From OCS116 cluster bacterium AG-390-A19 (lineage in GTDB: Bacteria; Pseudomonadota; Alphaproteobacteria; MED-G09): a DNA stretch of 64,000 bases. The notes beneath the pieces were generated by a model. The model was not told where the DNA came from, searched no databases, and was given only the letters and a program-made list of their open reading frames with translations. Position numbers and translations under genes: made by a program. The DNA is taken from contig QCGV01000004.1 in NCBI GenBank assembly GCA_003278145.1, positions 1-64,000 on the forward strand. Direction: 5' to 3'. Shown piece by piece: positions 1-64,000 of this stretch; the stretch's first letter is position 1, and each line of letters opens with the position of its first letter.

Positions 1-672
1 AGTACATTTTCCTTTCCCTAAAATTTCTATATTTTTAATTGCCTCGTCAAAAATAGGCTTGAAAGGCTTGCCAATATTAATAACCTCACCACCAATTGAC
101 TCGTATTTTTTTGAAATTGCCCCAGCACATGGAATTAAATCATTACCCCTTTGAACCCAGATATCAGGGTTTGCACATAATAATTTAAGCTTTCTCTCTT
201 TACTCTCTTTAAGTAGAGGCAGATAAGTGTTTTCATCCTCTTCTTCATCATTAAATAATCCTGTAATAAAAATAAAATCAGATTTATCAAAACTTACCCT
301 ATTAACCCCCACACCATCAAAAATCTTCAAATCTCTATCTGGGCCAATATGATAGCAATTCTGACCTAGTGATCCATCGTTTAGTATTTTCTGAGTTAAA
401 TCTCCAGAAGTAATGATTTTATCATAGCAATTTTTTTCTAAACCCATTTTTTCAAGCATCAATGTAATTTCCTCTCCAGGGCGAGGTGCATTAGAAACTA
501 AAATTACGGGATACCCAGTATTTTTTAATTTATATAAACAATCTACGCTCGAATTAAATAATTCTTGACCATTATGAATTACGCCCCAGATATCACAGAC
601 AATAGAGTCGTATTCCTCAAAAACTTCTGAAAAATTATTAATTTTAATAGATTTTTTTATGTCATGGCCCAT
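1..672 (-). CDS. HAD superfamily hydrolase, class IIA (TIGR01459-like), partial (3' end beyond window start)
   Basis: Manual reverse-strand translation from ATG at 672 gives MGHDIKKSIKINNFSEVFEEYDSIVCDIWGVIHNGQ..., with the D-x-W-G-V-x-H-x-G HAD motif. Open to the window edge and absent from the ORF track. Confidence 0.75.
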   Translation of the reverse strand, partial: MGHDIKKSIKINNFSEVFEEYDSIVCDIWGVIHNGQELFNSSVDCLYKLKNTGYPVILVSNAPRPGEEITLMLEKMGLEKNCYDKIITSGDLTQKILNDGSLGQNCYHIGPDRDLKIFDGVGVNRVSFDKSDFIFITGLFNDEEEDENTYLPLLKESKERKLKLLCANPDIWVQRGNDLIPCAGAISKKYESIGGEVINIGKPFKPIFDEAIKNIEILGKGKCT

Positions 673-771
673 ATAATCACTCACTAATATACTGTATCTT
701 ATTCGTCAACTATTGGCTTCATTTAGTTTTTAAGCTCTGCTATTCTAAGAAATGCAATTATAGGAAAAAAA

Positions 772-1536
772 ATGGAATTATTTAATTTATCTGGAAAAAG
801 AGCATTAATTACTGGTTCAACAAAAGGAATAGGCGAAGCAATAGCTAAAAGGTTTGCTGAACATGGTGCTAAAGTTGTTATATCGAGTAGAAAAGAAGAT
901 ATGTGTATAAAAATTAGGGATGAAATTAATAAAGAATTTCCTGATAGTGCTATTTCAATTCCATGTAATATTAATGAAAAAAATCAATTAGAAAATCTTG
1001 TAAATGAAACAAATTCAAATTTTGGAGGGATAGATATTTTAGTTTGTAATGCTGCGTTAAATCCTTTTTTTGGATCTTCTATGGATATACCTGATGATGC
1101 TTTTGATAAAATTTTAAGTGCAAATATTAAATCTAATCATTGGCTATCTAATATGGTGCTACCACAAATGATAGAAAGAAAAGGAGGTTCAATAATAGTT
1201 GTATCATCTATAGGTGGTTTAAAAGGATCTGAAATGTTAGGAGCCTATAGTATTTCGAAAGCAGCTGATATGCAGTTAATAAGAAATATAGCTGTTGAAC
1301 AAGGACCAAATAACATTAGGGCAAATTGTATTTCCCCGGGAATTATAAAAACTAGATTTGCAAAAGCTTTATGGGATAACCCTGAAATTTTACAAAACAC
1401 CACATCTAAAGCCCCTTTAAGAAGAATTGGTGTTCCAGATGAAGTTGCTGGAGCAGCAATATTTTTAGCAAGTGATGCAGGATCCTTTACGACTGGTCAA
1501 AATATTGTAATAGATGGGGGCGTAACAATCGCTTAA
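772..1536 (+). CDS. SDR family oxidoreductase
   Basis: TGSTKGIG cofactor motif, NAALN, YSISK catalytic motif, C-terminal GQNIVIDGG. Confidence 0.9.
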   Translation: MELFNLSGKRALITGSTKGIGEAIAKRFAEHGAKVVISSRKEDMCIKIRDEINKEFPDSAISIPCNINEKNQLENLVNETNSNFGGIDILVCNAALNPFFGSSMDIPDDAFDKILSANIKSNHWLSNMVLPQMIERKGGSIIVVSSIGGLKGSEMLGAYSISKAADMQLIRNIAVEQGPNNIRANCISPGIIKTRFAKALWDNPEILQNTTSKAPLRRIGVPDEVAGAAIFLASDAGSFTTGQNIVIDGGVTIA

Positions 1537-1539
1537 AAG

Positions 1540-2568
1540 ATGAATATTCTAATTCTTGGAAAAAAGGGAGAGGCAATCCAAAGAGATCTTCAGGAAAATC
1601 TTGATGAATCTTGGACAATATATAATTGGAATCCTGGAGAAAGCGAAGTTGATTTATCAAATCTACTTGATAAAGCAGATATTGCAATAACTGGATCTGA
1701 TGCACTGATTTATGGAGGTATTTTCAAATTTATATCTTCAGCAAAAAATCTAAAACTTTTACAAATACCATTTGCTGGAGTTGACTGGCTTAACCCTCAA
1801 CTAATTCCAAAAAATTTGATGGTTGCGAATGCCTCTGGCCATGAAATAGCAATGTCAGAATATATTATAAGTTGTGTTATGAGCTTAAGTATAGACCTCT
1901 TGGCAACTCACAATGATTTCAAATCCGGTTCATGGAAAAAAACTGGAACTTTATCAGATCCTAAAAGTATGCATGGTGAAGTTTTTGGTAAAAAAATAGG
2001 TATAATTGGGTATGGTCAGATTGGTATTGAAACAGCAATAAGAGCAAAATCTCTTGGAATGAAAACATATGGTCTCAATAGAACTAAAAGAAACAATACT
2101 CCCAAGTATCTTGATTGGCATGGTTCATCAGATCAACTAGATTTTATTTTAAAAGAAAGTGATTTTTTAGTTTTAGCCTGTGACCTCAATAAAAGTACTA
2201 GAGGTCTTATTAATAAGAAGACATTGTCACTAATGAAAGAAACCTCTTATATAATAAATGTTGCAAGAGGAGATGTTTGTGAAGAAGAGGATCTTTTTCT
2301 TGCCCTCAAAAACAGGGAAATCGCTGGTGCAGCAATTGATACTTGGTGGATATACCCTGATAGACCAAAAGCTGGTGGTACACCAGAAAAAGAGCCTAGA
2401 CCATCTGATTTTCCTTTTCATAAACTAGACAATATAATAATGACTCCTCATAATTCAGCTCATACTCAAGAGTCGGATATAAGAAGATCTAAGTCAATTT
2501 TAGATAATTTATTAGATTTTAAAAAAGGAAAAAAACCATCAGGATTTGTTTTTTACGGAAATAAATAA
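1540..2568 (+). CDS. D-isomer-specific 2-hydroxyacid dehydrogenase
   Basis: GKKIGIIGYGQIGIETA Rossmann motif, NVARGDVCEEEDL, TPHNSAHT. Confidence 0.88.
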   Translation: MNILILGKKGEAIQRDLQENLDESWTIYNWNPGESEVDLSNLLDKADIAITGSDALIYGGIFKFISSAKNLKLLQIPFAGVDWLNPQLIPKNLMVANASGHEIAMSEYIISCVMSLSIDLLATHNDFKSGSWKKTGTLSDPKSMHGEVFGKKIGIIGYGQIGIETAIRAKSLGMKTYGLNRTKRNNTPKYLDWHGSSDQLDFILKESDFLVLACDLNKSTRGLINKKTLSLMKETSYIINVARGDVCEEEDLFLALKNREIAGAAIDTWWIYPDRPKAGGTPEKEPRPSDFPFHKLDNIIMTPHNSAHTQESDIRRSKSILDNLLDFKKGKKPSGFVFYGNK

Positions 2569-2602
2569 AATTTTATGATAATGTTTTATAAAGAGAGAAA
2601 AA

Positions 2603-2824
2603 ATGACAGAAGAAAACGATAAGAAAACAGATAGAATAACAGTCTTAGCAGAGGATTTTACTCCTGCAGCCATGGAATTTCATAGAAAAAATATGAGCGC
2701 ACGTGGTTATCGAATGGAAGGAACAATAGTACCCAGAAAATTCCAAATGATAAGCGGTGTTGAGGATGCAAAAGACTTATTTGATGGCAAAGAATACTAC
2801 GCCGTTACTTTTGTAAAAGAATAA
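2603..2824 (+). CDS. small conserved hypothetical protein (73 aa)
   Basis: Complete ORF, short spacing and same strand as upstream genes. No family recognised. Confidence 0.6.
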   Translation: MTEENDKKTDRITVLAEDFTPAAMEFHRKNMSARGYRMEGTIVPRKFQMISGVEDAKDLFDGKEYYAVTFVKE

Positions 2825-2825
2825 C

Positions 2826-3572
2826 TTATTCTAAAATCTTACTTTTTAAAATATTTATAGTATCGCTATTCAATTTTAACTCTTCAATTACAAAATCCTC
2901 AATTGTTTCATGCGTCGAGTAGATCTCTTTAAATGCAGCATTTATGTAATCAACCCTTGCTTCAAATAGAGGTTTTAATTTTTCTGATGCAGTATCTCTC
3001 CATTCTTCAGTTACTATTGGACCCTTAAAAAATTTATTAGTTAATAAATAATCTTCAACTATAATTTCTTTTTTAACCCCTAATAAGCCTAAAAATAAAA
3101 GAGCTCCAAAACCGGTTCTATCTTTACCAGCAAAACAATGAAAAACTAGCGGGATTTCACCAAAAGCAATTAAATTGATAAAATCTCGATATTTTTTCTT
3201 ATGCTGATGAACATACAAAATATAATGATGTTGCATTTCTTTAGCCATTTCTTCACTGGTAACACCATCTTTTGTTGATAATTCCCTTAGATCTTTAGTA
3301 CCTAATGTTTTAATGGGTATATGTTTTAGAGCTGGTATAGAATTTCCTGAAAAAGGCGATGGAAATTCATCAAGCTCATTGTCGCTTCTTAAATCACAAA
3401 CAGTTTTAATACCGATTTCATTAATTTTTTTTAAATCTATATCAGTTAAATGAGATAAGTTATCTGAACGATAAATAACTCCATACTTTAGTCTCATACC
3501 ATCCTCGGTTTCATATCCACCCAGGTCTCTGAAGTTTGAAGCACCTATTAAATTAATGTGTCTATCTATCAT
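2826..3572 (-). CDS. tyrosine/serine protein phosphatase family protein
   Basis: N-terminal NFRDLGGYET and P-loop HCFAGKDRTG (CX5R). Confidence 0.88.
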   Translation of the reverse strand: MIDRHINLIGASNFRDLGGYETEDGMRLKYGVIYRSDNLSHLTDIDLKKINEIGIKTVCDLRSDNELDEFPSPFSGNSIPALKHIPIKTLGTKDLRELSTKDGVTSEEMAKEMQHHYILYVHQHKKKYRDFINLIAFGEIPLVFHCFAGKDRTGFGALLFLGLLGVKKEIIVEDYLLTNKFFKGPIVTEEWRDTASEKLKPLFEARVDYINAAFKEIYSTHETIEDFVIEELKLNSDTINILKSKILE

Positions 3573-3597
3573 TGTTTTTAAATAATTAAGAAAATTA

Positions 3598-4056
3598 TTA
3601 TTTAATCATTGCTTTACGCATAGAGTCATAATCATCGAAAGCTGAAAATGAATCAATTTTTCCATTTTTTATAGTAAACATATGTAAAGCTAATGTTTCT
3701 AAGTTATCAGCTGTCATTTTATGAAGAACATAAACAGTACTTCCTGTTTGTGTTTTTACTGTATCGATGTTTTGAATTTCTAATTTAAAGTTTGGCCAAA
3801 ATTTAGGTATTACTTCAAAAACATTTTTTATTGTGGCTTCAGTCCCAATGTGGATACCAGAATGGGGTAATTTACCATAAATAGAAAATTTAAGATCATC
3901 TGAATGTAATTTTGACCAAGCATCGATGTCGCCTGAGGCAAAAGTTGAGTAAGCCATTCTAACAATTTCTTCGCTAGAAAAGTCATTTACCTTATGATGA
4001 CCGGCGTTTAATGAAATCGATGTTGTTATTAAAAATAGAAATATTAACTTCTTCAT
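3598..4056 (-). CDS. exported SnoaL/NTF2-like protein
   Basis: N-terminal signal peptide (MKKLIFLFLITTSISLNA) followed by an NTF2-like pattern (YSTFASGDIDAWSKLHSDDLKF). Confidence 0.7.
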   Translation of the reverse strand: MKKLIFLFLITTSISLNAGHHKVNDFSSEEIVRMAYSTFASGDIDAWSKLHSDDLKFSIYGKLPHSGIHIGTEATIKNVFEVIPKFWPNFKLEIQNIDTVKTQTGSTVYVLHKMTADNLETLALHMFTIKNGKIDSFSAFDDYDSMRKAMIK

Positions 4057-4081
4057 AATGCCTCCTTTATATTAAGCCTAA

Positions 4082-4158
4082 TGGTAGCGGGGGAGGGATT
4101 TGAACCCCCGACACGCGGATTATGATTCCGCTGCTCTAACCAACTGAGCTACCCCGCC
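4082..4158 (-). tRNA. tRNA-Met (CAT anticodon, elongator type), CCA encoded
   Basis: Reverse complement GGCGGGGTAGCTCAGTTGGTTAGAGCAGCGGAATCATAATCCGCGTGTCGGGGGTTCAAATCCCTCCCCCGCTACCA folds as a cloverleaf; anticodon loop ATCATAA. Confidence 0.95.
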
Positions 4159-4196
4159 ACAAGTATTCATCCATTAATGCTGTAAATTACCAGATG

Positions 4197-5327
4197 TCAA
4201 GATAAGCGATTGTCATATATCCATCCACCACCTAAAACCCTTGAACTATTTTCAATATCATAAAATACACAGGCCTGACCAGGTGATATCCCCTCTCTTA
4301 AACCAGTATCTAATTTAACACTAATATTTCTCCCTTTCGAGATTATATCTGCATTTTCAAGATCAAGAGTTGATCCAACCTTAACTTTAACCCTATGAGT
4401 TTTATCAGCAAATTGTCCATCGCCCAACCAATTTATATCTTTGATGTATAAAGTTTCTTTCTTAAGATCATCTTTAGTACCTACAGTAACATCATAAGTA
4501 GATGGATTGATATCAATTACATATAAAGGTTCGCCGATTGCTATTCCTAAACCCCTTCTCTGACCAATAGTAAAATTAATAATTCCATCATGTTTTGCTA
4601 GTACTTCTCCTGCTTTAGAGATAATTCTACCTTTCTTATGCCCATTAGGGTTTAATTTTTTTAAGATATTTGAATAATCACCATCCGGAACAAAACATAT
4701 GTCCTGGCTATCAGGCTTTTCTGAAACAACAAGTCCAATATCTTTTGCTATTTTACGAATTTCTAATTTTGTAAAACCCCCTAAAGGAAATCTTAAAAAA
4801 TTTAATTGTTCTTTTGTAGTTTTAAAAAGAAAATAGCTTTGGTCTCTCTCGATATCCTTCGCCCTATACATTTCTCTTCCATTTTTACCTTCTACTGATT
4901 TTATGTAATGTCCTGTAACTAATGCATCAGCATTAAGATCCTTTGCTACATTAAATAAATCTTCAAACTTGATTTTTTCATTACATAAAACACATGGTAT
5001 TGGCGTCTCACCTTTTTCATATGATAATGCAAAATCTTTTATGACTTTCTCTTTAAAAATTTTTTCATAATCTAAAACGTAATGGGGAATTTTTAGTGAC
5101 GATGCTACTTTTTTTGCATCGTGAATATCCTGGCCAGCACAACAAGAGCCTTTCTTCTTTGGTGAAGTACTATCATCATAAAGCTGAAGTGTTATTCCAA
5201 TAGTTTCATAGCCAGAGGCTTTTACAAGAGCAGCAGCTACGGAAGAGTCAACTCCACCGGACATTGCCACAATAACTCGTGCTTTCTTAGTTTTTTTATT
5301 AATGCCTAAATCTACTTTTGGTATCAT
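4197..5327 (-). CDS. mnmA: tRNA 2-thiouridine(34) synthase MnmA
   Basis: VAMSGGVDSSVAA PP-loop, TPIPCVLCNEKIKF, DSQDICFV, GQRRGLGIA. Confidence 0.96.
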   Translation of the reverse strand: MIPKVDLGINKKTKKARVIVAMSGGVDSSVAAALVKASGYETIGITLQLYDDSTSPKKKGSCCAGQDIHDAKKVASSLKIPHYVLDYEKIFKEKVIKDFALSYEKGETPIPCVLCNEKIKFEDLFNVAKDLNADALVTGHYIKSVEGKNGREMYRAKDIERDQSYFLFKTTKEQLNFLRFPLGGFTKLEIRKIAKDIGLVVSEKPDSQDICFVPDGDYSNILKKLNPNGHKKGRIISKAGEVLAKHDGIINFTIGQRRGLGIAIGEPLYVIDINPSTYDVTVGTKDDLKKETLYIKDINWLGDGQFADKTHRVKVKVGSTLDLENADIISKGRNISVKLDTGLREGISPGQACVFYDIENSSRVLGGGWIYDNRLS

Positions 5328-5434
5328 AAGAATTAAATATAAAAATTATTCAATTAATGCAATTAATTAAGGCTTAAAATAATACTTTTAATTATTTAAT
5401 TTCATTTATTTCTTATAGTTATTATAATTTTTAT

Positions 5435-6214
5435 ATGTTTCAAAAAAATATTTTATCTGAATTAATTAAAATCTCATATGAAGCAGGGATATTAATTATG
5501 GATATTTATAATCACGATTTTAAAGTTTATCATAAAAATGATAACTCACCTGTTACAATTGCAGATAAAAAAGCTGAACAGTTTATCTTAGAAAAATTAA
5601 ATGAATTGTTTCCTGGTATTCCAGTCATATCAGAGGAAGCTTATTCAAATAACTTTTTACCAAATTATGATAATGAATTTTTTCTTGTTGACCCTTTGGA
5701 TGGAACAAAAGAATTTGTGAAAAAAAATGATGAATTTACTGTTAATATTGCATATGTAAAAGATGGAATTACGCAAATTGGTTTCATAAATGTACCAGCA
5801 AAAAATAAAATTTTTTTTAATGATGAAAAAAACTCTTATTTAATAAATACAAAAGATAAAAATCAGTTATCATTTGATGATGCTAAAAAAATTAAAGTTA
5901 ACCTCGAAAAAGAAAAAAAATTAATTGCTACAATCAGCAGATCACATAAAAGTAAGGAGACTGAAAATTATTTAAAAGATTATGATATAGAAAAAATTAA
6001 CTATATTGGATCTTCTTATAAATTTTGTTTAATTTCATCGGGAGAAGCAGATATATATCCCCGTATGTCGACGACATGTGAATGGGATACAGCAGCAGGT
6101 CATGCAATTTTAAAAAAGGCTGGAGGCAATGTTACTTTGTTAAATGGGGAAGAACTTAGATATGGCTTCAAAGAAAACAGCTTCAAAAATCCATATTTTG
6201 TTGCAAAAAATTAA
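5435..6214 (+). CDS. cysQ: 3'(2'),5'-bisphosphate nucleotidase (CysQ family)
   Basis: ISEEA, VDPLDGTKEF, and CEWDTAAGHAIL inositol-phosphatase-family motifs. Confidence 0.88.
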   Translation: MFQKNILSELIKISYEAGILIMDIYNHDFKVYHKNDNSPVTIADKKAEQFILEKLNELFPGIPVISEEAYSNNFLPNYDNEFFLVDPLDGTKEFVKKNDEFTVNIAYVKDGITQIGFINVPAKNKIFFNDEKNSYLINTKDKNQLSFDDAKKIKVNLEKEKKLIATISRSHKSKETENYLKDYDIEKINYIGSSYKFCLISSGEADIYPRMSTTCEWDTAAGHAILKKAGGNVTLLNGEELRYGFKENSFKNPYFVAKN

Positions 6215-6272
6215 TAAAAATAGGCTAGATTTAAGAAAATAATTAAATTAGCATAATTTAATTTTGGGGTAA

Positions 6273-8498
6273 TTGGGAGTAGCAATGAGTCATCCGAGCT
6301 TAGGAAAAAAAACAGCAGTCTTTATAAATATAATTATAATTTTTATTCTTACATTTGCTATTTTAATTCAAACTGCATCAATAAATGAACCTGAAGTAAA
6401 GAAGAATATCCCACTACCAAAGACAGATAAATTAAGTTTAATTGGCGATATAGATACTCAAAGAATTATCAATACTGATAGTGAGCCTAATAATTGGTTA
6501 TCTCATGGAAGAAATTATGAAGAGCAAAGATATTCAATTCTTGAAGATATAAATAAAGAAAATATCAATAAATTAGAGCTTGCTTGGTCATTTGATATGA
6601 ATAGCACAAGAGCATTGGAGGCAACACCGATTGTTGATAATGGTGTAATGTTTCTTACTAGTGAATGGAGTATTGTATACGCAATTAATGCTGAAACTGG
6701 AAAAAAGATTTGGAGTTATGATCCATTGGTTCCAAGGTCTTGGGGAAGAAAAGCCTGTTGTGATGTTGTAAACAGAGGTGTGGCAGTCTGGAAAGGTAAT
6801 GTTTTTTTTGCGAGTCTTGATGGAAGATTAATTAAACTTAACGCTAAAACCGGAGAATTAGTTTGGGAGGTAAATACATTAATTGATAGAGATAAAGACT
6901 ATACAATTACAGGAGCACCAAGAGTTGCAAATGATAAGATATTTATAGGAAACGGAGGAGCTGAATACGGGGTTAGAGGCTATGTTTCTGCATATGACAC
7001 ATCTAATGGTGATTTAATATGGCGATTTTACACAGTTCCAGGAGACCCTTCCCTTCCATTTGAACATCCTGAGTTAAAAGAAGCAGTAAAAACTTGGAAA
7101 GGTGGGGAATGGTGGAAAATTGGTGGAGGTGGAACCGTTTGGAATTCAATAGTTTATGATCCAGACTTTAATAATTTATACATTGGGGTTGGAAACGGAT
7201 CTCCTTGGACAAGAGTTATAAGATCACCAGGAGGAGGAGATAATCTTTTTCTCTCTTCTATAGTCGCTCTAAATGCAGATACAGGTGAAATGAAATGGTA
7301 CTACCAAACAACACCAGGTGATAATTGGGACTATACTGCAACACAAGATATAATGCTTGCAGAAATAGAGGTAGATGGCGCTGAGAGAAAAGTTCTTATG
7401 CAAGCGCCTAAAAATGGTTTCTTTTATGTCCTTGATAGAAATAATGGAGAGCTTTTAAGGGCACATAAATATACTGAAGTAAATTGGGCAACTCATGTAG
7501 ATATGGAAACTGGGAGACCTGTCGAAAATCCAGAAAAGGATTATACAAATGAAAAACAATGGATTCTTCCTGGAGCACTTGGTGGACACAATTGGCAAGC
7601 TATGTCTTATGATCCAGAATTGGGATTGGTTTTTATTCCTGAACAAAAATCAACAACAATTTACAAAATGACAGAGGAATGGCAACAAACAGGAAAAATT
7701 AAATACAAAGCAAATTCTTGGAATACAGGTATTGAAATTGCAAAATATTTAGATTTAGCACTTACAACATTAGATGCTCCAATAGGGACAGGATCGTTAA
7801 AGGCTTTCAATCCAATATCTGGTGAGACAGAATGGGAAGTAAAATATCCTCAGCATTGGAATGGTGGAACATTATCAACAAAATCAGGCATAACATTTCA
7901 AGGAAACGGGATGGGATTCTTAAATGCTTTTGACTCGTCTACTGGAGAAATTTTGTGGTCAAAAGATATTCAAACCAGCATGATTGCTCCTCCAGTAACT
8001 TACAAAATTAAGAATGAACAATATGTTGTTATTCTTGCTGGTACAGGTGGAGGTAATAATCATGGTGGTGATACACTAGGTTTTCATACAGAACATATGG
8101 CCTCACTTAAATATGGAAATGAAGGAAGGCTTTTGGCTTTTAAAATAAATGGAAAAGAGTCACTTCCAAGGTTGGATTTACTTGATAGAACAATTCCTAA
8201 ACAGCCTGAAATATCATCCACCGAATTTGAAATATCAAGAGGAAAAGAATTGTACGGTGAATATTGTGCTTTTTGTCATGGAACTGCTGTCAGGTCTGGG
8301 CCAGCCCTACCTGATCTAAGAATGATGAGTAATGATAGTCACGAGTTATTTAATGAAATTGTTTACAATGGAATTTACAGTGAGAATGGAATGACAGCAT
8401 TTTCTGATGTTATTTCCAAAAATGATGTAAAAAATATTTATCATTACATAATTGACACAGCTAAAAACGATCGTAAAATCCAACAAGGTATTGAATAA
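6273..8498 (+). CDS. PQQ-dependent quinohemoprotein dehydrogenase (methanol/ethanol type) with C-terminal cytochrome c domain
   Basis: Beta-propeller W-motifs, vicinal Cys (KACCDVVNRG), GDNWDYTATQD active-site region, C-terminal YCAFCHG heme c motif, N-terminal TM segment. Confidence 0.92.
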   Translation: MGVAMSHPSLGKKTAVFINIIIIFILTFAILIQTASINEPEVKKNIPLPKTDKLSLIGDIDTQRIINTDSEPNNWLSHGRNYEEQRYSILEDINKENINKLELAWSFDMNSTRALEATPIVDNGVMFLTSEWSIVYAINAETGKKIWSYDPLVPRSWGRKACCDVVNRGVAVWKGNVFFASLDGRLIKLNAKTGELVWEVNTLIDRDKDYTITGAPRVANDKIFIGNGGAEYGVRGYVSAYDTSNGDLIWRFYTVPGDPSLPFEHPELKEAVKTWKGGEWWKIGGGGTVWNSIVYDPDFNNLYIGVGNGSPWTRVIRSPGGGDNLFLSSIVALNADTGEMKWYYQTTPGDNWDYTATQDIMLAEIEVDGAERKVLMQAPKNGFFYVLDRNNGELLRAHKYTEVNWATHVDMETGRPVENPEKDYTNEKQWILPGALGGHNWQAMSYDPELGLVFIPEQKSTTIYKMTEEWQQTGKIKYKANSWNTGIEIAKYLDLALTTLDAPIGTGSLKAFNPISGETEWEVKYPQHWNGGTLSTKSGITFQGNGMGFLNAFDSSTGEILWSKDIQTSMIAPPVTYKIKNEQYVVILAGTGGGNNHGGDTLGFHTEHMASLKYGNEGRLLAFKINGKESLPRLDLLDRTIPKQPEISSTEFEISRGKELYGEYCAFCHGTAVRSGPALPDLRMMSNDSHELFNEIVYNGIYSENGMTAFSDVISKNDVKNIYHYIIDTAKNDRKIQQGIE

Positions 8499-8520
8499 CA
8501 AATTTAAGAGAAAGTAGATC

Positions 8521-10737
8521 ATGAAACATCCTTCCTTAAGCAGAAAAACAGCAATAATTATTAATATACTTTTATTATTAATTTTAATTATATTGACTAC
8601 ACTAGGCTCATATTCTTTAAAAAAAGAAACTCAGAATAGTAATAATCAAATCAAAAGTAATATTGCTAAAGAAGAAATTATTGGAAATATTAATCAATCT
8701 AGAATTATTAATGCTGATAATGAGCCTCATAATTGGCTTGCCCATGGAAGAGATTATTATGAACAAAGATACTCACCTCTTGATCAAATTAATACTAAAA
8801 CAATTAAAGATTTAGAACTTGAATGGTCTCTCGATATGGGCACCACTAGAGGACTAGAAGCAACTCCAATAGTTGATAATGGAATAATGTTTGTTTCAAG
8901 TACTTGGAGTGTTGTTCATGCAGTGGATGCAAAAACAGGTGAAGAATTATGGGTTTATGATCCTAATGTTCCAAGGAGTTGGGCAAGAAAGGTATGTTGC
9001 GATGTCGTAAACAGAGGTGTAGCTGTTTGGAAAGGAAAAGTCTTTTTTGGTACCATTGATGGTAGGCTCATAAGTTTAGATTCTAAAACCGGTGAAGTTA
9101 TATGGGAAATCAATACACTAATTGATAAAGAGAAAGACTATACAATAACTGGAGCACCTAGAATTGCTAATGGAAAAGTTTTTATTGGTAATGGCGGCGC
9201 CGATATGGGCGGTGTAAGAGGATATGTTTCAGCATATAATACTGATAATGGTAATTTAGAATGGCGTTTTTATACTGTTCCTGGGGATCCCTCGCTTCCA
9301 TTTGAACACCCTGAACTTGAAATGGCTGCAAAGACTTGGACCGGCCAATGGTGGACTATGGGCGGTGGTGGAACTGTATGGAATTCAATAGTTTATGACC
9401 CTGAATTCAATCAAGTATATATAGGTACAGGGAATGGTTCTCCTTGGAATCAACAGATACGCTCTCCTGAAGGAGGAGATAATTTATTTCTCTCATCAAT
9501 TGTTGCTTTAGATGCTGATAGCGGAAAAATGAAATGGTTTTATCAAACAACTCCTGAAGAAAGATGGGATTATACTGCCACACAAGATATAATGTTAGCT
9601 GAAATTTTGGTTGACGGATCTAAAAGAAAGGTTCTTATGCAAGCACCAAAAAATGGCTTTTTTTATGTATTAGATAGAGAAACAGGTGAGCTTCTAAGAG
9701 CAAATAATTATGTCAGAACAAATTGGGCTTCTCACGTTGATTTAAAAACAGGTAGACCGGTTCTTAATCCTGATAAGGATTATTATAAGAAAGCCGAATG
9801 GATTTTACCAGGTACATACGGAGGTCATGGTTGGCAAGCTATGTCTTATGACCCTAAGCAAGGTTTAGTTTTTATACCAACTATGGAAATTGTTGCTGTT
9901 CATAAAGTTAAAGAGTCATATTCAAAAACAGGTCTTTACAAAATGCAGCCTCAAACTGTCAATACTGGGACTGAATTCAATTTATGGGGAACAGTACCCG
10001 ATATGTCTGATGGAGAGAGTATACCTCCAATTACGGGTGAATTAATTGCCTTTGATCCAATTACTGGTGAAACTAAATGGTCAATTCAGCATGACCAATT
10101 TTGGAATGGTGGTCCACTTACCACTGCAGGAAATATTGTTTTTCAAGGAAATGCATCTGGTTTTTTTGAAGCATATGACTCTCGGAACGGTAAATTAATT
10201 TGGTCAAAAAATGCTTACATAGGAATTATGGCTCCTCCTATAACATTTATGATTGATGGTGAGCAATATATAAGCATTCTTGCTGGTGATGGAGGATCTA
10301 GTAATTTTCTTGGTGACAATTTTGGCGAATGGAGAGGTAAACTTGCCTCTATAAAATATGGTAATAATGGAAAACTTTTGACATTCAAATTAGGTGGTAG
10401 ATCTAAAATAGAACAAATTCCTGAAAGAGATTTAACAATACCTGAACAGCCAATCTTAAATGCAAGTATGGAGGATATAAAGGCTGGTGAAGATATCTAT
10501 GCAAACTATTGTGCGATTTGTCATGGTAGTGGTGTTCATGGGAAAACGATAGCTGATTTAAGGTATATGGATTCTTTCACACATGAAAACTTTAAAGAAA
10601 TTGTCTTAAATGGATTATATGAAGAAAATGGTATGAAAGGTTTTTCGGATATACTGGATGAGAAAAATATTTTTGAAGTTCACTCATACATTGTTGATGT
10701 TGCTACAAAAGAAAGAGAAAAAAATATAAATAATTAG
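8521..10737 (+). CDS. PQQ-dependent quinohemoprotein dehydrogenase, tandem paralogue
   Basis: Closely similar to the preceding ORF along its length; KVCCDVVNRG, ERWDYTATQD, YCAICHG. Confidence 0.92.
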   Translation: MKHPSLSRKTAIIINILLLLILIILTTLGSYSLKKETQNSNNQIKSNIAKEEIIGNINQSRIINADNEPHNWLAHGRDYYEQRYSPLDQINTKTIKDLELEWSLDMGTTRGLEATPIVDNGIMFVSSTWSVVHAVDAKTGEELWVYDPNVPRSWARKVCCDVVNRGVAVWKGKVFFGTIDGRLISLDSKTGEVIWEINTLIDKEKDYTITGAPRIANGKVFIGNGGADMGGVRGYVSAYNTDNGNLEWRFYTVPGDPSLPFEHPELEMAAKTWTGQWWTMGGGGTVWNSIVYDPEFNQVYIGTGNGSPWNQQIRSPEGGDNLFLSSIVALDADSGKMKWFYQTTPEERWDYTATQDIMLAEILVDGSKRKVLMQAPKNGFFYVLDRETGELLRANNYVRTNWASHVDLKTGRPVLNPDKDYYKKAEWILPGTYGGHGWQAMSYDPKQGLVFIPTMEIVAVHKVKESYSKTGLYKMQPQTVNTGTEFNLWGTVPDMSDGESIPPITGELIAFDPITGETKWSIQHDQFWNGGPLTTAGNIVFQGNASGFFEAYDSRNGKLIWSKNAYIGIMAPPITFMIDGEQYISILAGDGGSSNFLGDNFGEWRGKLASIKYGNNGKLLTFKLGGRSKIEQIPERDLTIPEQPILNASMEDIKAGEDIYANYCAICHGSGVHGKTIADLRYMDSFTHENFKEIVLNGLYEENGMKGFSDILDEKNIFEVHSYIVDVATKEREKNINN

Positions 10738-11291
10738 TTCTTTTTTGGAAGTGTCGGAAGTAAAATTTCTTCAAGCTCAATATCAATATCACCAGATAAA
10801 GAATTATACTTATCAAGGTCGCCTAATTCATCAGGAAGTCGCTCATCATCATTTATCTTTAAATTTAAATTGGTAAGTTTTACAGCTACAGGTTTACCTT
10901 TTTTTTCAACTCTTCTAATTTCCAATATTTTTTCCAACAGCAAAGGATCATATTCAATAGCATAAAGCCTTGGATCACCCACTTCAAAGCCGTTATTATC
11001 AGTGGATTTTAACAAAAGGAAAATTTCTCCTTTAGTTTTTTTTAATTTATTTGGCTCTGTAACCCCACTCCATAAAATTCTGTATAATTGCTGATCTTTT
11101 GAAAAATTATTATCTCGATATGGAATTCCTTGCATTTCTCTAATGGATGAATATGAAATTATAGAAAAAAATAGAACTGAAAAAATTAATATTATTTTGA
11201 TTTTTAGTGATAGCTTTGTAAAAAAATTTACACTCACTAAAAGAGAAAATAATACAGCATAAGAGATACCCAAAAGTACTATTTGATTCAT
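10734..11291 (-). CDS. membrane-anchored hypothetical protein, third gene of MotA/TolQ-like module
   Basis: Two N-terminal hydrophobic segments then a soluble domain; directly abuts 11292..11903. Confidence 0.7.
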   Translation of the reverse strand: MNQIVLLGISYAVLFSLLVSVNFFTKLSLKIKIILIFSVLFFSIISYSSIREMQGIPYRDNNFSKDQQLYRILWSGVTEPNKLKKTKGEIFLLLKSTDNNGFEVGDPRLYAIEYDPLLLEKILEIRRVEKKGKPVAVKLTNLNLKINDDERLPDELGDLDKYNSLSGDIDIELEEILLPTLPKKN

Positions 11292-11903
11292 TTATTTTAC
11301 CTTTCCAGAAATTATAGGCTTTTGAAGTTGGTTTAAGTCCAAAACATTGCCTTTGTCATCCAAAATAAATCTTACAGCTGTAATTTCGTCACCGGTTTTC
11401 TTCAAAAAAAAGTCATTAAAATATATAACTTCTAGCCTTGGATTTATTTTCTCAACTTTTACCTTTACTTTTAATGGGCTAATAAAATTTGATTTATAAT
11501 AAAGTAAATTAACAACATATTCACCTTTCATATAACCTCTTATAGTAACGACTTCTTGATTAGCAGGATTTTCTATCTCAACACCATCAATCATTATTCT
11601 ATCTGCTAAGGTACCTCTGTCATCTCTATCCAAATGCATTAGTCCTGCTTGTTGTCTTTGAAAATAAACAATATTTCCTTCTGGATCTTCCACAATTAGA
11701 TCAACATCATCCGGATGATGATCTTCCCATTCAGCTGAAATAATAAATTCGGCTTTACTATCAATCTTTCCACCATCCTGTGGTTTTTGAATTAATGCAA
11801 ACGAGATAAAAAACATAAAAGCAAAGCCTAGTAATGCATTAAATAATAAATCAGTGAATGCATCACTATTACTACCTTCGCTTGAGAGAATTTTTTTACT
11901 CAA
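11292..11903 (-). CDS. single-TM protein with TolR/MotB-like anchor and DUF2135/YfaP-like periplasmic domain
   Basis: N-terminal DAFTDLLFNALLGFAFMFFISFAL with Asp at the start of the TM; downstream DVDLIVEDPEGNIVYFQRQQAGLMHLDRDDRG. Confidence 0.65.
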   Translation of the reverse strand: MSKKILSSEGSNSDAFTDLLFNALLGFAFMFFISFALIQKPQDGGKIDSKAEFIISAEWEDHHPDDVDLIVEDPEGNIVYFQRQQAGLMHLDRDDRGTLADRIMIDGVEIENPANQEVVTIRGYMKGEYVVNLLYYKSNFISPLKVKVKVEKINPRLEVIYFNDFFLKKTGDEITAVRFILDDKGNVLDLNQLQKPIISGKVK

Positions 11904-12528
11904 AATTATTTTCCGTATAAAAAGCTAGGTCATTAAGTAAGGAAATAATCCAGGTTGCTGAAAAATGAAATTGTATTCTAAGTAAAGTACTAACAATTAA
12001 TCCAGTTAATGTAGTATATAAAGCAACAGCCATTCCCGAGCTCATTGAAGATAATGCTAATTTTAAATCTTCGGGACTTGTACTATTAAGATCAGCTATA
12101 GGTTTTAACATTAAAATAAATCCTATAATTGTACCCAATAAACCTAATTTTAGCGCAACATCAGAAGCAATAACTCCATAGCTAATTTTTTTTTCAAACT
12201 CAGACTCAAAAGCGTTAATTAAAACATCTTTATTTTCATTTTTTTGTAGAGAAAGAAAAAATCTTGATACTAATAACTTACTATTATTAAATTCCTTATT
12301 TTCAAAAGAATCTCTTTCATCGGAAATAGTTTTTGATAAATACAGCCAATAAATTGAAGAAACAATCCATAAGCCAGCTATTACCTTCGATATTTGACTT
12401 CTGTCACCTTCCATTACAATTGCTACAAGGCCTCTTTCATCAAGAATCCATACACCAAATATAATCAATACTAAAAGAAGAAGTGATCGTAGAATGCCAA
12501 GTGATTGATTTTTAGTATTTAATTTCAT
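11896..12528 (-). CDS. MotA/TolQ/ExbB-like proton channel family protein
   Basis: ASDVALKLGLLGTIIGFILMLKP...LSSMSSGMAVALYTTLTGLIVS is the characteristic MotA/TolQ/ExbB core. Overlaps the next gene by 8 nt. Confidence 0.8.
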   Translation of the reverse strand: MKLNTKNQSLGILRSLLLLVLIIFGVWILDERGLVAIVMEGDRSQISKVIAGLWIVSSIYWLYLSKTISDERDSFENKEFNNSKLLVSRFFLSLQKNENKDVLINAFESEFEKKISYGVIASDVALKLGLLGTIIGFILMLKPIADLNSTSPEDLKLALSSMSSGMAVALYTTLTGLIVSTLLRIQFHFSATWIISLLNDLAFYTENNFE

Positions 12529-12634
12529 AATTTATTTCCCTTTATTATTATTTATAATAATTTTAAGAACAAAAATAAGTATTCAATTTTGAATTAAATT
12601 AGTAATATTTATTATAATGCTTTGAGGTATTAAT

Positions 12635-13966
12635 ATGAAAGAAAAAATTCTTATTGAAAATGGTACCATAATTGATGGAACTGGTTCTAAAGAATATAAA
12701 GGCAATATATTTATTGAAGATAACAAAATCATTGCTGTTGGAAAAAATACAATAGAATTTTCCGGAGAAGATAGTATTCAAAAAATTGATGCATCCGAAA
12801 AATTTATTATGCCAGGTATTATTGATGCACATTGTCACATAACTTTTGACGAACCAACTTCGAATGATGAACTGTTTTTTCATAGAAGACAGGCCTTATC
12901 AGCTATCATTGCCGGTTATAATGCAAGGAAGGTTTTATTAGCAGGAGTAACTGGATTTTGTGATCCCGATAGCCTTCATGAAATAGGTATTGATCTAAGA
13001 GATGCTATTAATTCTGGTTATGTTGAAGGCCCCAGGATGTCAGTCGGTGGAAATGCTTTACTAACATCTGTTGGAGGAACAGCGGGAAGATTGATTCCTG
13101 ATGAAGGTTTAAGAGGGTATGCCCAAATTGTACAAAATAAAGATGAAATTATCACAGAGGTAAGACGCCAAATAAAGAATGGTGCTGATTGGATTAAAAT
13201 TCATGTAACAGGTCTTATTCCAAACCAAAGGGAAGCTGGTGAAATTTCTGTATGGTCATATGAAGAACTTAAATTAGTTTGTGACTTAGCTCATGATCTT
13301 GGTATACCAGTTGTTGGTCATGTTAGAAACGCAAAGGGTGTAAAAGATAGTATTAAGGCCGGAATGGACATGATTCTTCACGCAACATTTATGGATGAAG
13401 AAGCAATAGATATGGTTTGTGAAACAAAAACACCTATAGTTCCAACTTTTACATTTCAAGCTAACTTAGCTGATTTTGGTGATTCAATCGGAGCATCTTC
13501 AGATTATAGAGAAATTTTTAGAAAAGAAATTACAGATAATTGTGAGATATTTAAAAAAATTCATGATGCTGGTGTACCATTATTATGTGGAACTGAAAGT
13601 GGGTTTTCAATGACTCCCTATGGTGAATGGCACTATAGAGAGCTCGAGGTTTTTGTTAATGACATTGGTATGAGTAATTTGGAGTCGATTACGTGCGCTA
13701 CAAAAAATGCTTCTAAAGCAATGAAAATGGAGGGTAAAGTTGGCACATTAGAAGCTGGTATGCTTGCTGATATTTTGATACTTGATGAAAATCCCTTAAA
13801 CGATATTACTGTACTTGGCGACAAATCAAAAATTTCATCAATTATTCTGAATGGAAGAGAAGTAGATAGAACTAAACCTGAAACAGAAATTACTCCTCCA
13901 CAAGGCTGGAGGTTATCGCCCTATTCCGATAAAATTTTAACTCAAAAAGTTGCTAAAAATAGATAA
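12635..13966 (+). CDS. amidohydrolase family protein (imidazolonepropionase-like)
   Basis: MPGIIDAHCHITFD metal-binding motif, VVGHVRNAKG, GTESGFS, GTLEAGMLADILILDENPL. Confidence 0.9.
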   Translation: MKEKILIENGTIIDGTGSKEYKGNIFIEDNKIIAVGKNTIEFSGEDSIQKIDASEKFIMPGIIDAHCHITFDEPTSNDELFFHRRQALSAIIAGYNARKVLLAGVTGFCDPDSLHEIGIDLRDAINSGYVEGPRMSVGGNALLTSVGGTAGRLIPDEGLRGYAQIVQNKDEIITEVRRQIKNGADWIKIHVTGLIPNQREAGEISVWSYEELKLVCDLAHDLGIPVVGHVRNAKGVKDSIKAGMDMILHATFMDEEAIDMVCETKTPIVPTFTFQANLADFGDSIGASSDYREIFRKEITDNCEIFKKIHDAGVPLLCGTESGFSMTPYGEWHYRELEVFVNDIGMSNLESITCATKNASKAMKMEGKVGTLEAGMLADILILDENPLNDITVLGDKSKISSIILNGREVDRTKPETEITPPQGWRLSPYSDKILTQKVAKNR

Positions 13967-13971
13967 TCGTA

Positions 13972-15177
13972 ATGACCGAACATATTTTTACCAATTATAG
14001 TGATGCAGCTGATGCACTAAGAATCAAAGACCTCAAACAATCTCTCTATGATGACGGTGAAGTTATCATGGATCAAGTATTAGTTTGCTTACATGGTGAG
14101 GAACATAAAAAAAGAAGAAAGTTGGAAAATAAAATTTTTACTAGAGAGATTTTTAAATATTATGAAAATGAAGTATTTCCAAAAACTATTGATGAAACTT
14201 TAGAGCCATACAAACAATCAGGAAGAATGGATTTAGTGGATTATGGTTTCAGAGTTTTATTAAATTTAACAGCAGATTTTTCTGGAGTTGATAGGATTAA
14301 AAAATCAAAAGAAGAAACTGAAACATTACTTACTTTATTAAAGATCTTTGCTTCAGGAGCAACACTTCATCACTCAACTAGGGATCACGAAGAAGTAAAA
14401 GAAGAAGTAAGAAATGCTCTCAAAGAATTTGATGACCAATTCCTTAAACATTCAATTGAAAGAAGGAAAAACTTAATCAAAAAAAAGGATTTTGATAATT
14501 TACCAAATGATATTCTTACCGTTCTTTTAGTAAATGATGATGATCTAAGTCTTCCTTATGATGTTCTTCAAAGAGAAATTGCCTTTTACCTTCTTGCTGG
14601 AGCTCAAACCTCTATTCATTCACTAGTGCATGTTTTCCATGAAATACAGGAATGGGTTAAAAATAAACCTGAAGAAAAAGATAAAATGATTAATGATCCA
14701 ATTTTTATTCAAAAATGTTTTCTCGAAAGTACAAGACTTCACCCTTCAAGCCCAGTAGCTATAAGAAAACCTGTATGTCCTGTTAAACTTCCAAATGATA
14801 GTGAAGCAAATTTAGGTGATAGTGTCGTTATTGATTTATATAACTCAAACAGAGATAAAAAAGTTTTTGGTGATGATGCAGATAAATTTAATCCCTATAG
14901 AGAGCCTCCAAGTGGCCAAAATCTTTATGGACTTTCTTTTGGTTTAGGGATGCATTCATGCATTGGAAGAAATCTTGCAGCTGGAGTTAATTCTAAACCA
15001 GATACCGATCCTAATAATCATCATTATGGAACAGTAACTATGATTCTCAGGGAATTAATTTCACGTAATGCTATTCCTGATCCGGATGATTCTCCAAAAA
15101 TGGATGATAAGACAAAAAGACCAAACTGGGGGTACTATCCGATTGTCTTTTCTTCCAAGGAAAACCATAGTGAATAA
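13972..15177 (+). CDS. cytochrome P450
   Basis: Heme-binding FGLGMHSCIGRNLA, ExxR (ESTRLHP), I-helix AGAQTS. Confidence 0.9.
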   Translation: MTEHIFTNYSDAADALRIKDLKQSLYDDGEVIMDQVLVCLHGEEHKKRRKLENKIFTREIFKYYENEVFPKTIDETLEPYKQSGRMDLVDYGFRVLLNLTADFSGVDRIKKSKEETETLLTLLKIFASGATLHHSTRDHEEVKEEVRNALKEFDDQFLKHSIERRKNLIKKKDFDNLPNDILTVLLVNDDDLSLPYDVLQREIAFYLLAGAQTSIHSLVHVFHEIQEWVKNKPEEKDKMINDPIFIQKCFLESTRLHPSSPVAIRKPVCPVKLPNDSEANLGDSVVIDLYNSNRDKKVFGDDADKFNPYREPPSGQNLYGLSFGLGMHSCIGRNLAAGVNSKPDTDPNNHHYGTVTMILRELISRNAIPDPDDSPKMDDKTKRPNWGYYPIVFSSKENHSE

Positions 15178-16378
15178 GTTTGAAACATCTAGCTACAAAA
15201 CCATAAAATCAGCTCTAGTTAATAGAAATCTTAAACAAGCCTTATATGATGAGGGTAAAGTTATAATGGATGGAGTTTTATTAACTTTACATGGGGAAGA
15301 GCACAGAAAAAGAAGAAAACTTGAACATAGAGTTTTTCAAAGGGATTTTTTTAAATACTATGAGCAAGAACTTTTTCCCAAAACACTTAATGAAACCATT
15401 AATCCCTTTTTAAAAAAGGGAGGATTAGATTTATTAGATTTTGGCTATAGGATTACAATTAATTTAACTGCAGATTTCGCTGGTATTGATAGAGTCAAAA
15501 AAACTCCAGAAGAGACAGAAGATTTACTATCTTTGGTTAAAACTTTTAGTCAAGGAGCCACATTAGTTCATTCAAAAAGGCCTCATGAAGAGGTGAATCA
15601 AGAAGTTAAAAAAGCATTAGAAAAATTTGAATCGAAATTTCTAATACCCTCAAAGAAAAGAAGGGAAATCTTAATAGAAAAATATAAAAATGATGAAATA
15701 AAAAAAGAACAACTTCCTAGAGATGTACTAACAATTTTATTATTAAATGAAGATAAAATTGAGTTAAGCGATGAGATCATTAAAAGAGAAATTGCTTTTT
15801 ATCTTCAGGCTGGATCTCATAGCACAGCAAATTCAATGACACATGCTTTACATGAAATATATACATGGTGTGATGGTAGCCATAAAAAAATGAAAAAAAT
15901 AAAAAATAATCCCCTTTTTCTTCAACGGTGTGTTCATGAAAGTATGAGACTTCACCCCGCAAGTCCTGTTGCCTGGAGAAGATCAGAATGTCCTGTTAAT
16001 CTTGAAGAAAATATTAATATGGAAAAAAACGATTTAATAATTATGGATCTTCATGAAGCAAATCAAGATAAGTCAATTTTTGGCTCAGACTCAAATATTT
16101 TTAATCCAAATAGGGTAGTTCCTAAAAATCAATTTTTATGGGGGTTAACATTTGGCATAGGTTTACATATGTGTTTTGGAAGAGATTTAGATGGAGGGGT
16201 GATTCCAGATGAAAAAACTGACCCTAATAATCATCAGTATGGTATAGTTGCTCTATTAGTTCAAAAAATACTTGATGAAGATGGGTATCCTGATGATGAA
16301 AATAAACCAAAAGCAGACCTAAATACAGAAAGGTCCAACTGGGCTTTTTACCCAATTATATTCGGAGAAAAAAAATGA
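15170..16378 (+). CDS. cytochrome P450, tandem paralogue
   Basis: FGIGLHMCFGRDL, ESMRLHP, I-helix AGSHST. GTG start at 15170 (VNKFETSSY...) preferred over the track start at 15068, which would overlap the upstream P450 by 110 nt. Confidence 0.88.
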   Translation: MNKFETSSYKTIKSALVNRNLKQALYDEGKVIMDGVLLTLHGEEHRKRRKLEHRVFQRDFFKYYEQELFPKTLNETINPFLKKGGLDLLDFGYRITINLTADFAGIDRVKKTPEETEDLLSLVKTFSQGATLVHSKRPHEEVNQEVKKALEKFESKFLIPSKKRREILIEKYKNDEIKKEQLPRDVLTILLLNEDKIELSDEIIKREIAFYLQAGSHSTANSMTHALHEIYTWCDGSHKKMKKIKNNPLFLQRCVHESMRLHPASPVAWRRSECPVNLEENINMEKNDLIIMDLHEANQDKSIFGSDSNIFNPNRVVPKNQFLWGLTFGIGLHMCFGRDLDGGVIPDEKTDPNNHQYGIVALLVQKILDEDGYPDDENKPKADLNTERSNWAFYPIIFGEKK

Positions 16379-17115
16379 AAACTGCTATTGTAACAGGGGC
16401 TGGCGCTGGAATAGGTAAAGCTATTTGTCAGAAACTTAGTCAAAATAATTATCGTGTAGGTATGCTTGATTTAAATGAGGAAAATGTAAACGAGGCATCA
16501 AAAGGTGTTGAAAACAGTTTTCCTTTACTCGGAGATGTTACTAATCAAGAGTCCATTAAAAAAGCCTTTGAGAAATTTGGTGAAATCCCTGATCTATTAG
16601 TTAATAATGTTGGAATTGTATTGTTTGGTCCTCTAGAAGAACATTCAGTTGAAGATTATAGCAAAAGCCTAAATATAAATCTTCTTGGCTCTTTTATCAC
16701 ATCAAGGATTTTAATAAATGACATGATTAAAAGAGGTAGCGGTTCAATAATTAATATGTCATCCGTTAATGGAGTTAACCCAGGTATAGGTATTGGAGCA
16801 TATCCAGCGTCAAAAGCTGGTATTATATCTATGACCCAACAAATGGCTATCGAATGGGGTAAATTTGGAATAAGAGTAAATTGTATTTCTCCAGGTTTTA
16901 TTGATGCAGGCATGTCTAAACCAATATATGAAGATCCAAAGGTTAGAGAGCTACGTGGTGGAGCTGTTCCTTCTGGAAGATTAGGTGAAGCTGATGATAT
17001 AGCTAATGCAGTTCTGTTTTTAGATTCAGAAAATGCATCTTATGTGAATGGACATAATTTAGTTGTTGATGGTGGGGTAATAAGCAGCGTTATAGCCCAA
17101 CTCCCAAGAGAATAA
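16375..17115 (+). CDS. SDR family oxidoreductase
   Basis: TGAGAGIGKA, NNVG, YPASKAG, GHNLVVDGG; ATGA overlap with upstream P450. Confidence 0.92.
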   Translation: MKTAIVTGAGAGIGKAICQKLSQNNYRVGMLDLNEENVNEASKGVENSFPLLGDVTNQESIKKAFEKFGEIPDLLVNNVGIVLFGPLEEHSVEDYSKSLNINLLGSFITSRILINDMIKRGSGSIINMSSVNGVNPGIGIGAYPASKAGIISMTQQMAIEWGKFGIRVNCISPGFIDAGMSKPIYEDPKVRELRGGAVPSGRLGEADDIANAVLFLDSENASYVNGHNLVVDGGVISSVIAQLPRE

Positions 17116-17807
17116 TGAAAAAAAATTTGATTTTTACTGGAGGAATTTTTCATCCTTTCGATGAGACATCAAAAACTTTATCCAAAATTATCAATAGTTT
17201 TGGCTATGAGTCAGAGATTACTATTGATATTGAAACGGGTATTAAAAATATAAATGAATTTGATTTAATTACCTTTAACGCACTTAGATGGAGGATGCTA
17301 AATCACGAAAAATATATTCCCTATATTGATGAATGGCAATTTAGTTTATCTAATGAATCAAGAAATTTATTAGAAGACTTTATCAAGAAAGGTGGGAAAA
17401 TGTTAGCCTTTCATACATCATCAATATGTTTTGATGATTGGGATGGATGGTCAAAACTCTTAGGTGGAAAATGGGACTGGGATAAGTCATACCACCCGCC
17501 AATTGAAAACGTTGAAGTATCTCCATTAAAAAATCATTCTCTAAGTAAAAATATTAAAAATTTTCAAACTAATGATGAGGTTTATCACAATCTTAAAATT
17601 GAAAAAAATTCTCAACCATTTCTTTCAGCAAGATCAAATACAACTAAAGAGGATCATATTGTAGGCTGGACTTGTGAATATAAAAAAGGAAAAACTGTTT
17701 ATAATGCATTAGGGCATGACTCAGAATCATTAAAAAATCCATATATGATTGATATTATAGAAAAAAGCCTAGAATGGCTTTCAGGAGATAAATTTGTTAA
17801 AAATTAA
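17115..17807 (+). CDS. ThuA-like domain protein
   Basis: FTGGIFHPFDETSK, GGKMLAFHTSSICFDDW, LGGKWDWDKSYHPP, NDEVYH and GHD pattern of ThuA-like glutamine-amidotransferase-fold proteins. Confidence 0.75.
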   Translation: MKKNLIFTGGIFHPFDETSKTLSKIINSFGYESEITIDIETGIKNINEFDLITFNALRWRMLNHEKYIPYIDEWQFSLSNESRNLLEDFIKKGGKMLAFHTSSICFDDWDGWSKLLGGKWDWDKSYHPPIENVEVSPLKNHSLSKNIKNFQTNDEVYHNLKIEKNSQPFLSARSNTTKEDHIVGWTCEYKKGKTVYNALGHDSESLKNPYMIDIIEKSLEWLSGDKFVKN

Positions 17808-18555
17808 AGATATGTCGATTATTATTACTGGAGGCTGCTCAGGCTTAGGTCTTGGTATGGCTAAAAAATACAGTAAGGCTGGAGCAAGAATTACTATATG
17901 TGGCAGAAGAGAAGAAAAAGTAAAAAAAGCTCAAAAAGAATTAGGCTCAAATGTTTTATCAATTGTTGCAGATGTAACTAAAGATAGTGATAGAGAAAAA
18001 ATTATTGATAGCGCATTACAACATGGAAATAAAATTGATGTACTTATAAATAACGCCGGTAATATGTATAGAGGGCAGATTGAAGATTTAGAGGAACAGA
18101 AACTTCTAGATATATTTAATACAAATGTTATTTCGGGAATGATGCTTTTAGGTAAAGCAAAAAAATATCTAGCTGAAACTAAAGGTTCTAATATATTTAT
18201 TGGCTCTGTTCATAATAGAAGAGCTTTTCCTGGAGCATCACCTTACGCAGCAACAAAAGGTGCTCTGGAAACATTGACTAAAGTTTTAGCTGCAGAACTT
18301 GGTAATAAAAAGATTAGAGTAAATTGTGTTGTTCCAGGTGGAGTCTTTACAGAAATTAATCAAAGAGCAGGTTTATTTGATGATGATACTGCAAAAAAAA
18401 GATTAGAAGACATGGCGTCGATACATGCCTTGGGAAGAATAGGAACTCCCATGGAAATTGCAGAAGCTATAGAGTATTTAATTTGTGCAGAATGGACAAC
18501 TGGTGCAGTTCTTGAAGTCGATGGTGGCTTAGGCCTAGGTCTTACCAACGCTTAA
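17794..18555 (+). CDS. SDR family oxidoreductase
   Basis: TGGCSGLGLG, NNAGNMY, YAATKGAL, VDGGLGLG. An internal ATG at 17812 is an alternative start. Confidence 0.9.
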   Translation: MLKIKDMSIIITGGCSGLGLGMAKKYSKAGARITICGRREEKVKKAQKELGSNVLSIVADVTKDSDREKIIDSALQHGNKIDVLINNAGNMYRGQIEDLEEQKLLDIFNTNVISGMMLLGKAKKYLAETKGSNIFIGSVHNRRAFPGASPYAATKGALETLTKVLAAELGNKKIRVNCVVPGGVFTEINQRAGLFDDDTAKKRLEDMASIHALGRIGTPMEIAEAIEYLICAEWTTGAVLEVDGGLGLGLTNA

Positions 18556-19343
18556 ATTGGCAAGCTTGAAACGCCTCCATCTACAGCAATTGATTGTCCA
18601 GTAATATAACTTGATTTTTCAGAAGCCAAAAAAGTAACTAAATCCGCCAATTCCTCAGGTTTACCGACCCTTTTCGCTGGAATATTACTTGAAATTGTTT
18701 CCACTACTTGATCTTCAGATATATTTAAATCCTTTGCCTGCATCGAAACAAGGTCTTCTACCCTCTCAGTTCTAGTAAAACCTGGGCAAACATTATTTAT
18801 TAAAATATTATCTGATGCAATTTGATTAGAAAGGGTTTTTGCCCATCCATGAACAGACATTCTAACACCATTTGATAAGATTAGATTATCAATAGGTTGT
18901 TTTGCGGATACAGAACTAATATTAATTATTCTTCCCCATTTATTTCTTCTCATAGATGGTAAAACAGCTCTTGTTAATCTTACTGCAGAAAGAAAAGTCG
19001 ACTCAAAAGTAGAAATCCAATCATCATCATTGATCTCATCGAAAAAACCTGCTTTTGGACCTCCTGTATTATTTACCAAAACATCAATTCTACCGTGTTT
19101 TTTAATAATATTTTCAATCATTTTATTTATATCTTTTTCATTGCTTAAATCAGTTTGAAAAAAAGAAACTTTAGAACCAGTCTGTAGTTCTATATCTTTA
19201 GCAGATTTTGATATTTTATCTTTATTCCTAGAGCAAATAATCACTGTCGCACCCTCATTTGCAATTGATAATGCTGATGCTTTTCCGAGACCTTGACTAG
19301 CTGCAGTAACAAGAACAATTTTATTATTAAGTCCCAAATCCAT
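18552..19343 (-). CDS. SDR family oxidoreductase (3-oxoacyl-ACP reductase-like)
   Basis: TAASQGLGKA, NNTGGP, GQSIAVDGGVSS. Confidence 0.9.
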   Translation of the reverse strand: MDLGLNNKIVLVTAASQGLGKASALSIANEGATVIICSRNKDKISKSAKDIELQTGSKVSFFQTDLSNEKDINKMIENIIKKHGRIDVLVNNTGGPKAGFFDEINDDDWISTFESTFLSAVRLTRAVLPSMRRNKWGRIINISSVSAKQPIDNLILSNGVRMSVHGWAKTLSNQIASDNILINNVCPGFTRTERVEDLVSMQAKDLNISEDQVVETISSNIPAKRVGKPEELADLVTFLASEKSSYITGQSIAVDGGVSSLPI

Positions 19344-19454
19344 ATGAACCCCTCTTTAAAATATTTTATAAATAATAAATTTTAACTATACTAACGATTA
19401 TAAACTTTAAACCAAAAAAAATTATATATATATTTAATTTTGAAAGGAAAACTA

Positions 19455-21812
19455 ATGTCTGAAAAAGGTATGGGATCTTCTGTTTTAAGAAAAGAAGATT
19501 TCAGATTTATAACAGGTCGCGGAAAATATACTGATGATATAAATCATTCTAATCAACTGTATGCTTACTTTTTGAGATCACCTGTTGCCCACGCAAATTT
19601 AATCTCGGTCGACGTTGATAGCGCCATGAACTCTCCAGGTGTAATTGCAGTTTATACAGGTAAAGATATTGATGCTTCTCTTCCTTGTGGCTGGGAGACG
19701 CCTACAAAACCAGGTACACCTCCAATGCATGAACCTCCATGGCCTGTTCTTGCAAAGGATAAAATTAGATTTGTTGGAGAAATGATTGCAGTTGTAATCG
19801 CTGAAACAGTTAATCAAGCAAAAGATGCCTGTGAATTAATTAATATTGAATATGAAGATCTTCCAGCTGTAGTATCTCCAAAAAAAGCTATTGAAAGCGA
19901 CTCACCTCAAATATGGGATGATATTCCAAATAATGTATGTTTTGAATGGGAATTAGGAAATAAAGAAGAAACTGAGAAAGCTTTTAAAGAAGCAGAGCAT
20001 CATATCGAAATTGATTTAACAAACAGTCGTTTAGTTCCAAATGCTATGGAACCTAGATCTTATATAGGGAATTATGAAGCTGGAAAAGAAGAATACACTC
20101 TTTACACCACTACTCAATTACCACATATCATCAGAATGCTTGTATGCGCAGTTTTAGGTCTTGAAGAACATAAAGTCAGGGTTATTTCTCATGATGTTGG
20201 TGGTGGTTTTGGTTCAAAAGCATTCCACTATGCTGAAGAAGCAATAGTTACTTGGGTTGCTGGAAAATTAGCACGACCAATTAAATGGACATCAGAAAGA
20301 AGTGAAGCATTTATAAGTGATCGTCATGGAAGAGATCATGTTACAAAAGCTGAGGCAGCTCTTGATAAAGATGGTTATTTTACAGCAATGAGGGTTACAA
20401 CTATAGCTGCTTTAGGGGGTTACTTATCTGGATCAGGGCCAGCAATTCCAACATTTTTCTATGGTCCTTTAATACCCGGACCTTACAAAACACCAAATCT
20501 TTACTGTGATGTTAAAGGAGTATTTACAAATACTGTACCTGTTGATGCTTATAGAGGAGCTGGCCGACCAGAAGCAACATATGTTACAGAGAGATTGGTT
20601 GAAGCCGCCGCAAATCAAACAGGTATTGACTCTATTCAGTTAAGAAAAAAGAATTTTATTCAACCAAATGAATTTCCTTATCCGTCACCTGGAAATTTAA
20701 CATATGACTCTGGAGATTATGATGCATGCTTAAACTCTGCATTAAAAGCAATTAAGTACGATGAATATAATGAAAGAAAAATTCAATCTGAAAAAAATGG
20801 TAAGCTAAGAGGTATAGGAATTTCTTGCTATATTGAGGCATGTGGGGTTGCGCCATCGAAAATGACATTGGAGGCTGGTGGAAGAGGTGGTTATTATGAG
20901 TCATCTACTGTTAGGGTAAATCCAACAGGATCAATAACTGTTTTTACTGGATCGCACTCTCACGGACAGGGTCATGAAACAGTATTTGCTCAAATTGTTC
21001 ATGATACTCTTGGTATTCCATTTGAATCAATTGATGTCGTACATGGTGATACAGGTAGAATACCCTATGGTGTAGGCACTGTTGGCTCTAGATCTCTTGC
21101 AGTTGGAGGGCCTGCATTAATGAAGTCCTTAGAAAAAATTATCGATAAAGGAAAGAAAATTGCAGCCCATTTGTTAGAGTCTTCATCGGATCAAATTATT
21201 TTCGAAGACGGAGAATTTTCAATTAAGGATACTAATAAATTTATATCATTAGCAGAGGTAATAGGTGCAGCTTATGTACCAGGAAACTACCCTATCCATG
21301 AGCTTGAGCCTGGTCTTGAAGAGACATCTTTCTATGATCCACCAAACCTAACTTACCCAGCAGGAACTCATATTTGTGAAATAGAAATAGATCCTGATAC
21401 CGGTAAAACTGAAATTGTAAATTATGCAGTAGCTGATGATTTTGGTATAGTAATGAATCCTATGATTGTTGAAGGTCAAGTTCATGGTGGTGTTGCTCAA
21501 GGTATTGGACAAGCTATGTTGGAGCATTGCATTTACGAGGAAAATACAGCTCAATTAATAAATGGATCTTATATGGATTATACTATGCCTAGAGCAGATA
21601 ATGTTCCATCAATGATTGTAAAGACTGAAACAACACCATCTGTTCATGGTTTAGGTGTAAAAGGATGTGGAGAAGCGGGTGCAATTGCTGCGCCTCCGGC
21701 AGTTATTCACTCTGTATTGGATGCATTAAAATCATTTGGTATTGAAGATTTTGATATGCCAGCAACTCCAAATAAAATTTGGGAAGCAATTCAAAAAGCA
21801 AAATTAATTTAA
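19455..21812 (+). CDS. xanthine dehydrogenase/CoxL family molybdopterin-binding large subunit
   Basis: GGGFGSKA, AYRGAGRPEA (form II/CoxL-like active-site loop), GCGEAGAIAAPPAV. ATG at 19455 preceded by AAAGGAAA chosen over TTG at 19440. Confidence 0.9.
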   Translation: MSEKGMGSSVLRKEDFRFITGRGKYTDDINHSNQLYAYFLRSPVAHANLISVDVDSAMNSPGVIAVYTGKDIDASLPCGWETPTKPGTPPMHEPPWPVLAKDKIRFVGEMIAVVIAETVNQAKDACELINIEYEDLPAVVSPKKAIESDSPQIWDDIPNNVCFEWELGNKEETEKAFKEAEHHIEIDLTNSRLVPNAMEPRSYIGNYEAGKEEYTLYTTTQLPHIIRMLVCAVLGLEEHKVRVISHDVGGGFGSKAFHYAEEAIVTWVAGKLARPIKWTSERSEAFISDRHGRDHVTKAEAALDKDGYFTAMRVTTIAALGGYLSGSGPAIPTFFYGPLIPGPYKTPNLYCDVKGVFTNTVPVDAYRGAGRPEATYVTERLVEAAANQTGIDSIQLRKKNFIQPNEFPYPSPGNLTYDSGDYDACLNSALKAIKYDEYNERKIQSEKNGKLRGIGISCYIEACGVAPSKMTLEAGGRGGYYESSTVRVNPTGSITVFTGSHSHGQGHETVFAQIVHDTLGIPFESIDVVHGDTGRIPYGVGTVGSRSLAVGGPALMKSLEKIIDKGKKIAAHLLESSSDQIIFEDGEFSIKDTNKFISLAEVIGAAYVPGNYPIHELEPGLEETSFYDPPNLTYPAGTHICEIEIDPDTGKTEIVNYAVADDFGIVMNPMIVEGQVHGGVAQGIGQAMLEHCIYEENTAQLINGSYMDYTMPRADNVPSMIVKTETTPSVHGLGVKGCGEAGAIAAPPAVIHSVLDALKSFGIEDFDMPATPNKIWEAIQKAKLI

Positions 21813-21814
21813 AA

Positions 21815-22234
21815 TTAAGACCATGGTTTTATTACAACTAAAATTATAATAAAAATCATTAAAACAGTTGGTATTTCGTTAATTATACGAAAGAATTTTG
21901 ATGAATATTCACTTTTATCATTTTCGAAATCATTGAGACATTTTTTCATAAAAATATGAAAGATTGTCATTAAAAATACTAATAAAAATTTTATAATCAG
22001 CCATAAATCAAATCCATTATCATATGAAAGAATGAAGCCGGACAACCAAACAACCATCATGGCTGGATTCATGATAAATCGGTATAACCTGTATTCCATT
22101 ATTTTGAATGTTGATGATAAATCGTTTTTACTAATATTTTCAGAGTGATAAACAAAAAGTCTAGGAAGGTATAGAAGACCTGCCATCCAAGATATCACAG
22201 CAATAATATGTATGACTTTTATCCAGAGTATCAA
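21815..22234 (-). CDS. hemJ: protoporphyrinogen oxidase HemJ (UPF0093)
   Basis: MILWIKVIHIIAVISWMAGLLYLPRLFVYH signature; heme-cluster context. Confidence 0.9.
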   Translation of the reverse strand: MILWIKVIHIIAVISWMAGLLYLPRLFVYHSENISKNDLSSTFKIMEYRLYRFIMNPAMMVVWLSGFILSYDNGFDLWLIIKFLLVFLMTIFHIFMKKCLNDFENDKSEYSSKFFRIINEIPTVLMIFIIILVVIKPWS

Positions 22235-22235
22235 T

Positions 22236-23069
22236 TTACTTCCATTTAGCAGTAGGGGGCATAGACATTAAAATTGCTTCTGTGGATCCTCCTGTTTTTA
22301 GCCCAAATAAAGTTCCTCTATCCCACAAAAGATTAAATTCAACATATCTACCTCTTTTATATAATTGAATATCTTTCTCCTCTTGTGACCAAGTTTTATC
22401 TTTTCTGTTTTCGATAATGGAACATATAGTTTTTAAAATATCTTCGCCAAAATCGTGAATAAAATCAAAGTCTCTTTTAAAATCATTATTATTTAGGTGA
22501 TCAAAAAAGATACCTCCCTCTCCTCTTGGTTCATCTCTATGAGGAAGATAAAAATATTCATCGCATTGTTTTTTAAAATCAGGATAGTATTTTTTATCAT
22601 GTTTATCGCAGACATTTTCAATAGATTTATGAAAAAAATTTACATCCTCTTCATTAAAAATTGATGGAGTCATATCCGCACCTCCACCAAACCATTTTTT
22701 GCCAGTTTGAATAAATCTGGTATTAAAATGAAAAGCCGGCACAAAGGGAGATTGCATATGTGCAACCACACTTATGCCACTCGCCCAATAATTTGGAGCT
22801 TCTTCTGTACCAGATATCTGTTTTCTGAAGTCTTCTTTAAATTCACCTTTAACGGTAGAAATATTAACACCTACTTTTTCAAAAACAGCACCTTTTAAGG
22901 TACTCATTTCTCCCCCACCTTCTCCAGAATGCTTCCATGTCTTTCTTGTGAATTTACCGCCATCAATTTCTTCAAATTTATTACAAAATTGATCCCTAAG
23001 CTCCCGAAACCATTCCTGAGCAATTTTTTTCTCATTTTCGGTATCATCTTTACTTATTACTTCACTCAT
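22236..23069 (-). CDS. hemF: oxygen-dependent coproporphyrinogen III oxidase
   Basis: PAFHFNTRF, WFGGGADMTPS, HRDEPRGEGGIFFDH, YVEFNLLWDRGTLFGLKTGG. Confidence 0.96.
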   Translation of the reverse strand: MSEVISKDDTENEKKIAQEWFRELRDQFCNKFEEIDGGKFTRKTWKHSGEGGGEMSTLKGAVFEKVGVNISTVKGEFKEDFRKQISGTEEAPNYWASGISVVAHMQSPFVPAFHFNTRFIQTGKKWFGGGADMTPSIFNEEDVNFFHKSIENVCDKHDKKYYPDFKKQCDEYFYLPHRDEPRGEGGIFFDHLNNNDFKRDFDFIHDFGEDILKTICSIIENRKDKTWSQEEKDIQLYKRGRYVEFNLLWDRGTLFGLKTGGSTEAILMSMPPTAKWK

Positions 23070-24100
23070 TTAAAAGTATTCCTTATAGTCTCAATAAAAT
23101 AACTAACATTTTCCTCAGGTGTTGTTTTTAGAATACCATGCCCTAAACCACAAACCCAACCTGCTCTATCAGATAAATCTAAACTAAGAATCGGCTCTAT
23201 ATATTCATCTAAAGCTTTTTTTACTTCATCAAGAGGTTTAGTTAAAATTTCCTGATTAAAATTACCTTGGACAAACCCTCTTTTTGTTTTCTTTAGCCAA
23301 TCAGAAATTTGGAATGTATGATCAAAACCTATTCCTGATAATGTTTTATCTTCGGATGAGTTTATATTTTCTATAAAAAAATCATAATTAAATGGATGCT
23401 TAGCAAAAAAACCGACTTTACGATCAAAAGGTTTAATTAAATTTTCATAAACAAGGTTTGAGTAGTCATAAAAATCTTTTTTATTTTCAATTCTTGAAGC
23501 ATCGGTATCAAAAATCATAACTATTTCTGCACCTGAAGAAATTTGAAGTTCAATATTTCTTTTAAGTAAAGGTATTATTTTTTTAGTCAGAAGTTTAAAA
23601 ATAAAATCGTTTTTAAAGTTACCTTTATGATTTATTCCCTTATTCATTCCAGTTCCATATGAAGCGACAGTCCAAGGACCACCAACAAAACCAATTAAAC
23701 TTTTATTCTTAGGAAGAATTTCGCGGGTTATTTTTAAAGCTTCACTTTGAAAAGTTAAATCGATAAGAGCTTCTTCAGCGGTTTTTAGTTCATCGTAATT
23801 CGAGTTGTTAATGAATTTACCAAAAATTGGACCTGGATTGTATTTAAGGTCCATACCTAATGCTTCTAAAGGGAAAAGAATATCACTAAACAAAATTGAA
23901 ACATCGAAATCGAAATCATTTATAGGACCAAGAGCTGTTTGAGCGGCTAATTCTGGATTCTTACATAATTCTTCAAATGAATAATCTTTTTTTAAATTTT
24001 GATAGTGCGAGTGATATCTTCCAGCCTGACGCATAAACCATATTGGAGGGGTTTTTTGAGGCACTCTATTCAAGGCATTATTAAATAGTACATTTGACAT
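23066..24100 (-). CDS. hemE: uroporphyrinogen decarboxylase
   Basis: PPIWFMRQAGRYHSHY, FSDILFPLEALGMDL, GFVGGPWTVASY. Start MSNVLFNNALNRVP at 24100; the track's 26-aa extension overlaps hemB out of frame. Confidence 0.95.
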   Translation of the reverse strand: MSNVLFNNALNRVPQKTPPIWFMRQAGRYHSHYQNLKKDYSFEELCKNPELAAQTALGPINDFDFDVSILFSDILFPLEALGMDLKYNPGPIFGKFINNSNYDELKTAEEALIDLTFQSEALKITREILPKNKSLIGFVGGPWTVASYGTGMNKGINHKGNFKNDFIFKLLTKKIIPLLKRNIELQISSGAEIVMIFDTDASRIENKKDFYDYSNLVYENLIKPFDRKVGFFAKHPFNYDFFIENINSSEDKTLSGIGFDHTFQISDWLKKTKRGFVQGNFNQEILTKPLDEVKKALDEYIEPILSLDLSDRAGWVCGLGHGILKTTPEENVSYFIETIRNTFK

Positions 24101-25065
24101 TAAAAACCCATTTCTTTTGCTAAACGAGCTCCATAGGTAATAATATATTGAGCTCCAGCCCTTCGCATTACATGCCAAGTCTCTTTAAGTGACTCATTTA
24201 AATTTAATAAACCTTTTTCCTCTGATAAACACAGGCCAGCATATTCTCCACTTACTTGATAAGAGCCAACCATTAAATTAGTTTTTTCTCTAATTTCATT
24301 TATTAAATCAATTGAGGTAAGGCCTGGTTTAACCATGAGCATATCTGCACCTTCTTCAGCACATCTTATGCTAGCTCTAATAGCTTCAGATTTACTTCTA
24401 TAGTCTAATTGATACTGTTTTCTATCTCCAAAGGAAGGTGCTGATGAGGCAGCTTCTCTAAATGGACCATAAAAATTACTAGAAAATTTTGTACTGTAGC
24501 TAACAATCGGTTTCATTGAAAATTTCTTATTATCAAGAGTTTTTCTTATTGATAAAGTCCTACCATCCATCATATCACTAGGCGCAATAATATCTGAACC
24601 TGCTTCTGCATAGCTAAGAGCAATATTGGAAATTTCTTTTAGAGTATTATCAAGATCTATTGATTGATTATTATCAAAAAGGCAGCAATGTCCATGATCA
24701 GTTAGGGAGCATAGGCAAACATCAGTCCATAGATTTATATCATCTTTAAATTCTTCTTTTATTGAACTTATTACTTTTTGATGAAAACCTAAGTTAAAAG
24801 ATTTGGAGCTTTTTTTCTGAGGCGAAATAAATAAAAGAAAATTTCTTACTCCTTTTGCTATATCACTATCAATTTGTTTAATACTGCCTTCAATCGACAT
24901 AACGAAATTATCTTTCAGGCCTAAAATTTCCTCATTATTAATAATACTCTCATTAACAAACACAGGTTGTACAAAGTGTGATACAGAAAAATTAGTTTCA
25001 GAACAAAGATCTCTCAATATCTGATTACTTTTTAAACGATGGAGTTTTTTTTCAACTCTTTCCAT
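24100..25065 (-). CDS. hemB: delta-aminolevulinic acid dehydratase (porphobilinogen synthase)
   Basis: DVCLCSLTDHGHCCL, APSDMMDGR, FYGPFREAASSAP, MVKPGLTSIDLI, YQVSGEYA. Confidence 0.96.
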   Translation of the reverse strand: MERVEKKLHRLKSNQILRDLCSETNFSVSHFVQPVFVNESIINNEEILGLKDNFVMSIEGSIKQIDSDIAKGVRNFLLFISPQKKSSKSFNLGFHQKVISSIKEEFKDDINLWTDVCLCSLTDHGHCCLFDNNQSIDLDNTLKEISNIALSYAEAGSDIIAPSDMMDGRTLSIRKTLDNKKFSMKPIVSYSTKFSSNFYGPFREAASSAPSFGDRKQYQLDYRSKSEAIRASIRCAEEGADMLMVKPGLTSIDLINEIREKTNLMVGSYQVSGEYAGLCLSEEKGLLNLNESLKETWHVMRRAGAQYIITYGARLAKEMGF

Positions 25066-26557
25066 TTGTTATCTCATCTTTCCAATCTTCATAATTCAAG
25101 AAAATTTTAATACGATCTTCCGTAACATTCTTTTTTATAATTTCATAGGTATTACCTGGTCCACAAGAATGAAATTTTTCAAGAATTATAGGAAATTGTT
25201 CAATTGCATACTCAAATGCAGACCCGCTCATCCAATAAAAATGCGTCTTTTTTGACAAATCCTCAGTAATTTTGTTTTTAGTTAACCTGTAAGTAAATAA
25301 TCTATCATTTATAAAGAAATCTAATGAATCTTTATGTGTTAATTTAACCCAATCATTATTTGAGATAAATTTTAAATTTTCTTCATTTTCACCCAGACTG
25401 TCAAAACTTCCATTAACCCAATAACCTTTTTTTACTAACTGAAACCAAGTTTTAACACCACTCGACCATAATATATTGGAGCTATCTATTTTTACTTTCC
25501 CATCTAGAACATTGGCTCTACTAGCTAAAATATTTTTATTTCTTAAAGAGCTGATTTCCTCTATGTGATCTTTTAAATTGTTTCTTGAAAAAAAATTATA
25601 ATTTTTTAAATCATATGGATAGATTTTATTTAGATCAATATTACACCAATTATTGTTACTCTCTTCTTCTCTCTCTATTTTTCTTTGGTTCAAAGAAATA
25701 TTATCATCAGTTATACCCTTGAGAGTTAAAACATCACCAAAGTCTCTTTTTTCATAGCTTACACCTATTTTTTGATGGCAGCCGCCTCCATAGCTTGAGA
25801 GAATATTTCTTTCGATTTGAACAGACTCAAATGTTTCTATATCGTTGATTTCTCTAATTAAGTTGATTATGTCATCCCTGCCATCCTTAACCTCTATAGC
25901 AATTGCACCTTGAGCAGGAGCACAAGGATTTTCTGATAGTGGAGGTATTAGCCAATTTGAACTATCTAATATTTTTCTAATATCTTTCGATAAATCAGTA
26001 TTATTGTTTAGAAGTCTATCAAGCGCTGCTTTTGCCAATACAATTCCATCTGCATCGCCTAAAAAGTACTTGTCCAATCTTGTTGGTATATTACCCCTAA
26101 TATTATCAAAACTTATTTTTTCAATTTCATATGGCAAAGCATTTTTTAAAAAAGTATTTAAATTATACTCTCTTCTTGGGGAAGAGGTTAAAAGATTAAG
26201 GGTCTTGTTTTTTTCTATTTTATCTAAATTTTTCTTTTTAAAAAAAATGATATCTCGCATATCAGCTCTAGGAAGAGTTCCTATTATTTTAGTTCCTTTT
26301 GTTAGATTTATAGGTAAGTCCTTCCATGAATGAACGGCAATATCAGCTTCTTCGTTTATTAAGCTCTCTCTTAAATCAGATGTAAAAACTCCAATCTCTG
26401 GTAGTTGGCTTAACGGAGTTGTTAAATCGATATCCCCTCTAGTATCTTTATATAAATACTCTATAGCCATATCACTTTTTCTATCTTTAATAGCATCGCC
26501 TACTAAACAAGCTTGAATGATTGCTAAATCACTTTTTCTGGAAATAATTTTAATCAT
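25052..26557 (-). CDS. hemC: hydroxymethylbilane synthase with C-terminal HemD-like extension
   Basis: HemC motifs VHSWKDLP, TSSPRRE, IRGNIPTRLDKY, CAPAQGAIAIE, GGGCHQKIGV (dipyrromethane Cys). About 200 extra C-terminal residues with FWMSGSAFEYAI and CGPGNTYEI resembling HemD. Confidence 0.85.
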   Translation of the reverse strand: MIKIISRKSDLAIIQACLVGDAIKDRKSDMAIEYLYKDTRGDIDLTTPLSQLPEIGVFTSDLRESLINEEADIAVHSWKDLPINLTKGTKIIGTLPRADMRDIIFFKKKNLDKIEKNKTLNLLTSSPRREYNLNTFLKNALPYEIEKISFDNIRGNIPTRLDKYFLGDADGIVLAKAALDRLLNNNTDLSKDIRKILDSSNWLIPPLSENPCAPAQGAIAIEVKDGRDDIINLIREINDIETFESVQIERNILSSYGGGCHQKIGVSYEKRDFGDVLTLKGITDDNISLNQRKIEREEESNNNWCNIDLNKIYPYDLKNYNFFSRNNLKDHIEEISSLRNKNILASRANVLDGKVKIDSSNILWSSGVKTWFQLVKKGYWVNGSFDSLGENEENLKFISNNDWVKLTHKDSLDFFINDRLFTYRLTKNKITEDLSKKTHFYWMSGSAFEYAIEQFPIILEKFHSCGPGNTYEIIKKNVTEDRIKIFLNYEDWKDEITNGKS

Positions 26558-26621
26558 AATAACTATTTTCTCATGAAATTATTTTAAAGTATCGACTTAT
26601 TTTATCTATCTTGTTAGAAAT

Positions 26622-26637
26622 ATGCGACATAATGTCT
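26622..26637 (+). promoter_or_regulatory. putative operator ATGCGACATAATGTCT upstream of hemA
   Basis: Contains the perfect palindrome GACATAATGTC; a near-identical copy lies upstream of the pseudoazurin gene. A TATTAT -10-like element at 26658-26663 puts it near -40. Confidence 0.55.
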
Positions 26638-26721
26638 GAAAAGATATTTTAGAGTGCTATTATGTTTTTTTTCTATTAAAAAATTAATACATTTTGGCAA
26701 TAATAAATTGGGGCAAACAAG

Positions 26722-27957
26722 TTGGATTATTATAACTTTTTTAAGAGCAAGTTAAATACCCTCAAAGATGAAGGACTTTATAGAACCTTCCGAGAGATTG
26801 ACCGTCATCAAAATTTATTCCCTAAAGCTTTAGAGTATAACGAAGGTAAAAATAGGGAAGTAGAAATTTGGTGTTCAAATGATTACTTGAATATGAGTCA
26901 GCATCCTGAAGTAACGCAAACATGTATTGATGTTATATCAGAACTTGGAACAGGATCAGGCGGTACTAGAAATATCTCAGGTACCTCTTCTTATCATGTT
27001 GGACTAGAAAAGTGTTTAGCTGAACTTCATCATAAAGATAGGGCCCTTGTATTTCCTTCAGCATATACAGCAAACCAATCAACAATATCGATTTTATGTA
27101 AAAATATAGAGGAAATTGAAATATTTTCAGATGAATTAAATCATGCCTCGCTTATCGAAGGTATAAGAAATAGCAAAGCAAAATATCATATTTTTAAACA
27201 TAACAATATTGTTGATTTAGAAAAAAAATTAAAAACAATTGATATCGATAAACCAAAACTTATTGTATGTGAGTCAATTTATTCAATGGAAGGAATAAGA
27301 TCACCTTTAAAAGATATAGTAAAATTAGCTAAAAAATATAATGCACTTACATATCTTGATGAAGTTCATTCTGTTGGACTTTATGGGCCATCGGGTAGTG
27401 GCATAGCGGCTGAACTAGGTATTTCCGATGATATTGATATTATTAATGGCACATTATCAAAATCTTTTGGTCAAATGGGTGGATATATTGCAGCTAATGA
27501 AGATTTAATTGATTATATTAGAAGTTTTGCACCAGGATTTATCTTTACTTCCTCAATTAATCCTTCAGTGGCAGCAGCTTCAATTAAAAGTATTGAAATT
27601 TCAAAAGTTGCTGAAACTCTTCGCCTTAAAATAAGAGAAAATTCTTCAATAATAAGAGATGGATTAAGATCTATTAATGTACCTTTTATTGATAATGAAA
27701 GCCATATTGTGCCAATACTTGTAAAAGGACCTCTTGAGTGCAAACAAATATCTAAATTACTACTTGATGATTTCGGAATTTATATTCAGCCAGTATTTTA
27801 TCCAACAGTTCCTAAGGGTGAAGAAAGATTGAGAGTTACTATAACTCCAAAACATTCTAAAGCAGATATTGATAATTTTATATCCTGCATTGATCGAGCT
27901 TGGGATATTCTAAAATTTGAAAGAGTAGAATCAAATAATCTTAATTCTAGGGCTTAA
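26722..27957 (+). CDS. hemA: 5-aminolevulinate synthase (TTG start)
   Basis: MDYYNFFKSKLNTLKDEGLYRTF, GSGGTRNISGTS, DEVHSVGLYG, GTLSKSFGQMGGYIA. Confidence 0.95.
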   Translation: MDYYNFFKSKLNTLKDEGLYRTFREIDRHQNLFPKALEYNEGKNREVEIWCSNDYLNMSQHPEVTQTCIDVISELGTGSGGTRNISGTSSYHVGLEKCLAELHHKDRALVFPSAYTANQSTISILCKNIEEIEIFSDELNHASLIEGIRNSKAKYHIFKHNNIVDLEKKLKTIDIDKPKLIVCESIYSMEGIRSPLKDIVKLAKKYNALTYLDEVHSVGLYGPSGSGIAAELGISDDIDIINGTLSKSFGQMGGYIAANEDLIDYIRSFAPGFIFTSSINPSVAAASIKSIEISKVAETLRLKIRENSSIIRDGLRSINVPFIDNESHIVPILVKGPLECKQISKLLLDDFGIYIQPVFYPTVPKGEERLRVTITPKHSKADIDNFISCIDRAWDILKFERVESNNLNSRA

Positions 27958-27961
27958 TTAT

Positions 27962-28387
27962 CTAGGAACTAAGGGTATCAATAATTTTAGCAAGTCTACC
28001 TTTACTTTTACCTGCAACTTTTGATGATGATATTGCTTCAATATTATCTAAATTATTATCTACAACCACTACAGCAATCATTCCCATGTTTTTATGAGGT
28101 GTGCATTGGTATAAATAAATACCTGGAACTGTAAATGTGTATTCAGTATCAACATTTAACTTACTTCTAAAAGCACCTACACCCTCTGGAGTTGTTAAAA
28201 ATTGAACATTGTGACCTTTTGTAGTGGCTAACCATTTCACAGTATCACCTGATTGAATATTCACTATTGATTCAGAATACACCATGCTTTCTTTACCAAG
28301 CCTGTTTAACATCTCAATTTCAACAGTTGCTGCAGACAATGTATTAGTAAAAAATAAAGCTGTGATAACAAGTAATATTTTATTCAA
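27962..28387 (-). CDS. pseudoazurin-like cupredoxin, exported
   Basis: Signal peptide; type-1 Cu ligands in GHNVQF and YLYQCTPHKNMGMIAVVVV. Confidence 0.9.
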   Translation of the reverse strand: MNKILLVITALFFTNTLSAATVEIEMLNRLGKESMVYSESIVNIQSGDTVKWLATTKGHNVQFLTTPEGVGAFRSKLNVDTEYTFTVPGIYLYQCTPHKNMGMIAVVVVDNNLDNIEAISSSKVAGKSKGRLAKIIDTLSS

Positions 28388-28460
28388 TTTAATCTCCTAC
28401 CTTAAAAACACGTCAAAATACTACACAAAACATAATATTTACCAGATTAAAAAATTTGAA

Positions 28461-28476
28461 AGACAATATGTCGCAT
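28461..28476 (-). promoter_or_regulatory. putative operator ATGCGACATATTGTCT upstream of pseudoazurin gene
   Basis: 15 of 16 positions match the site upstream of hemA; followed by TATTAT (28432-28437, minus strand). Confidence 0.55.
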
Positions 28477-28612
28477 AATTTTAAATGGGACCAAAATCTT
28501 AAGACATTGATCCCATTTAACGACATTATTGGGATGTCGCCTCATCTAATTATTTTTCCTTAGGGGGGGAGTCTAAAGTATTGGAAATAAAAATTAGATA
28601 ATAGTTAATAAT

Positions 28613-29083
28613 TTAATTAATAATATTTAGCTGTTCCCTGCTCCCATAGAAGGAGTAAATATTATCTTTGAATTTCTCATGAATTATTAAATCACTTCTC
28701 ATAAACTTCTTACCTAAATTGAAACCGGCATTTACAAAATGCTCTGCATCTGCTCCAGGAAAATATGGACCAAATATATTGTAAATATCTTCCTTTAGAT
28801 CTTTTTGTGCAAAAGATATAATTTCAATTAGTAAATCTTCATTCTTGCTAGTTAAGGGGGATGTCATGAAATCACTTCTTAAATTAGTTTTATTTAAGTG
28901 TGAAAGACCCATCATAAGAGTATGAAAGTATCTTACAGAATTACCAAGTTTTACTGCTTTAAAAGTATGATCAATTAAAATTAATGGCGTACTGCACTTA
29001 AAAACATGAGCTTTAAGCCAAAACCTAGAACATAAAATTAACAAATTTTCTGCAGTTCCTAAATTCTTGATATTTCTTTCCAT
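28613..29083 (-). CDS. hypothetical protein downstream of TonB siderophore receptor
   Basis: Complete 156-aa ORF, same strand and 32 nt downstream of the receptor. No family recognised. Confidence 0.6.
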   Translation of the reverse strand: MERNIKNLGTAENLLILCSRFWLKAHVFKCSTPLILIDHTFKAVKLGNSVRYFHTLMMGLSHLNKTNLRSDFMTSPLTSKNEDLLIEIISFAQKDLKEDIYNIFGPYFPGADAEHFVNAGFNLGKKFMRSDLIIHEKFKDNIYSFYGSREQLNIIN

Positions 29084-29115
29084 AACATCCCTCTCTATAA
29101 GTAAAATATATGACT

Positions 29116-31254
29116 TTAGAATCTTTTCCTTAGTGATATACGTGCATTCAAAGGTTCACCAACGGATGCCTGGTGTGTACTGTGAGAATGCGGGAAATAT
29201 AGCTCATCAGTTAAATTTTCAACGTTAAGCTGAACACTTAAATCGTCTGCAATATCATAATAAGCTGCAAAATCGACGCGCGTATAGTCAGGGAGAATTA
29301 GACCAGGTTTATCATTTTTAATATTAGATTCACCTTGATGCGTAATACCTAAGCCAAGACCAAATTGATCATTAACTTCATACGTAGCCCATAAAGATAC
29401 AGTCTGTTCTGGGATTTCTCTAGGTTCTCCTCCTTTGGCAGTTTCACCGTCAAGGTCACTATAACCAAATGCTATATATAATCTATCAGTTACTTGTCCT
29501 TTAAGCTCAATCTCAATACCGTCAACTTGAAGCCCAACGATTTCAGAATTTTCACCAGTATCGCTATCTCTGACAGCTTGTGTTTGCTCACTATCAAAAT
29601 AGCTTAAAGTAAAGCTTAGATTATCTCTGATATCCCATTTAACACCGATCTCAGTGCTCTCATAAACATCAGGATCTAATCTAGCAGCATTTGCATCAAG
29701 TTTTTTAAACTGCTCACCTGATCTTGGAAGGAAGCTCTCACTATAACTTAAGTAAAGCGATAAGTTTTCTTGAGGTTTAAAAATCAATCCAGCACGAGGA
29801 GAAACTTCTTCGTCTTCTCTTGATTCTGAAGTACCGTTTTTAATGTCCCTTACTGTAATATCGAAACTATCAAAACGACCACCAAGCATAATCTTAAAAT
29901 TATCACTTACATCAATTTGATCTTGAATGTAAAAAGATGTCACTTCAATATCAGACTCAGTGCTACTTTTAAGATCTGCAGTAAAGTCATTATATGTTCT
30001 TACACCTGAGGCATTAACTCCAAAATTAATTGGTCTAGAGATATTAAATACCTCGTTATCATCTTCAGTAGTAATGAAGAAAGTATTATAACGATAATTT
30101 TCATTCTCAGTGTCAATAATTTCAGCCCCAACTAATAAAGTATGTTTCGCTGATCCAGTTTGAAATTCATTAACAATATTACCAGAAATTATTAAATTAG
30201 TTCTTTCTGTAGGATCCTTATAACCATCCGCCGTAAATGTGTCTCCACCAGAGTAACCTGATGCATAATAATTTTTATACATTTTTTGAAAATCACTGTA
30301 CTGAACCACTAAATTACCTTTTCTAGTATCAGAAAATTCATGGCTGACATTTGCGCGAAAAATATCAGCTCTAAGAGTTTGCAGGTTGGTATCGGTATCA
30401 CCAAAGACTATATCTTCAAAAGCTTCTACTGGCTCTCCATTAAGTGTTGGAACACCACGATCAATAAATCTTTCATGGTCTGCATGCTCATAAGATAAAT
30501 CTAAAGTGGTTTGCGGTGATATTTGAACCCTTAATGTTGGGTTGAAACCATAACGATCACCATCATAAAAATCTCTGTGATTTTCTAATGTATCAGAATG
30601 AAAGTTAATTCTTAATGCAGAATTTTCACCGGTTTGAATATTGTAATCAACAGCAAAGTCAAATGCTCCAAAAGTATCTGCGCCCATATCGAATGATCCG
30701 AAAACATCATTTAAAACAGGTTTTTTCGTAACTCTGTTTATAATGCCACCAGTTCCACCTCTACCAAATAAAAGTGCATTAGGTCCTCTAAGAATTTCGA
30801 CTTGCTCTAGATTATATAGAGAACGGTAATATTGAACATCGTCTCTAACACCATCAAGATAAAAATCAGCGGTAGATCTTACACCTCTAAAAACAACTGA
30901 ATCTCTATGTCCCTCACCTTGAGATGTATTAACACCAGGTGTGTAGCGAACAATATCACCAATAGATCTGAAGCCTTGTTTAAGAATATCTGCATCAGTA
31001 ACAATTGATAGTGTTTGTGGCACATCAATAATTGGTATTGGGGTTTTTAGAGCTGTTACCTGATCAGAATAGAGAACCTTACCCCTAACGATAATTTCCT
31101 CAGGATCAGATGAATCCTCTTGTGCAAAAATATTAGCTGACACTGATAAATTAAACATCAATGCAATAAGTAAAAGCTTACTTAATTTAAATTTCATCAT
31201 AGTTTTATTTCCCCAATTTAAAAAATTGTTTTTGTTAATAAGAATTATTCGCAT
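29116..31254 (-). CDS. TonB-dependent siderophore receptor
   Basis: Signal peptide, TonB/plug (EEIIVRGKV, QTLSIVTDADILKQGFRSIGDIVRYTPGV, LEQVEILRGPNALLFGRGGTGGIIN), C-terminal RISLRKRF. Start may be at the internal M of MMKFKLSKLL. Confidence 0.92.
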   Translation of the reverse strand: MRIILINKNNFLNWGNKTMMKFKLSKLLLIALMFNLSVSANIFAQEDSSDPEEIIVRGKVLYSDQVTALKTPIPIIDVPQTLSIVTDADILKQGFRSIGDIVRYTPGVNTSQGEGHRDSVVFRGVRSTADFYLDGVRDDVQYYRSLYNLEQVEILRGPNALLFGRGGTGGIINRVTKKPVLNDVFGSFDMGADTFGAFDFAVDYNIQTGENSALRINFHSDTLENHRDFYDGDRYGFNPTLRVQISPQTTLDLSYEHADHERFIDRGVPTLNGEPVEAFEDIVFGDTDTNLQTLRADIFRANVSHEFSDTRKGNLVVQYSDFQKMYKNYYASGYSGGDTFTADGYKDPTERTNLIISGNIVNEFQTGSAKHTLLVGAEIIDTENENYRYNTFFITTEDDNEVFNISRPINFGVNASGVRTYNDFTADLKSSTESDIEVTSFYIQDQIDVSDNFKIMLGGRFDSFDITVRDIKNGTSESREDEEVSPRAGLIFKPQENLSLYLSYSESFLPRSGEQFKKLDANAARLDPDVYESTEIGVKWDIRDNLSFTLSYFDSEQTQAVRDSDTGENSEIVGLQVDGIEIELKGQVTDRLYIAFGYSDLDGETAKGGEPREIPEQTVSLWATYEVNDQFGLGLGITHQGESNIKNDKPGLILPDYTRVDFAAYYDIADDLSVQLNVENLTDELYFPHSHSTHQASVGEPLNARISLRKRF

Positions 31255-31262
31255 TTATAATG

Positions 31263-31285
31263 TAATTAATAATCATTCGCAACTA
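31263..31285 (-). promoter_or_regulatory. candidate Fur-like box upstream of TonB receptor
   Basis: Reverse complement contains TTGCGAATGATTATTAATTA, resembling Fur-type operators, immediately upstream of the receptor ORF. Confidence 0.45.
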
Positions 31286-31492
31286 AATAAATTGAAAAAA
31301 TTACAATTAAATTATAATGATATAAACTATTGAAATAATTGAATTATTTTTTAGAAAAAGATTTATTTATTAAAATTTAATATTATTAAATAAGAATGTT
31401 CATATAAAATTTCTGTTCTTAACACCCTATTATGGTGTAAATAAAATCATAACTGATGAATAAATGATTATTAAAAATTTATAAATTTTACT

Positions 31493-32152
31493 TTAATTAT
31501 CAATCTCTCCATCTTTTAATTGTATTATTCTATCTGCCATAGAATTAGCATCTTCTTTATCATGAGTGACAAGAATGCAGGTTATATTATTATTGTTTAA
31601 TATTTTTTTTGTTTCATGCCTAAGATCTTTTTTCAATTCCTCATCAAGAGATGCAAAAGGTTCATCCATTAGTAATATTTGTGGATCAGGAGCAATAGCA
31701 CGAGCAATAGCTACCCTTTGTTGTTCACCACCAGATATCGTATTGGGATAGGAATTAACATATTGATCGACACGAAAAAGACTAAGTAAATCCATAGCTT
31801 TTTCTGTACGAAATTTTTTATTACCTTTGATCCCAAATTTTACGTTTTCTATTACTGATAAATGAGGAAACAAGACTTTCTCCTGAAGAACTAAACCAAC
31901 ATTTCTATTGTTTGGTGGAATTGAAAAATCTTTTGAAGCAACAGTCTCTCCAAAAATTTCTATCTTACCATATTTAAGTTTTTCTAAACCTGTTATTAGT
32001 CTTAACAATGTTGATTTACCAGATCCAGATGACCCAAGAATTGCTACTATCTCACCTTCAGAAACATCTAGATTTATGTCATTTAAAATAAAATCATTAT
32101 TATTATAACTATGTTTTATTTTCGACAGGCTTAAACTAGTCTTTTTTACCAT
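31493..32152 (-). CDS. iron(III) ABC transporter ATP-binding protein (FbpC-like)
   Basis: GSSGSGKSTLLRLITG Walker A, ISGGEQQRVAIARAIA signature, ILLMDEPFASLD Walker B. Confidence 0.9.
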   Translation of the reverse strand: MVKKTSLSLSKIKHSYNNNDFILNDINLDVSEGEIVAILGSSGSGKSTLLRLITGLEKLKYGKIEIFGETVASKDFSIPPNNRNVGLVLQEKVLFPHLSVIENVKFGIKGNKKFRTEKAMDLLSLFRVDQYVNSYPNTISGGEQQRVAIARAIAPDPQILLMDEPFASLDEELKKDLRHETKKILNNNNITCILVTHDKEDANSMADRIIQLKDGEIDN

Positions 32153-33777
32153 AAGGTTTCTCCTGGGCGCGAATTTTTAATCATTCTTGATAAAATTATT
32201 ATTGGTAATAGACCAACTATTACGATAGCTATCGATGGCGCAGCCGCTTCATACATTCTTTCTTCCGATGCATAATTATATGCCGAAACCGCTAAAGTTT
32301 CAAAATTGAAAGGTCTTAAAATTAAAGTAGCAGGTAATTCTTTTATAACCTCCGATCCTACAAGCAAAATACTAGTTAATAATCCTGTCCTTAATAGAGG
32401 GAAATGAATTTTATACATTAATTTAATACCCGATATATTTAAGGTTTTAGAGATATCATCAAGTGAATTACTAATTCTTTGAAAACCAGATTCAATTGTG
32501 GAATTAGATAAAGCGTATGATTTTATTATATAGGCAATTATCAAACCTATTAAACTTCCAGTTAAAACAATATCAATTGTAAAAAGATTAAACGAGTTAT
32601 CAATAATTGTTAGAAGTTGCGTAATTCCAATGGCAAGAATTAATCCTGGTACTGCATAACCAAGCATAAGGGTGGAGCTAAGAAATGATAATAATTTATT
32701 TCCTTGATAACGAGCAGTAAAGTTAATTAAAAATGCAATCATTGTGCATAAAAAAGCAGCTATCAAGGCAAGTAATAATGAATTAAAAGCGCTTTTCAAA
32801 AAGTCTCTATTAAAAAAATCTAGCTTATAATTTATTGTCCAATTTATTAATTCAATTATTGGTAAAATAAATCCAACAAATACTGGAATTAAACAAAATA
32901 ACATTGCAAAAAAACTATAAGAACCTTTTAATTTCATTACCTTGTGTTTTTTATAAAGCGAATTACTTGAAACAAATGCTGCTTTTTTTCTAGATAATCT
33001 CTCAAAAACTAAAAAAATTGTCACAAAAATTAAAAGTAATGATGCTAACTGCATTGCAGTATTCAAATCATACATTCCATACCAAGTTCTGAAAATTCCA
33101 GTAGTAAATGTTGCAATTGCAAAATGTTCAACAGCTCCAAAGTCTGAAAGTGTCTCCATTATAACTAGAGCCAAACCTGCAAAAATAGCCGGCCTAATAA
33201 GTGGAATAGATAATTTAAAAAACGCTCCTACTCTACTTAAACCTAATATTCTACCAGCTTCAATTATTGAAATTGATTGGTTAACAAAAGCCATTCTTGA
33301 AACGAGATATACATATGGATAAAGCGTGAAGGAAAAGACAGCAATTGCTCCATAAATATTACGTACACTAGGGAAAAAAACTTTTTTTTCATCAAATAAA
33401 AAAATATTACTTAATAAGGTATTAGCGCTTCCGTAAGTATCAAAAATCTCAGTGAATGTATAAGCCAGTATATATGGTGGTACGGCAAGAGGAAGTATTA
33501 GAGCCCATTCAAAAAAAGATTTTCCAAAAAAATCATAATTAGTAACGAGCCATGAAGATAAAACACCTATTAAGACCACAAAAAAGGAAACGCCTAAAAT
33601 TAAAAAAATTGAATTTATAATATATTCAGAAAGAACATAATTATATAAATGAAACCAATTGTCAGAATACCCGTTAAAAAGACTAGATAAGACCAATATT
33701 ACCGGCGTAATAAAAATGAAAAATAAAAAAATTGGTAAAACTTTAAGAGAATTGTGAAAAAGAGAATTAAAAAACAT
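32146..33777 (-). CDS. iron(III) ABC transporter permease (FbpB-like, double-domain)
   Basis: Twelve or so hydrophobic segments, two permease halves (EAGRILGLSRVGAFFKLSIPLIRPAI...), between the FbpA- and FbpC-like genes. Confidence 0.9.
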   Translation of the reverse strand: MFFNSLFHNSLKVLPIFLFFIFITPVILVLSSLFNGYSDNWFHLYNYVLSEYIINSIFLILGVSFFVVLIGVLSSWLVTNYDFFGKSFFEWALILPLAVPPYILAYTFTEIFDTYGSANTLLSNIFLFDEKKVFFPSVRNIYGAIAVFSFTLYPYVYLVSRMAFVNQSISIIEAGRILGLSRVGAFFKLSIPLIRPAIFAGLALVIMETLSDFGAVEHFAIATFTTGIFRTWYGMYDLNTAMQLASLLLIFVTIFLVFERLSRKKAAFVSSNSLYKKHKVMKLKGSYSFFAMLFCLIPVFVGFILPIIELINWTINYKLDFFNRDFLKSAFNSLLLALIAAFLCTMIAFLINFTARYQGNKLLSFLSSTLMLGYAVPGLILAIGITQLLTIIDNSFNLFTIDIVLTGSLIGLIIAYIIKSYALSNSTIESGFQRISNSLDDISKTLNISGIKLMYKIHFPLLRTGLLTSILLVGSEVIKELPATLILRPFNFETLAVSAYNYASEERMYEAAAPSIAIVIVGLLPIIILSRMIKNSRPGETLW

Positions 33778-33782
33778 AATTT

Positions 33783-34814
33783 TTATCTCCAGCCCACTCT
33801 ATCCATTAATCTTACTGCCTCAGAATTATATTTTCCAAATTCAGAGGCAAATGTTTCATCAGTTTTAAAATCAACTCCAAATTGAGCAATAATATCACTT
33901 GGCATTATATTTTTTTTTATTGAATATTCATATGTGTTTTCAACTATATGTTTTTGAATTCTATCAGTTAAAAGGTATTCAATAAATTTTTCAGCATTGG
34001 ATGGATTAGGTGCGTTTTTTAATATACCTACACCACTTATATTTATATGAGTTCCTCTATCAGATTGACTAGGAAATATAATAGCTACTTTTTCAGCAGC
34101 GTTTTTTTGATCAATACCTTTTTCGCCTGAGAGCATTAATCCAATATAATATGTATTTGCAATTGCAATATCTGCCTCGCCGTTAGCGACCGCAATAATT
34201 TGTGAACGATCATTACCTTGAGGCTTCCTGGCAAAATTCTTAACAAGTCCCTCTGCCCATTTTTCCGTTCTCTCAATACCGATACTTGATATTAAAGATG
34301 CAACAAGGGACTGATTATAAATATTTCCAGAACTTCTTACAACCAACCTACCTTTCCATTTAGGGCTAGCAAGGTCTTTATAAGTTAAATCTTTAATTTC
34401 TGATTCTTTTACCTTATTAGGATTATAAAAAACCACCCTTGATCTTTTTGCTATACCAACCCATTCATTATTTGGACCTCTAGCGTTATCAGGAACAGTT
34501 CCGATTATTTTTTCTGACAATATCTCTCTAAACATTCCATCTTTCTGTATTTTCCATAAATTTCCTGCATCAGAAGTAATAAATAAATCAGCTGGAGAGT
34601 TTTTACCTTCAAGTCTTAATCGCTCCATAAGAGCTTTGCCTTTCCCGGATATAATATTTACCTTAATTCCAGTTGAATTTGTAAAATCCTCATAGATGGC
34701 ATTATCAGAGTCATAATGTCGTGAGGTATATACATTAACTTCATCTGAAAATGACTGATTAAATGCTGAAATCAATAATAAAAAGGTAATAATAAACTTA
34801 TAAAAATCACTCAT
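33783..34814 (-). CDS. iron(III) ABC transporter substrate-binding protein (FbpA-like)
   Basis: Signal peptide, VNVYTSRHYDSDNAIYEDFTNSTGIKVN, SPADLFITSDAGNLW, ANTYYIGLML. Confidence 0.92.
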   Translation of the reverse strand: MSDFYKFIITFLLLISAFNQSFSDEVNVYTSRHYDSDNAIYEDFTNSTGIKVNIISGKGKALMERLRLEGKNSPADLFITSDAGNLWKIQKDGMFREILSEKIIGTVPDNARGPNNEWVGIAKRSRVVFYNPNKVKESEIKDLTYKDLASPKWKGRLVVRSSGNIYNQSLVASLISSIGIERTEKWAEGLVKNFARKPQGNDRSQIIAVANGEADIAIANTYYIGLMLSGEKGIDQKNAAEKVAIIFPSQSDRGTHINISGVGILKNAPNPSNAEKFIEYLLTDRIQKHIVENTYEYSIKKNIMPSDIIAQFGVDFKTDETFASEFGKYNSEAVRLMDRVGWR

Positions 34815-35027
34815 TTAAAAACCATATTAAAACATTAAATAAGTTTTATTGTTATTAATAATTAATTGCAATAAGAATTTAAATTTTAAATCTTATATTA
34901 AATCAAAAACAATTTTAATTATTATAAGGCAAAGTCCCAGAAAGATTAGCAAACCTAAAATAATGACAATCGATTTTAAAAATATATAATTGTTTTTCAT
35001 TACCAGCTTCTATTAAAAAGAGATTAA

Positions 35028-36011
35028 TTGGAAAATATTGTAACACATAAAGTTAAAAAAGAATTATCTGAAATACGCCTAGATCAGTTTCTAAAAAATA
35101 ATATAAGTGAACTGAGTAGAACCAGAATAAAAAAACTCATTATTAATGGCTTTTTAAAATTAAACAGTAAAATAATTATCGATCCTTCTTATATTGTTAA
35201 AGAAAACGATATTTGCACCCTTAGAATTCCAGAACCTACAGATGCAAAGCCGCTAGGAGAAAAAATTAAACTTGAAATTATTTATGAGGACAATGACTTA
35301 ATAGTTGTTAATAAACAAAAAGGATTAGTTGTCCACCCTGCCCCTGGTAATCCAAATAAAACATTAGTCAATGCATTAATTAATCACTGCGGGATCAGTC
35401 TATCAGGGATAGGCGGAGAGAAAAGACCTGGGATTATTCATCGACTTGATAAAGAAACGAGTGGACTTTTAGTTGTTGCAAAAAACGATAAGTCTCATGG
35501 CGGCCTGGCAGAACAATTTAAAAATCATGGTAGAGACGGAAAATTAACTAGAGCCTATAAAGCAATTGTTTGGGGTATTCCAACTTTTTCATCAGGTATA
35601 ATATCAACTTTTATTGGAAGATCTGATAAAAATAGAAAAAAAATGGCTGTTTTTTCTGACGAAAAGTATAAATCAAAAAAAGCTGTTACACATTGGAAGG
35701 TATTAAAAAAGAATAATGAAAATAATTTAGCTTTAATTGAGTGTAATTTGGAAACCGGTAGAACTCATCAAATTAGAGTTCATTTAGATCACATTTCTCA
35801 TCCTATACTAGGCGATCCCTTATATGGATATGGATATAAAACAAGAATTAATAAACTTAAATCATCTGTTAAAATATTAGTAGAAAAACAAGGAAATTCT
35901 CAGGCTCTACACGCCTATAAACTTGGATTTGAGCATCCATCAACTGGTGAAAAATTGATTTTTGAAACCGATCCCCCCGAAAATATGAAAAGTATTATAG
36001 AATCTTTTTAA
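35028..36011 (+). CDS. rluD: 23S rRNA pseudouridine synthase RluD family
   Basis: S4-like N-terminus, PGIIHRLDKETSGLLVVAKND, GRTHQIRVHL. Confidence 0.9.
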   Translation: MENIVTHKVKKELSEIRLDQFLKNNISELSRTRIKKLIINGFLKLNSKIIIDPSYIVKENDICTLRIPEPTDAKPLGEKIKLEIIYEDNDLIVVNKQKGLVVHPAPGNPNKTLVNALINHCGISLSGIGGEKRPGIIHRLDKETSGLLVVAKNDKSHGGLAEQFKNHGRDGKLTRAYKAIVWGIPTFSSGIISTFIGRSDKNRKKMAVFSDEKYKSKKAVTHWKVLKKNNENNLALIECNLETGRTHQIRVHLDHISHPILGDPLYGYGYKTRINKLKSSVKILVEKQGNSQALHAYKLGFEHPSTGEKLIFETDPPENMKSIIESF

Positions 36012-36074
36012 TTAGAACCCTTTACATACATCAAGAAAATAACCATATAATGTATATACTTATATGAGGATATT

Positions 36075-36953
36075 ATGAATCTTCCTGTCTTATCAGGTGA
36101 AGTTGGCTTAAAAAACTATCTTGAGGAAATTAAAAAATTTCCTATGCTTAGCGCAGATGAAGAATATACGCTAGCAAATAGATGGAGAGTCCATAAAGAT
36201 ACTGATGCAGCACATACTCTTGTTACAAGTCATTTAAGGTTGGTAGCAAAAATTGCAATGGGCTATAGAGGGTATGGTCTTCCTATAACTGATATTATAT
36301 CTGAGGGAAATATAGGATTGATGCAAGCTGCTCAAAAATTTGATCCAGAGAAAGGCTTTAGATTAACTACTTACGCAATGTGGTGGATTAAAGCAGCTAT
36401 GCAGGAATATATTCTTAGGTCATGGTCTCTGGTTAAAATTGGAACTACTGCAATACAAAAGAAGCTATTCTTTAATCTTCGAAGTGCTAAAAATAGAATA
36501 CAGGCTTATGAAGAAGGAGATTTAAAACCAGAAAATTTAAAAAAAATATCTGATCAACTTAATGTACCAGAAAAAGAGGTCATTAATATGAATAGAAGAC
36601 TATCTGGAGGAGATCCCTCTTTAAATTCTCCAGTATCCGATAGTGAACAAACTCTCGAGTGGCAAGATTGGTTGGTTGCTGACGAACCAAATCAAGAGGA
36701 AAGCTATTCTGATCAAGAAGAGGATACTCTAAGAAAGGAACTGATTAATGACTCACTATTGGTTTTGAACGAGAGAGAGTTAGATATTATTCAAACAAGG
36801 CGATTAAACGATAATCCCTCAACGCTTGAAGAGTTAAGTTCTAAATATGATATTAGTAGAGAGCGCGTGAGGCAAATTGAGGTTAGAGCGCTTGAAAAAA
36901 TGAAGGAGAGCTTAGAAAAAAGTATGAGAGAACGAAATATTATTGATATTTAA
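36075..36953 (+). CDS. rpoH: RNA polymerase sigma-32 factor
   Basis: LPVLSGEVGLKNYLEEIKKFPMLSADEEY, GLPITDIISEGNIGLMQA, FRLTTYAMWWIKAAMQEYILRSWSLVKIGTTAIQKKLFFNLR. Confidence 0.96.
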   Translation: MNLPVLSGEVGLKNYLEEIKKFPMLSADEEYTLANRWRVHKDTDAAHTLVTSHLRLVAKIAMGYRGYGLPITDIISEGNIGLMQAAQKFDPEKGFRLTTYAMWWIKAAMQEYILRSWSLVKIGTTAIQKKLFFNLRSAKNRIQAYEEGDLKPENLKKISDQLNVPEKEVINMNRRLSGGDPSLNSPVSDSEQTLEWQDWLVADEPNQEESYSDQEEDTLRKELINDSLLVLNERELDIIQTRRLNDNPSTLEELSSKYDISRERVRQIEVRALEKMKESLEKSMRERNIIDI

Positions 36954-37681
36954 TTATTATCAATCTCATACCAAAGATCATTAATAATATTAATAAGCTC
37001 GTCTAAAAAAAAATTTTCCTTATCTTGTAATCCAATTGAATGTAAATCATATTTTTTATGACCAAAGCCTGCAAACTCCCAATCAATTATCTTCATACCT
37101 TTATTAGTTTTAATAATGTTAGATGGATTTAAATCATGATGACAAAGCACAGGTGACCAGTTTTCATTTTGAAATTCTTCTAGTAAAGGATAAAATTCCT
37201 TAAGTTTTTTTACTAATTGATTGTTAATTATTGATTTATCAAAAGCTACTTTCTCATACTTTCTAATATGTTCTAAGTAATCAAACTTTGGTAATTCAAT
37301 TTTAATTTTTTGATAGTCATTAATTATATTTTTAAGAGTTTTTTTATCATACAATGATAACTCATTAGATTTACATTCTGAGCCATCAATAAACTCGGTA
37401 ATTAAAAAATTATACTCAGGGTCAGAAAAAATTATCTTAGGTGCTATTCCAATTTCTTTAATAGCATTTAAAATTTTAACTTCATTTCTTCTGTTAATAT
37501 TAAATTGATTACTTTTTGACGAATTTATTCTTAAAACATATTTTCTTTTATTTTCTATATCATTAATTATAAAGCTATTATTAACCTTTCCATTTTTAAG
37601 TTCATCAAAAGTAATTTTTTTTAAATTAAGATTTAGGTCTGTTTTTTCTATTAGTGCAATTAATTGATTATTTTTGTTCAT
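36950..37681 (-). CDS. APH/choline-kinase-fold phosphotransferase, likely thiamine kinase
   Basis: LCHHDLNPSNII and IIDWEFAGFGHKKYDL kinase motifs; in the TPP-riboswitch operon. Confidence 0.75.
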   Translation of the reverse strand: MNKNNQLIALIEKTDLNLNLKKITFDELKNGKVNNSFIINDIENKRKYVLRINSSKSNQFNINRRNEVKILNAIKEIGIAPKIIFSDPEYNFLITEFIDGSECKSNELSLYDKKTLKNIINDYQKIKIELPKFDYLEHIRKYEKVAFDKSIINNQLVKKLKEFYPLLEEFQNENWSPVLCHHDLNPSNIIKTNKGMKIIDWEFAGFGHKKYDLHSIGLQDKENFFLDELINIINDLWYEIDNN

Positions 37682-38225
37682 AATAAGATTTTCGCCACTT
37701 TATAAACCCTAATATTGATATTACTTGATAGCCAAAAAGTAGCAATGCAGTTAAATAAAGCTCTTTTTCAAAATTCAAGAAAATACCTACGCTGTTAATT
37801 GCTATCCAGTAAAGCCAATTGGATAGAATTTTTTGTGTAACCATATAAGTCGTGAAAACAGAACCCCATGTAGTGAATGAATCAAGATAAGGTCTTGCCG
37901 CTTCCGTATTATTTAAAAGAAAACCAGATGCAAGAGTAAAAAATAAAATAATAAATATGGAGATGAAATGTATATTAAATGACCATTCCTTAACCGGTAA
38001 ATCGATTTCATTTTTTTTATTATTCCAATTTACCCATCCATAAATCGCCATTAATAAATAGTAAATATTAAGAATGGACTCCATATATAAAGAAACATCC
38101 CAATATAAAAAAGTATAAATTGCCGTACTAAAAAAAGCTGCATACCAACATAAAATATTTTGCCTTACAGCTAATATTAAATAAGTAATTGCAAAAATAA
38201 CTGCAAAAATCTCTAGAAGCATCAC
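37668..38225 (-). CDS. PnuC-family transporter, likely thiamine (PnuT)
   Basis: YLILAVRQNILCWYAAFFSTAIYTFLYWDVSLYMESILNIYYLLMAIYGWVNW is a PnuC pattern; in the TPP-riboswitch operon. Confidence 0.85.
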   Translation of the reverse strand: MMLLEIFAVIFAITYLILAVRQNILCWYAAFFSTAIYTFLYWDVSLYMESILNIYYLLMAIYGWVNWNNKKNEIDLPVKEWSFNIHFISIFIILFFTLASGFLLNNTEAARPYLDSFTTWGSVFTTYMVTQKILSNWLYWIAINSVGIFLNFEKELYLTALLLFGYQVISILGFIKWRKSYYEQK

Positions 38226-38235
38226 TTAAGCTCTT

Positions 38236-40434
38236 TTAAAAAATTTTTTTTCCATTAATACCAAAAATTCTTGGAGCGGCATACTGGTTATACTGTTCAG
38301 TTACATAAAATTTTCTTGGATCGTTCCCAAAGCTACCAAAACCTCTTGTCTGAAAATCTTCATCAGTAATATTTTTTCCATAAAAATTTAATTCATATGA
38401 ATCTTTCTTATAACCTATTACAAAATTAAAGAGACTGTAATTATCAGATTTTGAATTATGCCTATCGGAAAAGTAAAATTCATCCTTTGCTTCAAAATTC
38501 AAGTTTAAGAATAAATATTCACTTAAATTGTAATTTAATGACAAATTAAATTGATATTTTGGAGCATGTGACTGCTCTCTTCCAGATAGATCATAACCTG
38601 TTCCATTTGATGGATCAGCGTTGATATGAGAATAGCTTATAAAATTTTTAAACTCAGTCTCTAGAATTCCTAAACTTGAAAAAATTTCTAATTTATTATT
38701 AGGTATTAATAGAAGCTCTAACTCTATACCATAATTACTTCCTGAAGCAGCATTACCAATATAATCTGAGAAACTGCATGGACAATCTCCACCTTCAATT
38801 CCACTTTCTATAGAAGTAACTAAACTTTGTTTGGTTTGAACATCATCTCGATCTTGATAAAAAATAGATGTCTGTAAAAAAATAGTTTTGTTTTGATTAT
38901 TTGCTTTTATACCTAGTTCATAATTCCACATTGTTTCAGAATCATAATTAAGATTCTGTTCATTTATATTACCTTCAATATTTACACCACCTGGCTTATA
39001 ACCCCTTGATAATAGTCCGTAAATCATTAGGTTTTCAGTTAATTGAGCTTGTAAAGAAACTTTACCACCCCAAAAATTTTCAGATCTTGAATAATTATTT
39101 TCAAAAAGGCAACTTTCTGGCTTGGGATAAATTGCAATACAATAAAAACCTTCCGGAGCAGGTCCATTATTATCAATATAATCGGCTTTCCTTTCTTCAA
39201 ACCTTAAACCAGCTTGTAATTTTATATTATTTGTAAAGTTATTGGTAAATTGACCATAAATTGCTGAATTTCTTGTATCAAAAGAACTTTTGAAATCATT
39301 TTCTAAATAAGTATATTGTCTTATTAGGTTTATGTCTTGGTCCCTATTGTACAAACCAATTACCCAATTAATGTTTTTAAAACTCGAGATATAACGTAAA
39401 TCTATAGTATGATTTTCATTATCACGATTAAAGCTATCAAAAGAAGAATACCACCAATCAAAACCAAATAACTTTGAATCACACGGAGTATTATTGCAAA
39501 TTCCTGTATTACTCCAGTCTTCATCATAAGCATAACCAAGTTTTGAGTCAGCAAAGCTTCCTAAAAGTTCAATTATATCATTATTTTTAAGAGTCTTTTC
39601 AAATTTAACAGATGCTGCAGTAGTTTTCTGTCTATCGTAACCAGGTTCATCGGAGTATGTTACTCGTGTATTATCAAGACTAAAAGCATCATAACCATTA
39701 TCAATATCGGCATAAAAAATACTTAATGTTAATTTGGTAGTATCAAAATCTTTTATAAATTTTGCTCTAGCAATTGTCTCGTCAATATTATTGGTGTCAT
39801 CTCGATTTAAATATATATTTTTAATAAAACCATCATTTTTAGAATTTTTAAGTCCTAGCCTATAACCAAAGTTTTTATCATTTGTGTCACTAATAATTAC
39901 CCCAATATCACTTCCTCCAAATTCTGAAATTGATCCAGAAACTTCTGAATAAAAATCTTCGGTTGGATTATTGCCTACAATATTTATAAGTCCCGCTAAT
40001 GCATTTGCACCATAAAGGGTACCTTGAGGTCCTCTAAGAATTTCTACTTGCTTAATATCAAATGTTGAAGCTCCCAAAGCAATACCTGTAAAATCAATTC
40101 CATCTATAATAACCCCAACAGAATAATTTACTGGTTCTGTAAATTCACTTCTCTCCCCAATACCTCGCACTTGATAAAACTTTCCTCGCGAAGCACCGGT
40201 AGAATAATTAATATTAGGAGCTAAAAAGAGTAAATCTTCCAAATGATTAGCACTTCTTCTAAAAATATCATTCTCTGTAATTACAGAAATACTTGATGAT
40301 AAATTATATGAGTCTACATCATTAAATTCAGCAGTTACAATAATCTCATCAATAGTTGACTCGGTTAGAGTCTCTTGAGCTAACAAAAAAGTAGTATTAA
40401 AAATTAGCACACAAAAATAAAATAAATTCTTCAT
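38236..40434 (-). CDS. TonB-dependent receptor, likely for thiamine or a precursor
   Basis: Signal peptide, TonB box/plug (IDEIIVTAEF, VEILRGPQGTLYGANALAGLINIV), C-terminal beta-barrel; directly downstream of a TPP riboswitch. Confidence 0.88.
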   Translation of the reverse strand: MKNLFYFCVLIFNTTFLLAQETLTESTIDEIIVTAEFNDVDSYNLSSSISVITENDIFRRSANHLEDLLFLAPNINYSTGASRGKFYQVRGIGERSEFTEPVNYSVGVIIDGIDFTGIALGASTFDIKQVEILRGPQGTLYGANALAGLINIVGNNPTEDFYSEVSGSISEFGGSDIGVIISDTNDKNFGYRLGLKNSKNDGFIKNIYLNRDDTNNIDETIARAKFIKDFDTTKLTLSIFYADIDNGYDAFSLDNTRVTYSDEPGYDRQKTTAASVKFEKTLKNNDIIELLGSFADSKLGYAYDEDWSNTGICNNTPCDSKLFGFDWWYSSFDSFNRDNENHTIDLRYISSFKNINWVIGLYNRDQDINLIRQYTYLENDFKSSFDTRNSAIYGQFTNNFTNNIKLQAGLRFEERKADYIDNNGPAPEGFYCIAIYPKPESCLFENNYSRSENFWGGKVSLQAQLTENLMIYGLLSRGYKPGGVNIEGNINEQNLNYDSETMWNYELGIKANNQNKTIFLQTSIFYQDRDDVQTKQSLVTSIESGIEGGDCPCSFSDYIGNAASGSNYGIELELLLIPNNKLEIFSSLGILETEFKNFISYSHINADPSNGTGYDLSGREQSHAPKYQFNLSLNYNLSEYLFLNLNFEAKDEFYFSDRHNSKSDNYSLFNFVIGYKKDSYELNFYGKNITDEDFQTRGFGSFGNDPRKFYVTEQYNQYAAPRIFGINGKKIF

Positions 40435-40493
40435 TAAATACTCCTACAAATTATATTATGCAGAAACGATTAATGTATGGCTGTAGAGAAAAA

Positions 40494-40572
40494 TCCATTC
40501 CTACGCCGGAATTAACCGGATCAGGTTCAAAGGGATTGGTAATTTCCATCTCAGCCAATAGGCACCCCTTGG
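40494..40572 (-). promoter_or_regulatory. TPP riboswitch (THI element)
   Basis: Reverse complement: AAGGGGTGCCTATTGGCTGAGATGGAAATTACCAATCCCTTTGAACCTGATCCGGTTAATTCCGGCGTAGGAATGG; has GGGGTGC, GGCTGAGA, CCCTTTGAACCTGATC and CCGGCGTAGGAA. Confidence 0.95.
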
Positions 40573-40617
40573 ACATTTATCTTGTTATAATGGTTTAATG
40601 ATGCTTGCAAGCAAAAT

Positions 40618-41922
<1,305 letters not shown>

Positions 41923-41925
41923 TTA

Positions 41926-43518
41926 TTACATAATATTAAAATTAAGACTTTTAACATTTACTACTGAATCAAGTTTTTTTACTTCACTAATTACTTTTTC
42001 ATTTACAGGACTATCAATACCAATAAGGGCCATAGCATCTTTCAATGGCGCAGTTCTTCCTAAATTGAAACTTGCGATATTTATACCTTCATTTCCTAAA
42101 ATATTACCTAAACTTCCTATTAATCCGGGGACATCATTATTAGTAACATAAAGCATATTTGCCATTAACTCAGCTTCTAAATTTATTCCATTAATTTGGA
42201 CAATTCGTGGTTTACCATCTGAGAAAGTAGTTCCACCAATTGAAAAAGTTTCCTTCTTAGATAATAAATTAATACGAATATAACTTTCATAAGCACTATA
42301 TTCATCTTTTTTTGTCTCAGTAATTGCAATACCTTTGTCTCTAGCTATTGAAGGAGCGCTAACCATATTTATATCTGGGAATGACGCATTTAAAATACCA
42401 GCAACAGCAGCAGATGTTATTGGTGAACAATTATAATTTGAAACATCCCCAACATAATCTATTGAAATTTCATGATAATCAGAAGGCATTAATTGTCCTG
42501 CAAACAATCCTAGTTGTTCCGACACTTTTGTAAATGGTTTCAAAACTGGAGCTTCACTTGCGCTTATTGATGGCATATTAATAGCATTTGAAACAGCCCC
42601 AGTTGTTAAAAAATCTGACATCTGATCAGCAACCTGAAGGGCAACATTTTCTTGAGCCTCAAGTGTTGATGCTCCTAAATGAGGTGTACAAATAACTTCT
42701 TCCATACCAAAGAAAATACTATCAGTAGCAGGTTCTACTTCAAAAACGTCAATTGCTGCACCAGATACTTTTCCATTTTCAATATATTTTTTTAAAGCCT
42801 TCTCATCAACTAGCCCACCTCTTGCACAATTAACAATTCGAACACCATCCTTACATTTTTCAAGAGAATCTTTGTTGATTATGTTTGCAGTTTGATCAGT
42901 CATAGGAACATGTAAGGTGATAATGTCGCTTGATGAGAGAAGCTCATCGAATTCTACTTTTCTTACCTGAAGTTCTACGGCCTTTTCTTCTGTTAAAAAG
43001 GGATCATATGCCAAAACTTTCATTTTTAATCCAAGAGCTCTGTCAGCGACTATAGATCCAATATTCCCACACCCAATAAGACCTAGAGTTTTACCTGTAA
43101 TTTCGGTACCCATATATTTTGATTTTTCCCATTTACCGCTATGAGTAGACTCATTAGCTTGGGGGATATTTCTTACAAGTGACATTATTAATGAAATAGC
43201 ATGTTCAGCAGTTGTAATTGCATTTCCAAAAGGAGTATTCATAACTGCAACACCTTTTGATGTAGCATAAGGAATATCTACATTATCTACGCCAATACCT
43301 GCTCTTCCAACTACTTTAAGGTTACTTGCTGCATCAAGTACTTTTTGAGTTACTTTTGTTGAAGATCTTATAGCTAAACCATCATAATTAGCTATTATTT
43401 TAATTAGCTCATCTCTTTCAAGGCCTGTTATAACATCAACCTCAATACCACGTTCAGTAAAGATTTTTTCAGCTTTAGGACTTAATTTATCAGAAATTAA
43501 TACTTTAGGCATTATCAA
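41926..43518 (-). CDS. serA: D-3-phosphoglycerate dehydrogenase (with C-terminal ACT domain)
   Basis: GRAGIGVDNVDIPYAT, GLIGCGNIGSIVADRA, NCARGGLVDE, C-terminal VTNNDVPGLIGSLG. Confidence 0.96.
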   Translation of the reverse strand: MIMPKVLISDKLSPKAEKIFTERGIEVDVITGLERDELIKIIANYDGLAIRSSTKVTQKVLDAASNLKVVGRAGIGVDNVDIPYATSKGVAVMNTPFGNAITTAEHAISLIMSLVRNIPQANESTHSGKWEKSKYMGTEITGKTLGLIGCGNIGSIVADRALGLKMKVLAYDPFLTEEKAVELQVRKVEFDELLSSSDIITLHVPMTDQTANIINKDSLEKCKDGVRIVNCARGGLVDEKALKKYIENGKVSGAAIDVFEVEPATDSIFFGMEEVICTPHLGASTLEAQENVALQVADQMSDFLTTGAVSNAINMPSISASEAPVLKPFTKVSEQLGLFAGQLMPSDYHEISIDYVGDVSNYNCSPITSAAVAGILNASFPDINMVSAPSIARDKGIAITETKKDEYSAYESYIRINLLSKKETFSIGGTTFSDGKPRIVQINGINLEAELMANMLYVTNNDVPGLIGSLGNILGNEGINIASFNLGRTAPLKDAMALIGIDSPVNEKVISEVKKLDSVVNVKSLNFNIM

Positions 43519-43522
43519 CTCC

Positions 43523-44692
43523 TTAATTACTATCGATATTAGTTAATGCTTGCTTATAAGCCCAATCTATCCATGGTAAAAGTTTCTCAACATCAGAACT
43601 TTCAACGGTAGCACCTGTCCATATTCTCAGACCAGGTGGAGCACTTCGGTGATTAACAATATCAAATGCTACTTCTTCTTTTTCAAGAAAAAGACCTATC
43701 TCTTTAGCAAATTTTCTTTGCCATTCTTCACCTTTATTTACTATTTCTTCTTTTTTAAACTTTAGACAAACAGAAGTATTTGATCGATACTCAATATTAT
43801 CGCATAAAAAATCAAAAAAATCTGACTGCGCAATCCAATTTTCTATATTTGAAAGGCTCTCGTTAGCTCTAGTAATACAAGTACTTAAGCCACCAATTTC
43901 TTCAACCCAACCCAAAACATCTAAATAATCCTCCACACAAAGCATTGAGGGGGTATTTAAAGTTTCACCTCTAAAAACACCTTCTATAATTTTATTTTCT
44001 TTTGTTAATCTAAAAATTTTAGGAATAGGCCATGCAGGAGAAAAACTTTCTAAATGATTTAGAGCTTTTGGACTTAATACAATAATTCCGTGAGCTGCTT
44101 CCCCACCAAGAACTTTTTGCCAACTATATGTGACAACATCTAGCTTAGCCCATTCAACTTCTTGTGCAAAAACTGCAGATGTTGCATCACAAAGAACTAA
44201 TCCTTCTCGTTCATCAGGTATCCAATCTGCATCAGGAACTTTAACCCCAGCGGTAGTTCCGTTCCAGGTAAATATAACATCATTATCAAAATTAACTTTT
44301 GAAAGATCAGGTAAATGACCAAAATCAGCAGTATGAGGTTTTGAGTTTGGAATTTTTAGTTGCTCTATAATATCTTTTTTCCAATCATTACCAAAAACTT
44401 CCCATGCCAAAATTTCAACTGGTTTTGATCCTAATAAATTCCACATCGCCATTTCAATAGCACCAGTATCAGATCCAGCAACAATTCCAACCTTATACCC
44501 CTCAGGGATTCCCAAGATATCTATTGTTTTATCAATAGCATCCTTTAACTTGATCTTACCTTCTTTACTTCTGTGACTTCTGCCTAAGAGAGCGTTATCA
44601 AGAGAATTAACACTCCATCCTGGTCTTTTTGTACAAGGACCTGACGAAAAATTTATACACGCAGGCTTGCTTATTGGTTTTTCATTTATCAT
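43523..44692 (-). CDS. serC: phosphoserine aminotransferase
   Basis: ACINFSSGPCTKRPGW, GRSHRSKEGK, VVTYSWQKVLGGEAAHG. Confidence 0.95.
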   Translation of the reverse strand: MINEKPISKPACINFSSGPCTKRPGWSVNSLDNALLGRSHRSKEGKIKLKDAIDKTIDILGIPEGYKVGIVAGSDTGAIEMAMWNLLGSKPVEILAWEVFGNDWKKDIIEQLKIPNSKPHTADFGHLPDLSKVNFDNDVIFTWNGTTAGVKVPDADWIPDEREGLVLCDATSAVFAQEVEWAKLDVVTYSWQKVLGGEAAHGIIVLSPKALNHLESFSPAWPIPKIFRLTKENKIIEGVFRGETLNTPSMLCVEDYLDVLGWVEEIGGLSTCITRANESLSNIENWIAQSDFFDFLCDNIEYRSNTSVCLKFKKEEIVNKGEEWQRKFAKEIGLFLEKEEVAFDIVNHRSAPPGLRIWTGATVESSDVEKLLPWIDWAYKQALTNIDSN

Positions 44693-44694
44693 TT

Positions 44695-44755
44695 TACTCT
44701 ATCCTTCCAGATAGTTGCCCCCCGTTGGGGAGGGGTAACCCACTTATGGGAATAT
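44695..44755 (-). ncRNA. serC-leader-type structured 5' UTR (candidate)
   Basis: Minus strand: CCCATAAGTGGGTTACCCCTCCCCAACGGGGGGCAACTATCTGGAAGGATAGAGT before ATG; GGG-TTA-CCC, CCCC-AAC-GGGG and CTATC-TGGAAG-GATAG hairpins, the last covering the SD. TTGACT and TATATT elements lie upstream. Confidence 0.6.
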
Positions 44756-44800
44756 AATCTATGAAAGTTTTAGTCAAATAAAATTTACAGTTAAGAGGAT

Positions 44801-46156
44801 TTAATTTTTTTTCTGAAGAGACTTTTCAATACTAGAAACAATTTTTTCGCAAATATTATTTATCATTGCCTCTTCTTTTGACTCAACCATTACTCTAATG
44901 ATTGGTTCTGTTCCACTCTCTCTAACGATTATTCTACCTTTATTATCTAATAATAATTCCTGCTCGTTAATAATTTTTTTTACAGCTGGATCATTAAGAG
45001 AATTTTTTCCACTAATTGGTATAGATATATTTTTTTGAGGATAAAGTTTAAATAAATTTACAAGTTCACTAATAGGTCTATCTTCAGAACTCATCATAGA
45101 TAAAATCTGAAGAGAGGCAATAAGTCCATCTCCTGTTGTACCGAAATTACTCATCACTATATGACCTGAAGGTTCACCACCTAATTTTAAATTATTTTCT
45201 CTCATACTTTTGACTAAATGTCTGTCTCCAACATTTGTACGAATAAGATCAATACCTATGCTTGATAAATAATTCTCTAAAGCAAAGTTAGCCATTATTG
45301 TTGAAGCTACAGATTTATTCTCCAGTAAACCTCTGTCATTCCAATTTTTTACAATTGCGGCAAATAAAAGATTGCCATCAACCTCCTCTCCTTTTTCATC
45401 AACAATAATCATTCTATCAGCATCGCCATCTAGAGCGATTCCAATATCAGCACTTTCTTCAACAACTATTCTTTTTAATAAATCAGTATTTGTAGAGCCG
45501 CAGTTTAAATTAATATTTTTGCCATTTGGTTGATTGCCTATTACTGTAACTTGAGCCCCTAATTCCCAAAATGTCTCTGGTGCAACTTTATAAGATGCTC
45601 CATTAGCGCAATCTAAAACAATTTTTATATTTTCAAGAGTTTTATCTTTTGGGAAGGATCTTTTAGCATACTCAATGTATCGAGATTGTGCATCATCTAT
45701 TCTTTTAGCTCTACCAATATATTCTGATCTAGGAAACTCCAAAAGATCTTTTGAGAGCATTAACTGTTCAATTTCTAGTTCTTTTTCATCAGAAAGTTTG
45801 TATCCATCTGGCCCAAATAATTTAAACCCATTATCTTCATATGTATTATGTGAGGCTGTTATCATAACACCAACATCAGCTCTTAATGCTTGAGTTAAAA
45901 AGGCAACTGCTGGTGTTGGGATAGGACCAAATAAGAAAACATCCATTCCTACAGAAGTAAAACCTGATGTTAAAGCGGTTTCAAGCATGTAACCAGATAC
46001 TCTTGTATCTTTTCCTATAACAACACGGTGAATATGAGGACCTCTTGTAAATACTTTTCCAGCAGCTATTCCTAATTTTAGGGCTGTATCAGCTGTTAAA
46101 TATGACTCATTTACAGTCCCGCGAATACCATCGGTCCCAAAGAATTTTTTATTCAA
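44801..46156 (-). CDS. glmM: phosphoglucosamine mutase
   Basis: FFGTDGIRGTVN, MITASHNTYEDNGFKLFG, ALDGDADRMI. Confidence 0.96.
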   Translation of the reverse strand: MNKKFFGTDGIRGTVNESYLTADTALKLGIAAGKVFTRGPHIHRVVIGKDTRVSGYMLETALTSGFTSVGMDVFLFGPIPTPAVAFLTQALRADVGVMITASHNTYEDNGFKLFGPDGYKLSDEKELEIEQLMLSKDLLEFPRSEYIGRAKRIDDAQSRYIEYAKRSFPKDKTLENIKIVLDCANGASYKVAPETFWELGAQVTVIGNQPNGKNINLNCGSTNTDLLKRIVVEESADIGIALDGDADRMIIVDEKGEEVDGNLLFAAIVKNWNDRGLLENKSVASTIMANFALENYLSSIGIDLIRTNVGDRHLVKSMRENNLKLGGEPSGHIVMSNFGTTGDGLIASLQILSMMSSEDRPISELVNLFKLYPQKNISIPISGKNSLNDPAVKKIINEQELLLDNKGRIIVRESGTEPIIRVMVESKEEAMINNICEKIVSSIEKSLQKKN

Positions 46157-46176
46157 TCAATCCCCCAAAGATTTTT

Positions 46177-48096
46177 TTAAGTACCTTGAAGACCTGGTTC
46201 TGTTTTTTGAGCTTTTCCACCAGTTTTGGGAACAGAACCTGATAATGTTTTTCCGCCTGTATCATCATCAGATGGATCTTCTCTTGTAGGATCTATACCT
46301 TTTAAAAGATTAATAATTTCATCACCTGTTAGTGTTTCATAATCAAGTAGTCCTTTTGCGATAATATCTAAATCTTTTCTTTTATCTTTGATTATTTTTT
46401 CTGCATTTTTGTATGACTTATCAACTATAACTTTAACTTCCGCATCAACTTGCTTTTGAGTTTCTTCAGACATACTCTGGGTTCTTGCAACAGATCTTCC
46501 AAGGAAAACTTCTTCTTCATTATCACCATAAGATAAAAAACCTAATTTTTCAGACATTCCATATTGCATAACCATAGCTCTTGCTAAATCAGTTGCTTGT
46601 TTAATATCTGAGGATGCACCTGAGGTAACTTTATCATAACCAAATACTTCTTCTTCAGCAATTCTACCCCCCATAGCGACAGCAAGATTTGCAAACATTT
46701 TTTCTCTGGTAATAGAAATTTGATCTCTCTCAGGCAAGCGCATAACCATTCCTAAAGCACGACCTCTAGGTATAATTGTTGCCTTATGAATAGGATCAGA
46801 TGAAGAATAATTTAAAGAAACCAATGCATGACCAGCTTCGTGATATGCTGTTAAAGTTCTCTCTTCCTCTGTCATAACCATAGATCTTCGTTCTGGACCC
46901 ATCATAACTTTATCTTTTGAGTCTTCAAATTCTGCATTAGAAACTAACTTTAAACCTCTTCTTGCAGCAAGAAGTGCAGCTTCATTTACAATATTTGCAA
47001 GATCTGCCCCAGAAAACCCTGGCGTTCCTCTTGCTATAGCCCTTACATCAACATCAGATGATATAGGAACCTTTCTAATATGAACCTTTAAAATTTTCTC
47101 TCTGCCTATGATATCTGGGTTTGGGACTACAACTTGTCTGTCAAACCTTCCAGGTCTTAACAAAGCAGGATCAAGAACATCAGGTCTATTGGTAGCAGCA
47201 ATTAAAATAATACCTTCATTTGTTTCAAATCCGTCCATTTCAACCAAAAGCTGATTGAGAGTTTGCTCTCTTTCATCGTTTCCGCCACCTAGGCCAGCAC
47301 CACGAGATCTTCCAACAGCATCAATTTCATCAATAAAAATTATACAAGGAGCATTCTTTTTTGCCTGCTCGAACATATCCCTTACACGACTAGCTCCAAC
47401 ACCAACAAACATTTCAACAAAATCGGAACCTGAGATAGTAAAAAATGGAACATTTGCTTCACCAGCAATGGCTCTTGCAAGTAATGTCTTACCTGTACCA
47501 GGAGGTCCAACCAATAGAGCACCTTTAGGGATACGACCACCTAATCTTTGAAATTTTGATGGATCTTTCAGAAATTCAACGATTTCCTGAAGGTCGTCTT
47601 TAGCCTCATCAACACCAGCAACATCCTCAAAAGTAACCTTACCGCTTTTCTCATTAAGTAATTTAGCCTTCGATTTACCAAAGCCCATAGCTTTCCCGCC
47701 ACCGCCTTGCATTTGTCGCATGAAAAAGATCCAAACAGCAATTAGTAAAAGCATTGGGAACCATGAAATTAATATATTAAGAAAAATTGAGCCACCTTCT
47801 TTTTCGGGCTTGGCTGATATCGAAACACCCCTATTATATAATCTATCTATTAAATTTGGATCTGAGGGAGCAAATGTTTTAAAAGACCTTCCATCTGAAT
47901 AATGTCCAGAAATATTATCACCAGAAATTTCTACATCCACAACATTTCCTGCATCAACCTCGGCTAATAGTTGAGAGAAAGTTATCTCTGACTGATTTTT
48001 TGATACAATCGGATTATCGATTAGATTATACAAACCTAATAAAGAAAACGCCAATATGATCCAAACAATAAAATTTCTTAAATTTCCGTTATTCAC
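46177..48096 (-). CDS. ftsH: ATP-dependent zinc metalloprotease FtsH
   Basis: [46 protein letters not shown] (HEXXH). Confidence 0.97.
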
Positions 48097-48175
48097 TTTT
48101 TACCTTCTTTCAAAACAATTAATAAATTATATACATATATATAAATAGTTACTAAATAATGAATTACTAGTGCAT

Positions 48176-49462
48176 TTATATAATATTATTTGATTTTATA
48201 TAAATTTTTATATCTTTTTGCTTACAATAACCTAAAGATGGCACTGAAATAAGTCTTTTTTTTGACCAAATTCCAGGAGCAGTTTTCCATGCTGACAAAG
48301 GAACATTTTGAAAACCTTGTCTTTTTAATATTTTCTTTTCTTTTAATACTTTTGTACCAGCATTTCCAAGAGCTCTTATTTGAAAATTATTAGATTTATT
48401 GGCTTTAATAAAAAATCTATCATCCCAGCAATTATATCTTGTTGTTAAGGGCATAGTAACAGCTGATTTGTAACAATCATCTGGCTCTCTATAGAAAATA
48501 AATTCACCTTTCCTTTTTCTAACAACAACACCATTTAAAGTTCTAGCTAACGCATTATTTTCCTTTAGAAGCCAAATTAAAATATTTTCAAGTTTATTTC
48601 TTCTAGGTGGATAAATTGAACCAGAAATGTTCATAATAATTTTTTCTAAAACTCTAAGTAAAATTTCTCTATCTTTTATTTCCTGAAATAGATTTTTATC
48701 TAAAAAATATGCTATACCCTCAGTATTAGACAAATATTTTTCTAATAATTTCTTTGTTTGACTATTCAATGCATTTTTTGCAGATTGCATCCTTTTTATT
48801 ACTAGACCAATTTGTTTCGAATTAATTCCCTCTTTGGATAAAATTGGTAAAATCTCTCTAATTCTTGATCTTTTATAATTTAAGTTTGAATTACTTGGAT
48901 CTGAAACCCATTTAAGATTTGAATGATCTAGTATATCTAAAAATCTATTCTTAGGTATTTCTAGAAAAGGTCTAACTAATTGAAGTGAGGAAATTTCTGT
49001 TAAAAAATTCATTGCAGCCAATCCATCTACACCCGAACCTTTCCCCAATCGCATTAAAAAAGTTTCTACTTGATCATCAAGATGATGAGCAAGAAAAAGT
49101 CTCTCAATTCCTTCTTTTTTACACCAAGTGGTCATCAACCTATATCTTGTTTTTCTTGCAATTTCTTGAATACGAGTCTTTGGTTTCGTGCCTTCCCATC
49201 TAAGAATTTTAGAGTTGAAGCCCAATAATTTTGCGTTTTTACTAACTAATCTTGCCTCATCTTTTGACTCTTTTCTAAGCCCATGATCAACTACTAGAAC
49301 TGTTACTTTGTTTTTTTCTATTTTTTTTGAAAAAGCTGCAATCTGCATCATTGCAGTTGAGTCAGGGCCTCCTGATACAGCAAGAGCAATAGGTTTATCA
49401 CTAATAAATTTGTTAAAAAGTTCTACCTCGGGTAAATCTTTTATTAATTTGTTATTTTTCAT
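48176..49462 (-). CDS. tilS: tRNA(Ile)-lysidine synthase TilS
   Basis: ALAVSGGPDSTAMM PP-loop, LFLAHHLDDQVETFLMRLGKGSGVDGLAAM. Confidence 0.93.
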   Translation of the reverse strand: MKNNKLIKDLPEVELFNKFISDKPIALAVSGGPDSTAMMQIAAFSKKIEKNKVTVLVVDHGLRKESKDEARLVSKNAKLLGFNSKILRWEGTKPKTRIQEIARKTRYRLMTTWCKKEGIERLFLAHHLDDQVETFLMRLGKGSGVDGLAAMNFLTEISSLQLVRPFLEIPKNRFLDILDHSNLKWVSDPSNSNLNYKRSRIREILPILSKEGINSKQIGLVIKRMQSAKNALNSQTKKLLEKYLSNTEGIAYFLDKNLFQEIKDREILLRVLEKIIMNISGSIYPPRRNKLENILIWLLKENNALARTLNGVVVRKRKGEFIFYREPDDCYKSAVTMPLTTRYNCWDDRFFIKANKSNNFQIRALGNAGTKVLKEKKILKRQGFQNVPLSAWKTAPGIWSKKRLISVPSLGYCKQKDIKIYIKSNNII

Positions 49463-49487
49463 AAAATTTTTAAAAGTTGTTTATTAT

Positions 49488-49994
49488 TTAAAGGCTAATT
49501 CCCTTAGATCTATCTCTTATTTTATCAATATTATAATCATTCCAAAAATTTTCATGAGATGTAAAATTCCATCCCTTTGAATATGAAACAAAATTTTTAA
49601 CTTTAAATTTTTCACGTCTCTGATAAGCAACATATTCGCCAATATTATTAAATTTCATAAAAATAATATTTAAGTCATTCTCATTGGCTGTAGCTAAAGT
49701 TTCTTCAATCCAACCATCCAAAACTTTAGACTCATTAAATAATAAATGAAATTTAAAATCTTTATAAAATTTACATTCACAATTGAAATAAACCCAATCA
49801 TCAGGCGGTATTATATCCCCTTTAAATGCCATAATTTGACCTTGCGACATTGTGTGTCTTCTATCATAATTTTGCCCGCCCAAAAAGGCACCTGAAGTAG
49901 GTACCCTTATAAATTTTTCACCATAAATTTCTGTTAAAAATTTTGCTTTTGCATTTTCAAATGACTTTCCCTTTACTTTTTGTGGTGAGGGCAT
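49488..49994 (-). CDS. putative PDDEXK/Hjc-like nuclease
   Basis: GKSFENAKAKFL...FIRVPTSGAFLGG...GDIIPPDDWVYFNCECKFYKDF: E, RxPxSG, D-x(n)-E-x-K arrangement. Confidence 0.6.
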   Translation of the reverse strand: MPSPQKVKGKSFENAKAKFLTEIYGEKFIRVPTSGAFLGGQNYDRRHTMSQGQIMAFKGDIIPPDDWVYFNCECKFYKDFKFHLLFNESKVLDGWIEETLATANENDLNIIFMKFNNIGEYVAYQRREKFKVKNFVSYSKGWNFTSHENFWNDYNIDKIRDRSKGISL

Positions 49995-50008
49995 TTTAAG
50001 AGAGCTTC

Positions 50009-50752
50009 CTATTGTAATTCATTGAGAACCTCATCAGGCAAATCAAAATTAGCAAAAACCTCTTGAACGTCATCATGGTCCTCTAAAACTTCAATCATTT
50101 CTATTATTTTAATAGCTTTTTCTTTATTTAAAGGTATCTGGTTTGAAGGTTTCCAGGTTAACTGTGATGTAATATCACAACTAAGTTTTTTTTCGATATT
50201 TTCAGTAACTTGATGCAGATCATCTGTAGAGCATGAAATCTCATACTCATCTTCTATTAAATCACAGTCAAGCGCTCCTGCATCAGTCGCTATTTCAAAA
50301 ATATCATCAAAATTACCAGCTGATTTTGGGAATTTTACAATGCCTAGATGATTAAACATAAAGCTAACAGAGCCAGTCTCGCCAAGGTTACCGCCATGTT
50401 TTGAAAAAAGTGATCTAATATCACCTGCAGTTCTATTTCTATTATCTGTTAAAGTTTCAACAATTAATCCAACCCCTTCGATACCAAAACCCTCATATCT
50501 AACGGACTCATAATTTTCACCATTTTCGTCATAACTTTTCTTTATAGCCCTTTCTATATTATCCTTTGGCATATTTTGAGCCTTACCAAGCGCTATAGCT
50601 GAACGTAATCTGGGGTTAGCATTTGGATCGGGGAGGCCAAGTTTAGCAGCAACAGTAATTTCTTTAGAAATTTTTGCAAAAATTTTAGCTCTCTTTTTAT
50701 CTTGAGCGCCTTTTCTAAATTGTATATTTTTAAACTTGGAATGCCCTGCCAT
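50009..50752 (-). CDS. yebC: YebC/PmpR family transcriptional/translational regulator
   Basis: MAGHSKFKNIQFRKGAQDKKRAKIFAKISKEI, YEGFGIEGVGLIVE. Confidence 0.96.
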   Translation of the reverse strand: MAGHSKFKNIQFRKGAQDKKRAKIFAKISKEITVAAKLGLPDPNANPRLRSAIALGKAQNMPKDNIERAIKKSYDENGENYESVRYEGFGIEGVGLIVETLTDNRNRTAGDIRSLFSKHGGNLGETGSVSFMFNHLGIVKFPKSAGNFDDIFEIATDAGALDCDLIEDEYEISCSTDDLHQVTENIEKKLSCDITSQLTWKPSNQIPLNKEKAIKIIEMIEVLEDHDDVQEVFANFDLPDEVLNELQ

Positions 50753-50786
50753 TTTCTAAACTCTTTTTAATTCTATCTTTAATTAA

Positions 50787-51593
50787 TTATTGTTTCTTAG
50801 TTTGAGACAGAATACCTCCAATTCTAAACGGTTCAATTGATTCACTCAACCCATCAGTTGAAGTTTCGATAATAACTCCACATAGGGTTGGTTCACCTTG
50901 AGCAGGATTAAATCTACCACCAGGTGTTTTTTCAACAAACCTTCTAATAGGTTCAGTTTTTTCCATCCCTATGACAGAGTCATAATCTCCACACATTCCT
51001 GCATCAGTTTGATATGCAGTTCCATATGGTAAAATCTGGTAATCAGCAGTAGGTATGTGTGTATGAGTACCTACAACCAAGCTAACCTTCCCATCACAAA
51101 AATGACCCATAGCAGTTTTTTCTGAGGTGGTTTCTGCATGAATATCAATAACTATAGCTTCACAATTTTCACCTAAATGATTTTCTGATAATACTTTCTC
51201 AATAGCTGAGAACGGATCATCTAATGAGTCCATAAAAAGCCTACCCATTACGTTTACAACAAGAATACGCCCAAATTGATTTGGAAAAATACTCAACCCT
51301 TTGCCAGGCGTTTCGCTTGGAAAATTAATTGGCCTAAGAAGCCTATCCTCATTATCAATATACTTTAAGAGCTCTCTCTGATCCCAAACATGATTTCCAG
51401 TTGTAATACAATCAACTCCAGAGGCAAAAAGTTTTTCACAAATATCTTCAGTTATCCCAAATCCACCAGCAGCATTCTCACCATTTACTATAACAAAATC
51501 GAGTGAATAGTCTCTTCTGATATCTGGCATTTTTTTTATTACACAGTCTCTAGCAGATCTACCGACAATGTCGCCTAAAAACAATATTCTCAA
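50787..51593 (-). CDS. TIGR00282/YmdB family metallophosphoesterase
   Basis: MRILFLGDIVGRSARD, VNGENAAGGFGI, TTGNHVWDQRE, VVGTHTHIPTAD. Confidence 0.93.
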   Translation of the reverse strand: MRILFLGDIVGRSARDCVIKKMPDIRRDYSLDFVIVNGENAAGGFGITEDICEKLFASGVDCITTGNHVWDQRELLKYIDNEDRLLRPINFPSETPGKGLSIFPNQFGRILVVNVMGRLFMDSLDDPFSAIEKVLSENHLGENCEAIVIDIHAETTSEKTAMGHFCDGKVSLVVGTHTHIPTADYQILPYGTAYQTDAGMCGDYDSVIGMEKTEPIRRFVEKTPGGRFNPAQGEPTLCGVIIETSTDGLSESIEPFRIGGILSQTKKQ

Positions 51594-52207
51594 TTTTTCT
51601 TCCTTTTAAAACTCAAAAAGTTTTTTTCTGTAATTACTCCATCAATCAGAAAGTCATGCTGTTCTTTGATTGACTCATTCGTCTCCTGAGCAGAAAATGC
51701 AAGCCCATATTTATCACTTAACTCAAAAAATGGAAGACTTCTATCATAAATACCTTGACCCATGCCAAGTCTAGTACCATTTAAGTCAAAACATAACAAT
51801 GGAATTATAATAATATCCGGTATTACAATTTTTTCTGATGAGGGAGATAATATACCTAGAGTATCTCTTACTAGAGGCTCTGTATTACGCCACTCTCTAA
51901 ATTCTATAATTTTATTCTTCTTTACATAAGGAAGAGCTATTTTTGATCCTTGCTTTGAAGCAAAGTTTAGTAAATTTAAACAATCTACCTCATGATTTAT
52001 AGGATTGTAGCCAGCAATAATTTTGTTTTCAAAAATACCAATGGCTTTTTTAAAATTTTTTATAAAATATTTCTTATACTCATTTGAGAAATTAAGAGAT
52101 AACTTTTTTCTTTTCTCTTTCCAGAGCAGTCTTAATTTATCTTTTTCTAGTGAAATATCTTTTGACATATAATTGGCTTTTTTATTAGCATTAAAATTAT
52201 TTATCAA
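51590..52207 (-). CDS. 5-formyltetrahydrofolate cyclo-ligase
   Basis: IIIPLLCFDLNGTRLGMGQGIYDRSLPF. Confidence 0.88.
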   Translation of the reverse strand: MINNFNANKKANYMSKDISLEKDKLRLLWKEKRKKLSLNFSNEYKKYFIKNFKKAIGIFENKIIAGYNPINHEVDCLNLLNFASKQGSKIALPYVKKNKIIEFREWRNTEPLVRDTLGILSPSSEKIVIPDIIIIPLLCFDLNGTRLGMGQGIYDRSLPFFELSDKYGLAFSAQETNESIKEQHDFLIDGVITEKNFLSFKRKKN

Positions 52208-52475
52208 TATTACTATCTATTTTTTTTGTGATTCCTTTTAAAATTCCTGTCATTTCATCAATACTTAAATTATCATTTAATTCTTGATTTTCCTCTTCTG
52301 CTAAAATACCAGCCAATAAGAAAAGTCTTTGCTGATCAAGTTCTCCAACTCTTTCTTTTATACTCTTAACCCTGCTAGCAAATTTCAAAGCAAGATTTCT
52401 TACTTTATCTTCATCGCCGTCAGTGCAAGCGATTAAAAATTCCCTATTATTAATTTCAATGGATATATTTCCCAT
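52197..52475 (-). CDS. zapA: cell division protein ZapA
   Basis: IEINNREFLIACTDGDEDKVRNLALKFASRV; next to the 5-FCL gene. Confidence 0.85.
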   Translation of the reverse strand: MGNISIEINNREFLIACTDGDEDKVRNLALKFASRVKSIKERVGELDQQRLFLLAGILAEEENQELNDNLSIDEMTGILKGITKKIDSNIDK

Positions 52476-52483
52476 TTCTTACC

Positions 52484-52699
52484 CTAATTATTTTTAACAT
52501 AACTAATTAACGATTCTATTTCTTTCCTAGCTTCTCTGTTAATATTTTCACTTTCTAATAATTTTTTTGATAGATCTTCTGTAAGTTGGTTAACCCTATC
52601 TAATTCTGCTGATTTTTTAATGTAGAGATCAAGCAAGTCGGATATACTTGTATCAGCTTCAACAATATAATTTTTTAGGCTTTCAAAAGTTTTGTTCAT
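52484..52699 (-). CDS. small coiled-coil protein adjacent to zapA
   Basis: 71-aa ORF, predicted coiled-coil, 8-nt gap to zapA. Confidence 0.6.
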   Translation of the reverse strand: MNKTFESLKNYIVEADTSISDLLDLYIKKSAELDRVNQLTEDLSKKLLESENINREARKEIESLISYVKNN

Positions 52700-52852
52700 A
52701 TTTTTTTATAATTACATCAATATTAAATTGGTTCAATAGTATATTAAAAAAATGAATAATTTAAGATTAAGATTGACGTTTCAGAATTACTTCTTCAAAT
52801 TAGATTTATTGTTATTTCAAAAAAATTAATCATATGATTCAGAGAAAAAAAG

Positions 52853-54835
52853 ATGGAAAATAGTGATGTTAGTCAAAAAAAGATGGCTGATGCAATAAGA
52901 TTTCTTGCAGTTGATGCTGTCCAAAATGCAGGTTGTGGTCACCCTGGTATGCCAATGGGAGCAGCTGATTTTGCAACTGTCTTGTTTTCTAAATTTTTAA
53001 AAGTTGATCCTAAGGTTCCTGATTGGCAAGATAGAGATAGGCTTGTTTTATCTGCAGGTCATGGTTCAATGTTATTATACGCCATACATCATTTAATTGG
53101 TTATAAAGATATGACCCTTGATCAAATTAAGAACTTTAGACAATTAAATTCTGTAACGCCAGGGCATCCTGAATATGGTCATACTCTTGGAGTTGAAACA
53201 ACCACAGGACCTCTTGGTCAGGGAATTTCAACAGCAGTTGGTATGGCTATAGCAGAGAGAATACTTAACTCTCGCTTTGGAAGCGATATAGTTGATCATA
53301 ATACCTATGTAATAGCTTCTGATGGTGATTTAATGGAAGGAATAAGCCATGAAGCTATTGGGTTAGCTGGTCATTTAGGATTATCAAAACTTATCGTATT
53401 ATATGATAGTAACAATATCTCAATTGATGGATCTCTAGAGTTATCTGATTCAACAGATCAAAGTAAAAGGTTTGAAGCATCTGGGTGGAGTACTAGAGAA
53501 GTGGATGGTCATGATCACAATGAAATTGAAGAAGCTATTGCCGAAGAGTTAAAAACAGATTCTCCATCTTTGATAATATGCAAAACAACAATTGGTTATG
53601 GATCTCCTGATAAGGCAGGTACATCAGCATCACATGGAGCGCCCCTTAATCAAGAAGAAATTGATAACATGAGAAAGAATCTCGAATGGAATCATGAACC
53701 TTTTGAAATACCTACCGACATTAAAGATGCATGGAGACTAGTAGGACTAAAAAATACAAGTATAAGAAAAGACTGGGAAGAAAGATTGTCAAAAACCGAT
53801 GACAAAAAGAAAGTTAAATTTCTACATGCAGTCAATGGTGATATTTCTGATTTAGCTAGTAAGAGTATACAAGAATTAAAGCAAAAATATTCATCAGAGA
53901 GTCCAAAACTTGCAACAAGGCAATCCTCGCAACAAGTATTAGAAGTTCTCAATCCAATAATTGAAGAAATGATAGGTGGCTCAGCGGATCTTACACCATC
54001 AAATAATACAAAAACTAAAGATTTAAATCCAATTTCAAAAGATAATTTCAATGGAAGATTTATTCATTATGGAATTAGAGAGCATGGAATGGCTGCTGCC
54101 ATGAATGGAATGGCTCTTCATAAAGGATTAATTCCTTATTCTGGAACATTTTTAATTTTCTCAGATTATTGCAGGCCTTCAATAAGGCTTGCAGCATTAA
54201 TGGGTATAAAAGTTATACATGTTATGACGCATGATTCTATTGGTGTAGGTGAAGATGGTCCTACACATCAACCAGTTGAACAAATTCCAAGTCTTAGAGC
54301 TATTCCTAATTTAAATGTTTTACGACCTGGTGATGCAACGGAAGTTGCTGAATGTTGGGAAATCGCTATTAAGTCTGATCAACCAACAGTAATTGCTTTA
54401 AGTAGACAGGGGTGTGAGCATTTTAGAAATACATTTGAGAGCTCTAATAAATGTGAATTAGGTGGTTATGAAGTTGGTTCAGTATCAAAGAAACCTGATA
54501 TTTGTATTATTTCTACTGGTAGTGAAATTTCAATCGCAGTAGATGTAAAAAATGAATTAGAAAAAGAGGGTATAATTTGTAAAGTTGTTTCAATGCCAAG
54601 TTTTGAATTATTTGAAAAGCAATCTGATAATTATAAAAAAACACTTTTAGAAACCAATGGAATCCGTATAGGAATCGAAGCATCAGTTGGTACAGGATGG
54701 GAAAAATACCTTGGAGAAAAAGGATTTTTTATTGGAATGAATGGTTTTGGAGCAAGTGCTCCTGCATCTGATCTGTATGAACATTTTGAAATTAATAAAG
54801 AGAATGTTTTAAAAGTTATTAAAGAAAATTTATAA
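52853..54835 (+). CDS. tkt: transketolase
   Basis: GCGHPGMPMGAADFA, DGDLMEGISHEA, GEDGPTHQPVEQ. Confidence 0.96.
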   Translation: MENSDVSQKKMADAIRFLAVDAVQNAGCGHPGMPMGAADFATVLFSKFLKVDPKVPDWQDRDRLVLSAGHGSMLLYAIHHLIGYKDMTLDQIKNFRQLNSVTPGHPEYGHTLGVETTTGPLGQGISTAVGMAIAERILNSRFGSDIVDHNTYVIASDGDLMEGISHEAIGLAGHLGLSKLIVLYDSNNISIDGSLELSDSTDQSKRFEASGWSTREVDGHDHNEIEEAIAEELKTDSPSLIICKTTIGYGSPDKAGTSASHGAPLNQEEIDNMRKNLEWNHEPFEIPTDIKDAWRLVGLKNTSIRKDWEERLSKTDDKKKVKFLHAVNGDISDLASKSIQELKQKYSSESPKLATRQSSQQVLEVLNPIIEEMIGGSADLTPSNNTKTKDLNPISKDNFNGRFIHYGIREHGMAAAMNGMALHKGLIPYSGTFLIFSDYCRPSIRLAALMGIKVIHVMTHDSIGVGEDGPTHQPVEQIPSLRAIPNLNVLRPGDATEVAECWEIAIKSDQPTVIALSRQGCEHFRNTFESSNKCELGGYEVGSVSKKPDICIISTGSEISIAVDVKNELEKEGIICKVVSMPSFELFEKQSDNYKKTLLETNGIRIGIEASVGTGWEKYLGEKGFFIGMNGFGASAPASDLYEHFEINKENVLKVIKENL

Positions 54836-54849
54836 AAATAGGTGAAAAA

Positions 54850-55857
54850 ATGGTTACTAAAGTTGCAATAAATGGATTTGGAAGAATTGGACGATTAGCG
54901 CTAAGAGCAATAGTTGAGTCTAAGAGAAAAGATATTTCGGTAGTTGCTATTAATGATCTCGGTACTCCAGATTTCAATGCCCATTTACTTCAAAATGATT
55001 CAGTGCATGGTCAATTTCCTTATAAAGTTAAATATACAAAAACCTCTATAAATGCTGGTCTTGGCCCTATTAAAATTTATTCTGAAAGAAATCCTGAGGA
55101 CCTTCCATGGGGAAAATTAGATGTTGATGTTGTGATGGAATGTACAGGAATTTTTACCGATAAAGCTAAAGCTTCATTACATCTAAAAGCTGGAGCAAAA
55201 AGAGTTCTCATAAGCGCACCTTCAAAAGATGCAGATATTACTGTGGTTTATGGAGTTAATCATAAGAAAATAAGAAAAAGTCATAAAGTAATCTCTAATG
55301 CGTCATGCACAACAAACTGTCTTGCGCCAGTAGCAATGGTTTTAGATAAACTTTGCGGTATTAATCAAGGATACATGACTACTGTTCATGCGTTTACTGG
55401 AGATCAAGCGATACTAGATACTCTTCACTCTGATAAAAGAAGAGCTAGATCAGCATCTCAATCAATAATTCCAACTTCAACAGGCGCAGCAAAAGCAGTT
55501 GGTTTGGTTTTACCTCAGTTACTTGGTAAGTTAGATGGAACAGCTGTAAGAGTGCCTACTCCAAATGTATCAATGATTGATTTAGTCTTTAATTCAAAGA
55601 AAAAAGTAAGTGTTGATCAAATTAATGACGCTATGAAAAAGATTTCCTCTGGTTCTTTAAAAGGTGTACTTAATGTTTCTGATGAACCACTTGTGTCAAT
55701 TGATTATAATCATAATCCAGCAAGCTCAACGTTTGACTTAACTCAAACTGAAGTAATAGGTGGAAGGCTTGGTAGGGTATTAAGTTGGTATGATAATGAA
55801 TGGGGTTTTGCCAATAGAATGAGTGATACAGCTTCAGTGATTGGAAAACTTATCTAA
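54850..55857 (+). CDS. gap: glyceraldehyde-3-phosphate dehydrogenase
   Basis: INGFGRIGRLALRA, SNASCTTNCLAP. Confidence 0.97.
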   Translation: MVTKVAINGFGRIGRLALRAIVESKRKDISVVAINDLGTPDFNAHLLQNDSVHGQFPYKVKYTKTSINAGLGPIKIYSERNPEDLPWGKLDVDVVMECTGIFTDKAKASLHLKAGAKRVLISAPSKDADITVVYGVNHKKIRKSHKVISNASCTTNCLAPVAMVLDKLCGINQGYMTTVHAFTGDQAILDTLHSDKRRARSASQSIIPTSTGAAKAVGLVLPQLLGKLDGTAVRVPTPNVSMIDLVFNSKKKVSVDQINDAMKKISSGSLKGVLNVSDEPLVSIDYNHNPASSTFDLTQTEVIGGRLGRVLSWYDNEWGFANRMSDTASVIGKLI

Positions 55858-55865
55858 AAGAAATA

Positions 55866-57068
55866 ATGCTTAATTTAAGAAACTTAGATCAACTTTTAAA
55901 AGAAAATTTAAAAGATAAAATAATCTTTATTAGAGTAGATCTTAATGTTCCTATTAAAGATGAAATTGTTCTGGATGAAACAAGAATTGAAAGAATTATT
56001 CCAACAATAAATGCACTATTAGAAAAAGAGTCAAAAATTTGTTTATTGTCTCACTTTGGAAGACCTGACGGCACAAATAACAGTAAGTTTTCTCTCAATA
56101 AAATTATCTCTTCATTAGAAAAACACTTAAAAAAGGATATCTTATTTATAGAAAATTCTTTTGAAGAAAACGTAAAAGAAAAAATACAATCATCATCAAA
56201 TAATCAAATAGTGTTATATGAAAATACTAGATTCCATGATGGAGAAGAAAAAAATGATCAGGATCTCGCAATGAAGGTTGCTCAAAACGCAGATTATTTT
56301 GTAAATGATGCGTTCTCAGTCTCTCATAGATCTCATGTTTCTACTGTAGGTATCGCAAAATGTCTTCCATCTTTCTCTGGACGATACTTAGAGAAAGAGA
56401 TTTTAATGATAAATAAATCTCTAAGCACAAATTCAGGAGAAAGACTTGGTATTATTGGTGGTTCAAAAATTTCTACAAAATTAAAAGTTCTTGAAAACCT
56501 TACAGAAAATGTTGATAAGCTTTTTGTTGGTGGAGGAATGGCAAACACATTCCTTCTAGCAAAAGGGTTTAAAATTGGAAAATCATTATGTGAAAGATCT
56601 ATGATAAATACGGCAAATAATATTTTGTTAAAAGCAGAGAAAAATAATTGTGAAATAGTTTTACCTATTGATGCATTAGTTGCAAAAGATATGGAAAAAG
56701 GAACTTCATTTAATGAAACATCAATTGAGAAAATTCCTTCCGATGCTTTAATACTGGATATAGGATCAAAAACAATTAGTAAAATTACTGATATTCTTCA
56801 AGAAATGTCGACAGTTGTTTGGTGCGGCCCTCTTGGTTTATTTGAGTTAAATCCTTTTCAAACAGGAACAGTTTCAATTGCAAAAGAAATATCAATGCTC
56901 ACAAAAGATAAAAAGATTATCTCAGTGGCTGGTGGTGGTGATACTGTTGCTGCTTTAAGTCAATCAAATTATAATAAGGATTTTACGTATATATCAACTG
57001 CCGGTGGTGCTTTTTTAGAACTACTAGCCGGTGAGAAACTACCGGGACTGGAAGTATTAAGACAATAA
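55866..57068 (+). CDS. pgk: phosphoglycerate kinase
   Basis: FIRVDLNVPIKDEIVLDETRI, LLSHFGRPDG, VNDAFSVSHRSHVS. Confidence 0.96.
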   Translation: MLNLRNLDQLLKENLKDKIIFIRVDLNVPIKDEIVLDETRIERIIPTINALLEKESKICLLSHFGRPDGTNNSKFSLNKIISSLEKHLKKDILFIENSFEENVKEKIQSSSNNQIVLYENTRFHDGEEKNDQDLAMKVAQNADYFVNDAFSVSHRSHVSTVGIAKCLPSFSGRYLEKEILMINKSLSTNSGERLGIIGGSKISTKLKVLENLTENVDKLFVGGGMANTFLLAKGFKIGKSLCERSMINTANNILLKAEKNNCEIVLPIDALVAKDMEKGTSFNETSIEKIPSDALILDIGSKTISKITDILQEMSTVVWCGPLGLFELNPFQTGTVSIAKEISMLTKDKKIISVAGGGDTVAALSQSNYNKDFTYISTAGGAFLELLAGEKLPGLEVLRQ

Positions 57069-57079
57069 GGGAAAATAAA

Positions 57080-58090
57080 ATGACAAATATTAATGAAATT
57101 GCAACTCAAATGGTAACTCCTGGAAAAGGAATTTTAGCAGCTGATGAGAGCTCTGGCACGATCAAAAAGAGATTTGACTCAATAAATGTTGAATCAACAG
57201 AAGAAAATAGAATGAACTACAGGCGAATTTTATTTGAAACTCAAGAAGCTATGCAAAATTATATTTCAGGAGTAATCCTTTTTGATGAAACACTCAGACA
57301 ATCAAATAAAGATGGTAAAAAGTTAGTTGATATCATAAATGATGCAGGGTCTCTTCCAGGTATTAAAGTTGATATGGGAGCTAAAGAATTAGCATTGATG
57401 TCCGGCGAGACAGTTACCGAAGGTTTAGATGGCTTAAGAGAGAGATTGGAAGAATATTCCAACTTAGGTGCTAAATTTGCAAAATGGAGAGCTGTAATCG
57501 CTATTTCAGATAAAATTCCCTCTACTCTTTGTATTGATGCAAACTCTCATGCTCTTGCAAGATATTCAGCACTTTGTCAGGAAGCGGGTATCGTACCAAT
57601 TGTTGAACCAGAGGTATTAATGGATGGCTCACATACAATCGAAAGATGCTATGAAGTAACAAAAGATACTTTAACAAAAGTTTTTGAAGAATTAACTAAG
57701 CATAAAGTTGATTTAAAAGGAATATGCTTAAAACCTAATATGATTATAGATGGCAAAGAATGCTCAAAGAAATCTTCATCAGAAGAAATTGCAAAAATGA
57801 CAATTAACTGTTTTAAGGAGACTGTTCCATCAGAAGTTCCAGGAATAGTTTTTCTATCTGGTGGTCAATCTGAAATTGAAGCAACAGAAAATCTTAATGA
57901 GATTAATAAAATAGAAGGAACACCCTGGAATCTAAGTTTTTCTTATGGTAGAGCTCTTCAAGCTTCAGCTCTAAAGGCTTGGCAAGGTAATCATGAAAAT
58001 GAAGAGGCATGTTCAAAAGCTTTTGCTCATAGAGCAAAGATGAATTCTCTTGCAACAAAAGGTGTGTGGTCTAAAGAACAGGAAAATTAA
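57080..58090 (+). CDS. class I fructose-bisphosphate aldolase
   Basis: GKGILAADESSGTIKKRF, PIVEPEVLMDGSH, GICLKPNMI, FLSGGQSE. Confidence 0.95.
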   Translation: MTNINEIATQMVTPGKGILAADESSGTIKKRFDSINVESTEENRMNYRRILFETQEAMQNYISGVILFDETLRQSNKDGKKLVDIINDAGSLPGIKVDMGAKELALMSGETVTEGLDGLRERLEEYSNLGAKFAKWRAVIAISDKIPSTLCIDANSHALARYSALCQEAGIVPIVEPEVLMDGSHTIERCYEVTKDTLTKVFEELTKHKVDLKGICLKPNMIIDGKECSKKSSSEEIAKMTINCFKETVPSEVPGIVFLSGGQSEIEATENLNEINKIEGTPWNLSFSYGRALQASALKAWQGNHENEEACSKAFAHRAKMNSLATKGVWSKEQEN

Positions 58091-58105
58091 AACTAAGGAT
58101 TAATT

Positions 58106-58669
58106 ATGAAGATTAATGGTAATGAAATTAAACCGGGGAATATAATTCAACATAATGATGCAATTTGGGTTGCCGTTAAAACTTCGCATGTAAAACCTGG
58201 GAAAGGTGGAGCATTTGCTCAGGTAGAATTAAAAAAAATACCTGATGGTACCAAACTTAATGAGAGATTTAGAGCTTCTGAAACAGTTGAAAGATTAAGA
58301 CTTGATAATAAAACTTATCAATATTTGTTTACTGAAGGAAACCTTGCCTCCTTTATGGATAAAGAAACCTATGAGCAAATTGAAATATCTCTAGATTTTA
58401 TAGGTGAAAAGATTGCGCTACTTCAGGATGGAATGGATGTTGAAATTGAAAGTCATGAGGGAACACCGATAAACATCGCCCTACCCGATCACATAACTCT
58501 GGTTGTTAAAGAAACTGAACCAACAGTTAAAGGACAAACTGCTGCTGCATCTTATAAACCAGCAATTTTAGAAAATGGATTGCGCGTAATGGTACCACCG
58601 TTTGTTCAAATCGATGAAAAAATTATTATTAACTCAGAAGACTTATCATATGTTAAACGTGTTGATTAA
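58106..58669 (+). CDS. efp: elongation factor P
   Basis: [34 protein letters not shown]. Confidence 0.96.
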
Positions 58670-59451
58670 TGGATTCACCACTATTAAATATAATGCAAAA
58701 GGCTGCAAAAAAAGCCTCAAGGGGTTTAAGACGAGATTTTAATGAACTTGAAAATCTTCAGGTTAAAACTAAAGGTCCAGCAAATTTTGTTACGGCTTCA
58801 GATATAAGAACTCAAAAAATAATTTATGAAGAATTATCATACGCAAAACCAGATTGGTCTTTCATAATGGAAGAGTCAAAGCCAATAGAAAATCAAAATA
58901 CAAAAGCAAGATTCATAATTGACCCAATTGATGGTACAACAAATTTTATGCATGGAAATCCTAACTTTGCTATTTCAATTGCAGCTGAAATTGATAATAG
59001 ATTAGAAGCAGCAATAATTTATTCTCCTATTACAGACGAAATGTTTACCGCAGAGAGGGGTAAAGGATCTTTTTTAAATGATAAAAGAATAAGAGTAGCA
59101 ACAAGAAAAAAATTGTCCGAGTCAATTTTAGTAACTGGAATTCCTCATTTAGGCAGAGGGAATAAAGAATTATTTATAAAAGAAATGGATAAAATTATTC
59201 CAGAAGTTGCAGGAATAAGAAGGTCAGGCTCAGCAGCTCTCGATCTCGCATGGATTGCCGCTGGTAGATATGATATTTTTTGGGAAAGAGGTCTTTCTGT
59301 ATGGGATATAGCGGCAGGAATTCTATTAGTGCGTGAGGCAGGAGGTTTCGCTAAAGGAATTGATGGAAGCGATCAGGATCTTTGGAATGGAAATATAATA
59401 TCTGGTAATGATGATATCATTCTAACCTTAAGTGAAAAATTAGGCTTTTAA
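58669..59451 (+). CDS. inositol monophosphatase family protein (SuhB-like)
   Basis: IIDPIDGTTNFMHGNPNFAISIA, RRSGSAALDLAWIAAGRYD, VWDIAAGILLVREAGG. Confidence 0.92.
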   Translation: MDSPLLNIMQKAAKKASRGLRRDFNELENLQVKTKGPANFVTASDIRTQKIIYEELSYAKPDWSFIMEESKPIENQNTKARFIIDPIDGTTNFMHGNPNFAISIAAEIDNRLEAAIIYSPITDEMFTAERGKGSFLNDKRIRVATRKKLSESILVTGIPHLGRGNKELFIKEMDKIIPEVAGIRRSGSAALDLAWIAAGRYDIFWERGLSVWDIAAGILLVREAGGFAKGIDGSDQDLWNGNIISGNDDIILTLSEKLGF

Positions 59452-59504
59452 TACTTGCATGACCAACAAATGCAATGTAAAACGTTCAGAAAATAGGTAA
59501 TTTT

Positions 59505-59801
59505 ATGAAAAAAGACACACATCCTGATTATCATATTATAACAGTTAAGATGACTGATGGCTCAAGTTTTCAAACACGCTCAACTTGGGGCGAGGCTAAT
59601 GGTACTTTGGTTTTGGATATTGATCCAACAACACACCCTGCTTGGACTGGTGGGGGCCAAAAAATTCTAGATCGCGACGGAAGAGTTGGTAAGTTTAATA
59701 AAAAATTTGAGGGTTTTCTTGGTGGTTCTGAAAAAAAAGACAATTCCGAAGAGAGTACCTCTGATAAAACAGCTTCAGAAAAAACTGAATCTGAACAATA
59801 A
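59505..59801 (+). CDS. rpmE: 50S ribosomal protein L31 with Ser/Glu/Lys-rich C-terminal tail
   Basis: [59 protein letters not shown]. Confidence 0.93.
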
Positions 59802-59820
59802 TCCTTAAAGCTTTATTAAT

Positions 59821-60009
59821 TTATTTTTTAAAAATACTTTCAGCATTACTTTTTGATAATTTTTTAATTTCGATTTTTTCTTCAGCTCTATCTATCTCTT
59901 CTTTAAGGGATAAAATCCTTTCTTGAAGCTCGTTAATACTCAGCTTATTGAGATCTTGGTTTTTCAAGTTACTAATAATTGACTGTTTTTTTATAACTTC
60001 ATCTTCCAT
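59821..60009 (-). CDS. DUF1192 family protein
   Basis: LNKLSINELQERILSLKEEIDRAEEKIEIKKLSKSNAESIFKK. Confidence 0.75.
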   Translation of the reverse strand: MEDEVIKKQSIISNLKNQDLNKLSINELQERILSLKEEIDRAEEKIEIKKLSKSNAESIFKK

Positions 60010-60173
60010 TAATTAATCCATTGATTATTCTTATTTTTTAAACAATATTATTAATAATATAATCTAAGAATATAATTTTATAGATTTTTATACAGAAATT
60101 TTTACAAATTACATTTTATCTTATATAGATTGCCGATAGTAATTTATAATTATTTTTATCTTTGGAGAAAAAT

Positions 60174-60953
60174 ATGAATCAACCATTAATGCCAAAAGCA
60201 ACAGCTGTCTGGTTAATAGATAATACAGCATTAACCTTTGAACAGATTGCCGATTTCTGCAGTTTACATATCCTTGAAGTCAAAGGAATTGCCGACGGCG
60301 ATGTGGATCATGGTATTAGAGGCGCTGATCCAATTGCCGCAGGTCAACTAACAAGATTAGAAATTGAAGATTGTCAAAAAGATAAAAATGCAAGATTAAA
60401 AGCTATTCAAAAAAGAGATGACCTTCCAGAAGTTGCTAGAAGGGTTGGAAAAAAATACACACCTCTATCTAAAAGACAGGACAGGCCAGATTCTATTTTT
60501 TGGTTAGTGAGAAATCATCCTGAGCTTTTAGATTCACAAATTGGAAAACTTGTTGGAACAACGAAATCAACAATACAATCAATAAGAGATAGAACTCACT
60601 GGAACTCAGCTAATCTTACTCCTGTTGACCCTGTATCAGTTGGATTATGTACTCAAGTTGATCTTGATAAAGCTGTTCAGAAAGCCTTTAAAAGAATTGA
60701 AAAAAGAAAAGCAGAAGAAGCAAAAAAATATGAAAGTGAAGGAATTAGTAGCCCTGAAAGTGTAACTAATGAACAAACACAAGAAATTAATATTGAAGAA
60801 AAGATTGAGGTAACAACTAAAGATGCTGAAATTACTTCCGAGGAAAACTTTGAGGAAAATACAGTACCTGAAGAGAAAAAAGATCAAGATGAAAAAGAGT
60901 ACACTTCAGACAGTGTGTTTGCGAAGCTTAACGAGTTAAAAAAAGAAGATTAG
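60174..60953 (+). CDS. DUF1013 family protein (TrcR-type cell-cycle regulator)
   Basis: MNQPLMPKATAVWLIDNTALTFEQIADFCSLHILEVKGIADG; ATG at 60174 preceded by GGAG. Confidence 0.9.
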   Translation: MNQPLMPKATAVWLIDNTALTFEQIADFCSLHILEVKGIADGDVDHGIRGADPIAAGQLTRLEIEDCQKDKNARLKAIQKRDDLPEVARRVGKKYTPLSKRQDRPDSIFWLVRNHPELLDSQIGKLVGTTKSTIQSIRDRTHWNSANLTPVDPVSVGLCTQVDLDKAVQKAFKRIEKRKAEEAKKYESEGISSPESVTNEQTQEINIEEKIEVTTKDAEITSEENFEENTVPEEKKDQDEKEYTSDSVFAKLNELKKED

Positions 60954-60967
60954 TTTAGAGAATTAAT

Positions 60968-61471
60968 GTGAATAAAAAATCTGATGAAATAAATTTAGTT
61001 TCCGTGATAATGGGAAGTAAATCAGATTGGACCACCATGCAAGATACATGTATTATTTTGGATGATCTTAAAATATCATACGAAACTAAAATAGTTTCGG
61101 CACATCGAACCCCAAATAGACTTTTTAATTATGCAAAAAAAGCTAAATCAAGAGGTATTAGTGTAATAATAGCAGGGGCAGGTGGTGCAGCACATCTACC
61201 AGGAATGATCGCCTCATTAACAACACTTCCTGTTTTAGGAGTTCCCATTGAAAGTAAATCTTTAAAAGGTATAGATAGTTTACTATCAATCCTACAAATG
61301 CCAGCAGGTATTCCAGTTGGGACATTGGCTATTGGTTCAGCTGGAGCAAAAAATGCAGCCTTATTAGCTGCATCAATACTTTCAAGTCAAAATACAAAAA
61401 TTTCTAAAAATTTAGAAAAATGGCGATTAAAACAAACAAAATCAGTAGCTATAAGTCCTATTGATGACTAA
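60968..61471 (+). CDS. purE: 5-(carboxyamino)imidazole ribonucleotide mutase
   Basis: [36 protein letters not shown]. Confidence 0.97.
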
Positions 61472-62525
61472 ACCAATAATTGGAATATTAGGTGGTGGTC
61501 AATTAGGAATGATGTTGTGTGATGCAGCAAAAGAAATAGATATTGAAACTCATGTTTTTTGTCCAGATGATGATTGTCCATCTAAAGGAAGGTCAACATA
61601 TTTTAGTATTGGGGAATACTCTGATGAAGAAAAAATAATTAAATTTTCTAATAGCGTTGATTTTATAACTTACGAATTTGAAAATATACCAATTAAAACT
61701 ATAGATTTCATAAAAGATCAAAATAAGATAAGACCAGGAAAACAAAGTCTATTACTAACTCAGGATAGATTAACTGAAAAAAGATTTCTAGATAAACTTA
61801 ATATTCCTATTGCTCCATATAAAGATCTAAAAACTATAGATGATGTTATTTCTGCTCAAAATGAGTTTATTAACAGTATAGTTAAAACAAGAACTCTTGG
61901 TTATGACGGTAAGGGTCAATTTAATCTTAGACAATCTGATGATCCAAATAAAGTTTTTAACAGAATTGTAAATAAATCGATTATTGAAAAAAGAATACCT
62001 TTTGAATTCGAAGTATCTGTTATTATCGGAAGAGATATAAATAACAATACAACTATTTTTCCTATAGGAAAAAATATTCATGAAAATCATATTTTAAAAC
62101 ATACTTTCAATCCAACAAAACTATCAAAAAACCAAATTAACCAACTTGTAGATTATTCAGAAAAAATTATCACTGAACTTAATCATATAGGTGTTCTTGC
62201 AGTTGAATTTTTCATTACAAAAGATCAAATTTTAGTCAACGAAATTGCTCCAAGAGTTCATAATTCTGGTCATTGGACTATTGATGCTTGTAGCGTAAGC
62301 CAATTTAAACAGCATATGCTTTGTGTATCAGGAAGAGAAATTAAACAACCTTTGCTAAATAATAGTGCACATATGATTAATATTATAGGCAAAGAAATTA
62401 ATGATTGGTGTGGTAAAAATAATACAGATAGATTAAAAATTCATCTCTACAACAAAAAAGAGGTTAAAAAAGGCAGAAAAATGGGGCATGTAACTGAATT
62501 GTTTGATAAGGGAAAAATTTTTTAG
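61464..62525 (+). CDS. purK: 5-(carboxyamino)imidazole ribonucleotide synthase
   Basis: [46 protein letters not shown] at 61464. Confidence 0.96.
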
Positions 62526-62612
62526 TTTTTTAGAAATTTATATTATTTGTTTACTAGACATTATTACCCACCTTTGGTAATCAAACTCATTAAATAAAAA
62601 GATAGGATTTAA

Positions 62613-62855
62613 ATGGAAGTTTCAGTTAGAGATAATAACGTAGAGCAAGCGTTAAGAGTTTTAAAAAAGAAAATGCAAAGAGAAGGTGTTTTCAGAGAAG
62701 TAAAACTTAGAAACTGTTATGAAAAACCATCTGAAAAGAAAGCTAGAGAGCACTCAGAATCTATTAGAAGAGCAAGAAAGCTTGCAAGAAAAAGAGCAAT
62801 GCGTGAAGGTCTAATTCCTATGAAGAAAAGCTCTGACGAAAGAAAATCATACTAA
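62613..62855 (+). CDS. rpsU: 30S ribosomal protein S21
   Basis: [43 protein letters not shown]. Confidence 0.95.
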
Positions 62856-62870
62856 ATAGTAATTAAAAAT

Positions 62871-64000
62871 TTAGATACTTGCAGAAATATCCTCGGACAT
62901 CTTTTTTGCATCATCAAGAAGCATCATAGTATTTTCTTGATAAAATAGATCATTATCAATGCCTGCATAACCTATTCCTAAACTTCTTTTAACAAAAAGA
63001 ACTGTTTTAGCATTTTCTACCTCCAGGATAGGCATGCCGAAAATAGGACTATTAGGATCTGATTTAGCCGCTGGGTTAGTAACATCATTAGCGCCAATTA
63101 CAAACGCAACATCTGCTTGTGCAAAGTCTGAGTTAATTTCAGTTAATTCATATATATCATCATAGGGTACATCAGCTTCAGCCAATAAAACATTCATGTG
63201 ACCAGGCATTCTTCCTGCCACAGGATGAATTGCATAGGTAACTTTAATTCCCATTTCTTTTAATTTATCTACCATTTCTTTTAGAGAATTTTGCGCTCTA
63301 GCAACAGCCATACCATAGCCCGGGACTATTATAACTGAACTTGCATTCTTGAGTATAAAAGCAGCATCATCAGCAGAACCTATCTTAACAGGCCTTGTTT
63401 CTTTAACTTGCTCACCCCCTACTCCTTCATCGCCAAATCCACCCATAATAACTGAAAAGAAAGATCTATTCATCGCTACGCACATGATATATGAAAGAAT
63501 AGCTCCTGAAGAACCGACCAATGCCCCTGTTATAACAAGAGCTAAATTATTTAGAGTAAAACCAATAATTGCTGCTGCAAAACCTGAGTAAGAATTCAGA
63601 ACTGCAATAACAACAGGCATATCTGCTCCGCCAATTGGTATTATTAAAAGAAGCCCTAAAGCTAAAGATAAAATACTGATAACTAAAAATAAGACCTGAT
63701 CATATTGAGATCCAATTAAAATTAAATATGAGCAAACTAAAATAATTGAGAAAATACCGATAGATATTACATGCCTTAATGGAAGAATAACAGGAGCACT
63801 CTTCATTAGACCTTGTAACTTGAGAAAAGCTATCACTGAACCTGAAAATGTTATTGCCCCAACAAAAATCCCTAACAACATCTCCACCATACTAGCTGTT
63901 GCAATATATCCATTGATTTCTAATCCAAAAGCAGCAGGAGATAAAAAAGCTGCCCATGCAACTAAAACAGCTGACATACCTCCCATAGAGTTGAGAGCTG
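62871..64000 (-). CDS. pntB: NAD(P) transhydrogenase subunit beta, partial (5' end beyond window)
   Basis: NSMGGMSAVLVAWAAF, PIGGADMPVVIAVLNSYSGFAAA, VIIVPGYGMAVARAQ, AIHPVAGRMPGHMNVLLAEA. The ORF-track start is internal; frame is open to the window edge. Confidence 0.94.
   Translation of the reverse strand, partial: ALNSMGGMSAVLVAWAAFLSPAAFGLEINGYIATASMVEMLLGIFVGAITFSGSVIAFLKLQGLMKSAPVILPLRHVISIGIFSIILVCSYLILIGSQYDQVLFLVISILSLALGLLLIIPIGGADMPVVIAVLNSYSGFAAAIIGFTLNNLALVITGALVGSSGAILSYIMCVAMNRSFFSVIMGGFGDEGVGGEQVKETRPVKIGSADDAAFILKNASSVIIVPGYGMAVARAQNSLKEMVDKLKEMGIKVTYAIHPVAGRMPGHMNVLLAEADVPYDDIYELTEINSDFAQADVAFVIGANDVTNPAAKSDPNSPIFGMPILEVENAKTVLFVKRSLGIGYAGIDNDLFYQENTMMLLDDAKKMSEDISASI

Follow-up and report, generated by a model that had tools for sequence, protein, structure and literature searches.

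A phage-type PDDEXK nuclease at the ancestral ruvCAB site of the PS1/OCS116 family, a probable substitute for the lost RuvABC resolvasome

A nuclease gene within a housekeeping gene cluster

The stretch of DNA analysed here (64,000 nucleotides, hereafter the window) comes from the draft genome of OCS116 cluster bacterium AG-390-A19 (1.37 Mb, 83% complete). Its minus strand carries, in this order, a zapA-like gene, a 5-formyl-THF cyclo-ligase-like gene, ymdB, yebC, a nuclease ORF, tilS, ftsH and glmM (Table 1). The order from yebC to glmM and the position of the ORF had been read correctly in an earlier note on this DNA, as had the PDDEXK motifs of the encoded protein (E13, RVPTSGA at residues 30–36, GDI at 59–61 and ECK at 73–75). 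The ORF is separated by 14 nt from the yebC stop codon and by 25 nt from tilS, and these short gaps, together with an AGGAAG ribosome-binding site, suggest that it is probably cotranscribed with the housekeeping genes; promoter and terminator scans gave results at chance level. Elsewhere in the window, a 501-aa ORF (25052–26557, minus strand) corresponds over its first 290 residues to hydroxymethylbilane synthase (hemC), with the other 210 residues pointing to a fusion partner, possibly hemD.

Table 1. Features of the yebC–tilS region of the window and genes found in the same slot of other RuvC-less alphaproteobacteria
Feature	Position	Strand	Basis or remark
zapA-like gene, ancestral upstream neighbour	52197..52475	-	Named by sequence reading; conserved order
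5-formyltetrahydrofolate cyclo-ligase-like gene, ancestral upstream neighbour	51590..52207	-	Named by sequence reading; same order in relatives and in further alphaproteobacteria
ymdB-like phosphoesterase (PF13277), ancestral upstream neighbour	50787..51593	-	Conserved order
yebC, bounding the ancestral ruvCAB slot on its upstream side	50009..50752	-	
AGGAAG, Shine-Dalgarno-like; overlaps the stop codon of yebC and lies 10 nt ahead of the nuclease ATG	50005..50010	-	Direct reading
Nuclease gene of PF24608 (PDDEXK_15), Hjc-like, 168 aa; putative resolvase of Holliday junctions/branched DNA	49488..49994	-	Pfam, phrog_244, tblastn, 13/13 family genomes with yebC
Glu13 codon (catalytic Glu of motif I)	49956..49958	-	17/18 rows; equals Glu10 of phage Hjc_15-6 by alignment
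R30-VPT-SGA36 loop	49887..49907	-	R30, S34, G35 18/18; RVPxSGA string also in Hjc_15-6, PDB 7bgs
Codon of Asp60, motif II	49815..49817	-	18/18; 13 residues before Glu73
Codons of Glu73-Cys74-Lys75, motif III ExK	49770..49778	-	E73, K75 invariant 18/18
tilS, downstream border of the slot; ancestrally after ruvCAB-ybgC-tol-pal	48176..49462	-	
ftsH	46177..48096	-	
glmM	44801..46156	-	
phrog_2002 slot genes in four RuvC-less genomes	L088:8783-9151(-), L089:10121-10429(+), L110:6295-6588(+), L118:10722-11030(-)		
MOC1-like/phrog_1770 slot genes in three RuvC-less genomes	L115:13428-13925(-), L114:6070-6564(+), L117:11804-12304(-)		

The ORF belongs to a phage nuclease family with an Hjc-like catalytic layout

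Comparison of the ORF with Pfam gave a match to PF24608 (PDDEXK_15; E=1.9e-22, 80.4 bits, above the cut-off of 27 bits), which bears the Pfam title 'Phage putative PDDEXK endonuclease'. Given this match and the orthologues present in 13/18 genomes of the family (see below), the ORF is a gene and not a chance reading frame. Among the PHROGs it matched phrog_244 (4.5e-14), labelled 'RusA-like Holliday junction resolvase'. This label is misleading, because no RusA family in Pfam matched at E up to 10; 'RusA-like' was rejected as a fold assignment, the motif order being that of PDDEXK and not that of RusA. The top annotated relatives in tblastn searches were large phages, namely Pseudomonas phage PA5oct and its kin (46.6%, 9e-39), Salicola phage SCTP-2 (46.8%) and Sinorhizobium phage Phosso (38%), and remoter relatives were found in SPO1-like phages of Gram-positives and in the D14 protein of T5-like phages. 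No match to the ORF was found in NCBIfam, among plasmid sequences, among the PADLOC defence families, with the RuvC profile PF02075 or among the VRR-NUC and restriction families of Pfam, and a PDB search with the single sequence returned chance matches only. The outcome that would have spoken against the earlier reading, a match to a non-resolvase family such as restriction or VRR-NUC, did not arise: the ORF matched a phage nuclease family and no restriction, VRR-NUC or defence family.

In an alignment of 8 bacterial and 10 phage sequences (n=18), residues R30, S34, G35, G59, D60, E73 and K75 were invariant (18/18) and E13 was kept in 17/18. The resulting layout, E-RxxxSG-D-x12-ExK, follows the Glu / Asp / Glu-x-Lys order of archaeal Hjc, in line with the Hjc-like motif order claimed in the earlier note. 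Over all the comparisons made, the protein came nearer to Hjc than to restriction, VRR-NUC or defence families. A phage enzyme that cleaves four-way DNA, Hjc_15-6, has Glu10, Asp40, Glu53 and Lys55 as its putative catalytic residues (PMC8805305), and the distance from Asp to Glu is 13 residues both in this enzyme (Asp40–Glu53; PMC8805305) and in the nuclease ORF (Asp60–Glu73). Hjc_15-6 was also the best match of the family profile in the PDB (7bgs, E=0.01), over the stretch of the Glu and RVPxSGA. The HMMER alignment pairs Asp40 of Hjc_15-6 near Asp44 of the nuclease; Asp44 is absent from the phage members while Asp60 is invariant, so Asp60 was taken as the catalytic residue and Asp44 was rejected. 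With the Hjc profile PF01870, the window protein gave no match at E up to 10, and one phage relative reached 1.1e-3 and 19.4 bits, just under the cut-off of 21.1 bits. The AlphaFold model of the nuclease was of moderate quality (pLDDT 73.5, pTM 0.73; one of five models good) and its best Foldseek matches in the PDB were archaeal Hjc proteins, but weak ones (E 6e-3 to 2e-2, TM about 0.3); the predicted fold is consistent with an Hjc-type protein.

RuvABC is missing from the family and the nuclease occupies its site

RuvABC is the standard, near-universal apparatus for resolving crossed DNA strands once recombination has taken place. The search for it covered the RuvC, RuvA and RuvB profiles in 18 draft genomes of the PS1/OCS116 family, six of them 93–97% complete. 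Neither RuvC (0/18) nor RuvA (0/18) nor a genuine RuvB (0/18) was found, the only RuvB matches being AAA cross-matches of 26–28 bits as against more than 200 bits for a real RuvB, whereas RuvC was detected in 41/43, RuvA in 40/43 and RuvB in about 39/43 comparison alphaproteobacteria. TolB was found in none of the 15 family genomes tested, and part or all of the Tol-Pal system therefore seems to have been lost. For RuvA, RuvB, RuvC and TolB, these counts bear out the suggestion made from the window alone that the ruv/tol block is gone or moved, and the proposed search for ruvC, ruvA and ruvB elsewhere in the genome yielded none in any of the 18 genomes. TonB-dependent receptor genes are present in the window (29116–31254 and 38236–40434), while TolB was missing from all 15 family genomes searched for it.

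The alphaproteobacterial gene order given in the earlier note was recovered in seven other genomes of the class, in which zapA/fcl-ymdB-yebC-ruvC-ruvA-ruvB-...-tilS-ftsH held either in full or as far as the sequence reached. The gene ybgC normally comes after ruvB, and a gene for a ybgC-like thioesterase (L069:3063–3506) is still present between the nuclease gene and tilS in one sister genus within the family, indicating that the nuclease stands where ruvCAB stood. Records carrying the nuclease gene were those of OCS116 cluster, PS1 clade, 'Rhodobiaceae bacterium' and MED-G09 genomes. Every family genome in which yebC was found (13/13) has the nuclease between yebC and tilS, that is, exactly at the ruv junction as had been claimed, and the order ymdB-yebC-nuclease-tilS-ftsH was constant wherever the family contigs reach that far. 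In the other five of the 18 genomes the locus is unassembled, as yebC is missing there too. The genomes without the yebC region are G001, G005, G007, G010 and G013, two of which are 95–96% complete, and contigs often end within 1–3 kb of the nuclease gene (near L061, L065, L069, L071 and L072). The family thus combines a host without RuvC (0/18) with a candidate substitute that is kept throughout (13/13 with yebC), the pattern looked for in a replacement.

Relatives in large phages and origin of the gene

The homologues of phages PA5oct, Phosso and Atu_ph07 lie close to genes for SbcCD/gp46-47-type recombination nucleases, the D14 gene of the T5-like phage TS3 lies between an exonuclease subunit gene and a flap endonuclease gene, and the LP65 and EfeBG-143 homologues lie beside exonuclease, primase and DNA polymerase genes. 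This phage gene context is what would be expected of a recombination resolvase, and in a comparison of jumbo phages REase-fold resolvases were predicted in phages without other resolvases (PMC7824862). In Agrobacterium phage Atu_ph07 the PF24608-like frame lies at L140:3001–3369, where the record has two short hypothetical proteins in other frames or strands; the gene seems to have been missed or broken in annotation.

In a phylogenetic tree the bacterial sequences formed one clade (100/99), which grouped with PA5oct, SCTP-2 and Phosso (99/97), and the phages of Gram-positives stood apart from this bacterial and large-phage group. The topology fits a single gain in the ancestor of the family, with a large phage or one of its kin as the source; as the root of the tree is not fixed, we infer the direction of this transfer. 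The base composition of the nuclease gene is like that of its neighbours (GC3 0.18) and hence fully host-adapted, suggesting that the acquisition would be an old event.

Resolvase-type genes of other kinds in the slot of further RuvC-less alphaproteobacteria

RuvC was missing from 29 of 387 genomes of the class. In the same 387 genomes PF24608 gave four strong matches, all of them in the PS1/OCS116 family and all in RuvC-less genomes, and one weak match (6e-5, below the cut-off) in a RuvC-bearing genome (G116). Strong matches to PF24608 or to phrog_2002 were present in 7/29 RuvC-less genomes versus 0/358 others (Fisher p about 6e-9); since this test counts genomes, and genomes of the same family are not independent, the count of lineages is the fairer measure, comprising the PS1 family, three family-level groups with phrog_2002 and two family-level groups with MOC1-like genes.

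In four RuvC-less genomes (G047, G178, G040 and G172, of which G047 is a single contig of 1,410,127 bp), a phrog_2002 'Holliday junction resolvase' of 97–122 aa lies between yebC and tolQ, and in the class sample phrog_2002 was found only in RuvC-less genomes. In three others (G114, G223 and G135, two of which consist of one contig of about 1.2 Mb), a phrog_1770/MOC1-like gene coding for 164–166 aa directly follows yebC, and neither ruvA nor ruvB lies at the locus. The proteins encoded by these phrog_1770 genes are related to the chloroplast resolvase NtMOC1 (5.7e-16); MOC1 has been reported to cut Holliday junctions (for example PMC7078210). MOC1-like genes also occur alongside RuvC: G210, G327 and G262 have RuvC and give strong phrog_1770 matches. 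No recognisable resolvase was found in the yebC slot of G151, G225, G228 and G214 (L111, L116, L119 and L120), which are RuvC-less or apparently so; the sequence ends at or near yebC in G187 and G104, and G128 and G144 gave no yebC. The interval of about 2.2 kb between yebC and ybgC in G228 contains no ORF of 80 aa or more and possibly represents decayed ruv genes.

A probable replacement of RuvABC by a domesticated phage nuclease

We consider it probable that the ORF encodes a PDDEXK nuclease of phage type that has been domesticated and would act as the Holliday-junction (branched-DNA) resolvase of the family in place of the lost RuvABC. The earlier note had offered a non-homologous RuvC replacement or a phage-derived nuclease; these two alternatives are not exclusive, and the absence of Ruv, the match to a phage family and the occupied slot favour both. 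As RuvAB has been lost too, the nuclease would not be a plug-in replacement of RuvC alone. In the proposed course of events, the gene would have entered the PS1/OCS116 ancestor from a large phage or one of its kin and landed in the yebC-[ruvCAB]-ybgC-tol-tilS cluster, and ruvC, ruvA and ruvB, with at least part of the tol block, would have been lost. The protein may dimerise like Hjc, bind the four-way junction and cut two opposed strands by means of a putative Mg2+ site formed by Glu13, Asp60, Glu73 and Lys75, and branch migration would pass to another helicase, such as RecG.

It is unlikely, judging from the slot and its occupants, that the phage-derived nuclease serves replication or repair in some other way (by cutting flaps or stalled forks, for instance) and that RuvABC was lost independently by streamlining. 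Several small-genome alphaproteobacteria have neither RuvC nor a recognisable replacement in the slot, as such a loss would allow, and the context of the phage homologues is one of general recombination and replication, which is not proof of a resolvase role. However, the gene sits at the exact ruvCAB position and is present in every assembled locus of a family without RuvABC, strong PF24608 members are nearly absent from RuvC-bearing genomes of the class, and MOC1-type and phrog_2002 'Holliday junction resolvase' genes occupy the same slot in other RuvC-less lineages.

PDDEXK folds are common among restriction and defence nucleases and the closest named relatives of the protein are phage genes, but a restriction or defence nuclease, or a prophage leftover, with no housekeeping role is very improbable. 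The plasmid, PADLOC and base-composition results led us to reject these readings, and no other phage gene lies nearby. The nuclease is found at the same place in three genera, and its conservation is about equal to that of yebC and better than that of the neighbouring tilS (75% versus 37% identity to L009). Between close relatives the nuclease showed a dN of 0.026–0.041 and a dS of 0.75–1.1 (dN/dS about 0.02–0.05), indicating strong purifying selection. That RuvABC is present and was missed, through incomplete assemblies (the window genome is 83% complete and five family assemblies lack even yebC) or through divergence beyond the reach of the profiles, is hardly credible, since none of the 18 genomes gave a genuine match to any of the three profiles, the same profiles recover Ruv proteins in nearly all other genomes, very reduced ones included, and the ancestral site is assembled in 13 family genomes with no ruv gene there.

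The proposed displacement of RuvABC by the domesticated nuclease is independently supported by the other RuvC-less lineages that fill the same slot with other resolvase-type genes. These loci are best explained if Holliday-junction resolvases of phage type took over from RuvABC at its own site on at least three occasions, with different genes involved. With somewhat less assurance than we have for the PS1/OCS116 replacement itself, we lean towards the view that the yebC-ruvCAB-tol slot is a replacement hot spot: streamlined, largely marine alphaproteobacteria would have lost RuvABC several times, one phage-type resolvase, from a different family on each occasion (PDDEXK_15, phrog_2002 Hjc-like or MOC1-like), would have been installed there, and recombination would be finished without RuvAB branch migration. 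This repeated refilling is read from seven further loci, and because unrelated resolvase families have used the slot again and again, the hypothesis lends itself to direct testing. A family with none of the three Ruv proteins and a phage-type nuclease at their site would show that free-living cells can do without the RuvABC resolvasome or exchange it; these small-genomed marine bacteria have probably given up a near-universal repair enzyme in favour of one acquired from elsewhere. PF24608 and phrog_2002 would each gain a first likely cellular role. A literature search, with subscription journals outside its reach, returned no earlier report of this replacement.

Comparison with known systems

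In PMC1193525, RuvAB and the resolvases are presented as almost universal among bacteria and as seldom transferred horizontally. RecU of the Firmicutes (PMC1193525) resembles the proposed replacement in being a non-orthologous enzyme in the place of RuvC, but it works beside a retained RuvAB and is rarely encoded near it (PMC1193525), whereas in the PS1/OCS116 family RuvA and RuvB are lost and the gene lies at the ruv site itself. The known members of PF24608 and phrog_244, such as the T5-type D14 and the PA5oct gene, belong to the same family by profile and share the same invariant residues; they are phage genes, whereas here the gene is fixed in the chromosome, in a housekeeping operon, at the ruvCAB site of a bacterial family. 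With Hjc and Hjc_15-6 (PDB 7bgs/7bnx) the nuclease shares the E...SG...D-x12-ExK layout, the RVPxSGA loop and the 13-residue spacing from D to E, but its SG loop and Asp60 are about 20 residues further apart, its C-terminal part is longer, and it does not reach the PF01870 cut-off. The phrog_2002 genes occupy the same slot and likewise code for PDDEXK proteins with E...SG...D...ExK, although profile–profile similarity is weak (50% probability) and they differ in length (97–122 aa), in forming a separate family without a Pfam match, in a shorter distance from D to E and in the retention of tol-pal. The MOC1/phrog_1770 genes are also phage-type resolvase genes that lie in the slot after yebC with no ruvA or ruvB there, but they code for an unrelated protein of the RNase H fold, whose relatives are biochemically proven resolvases.
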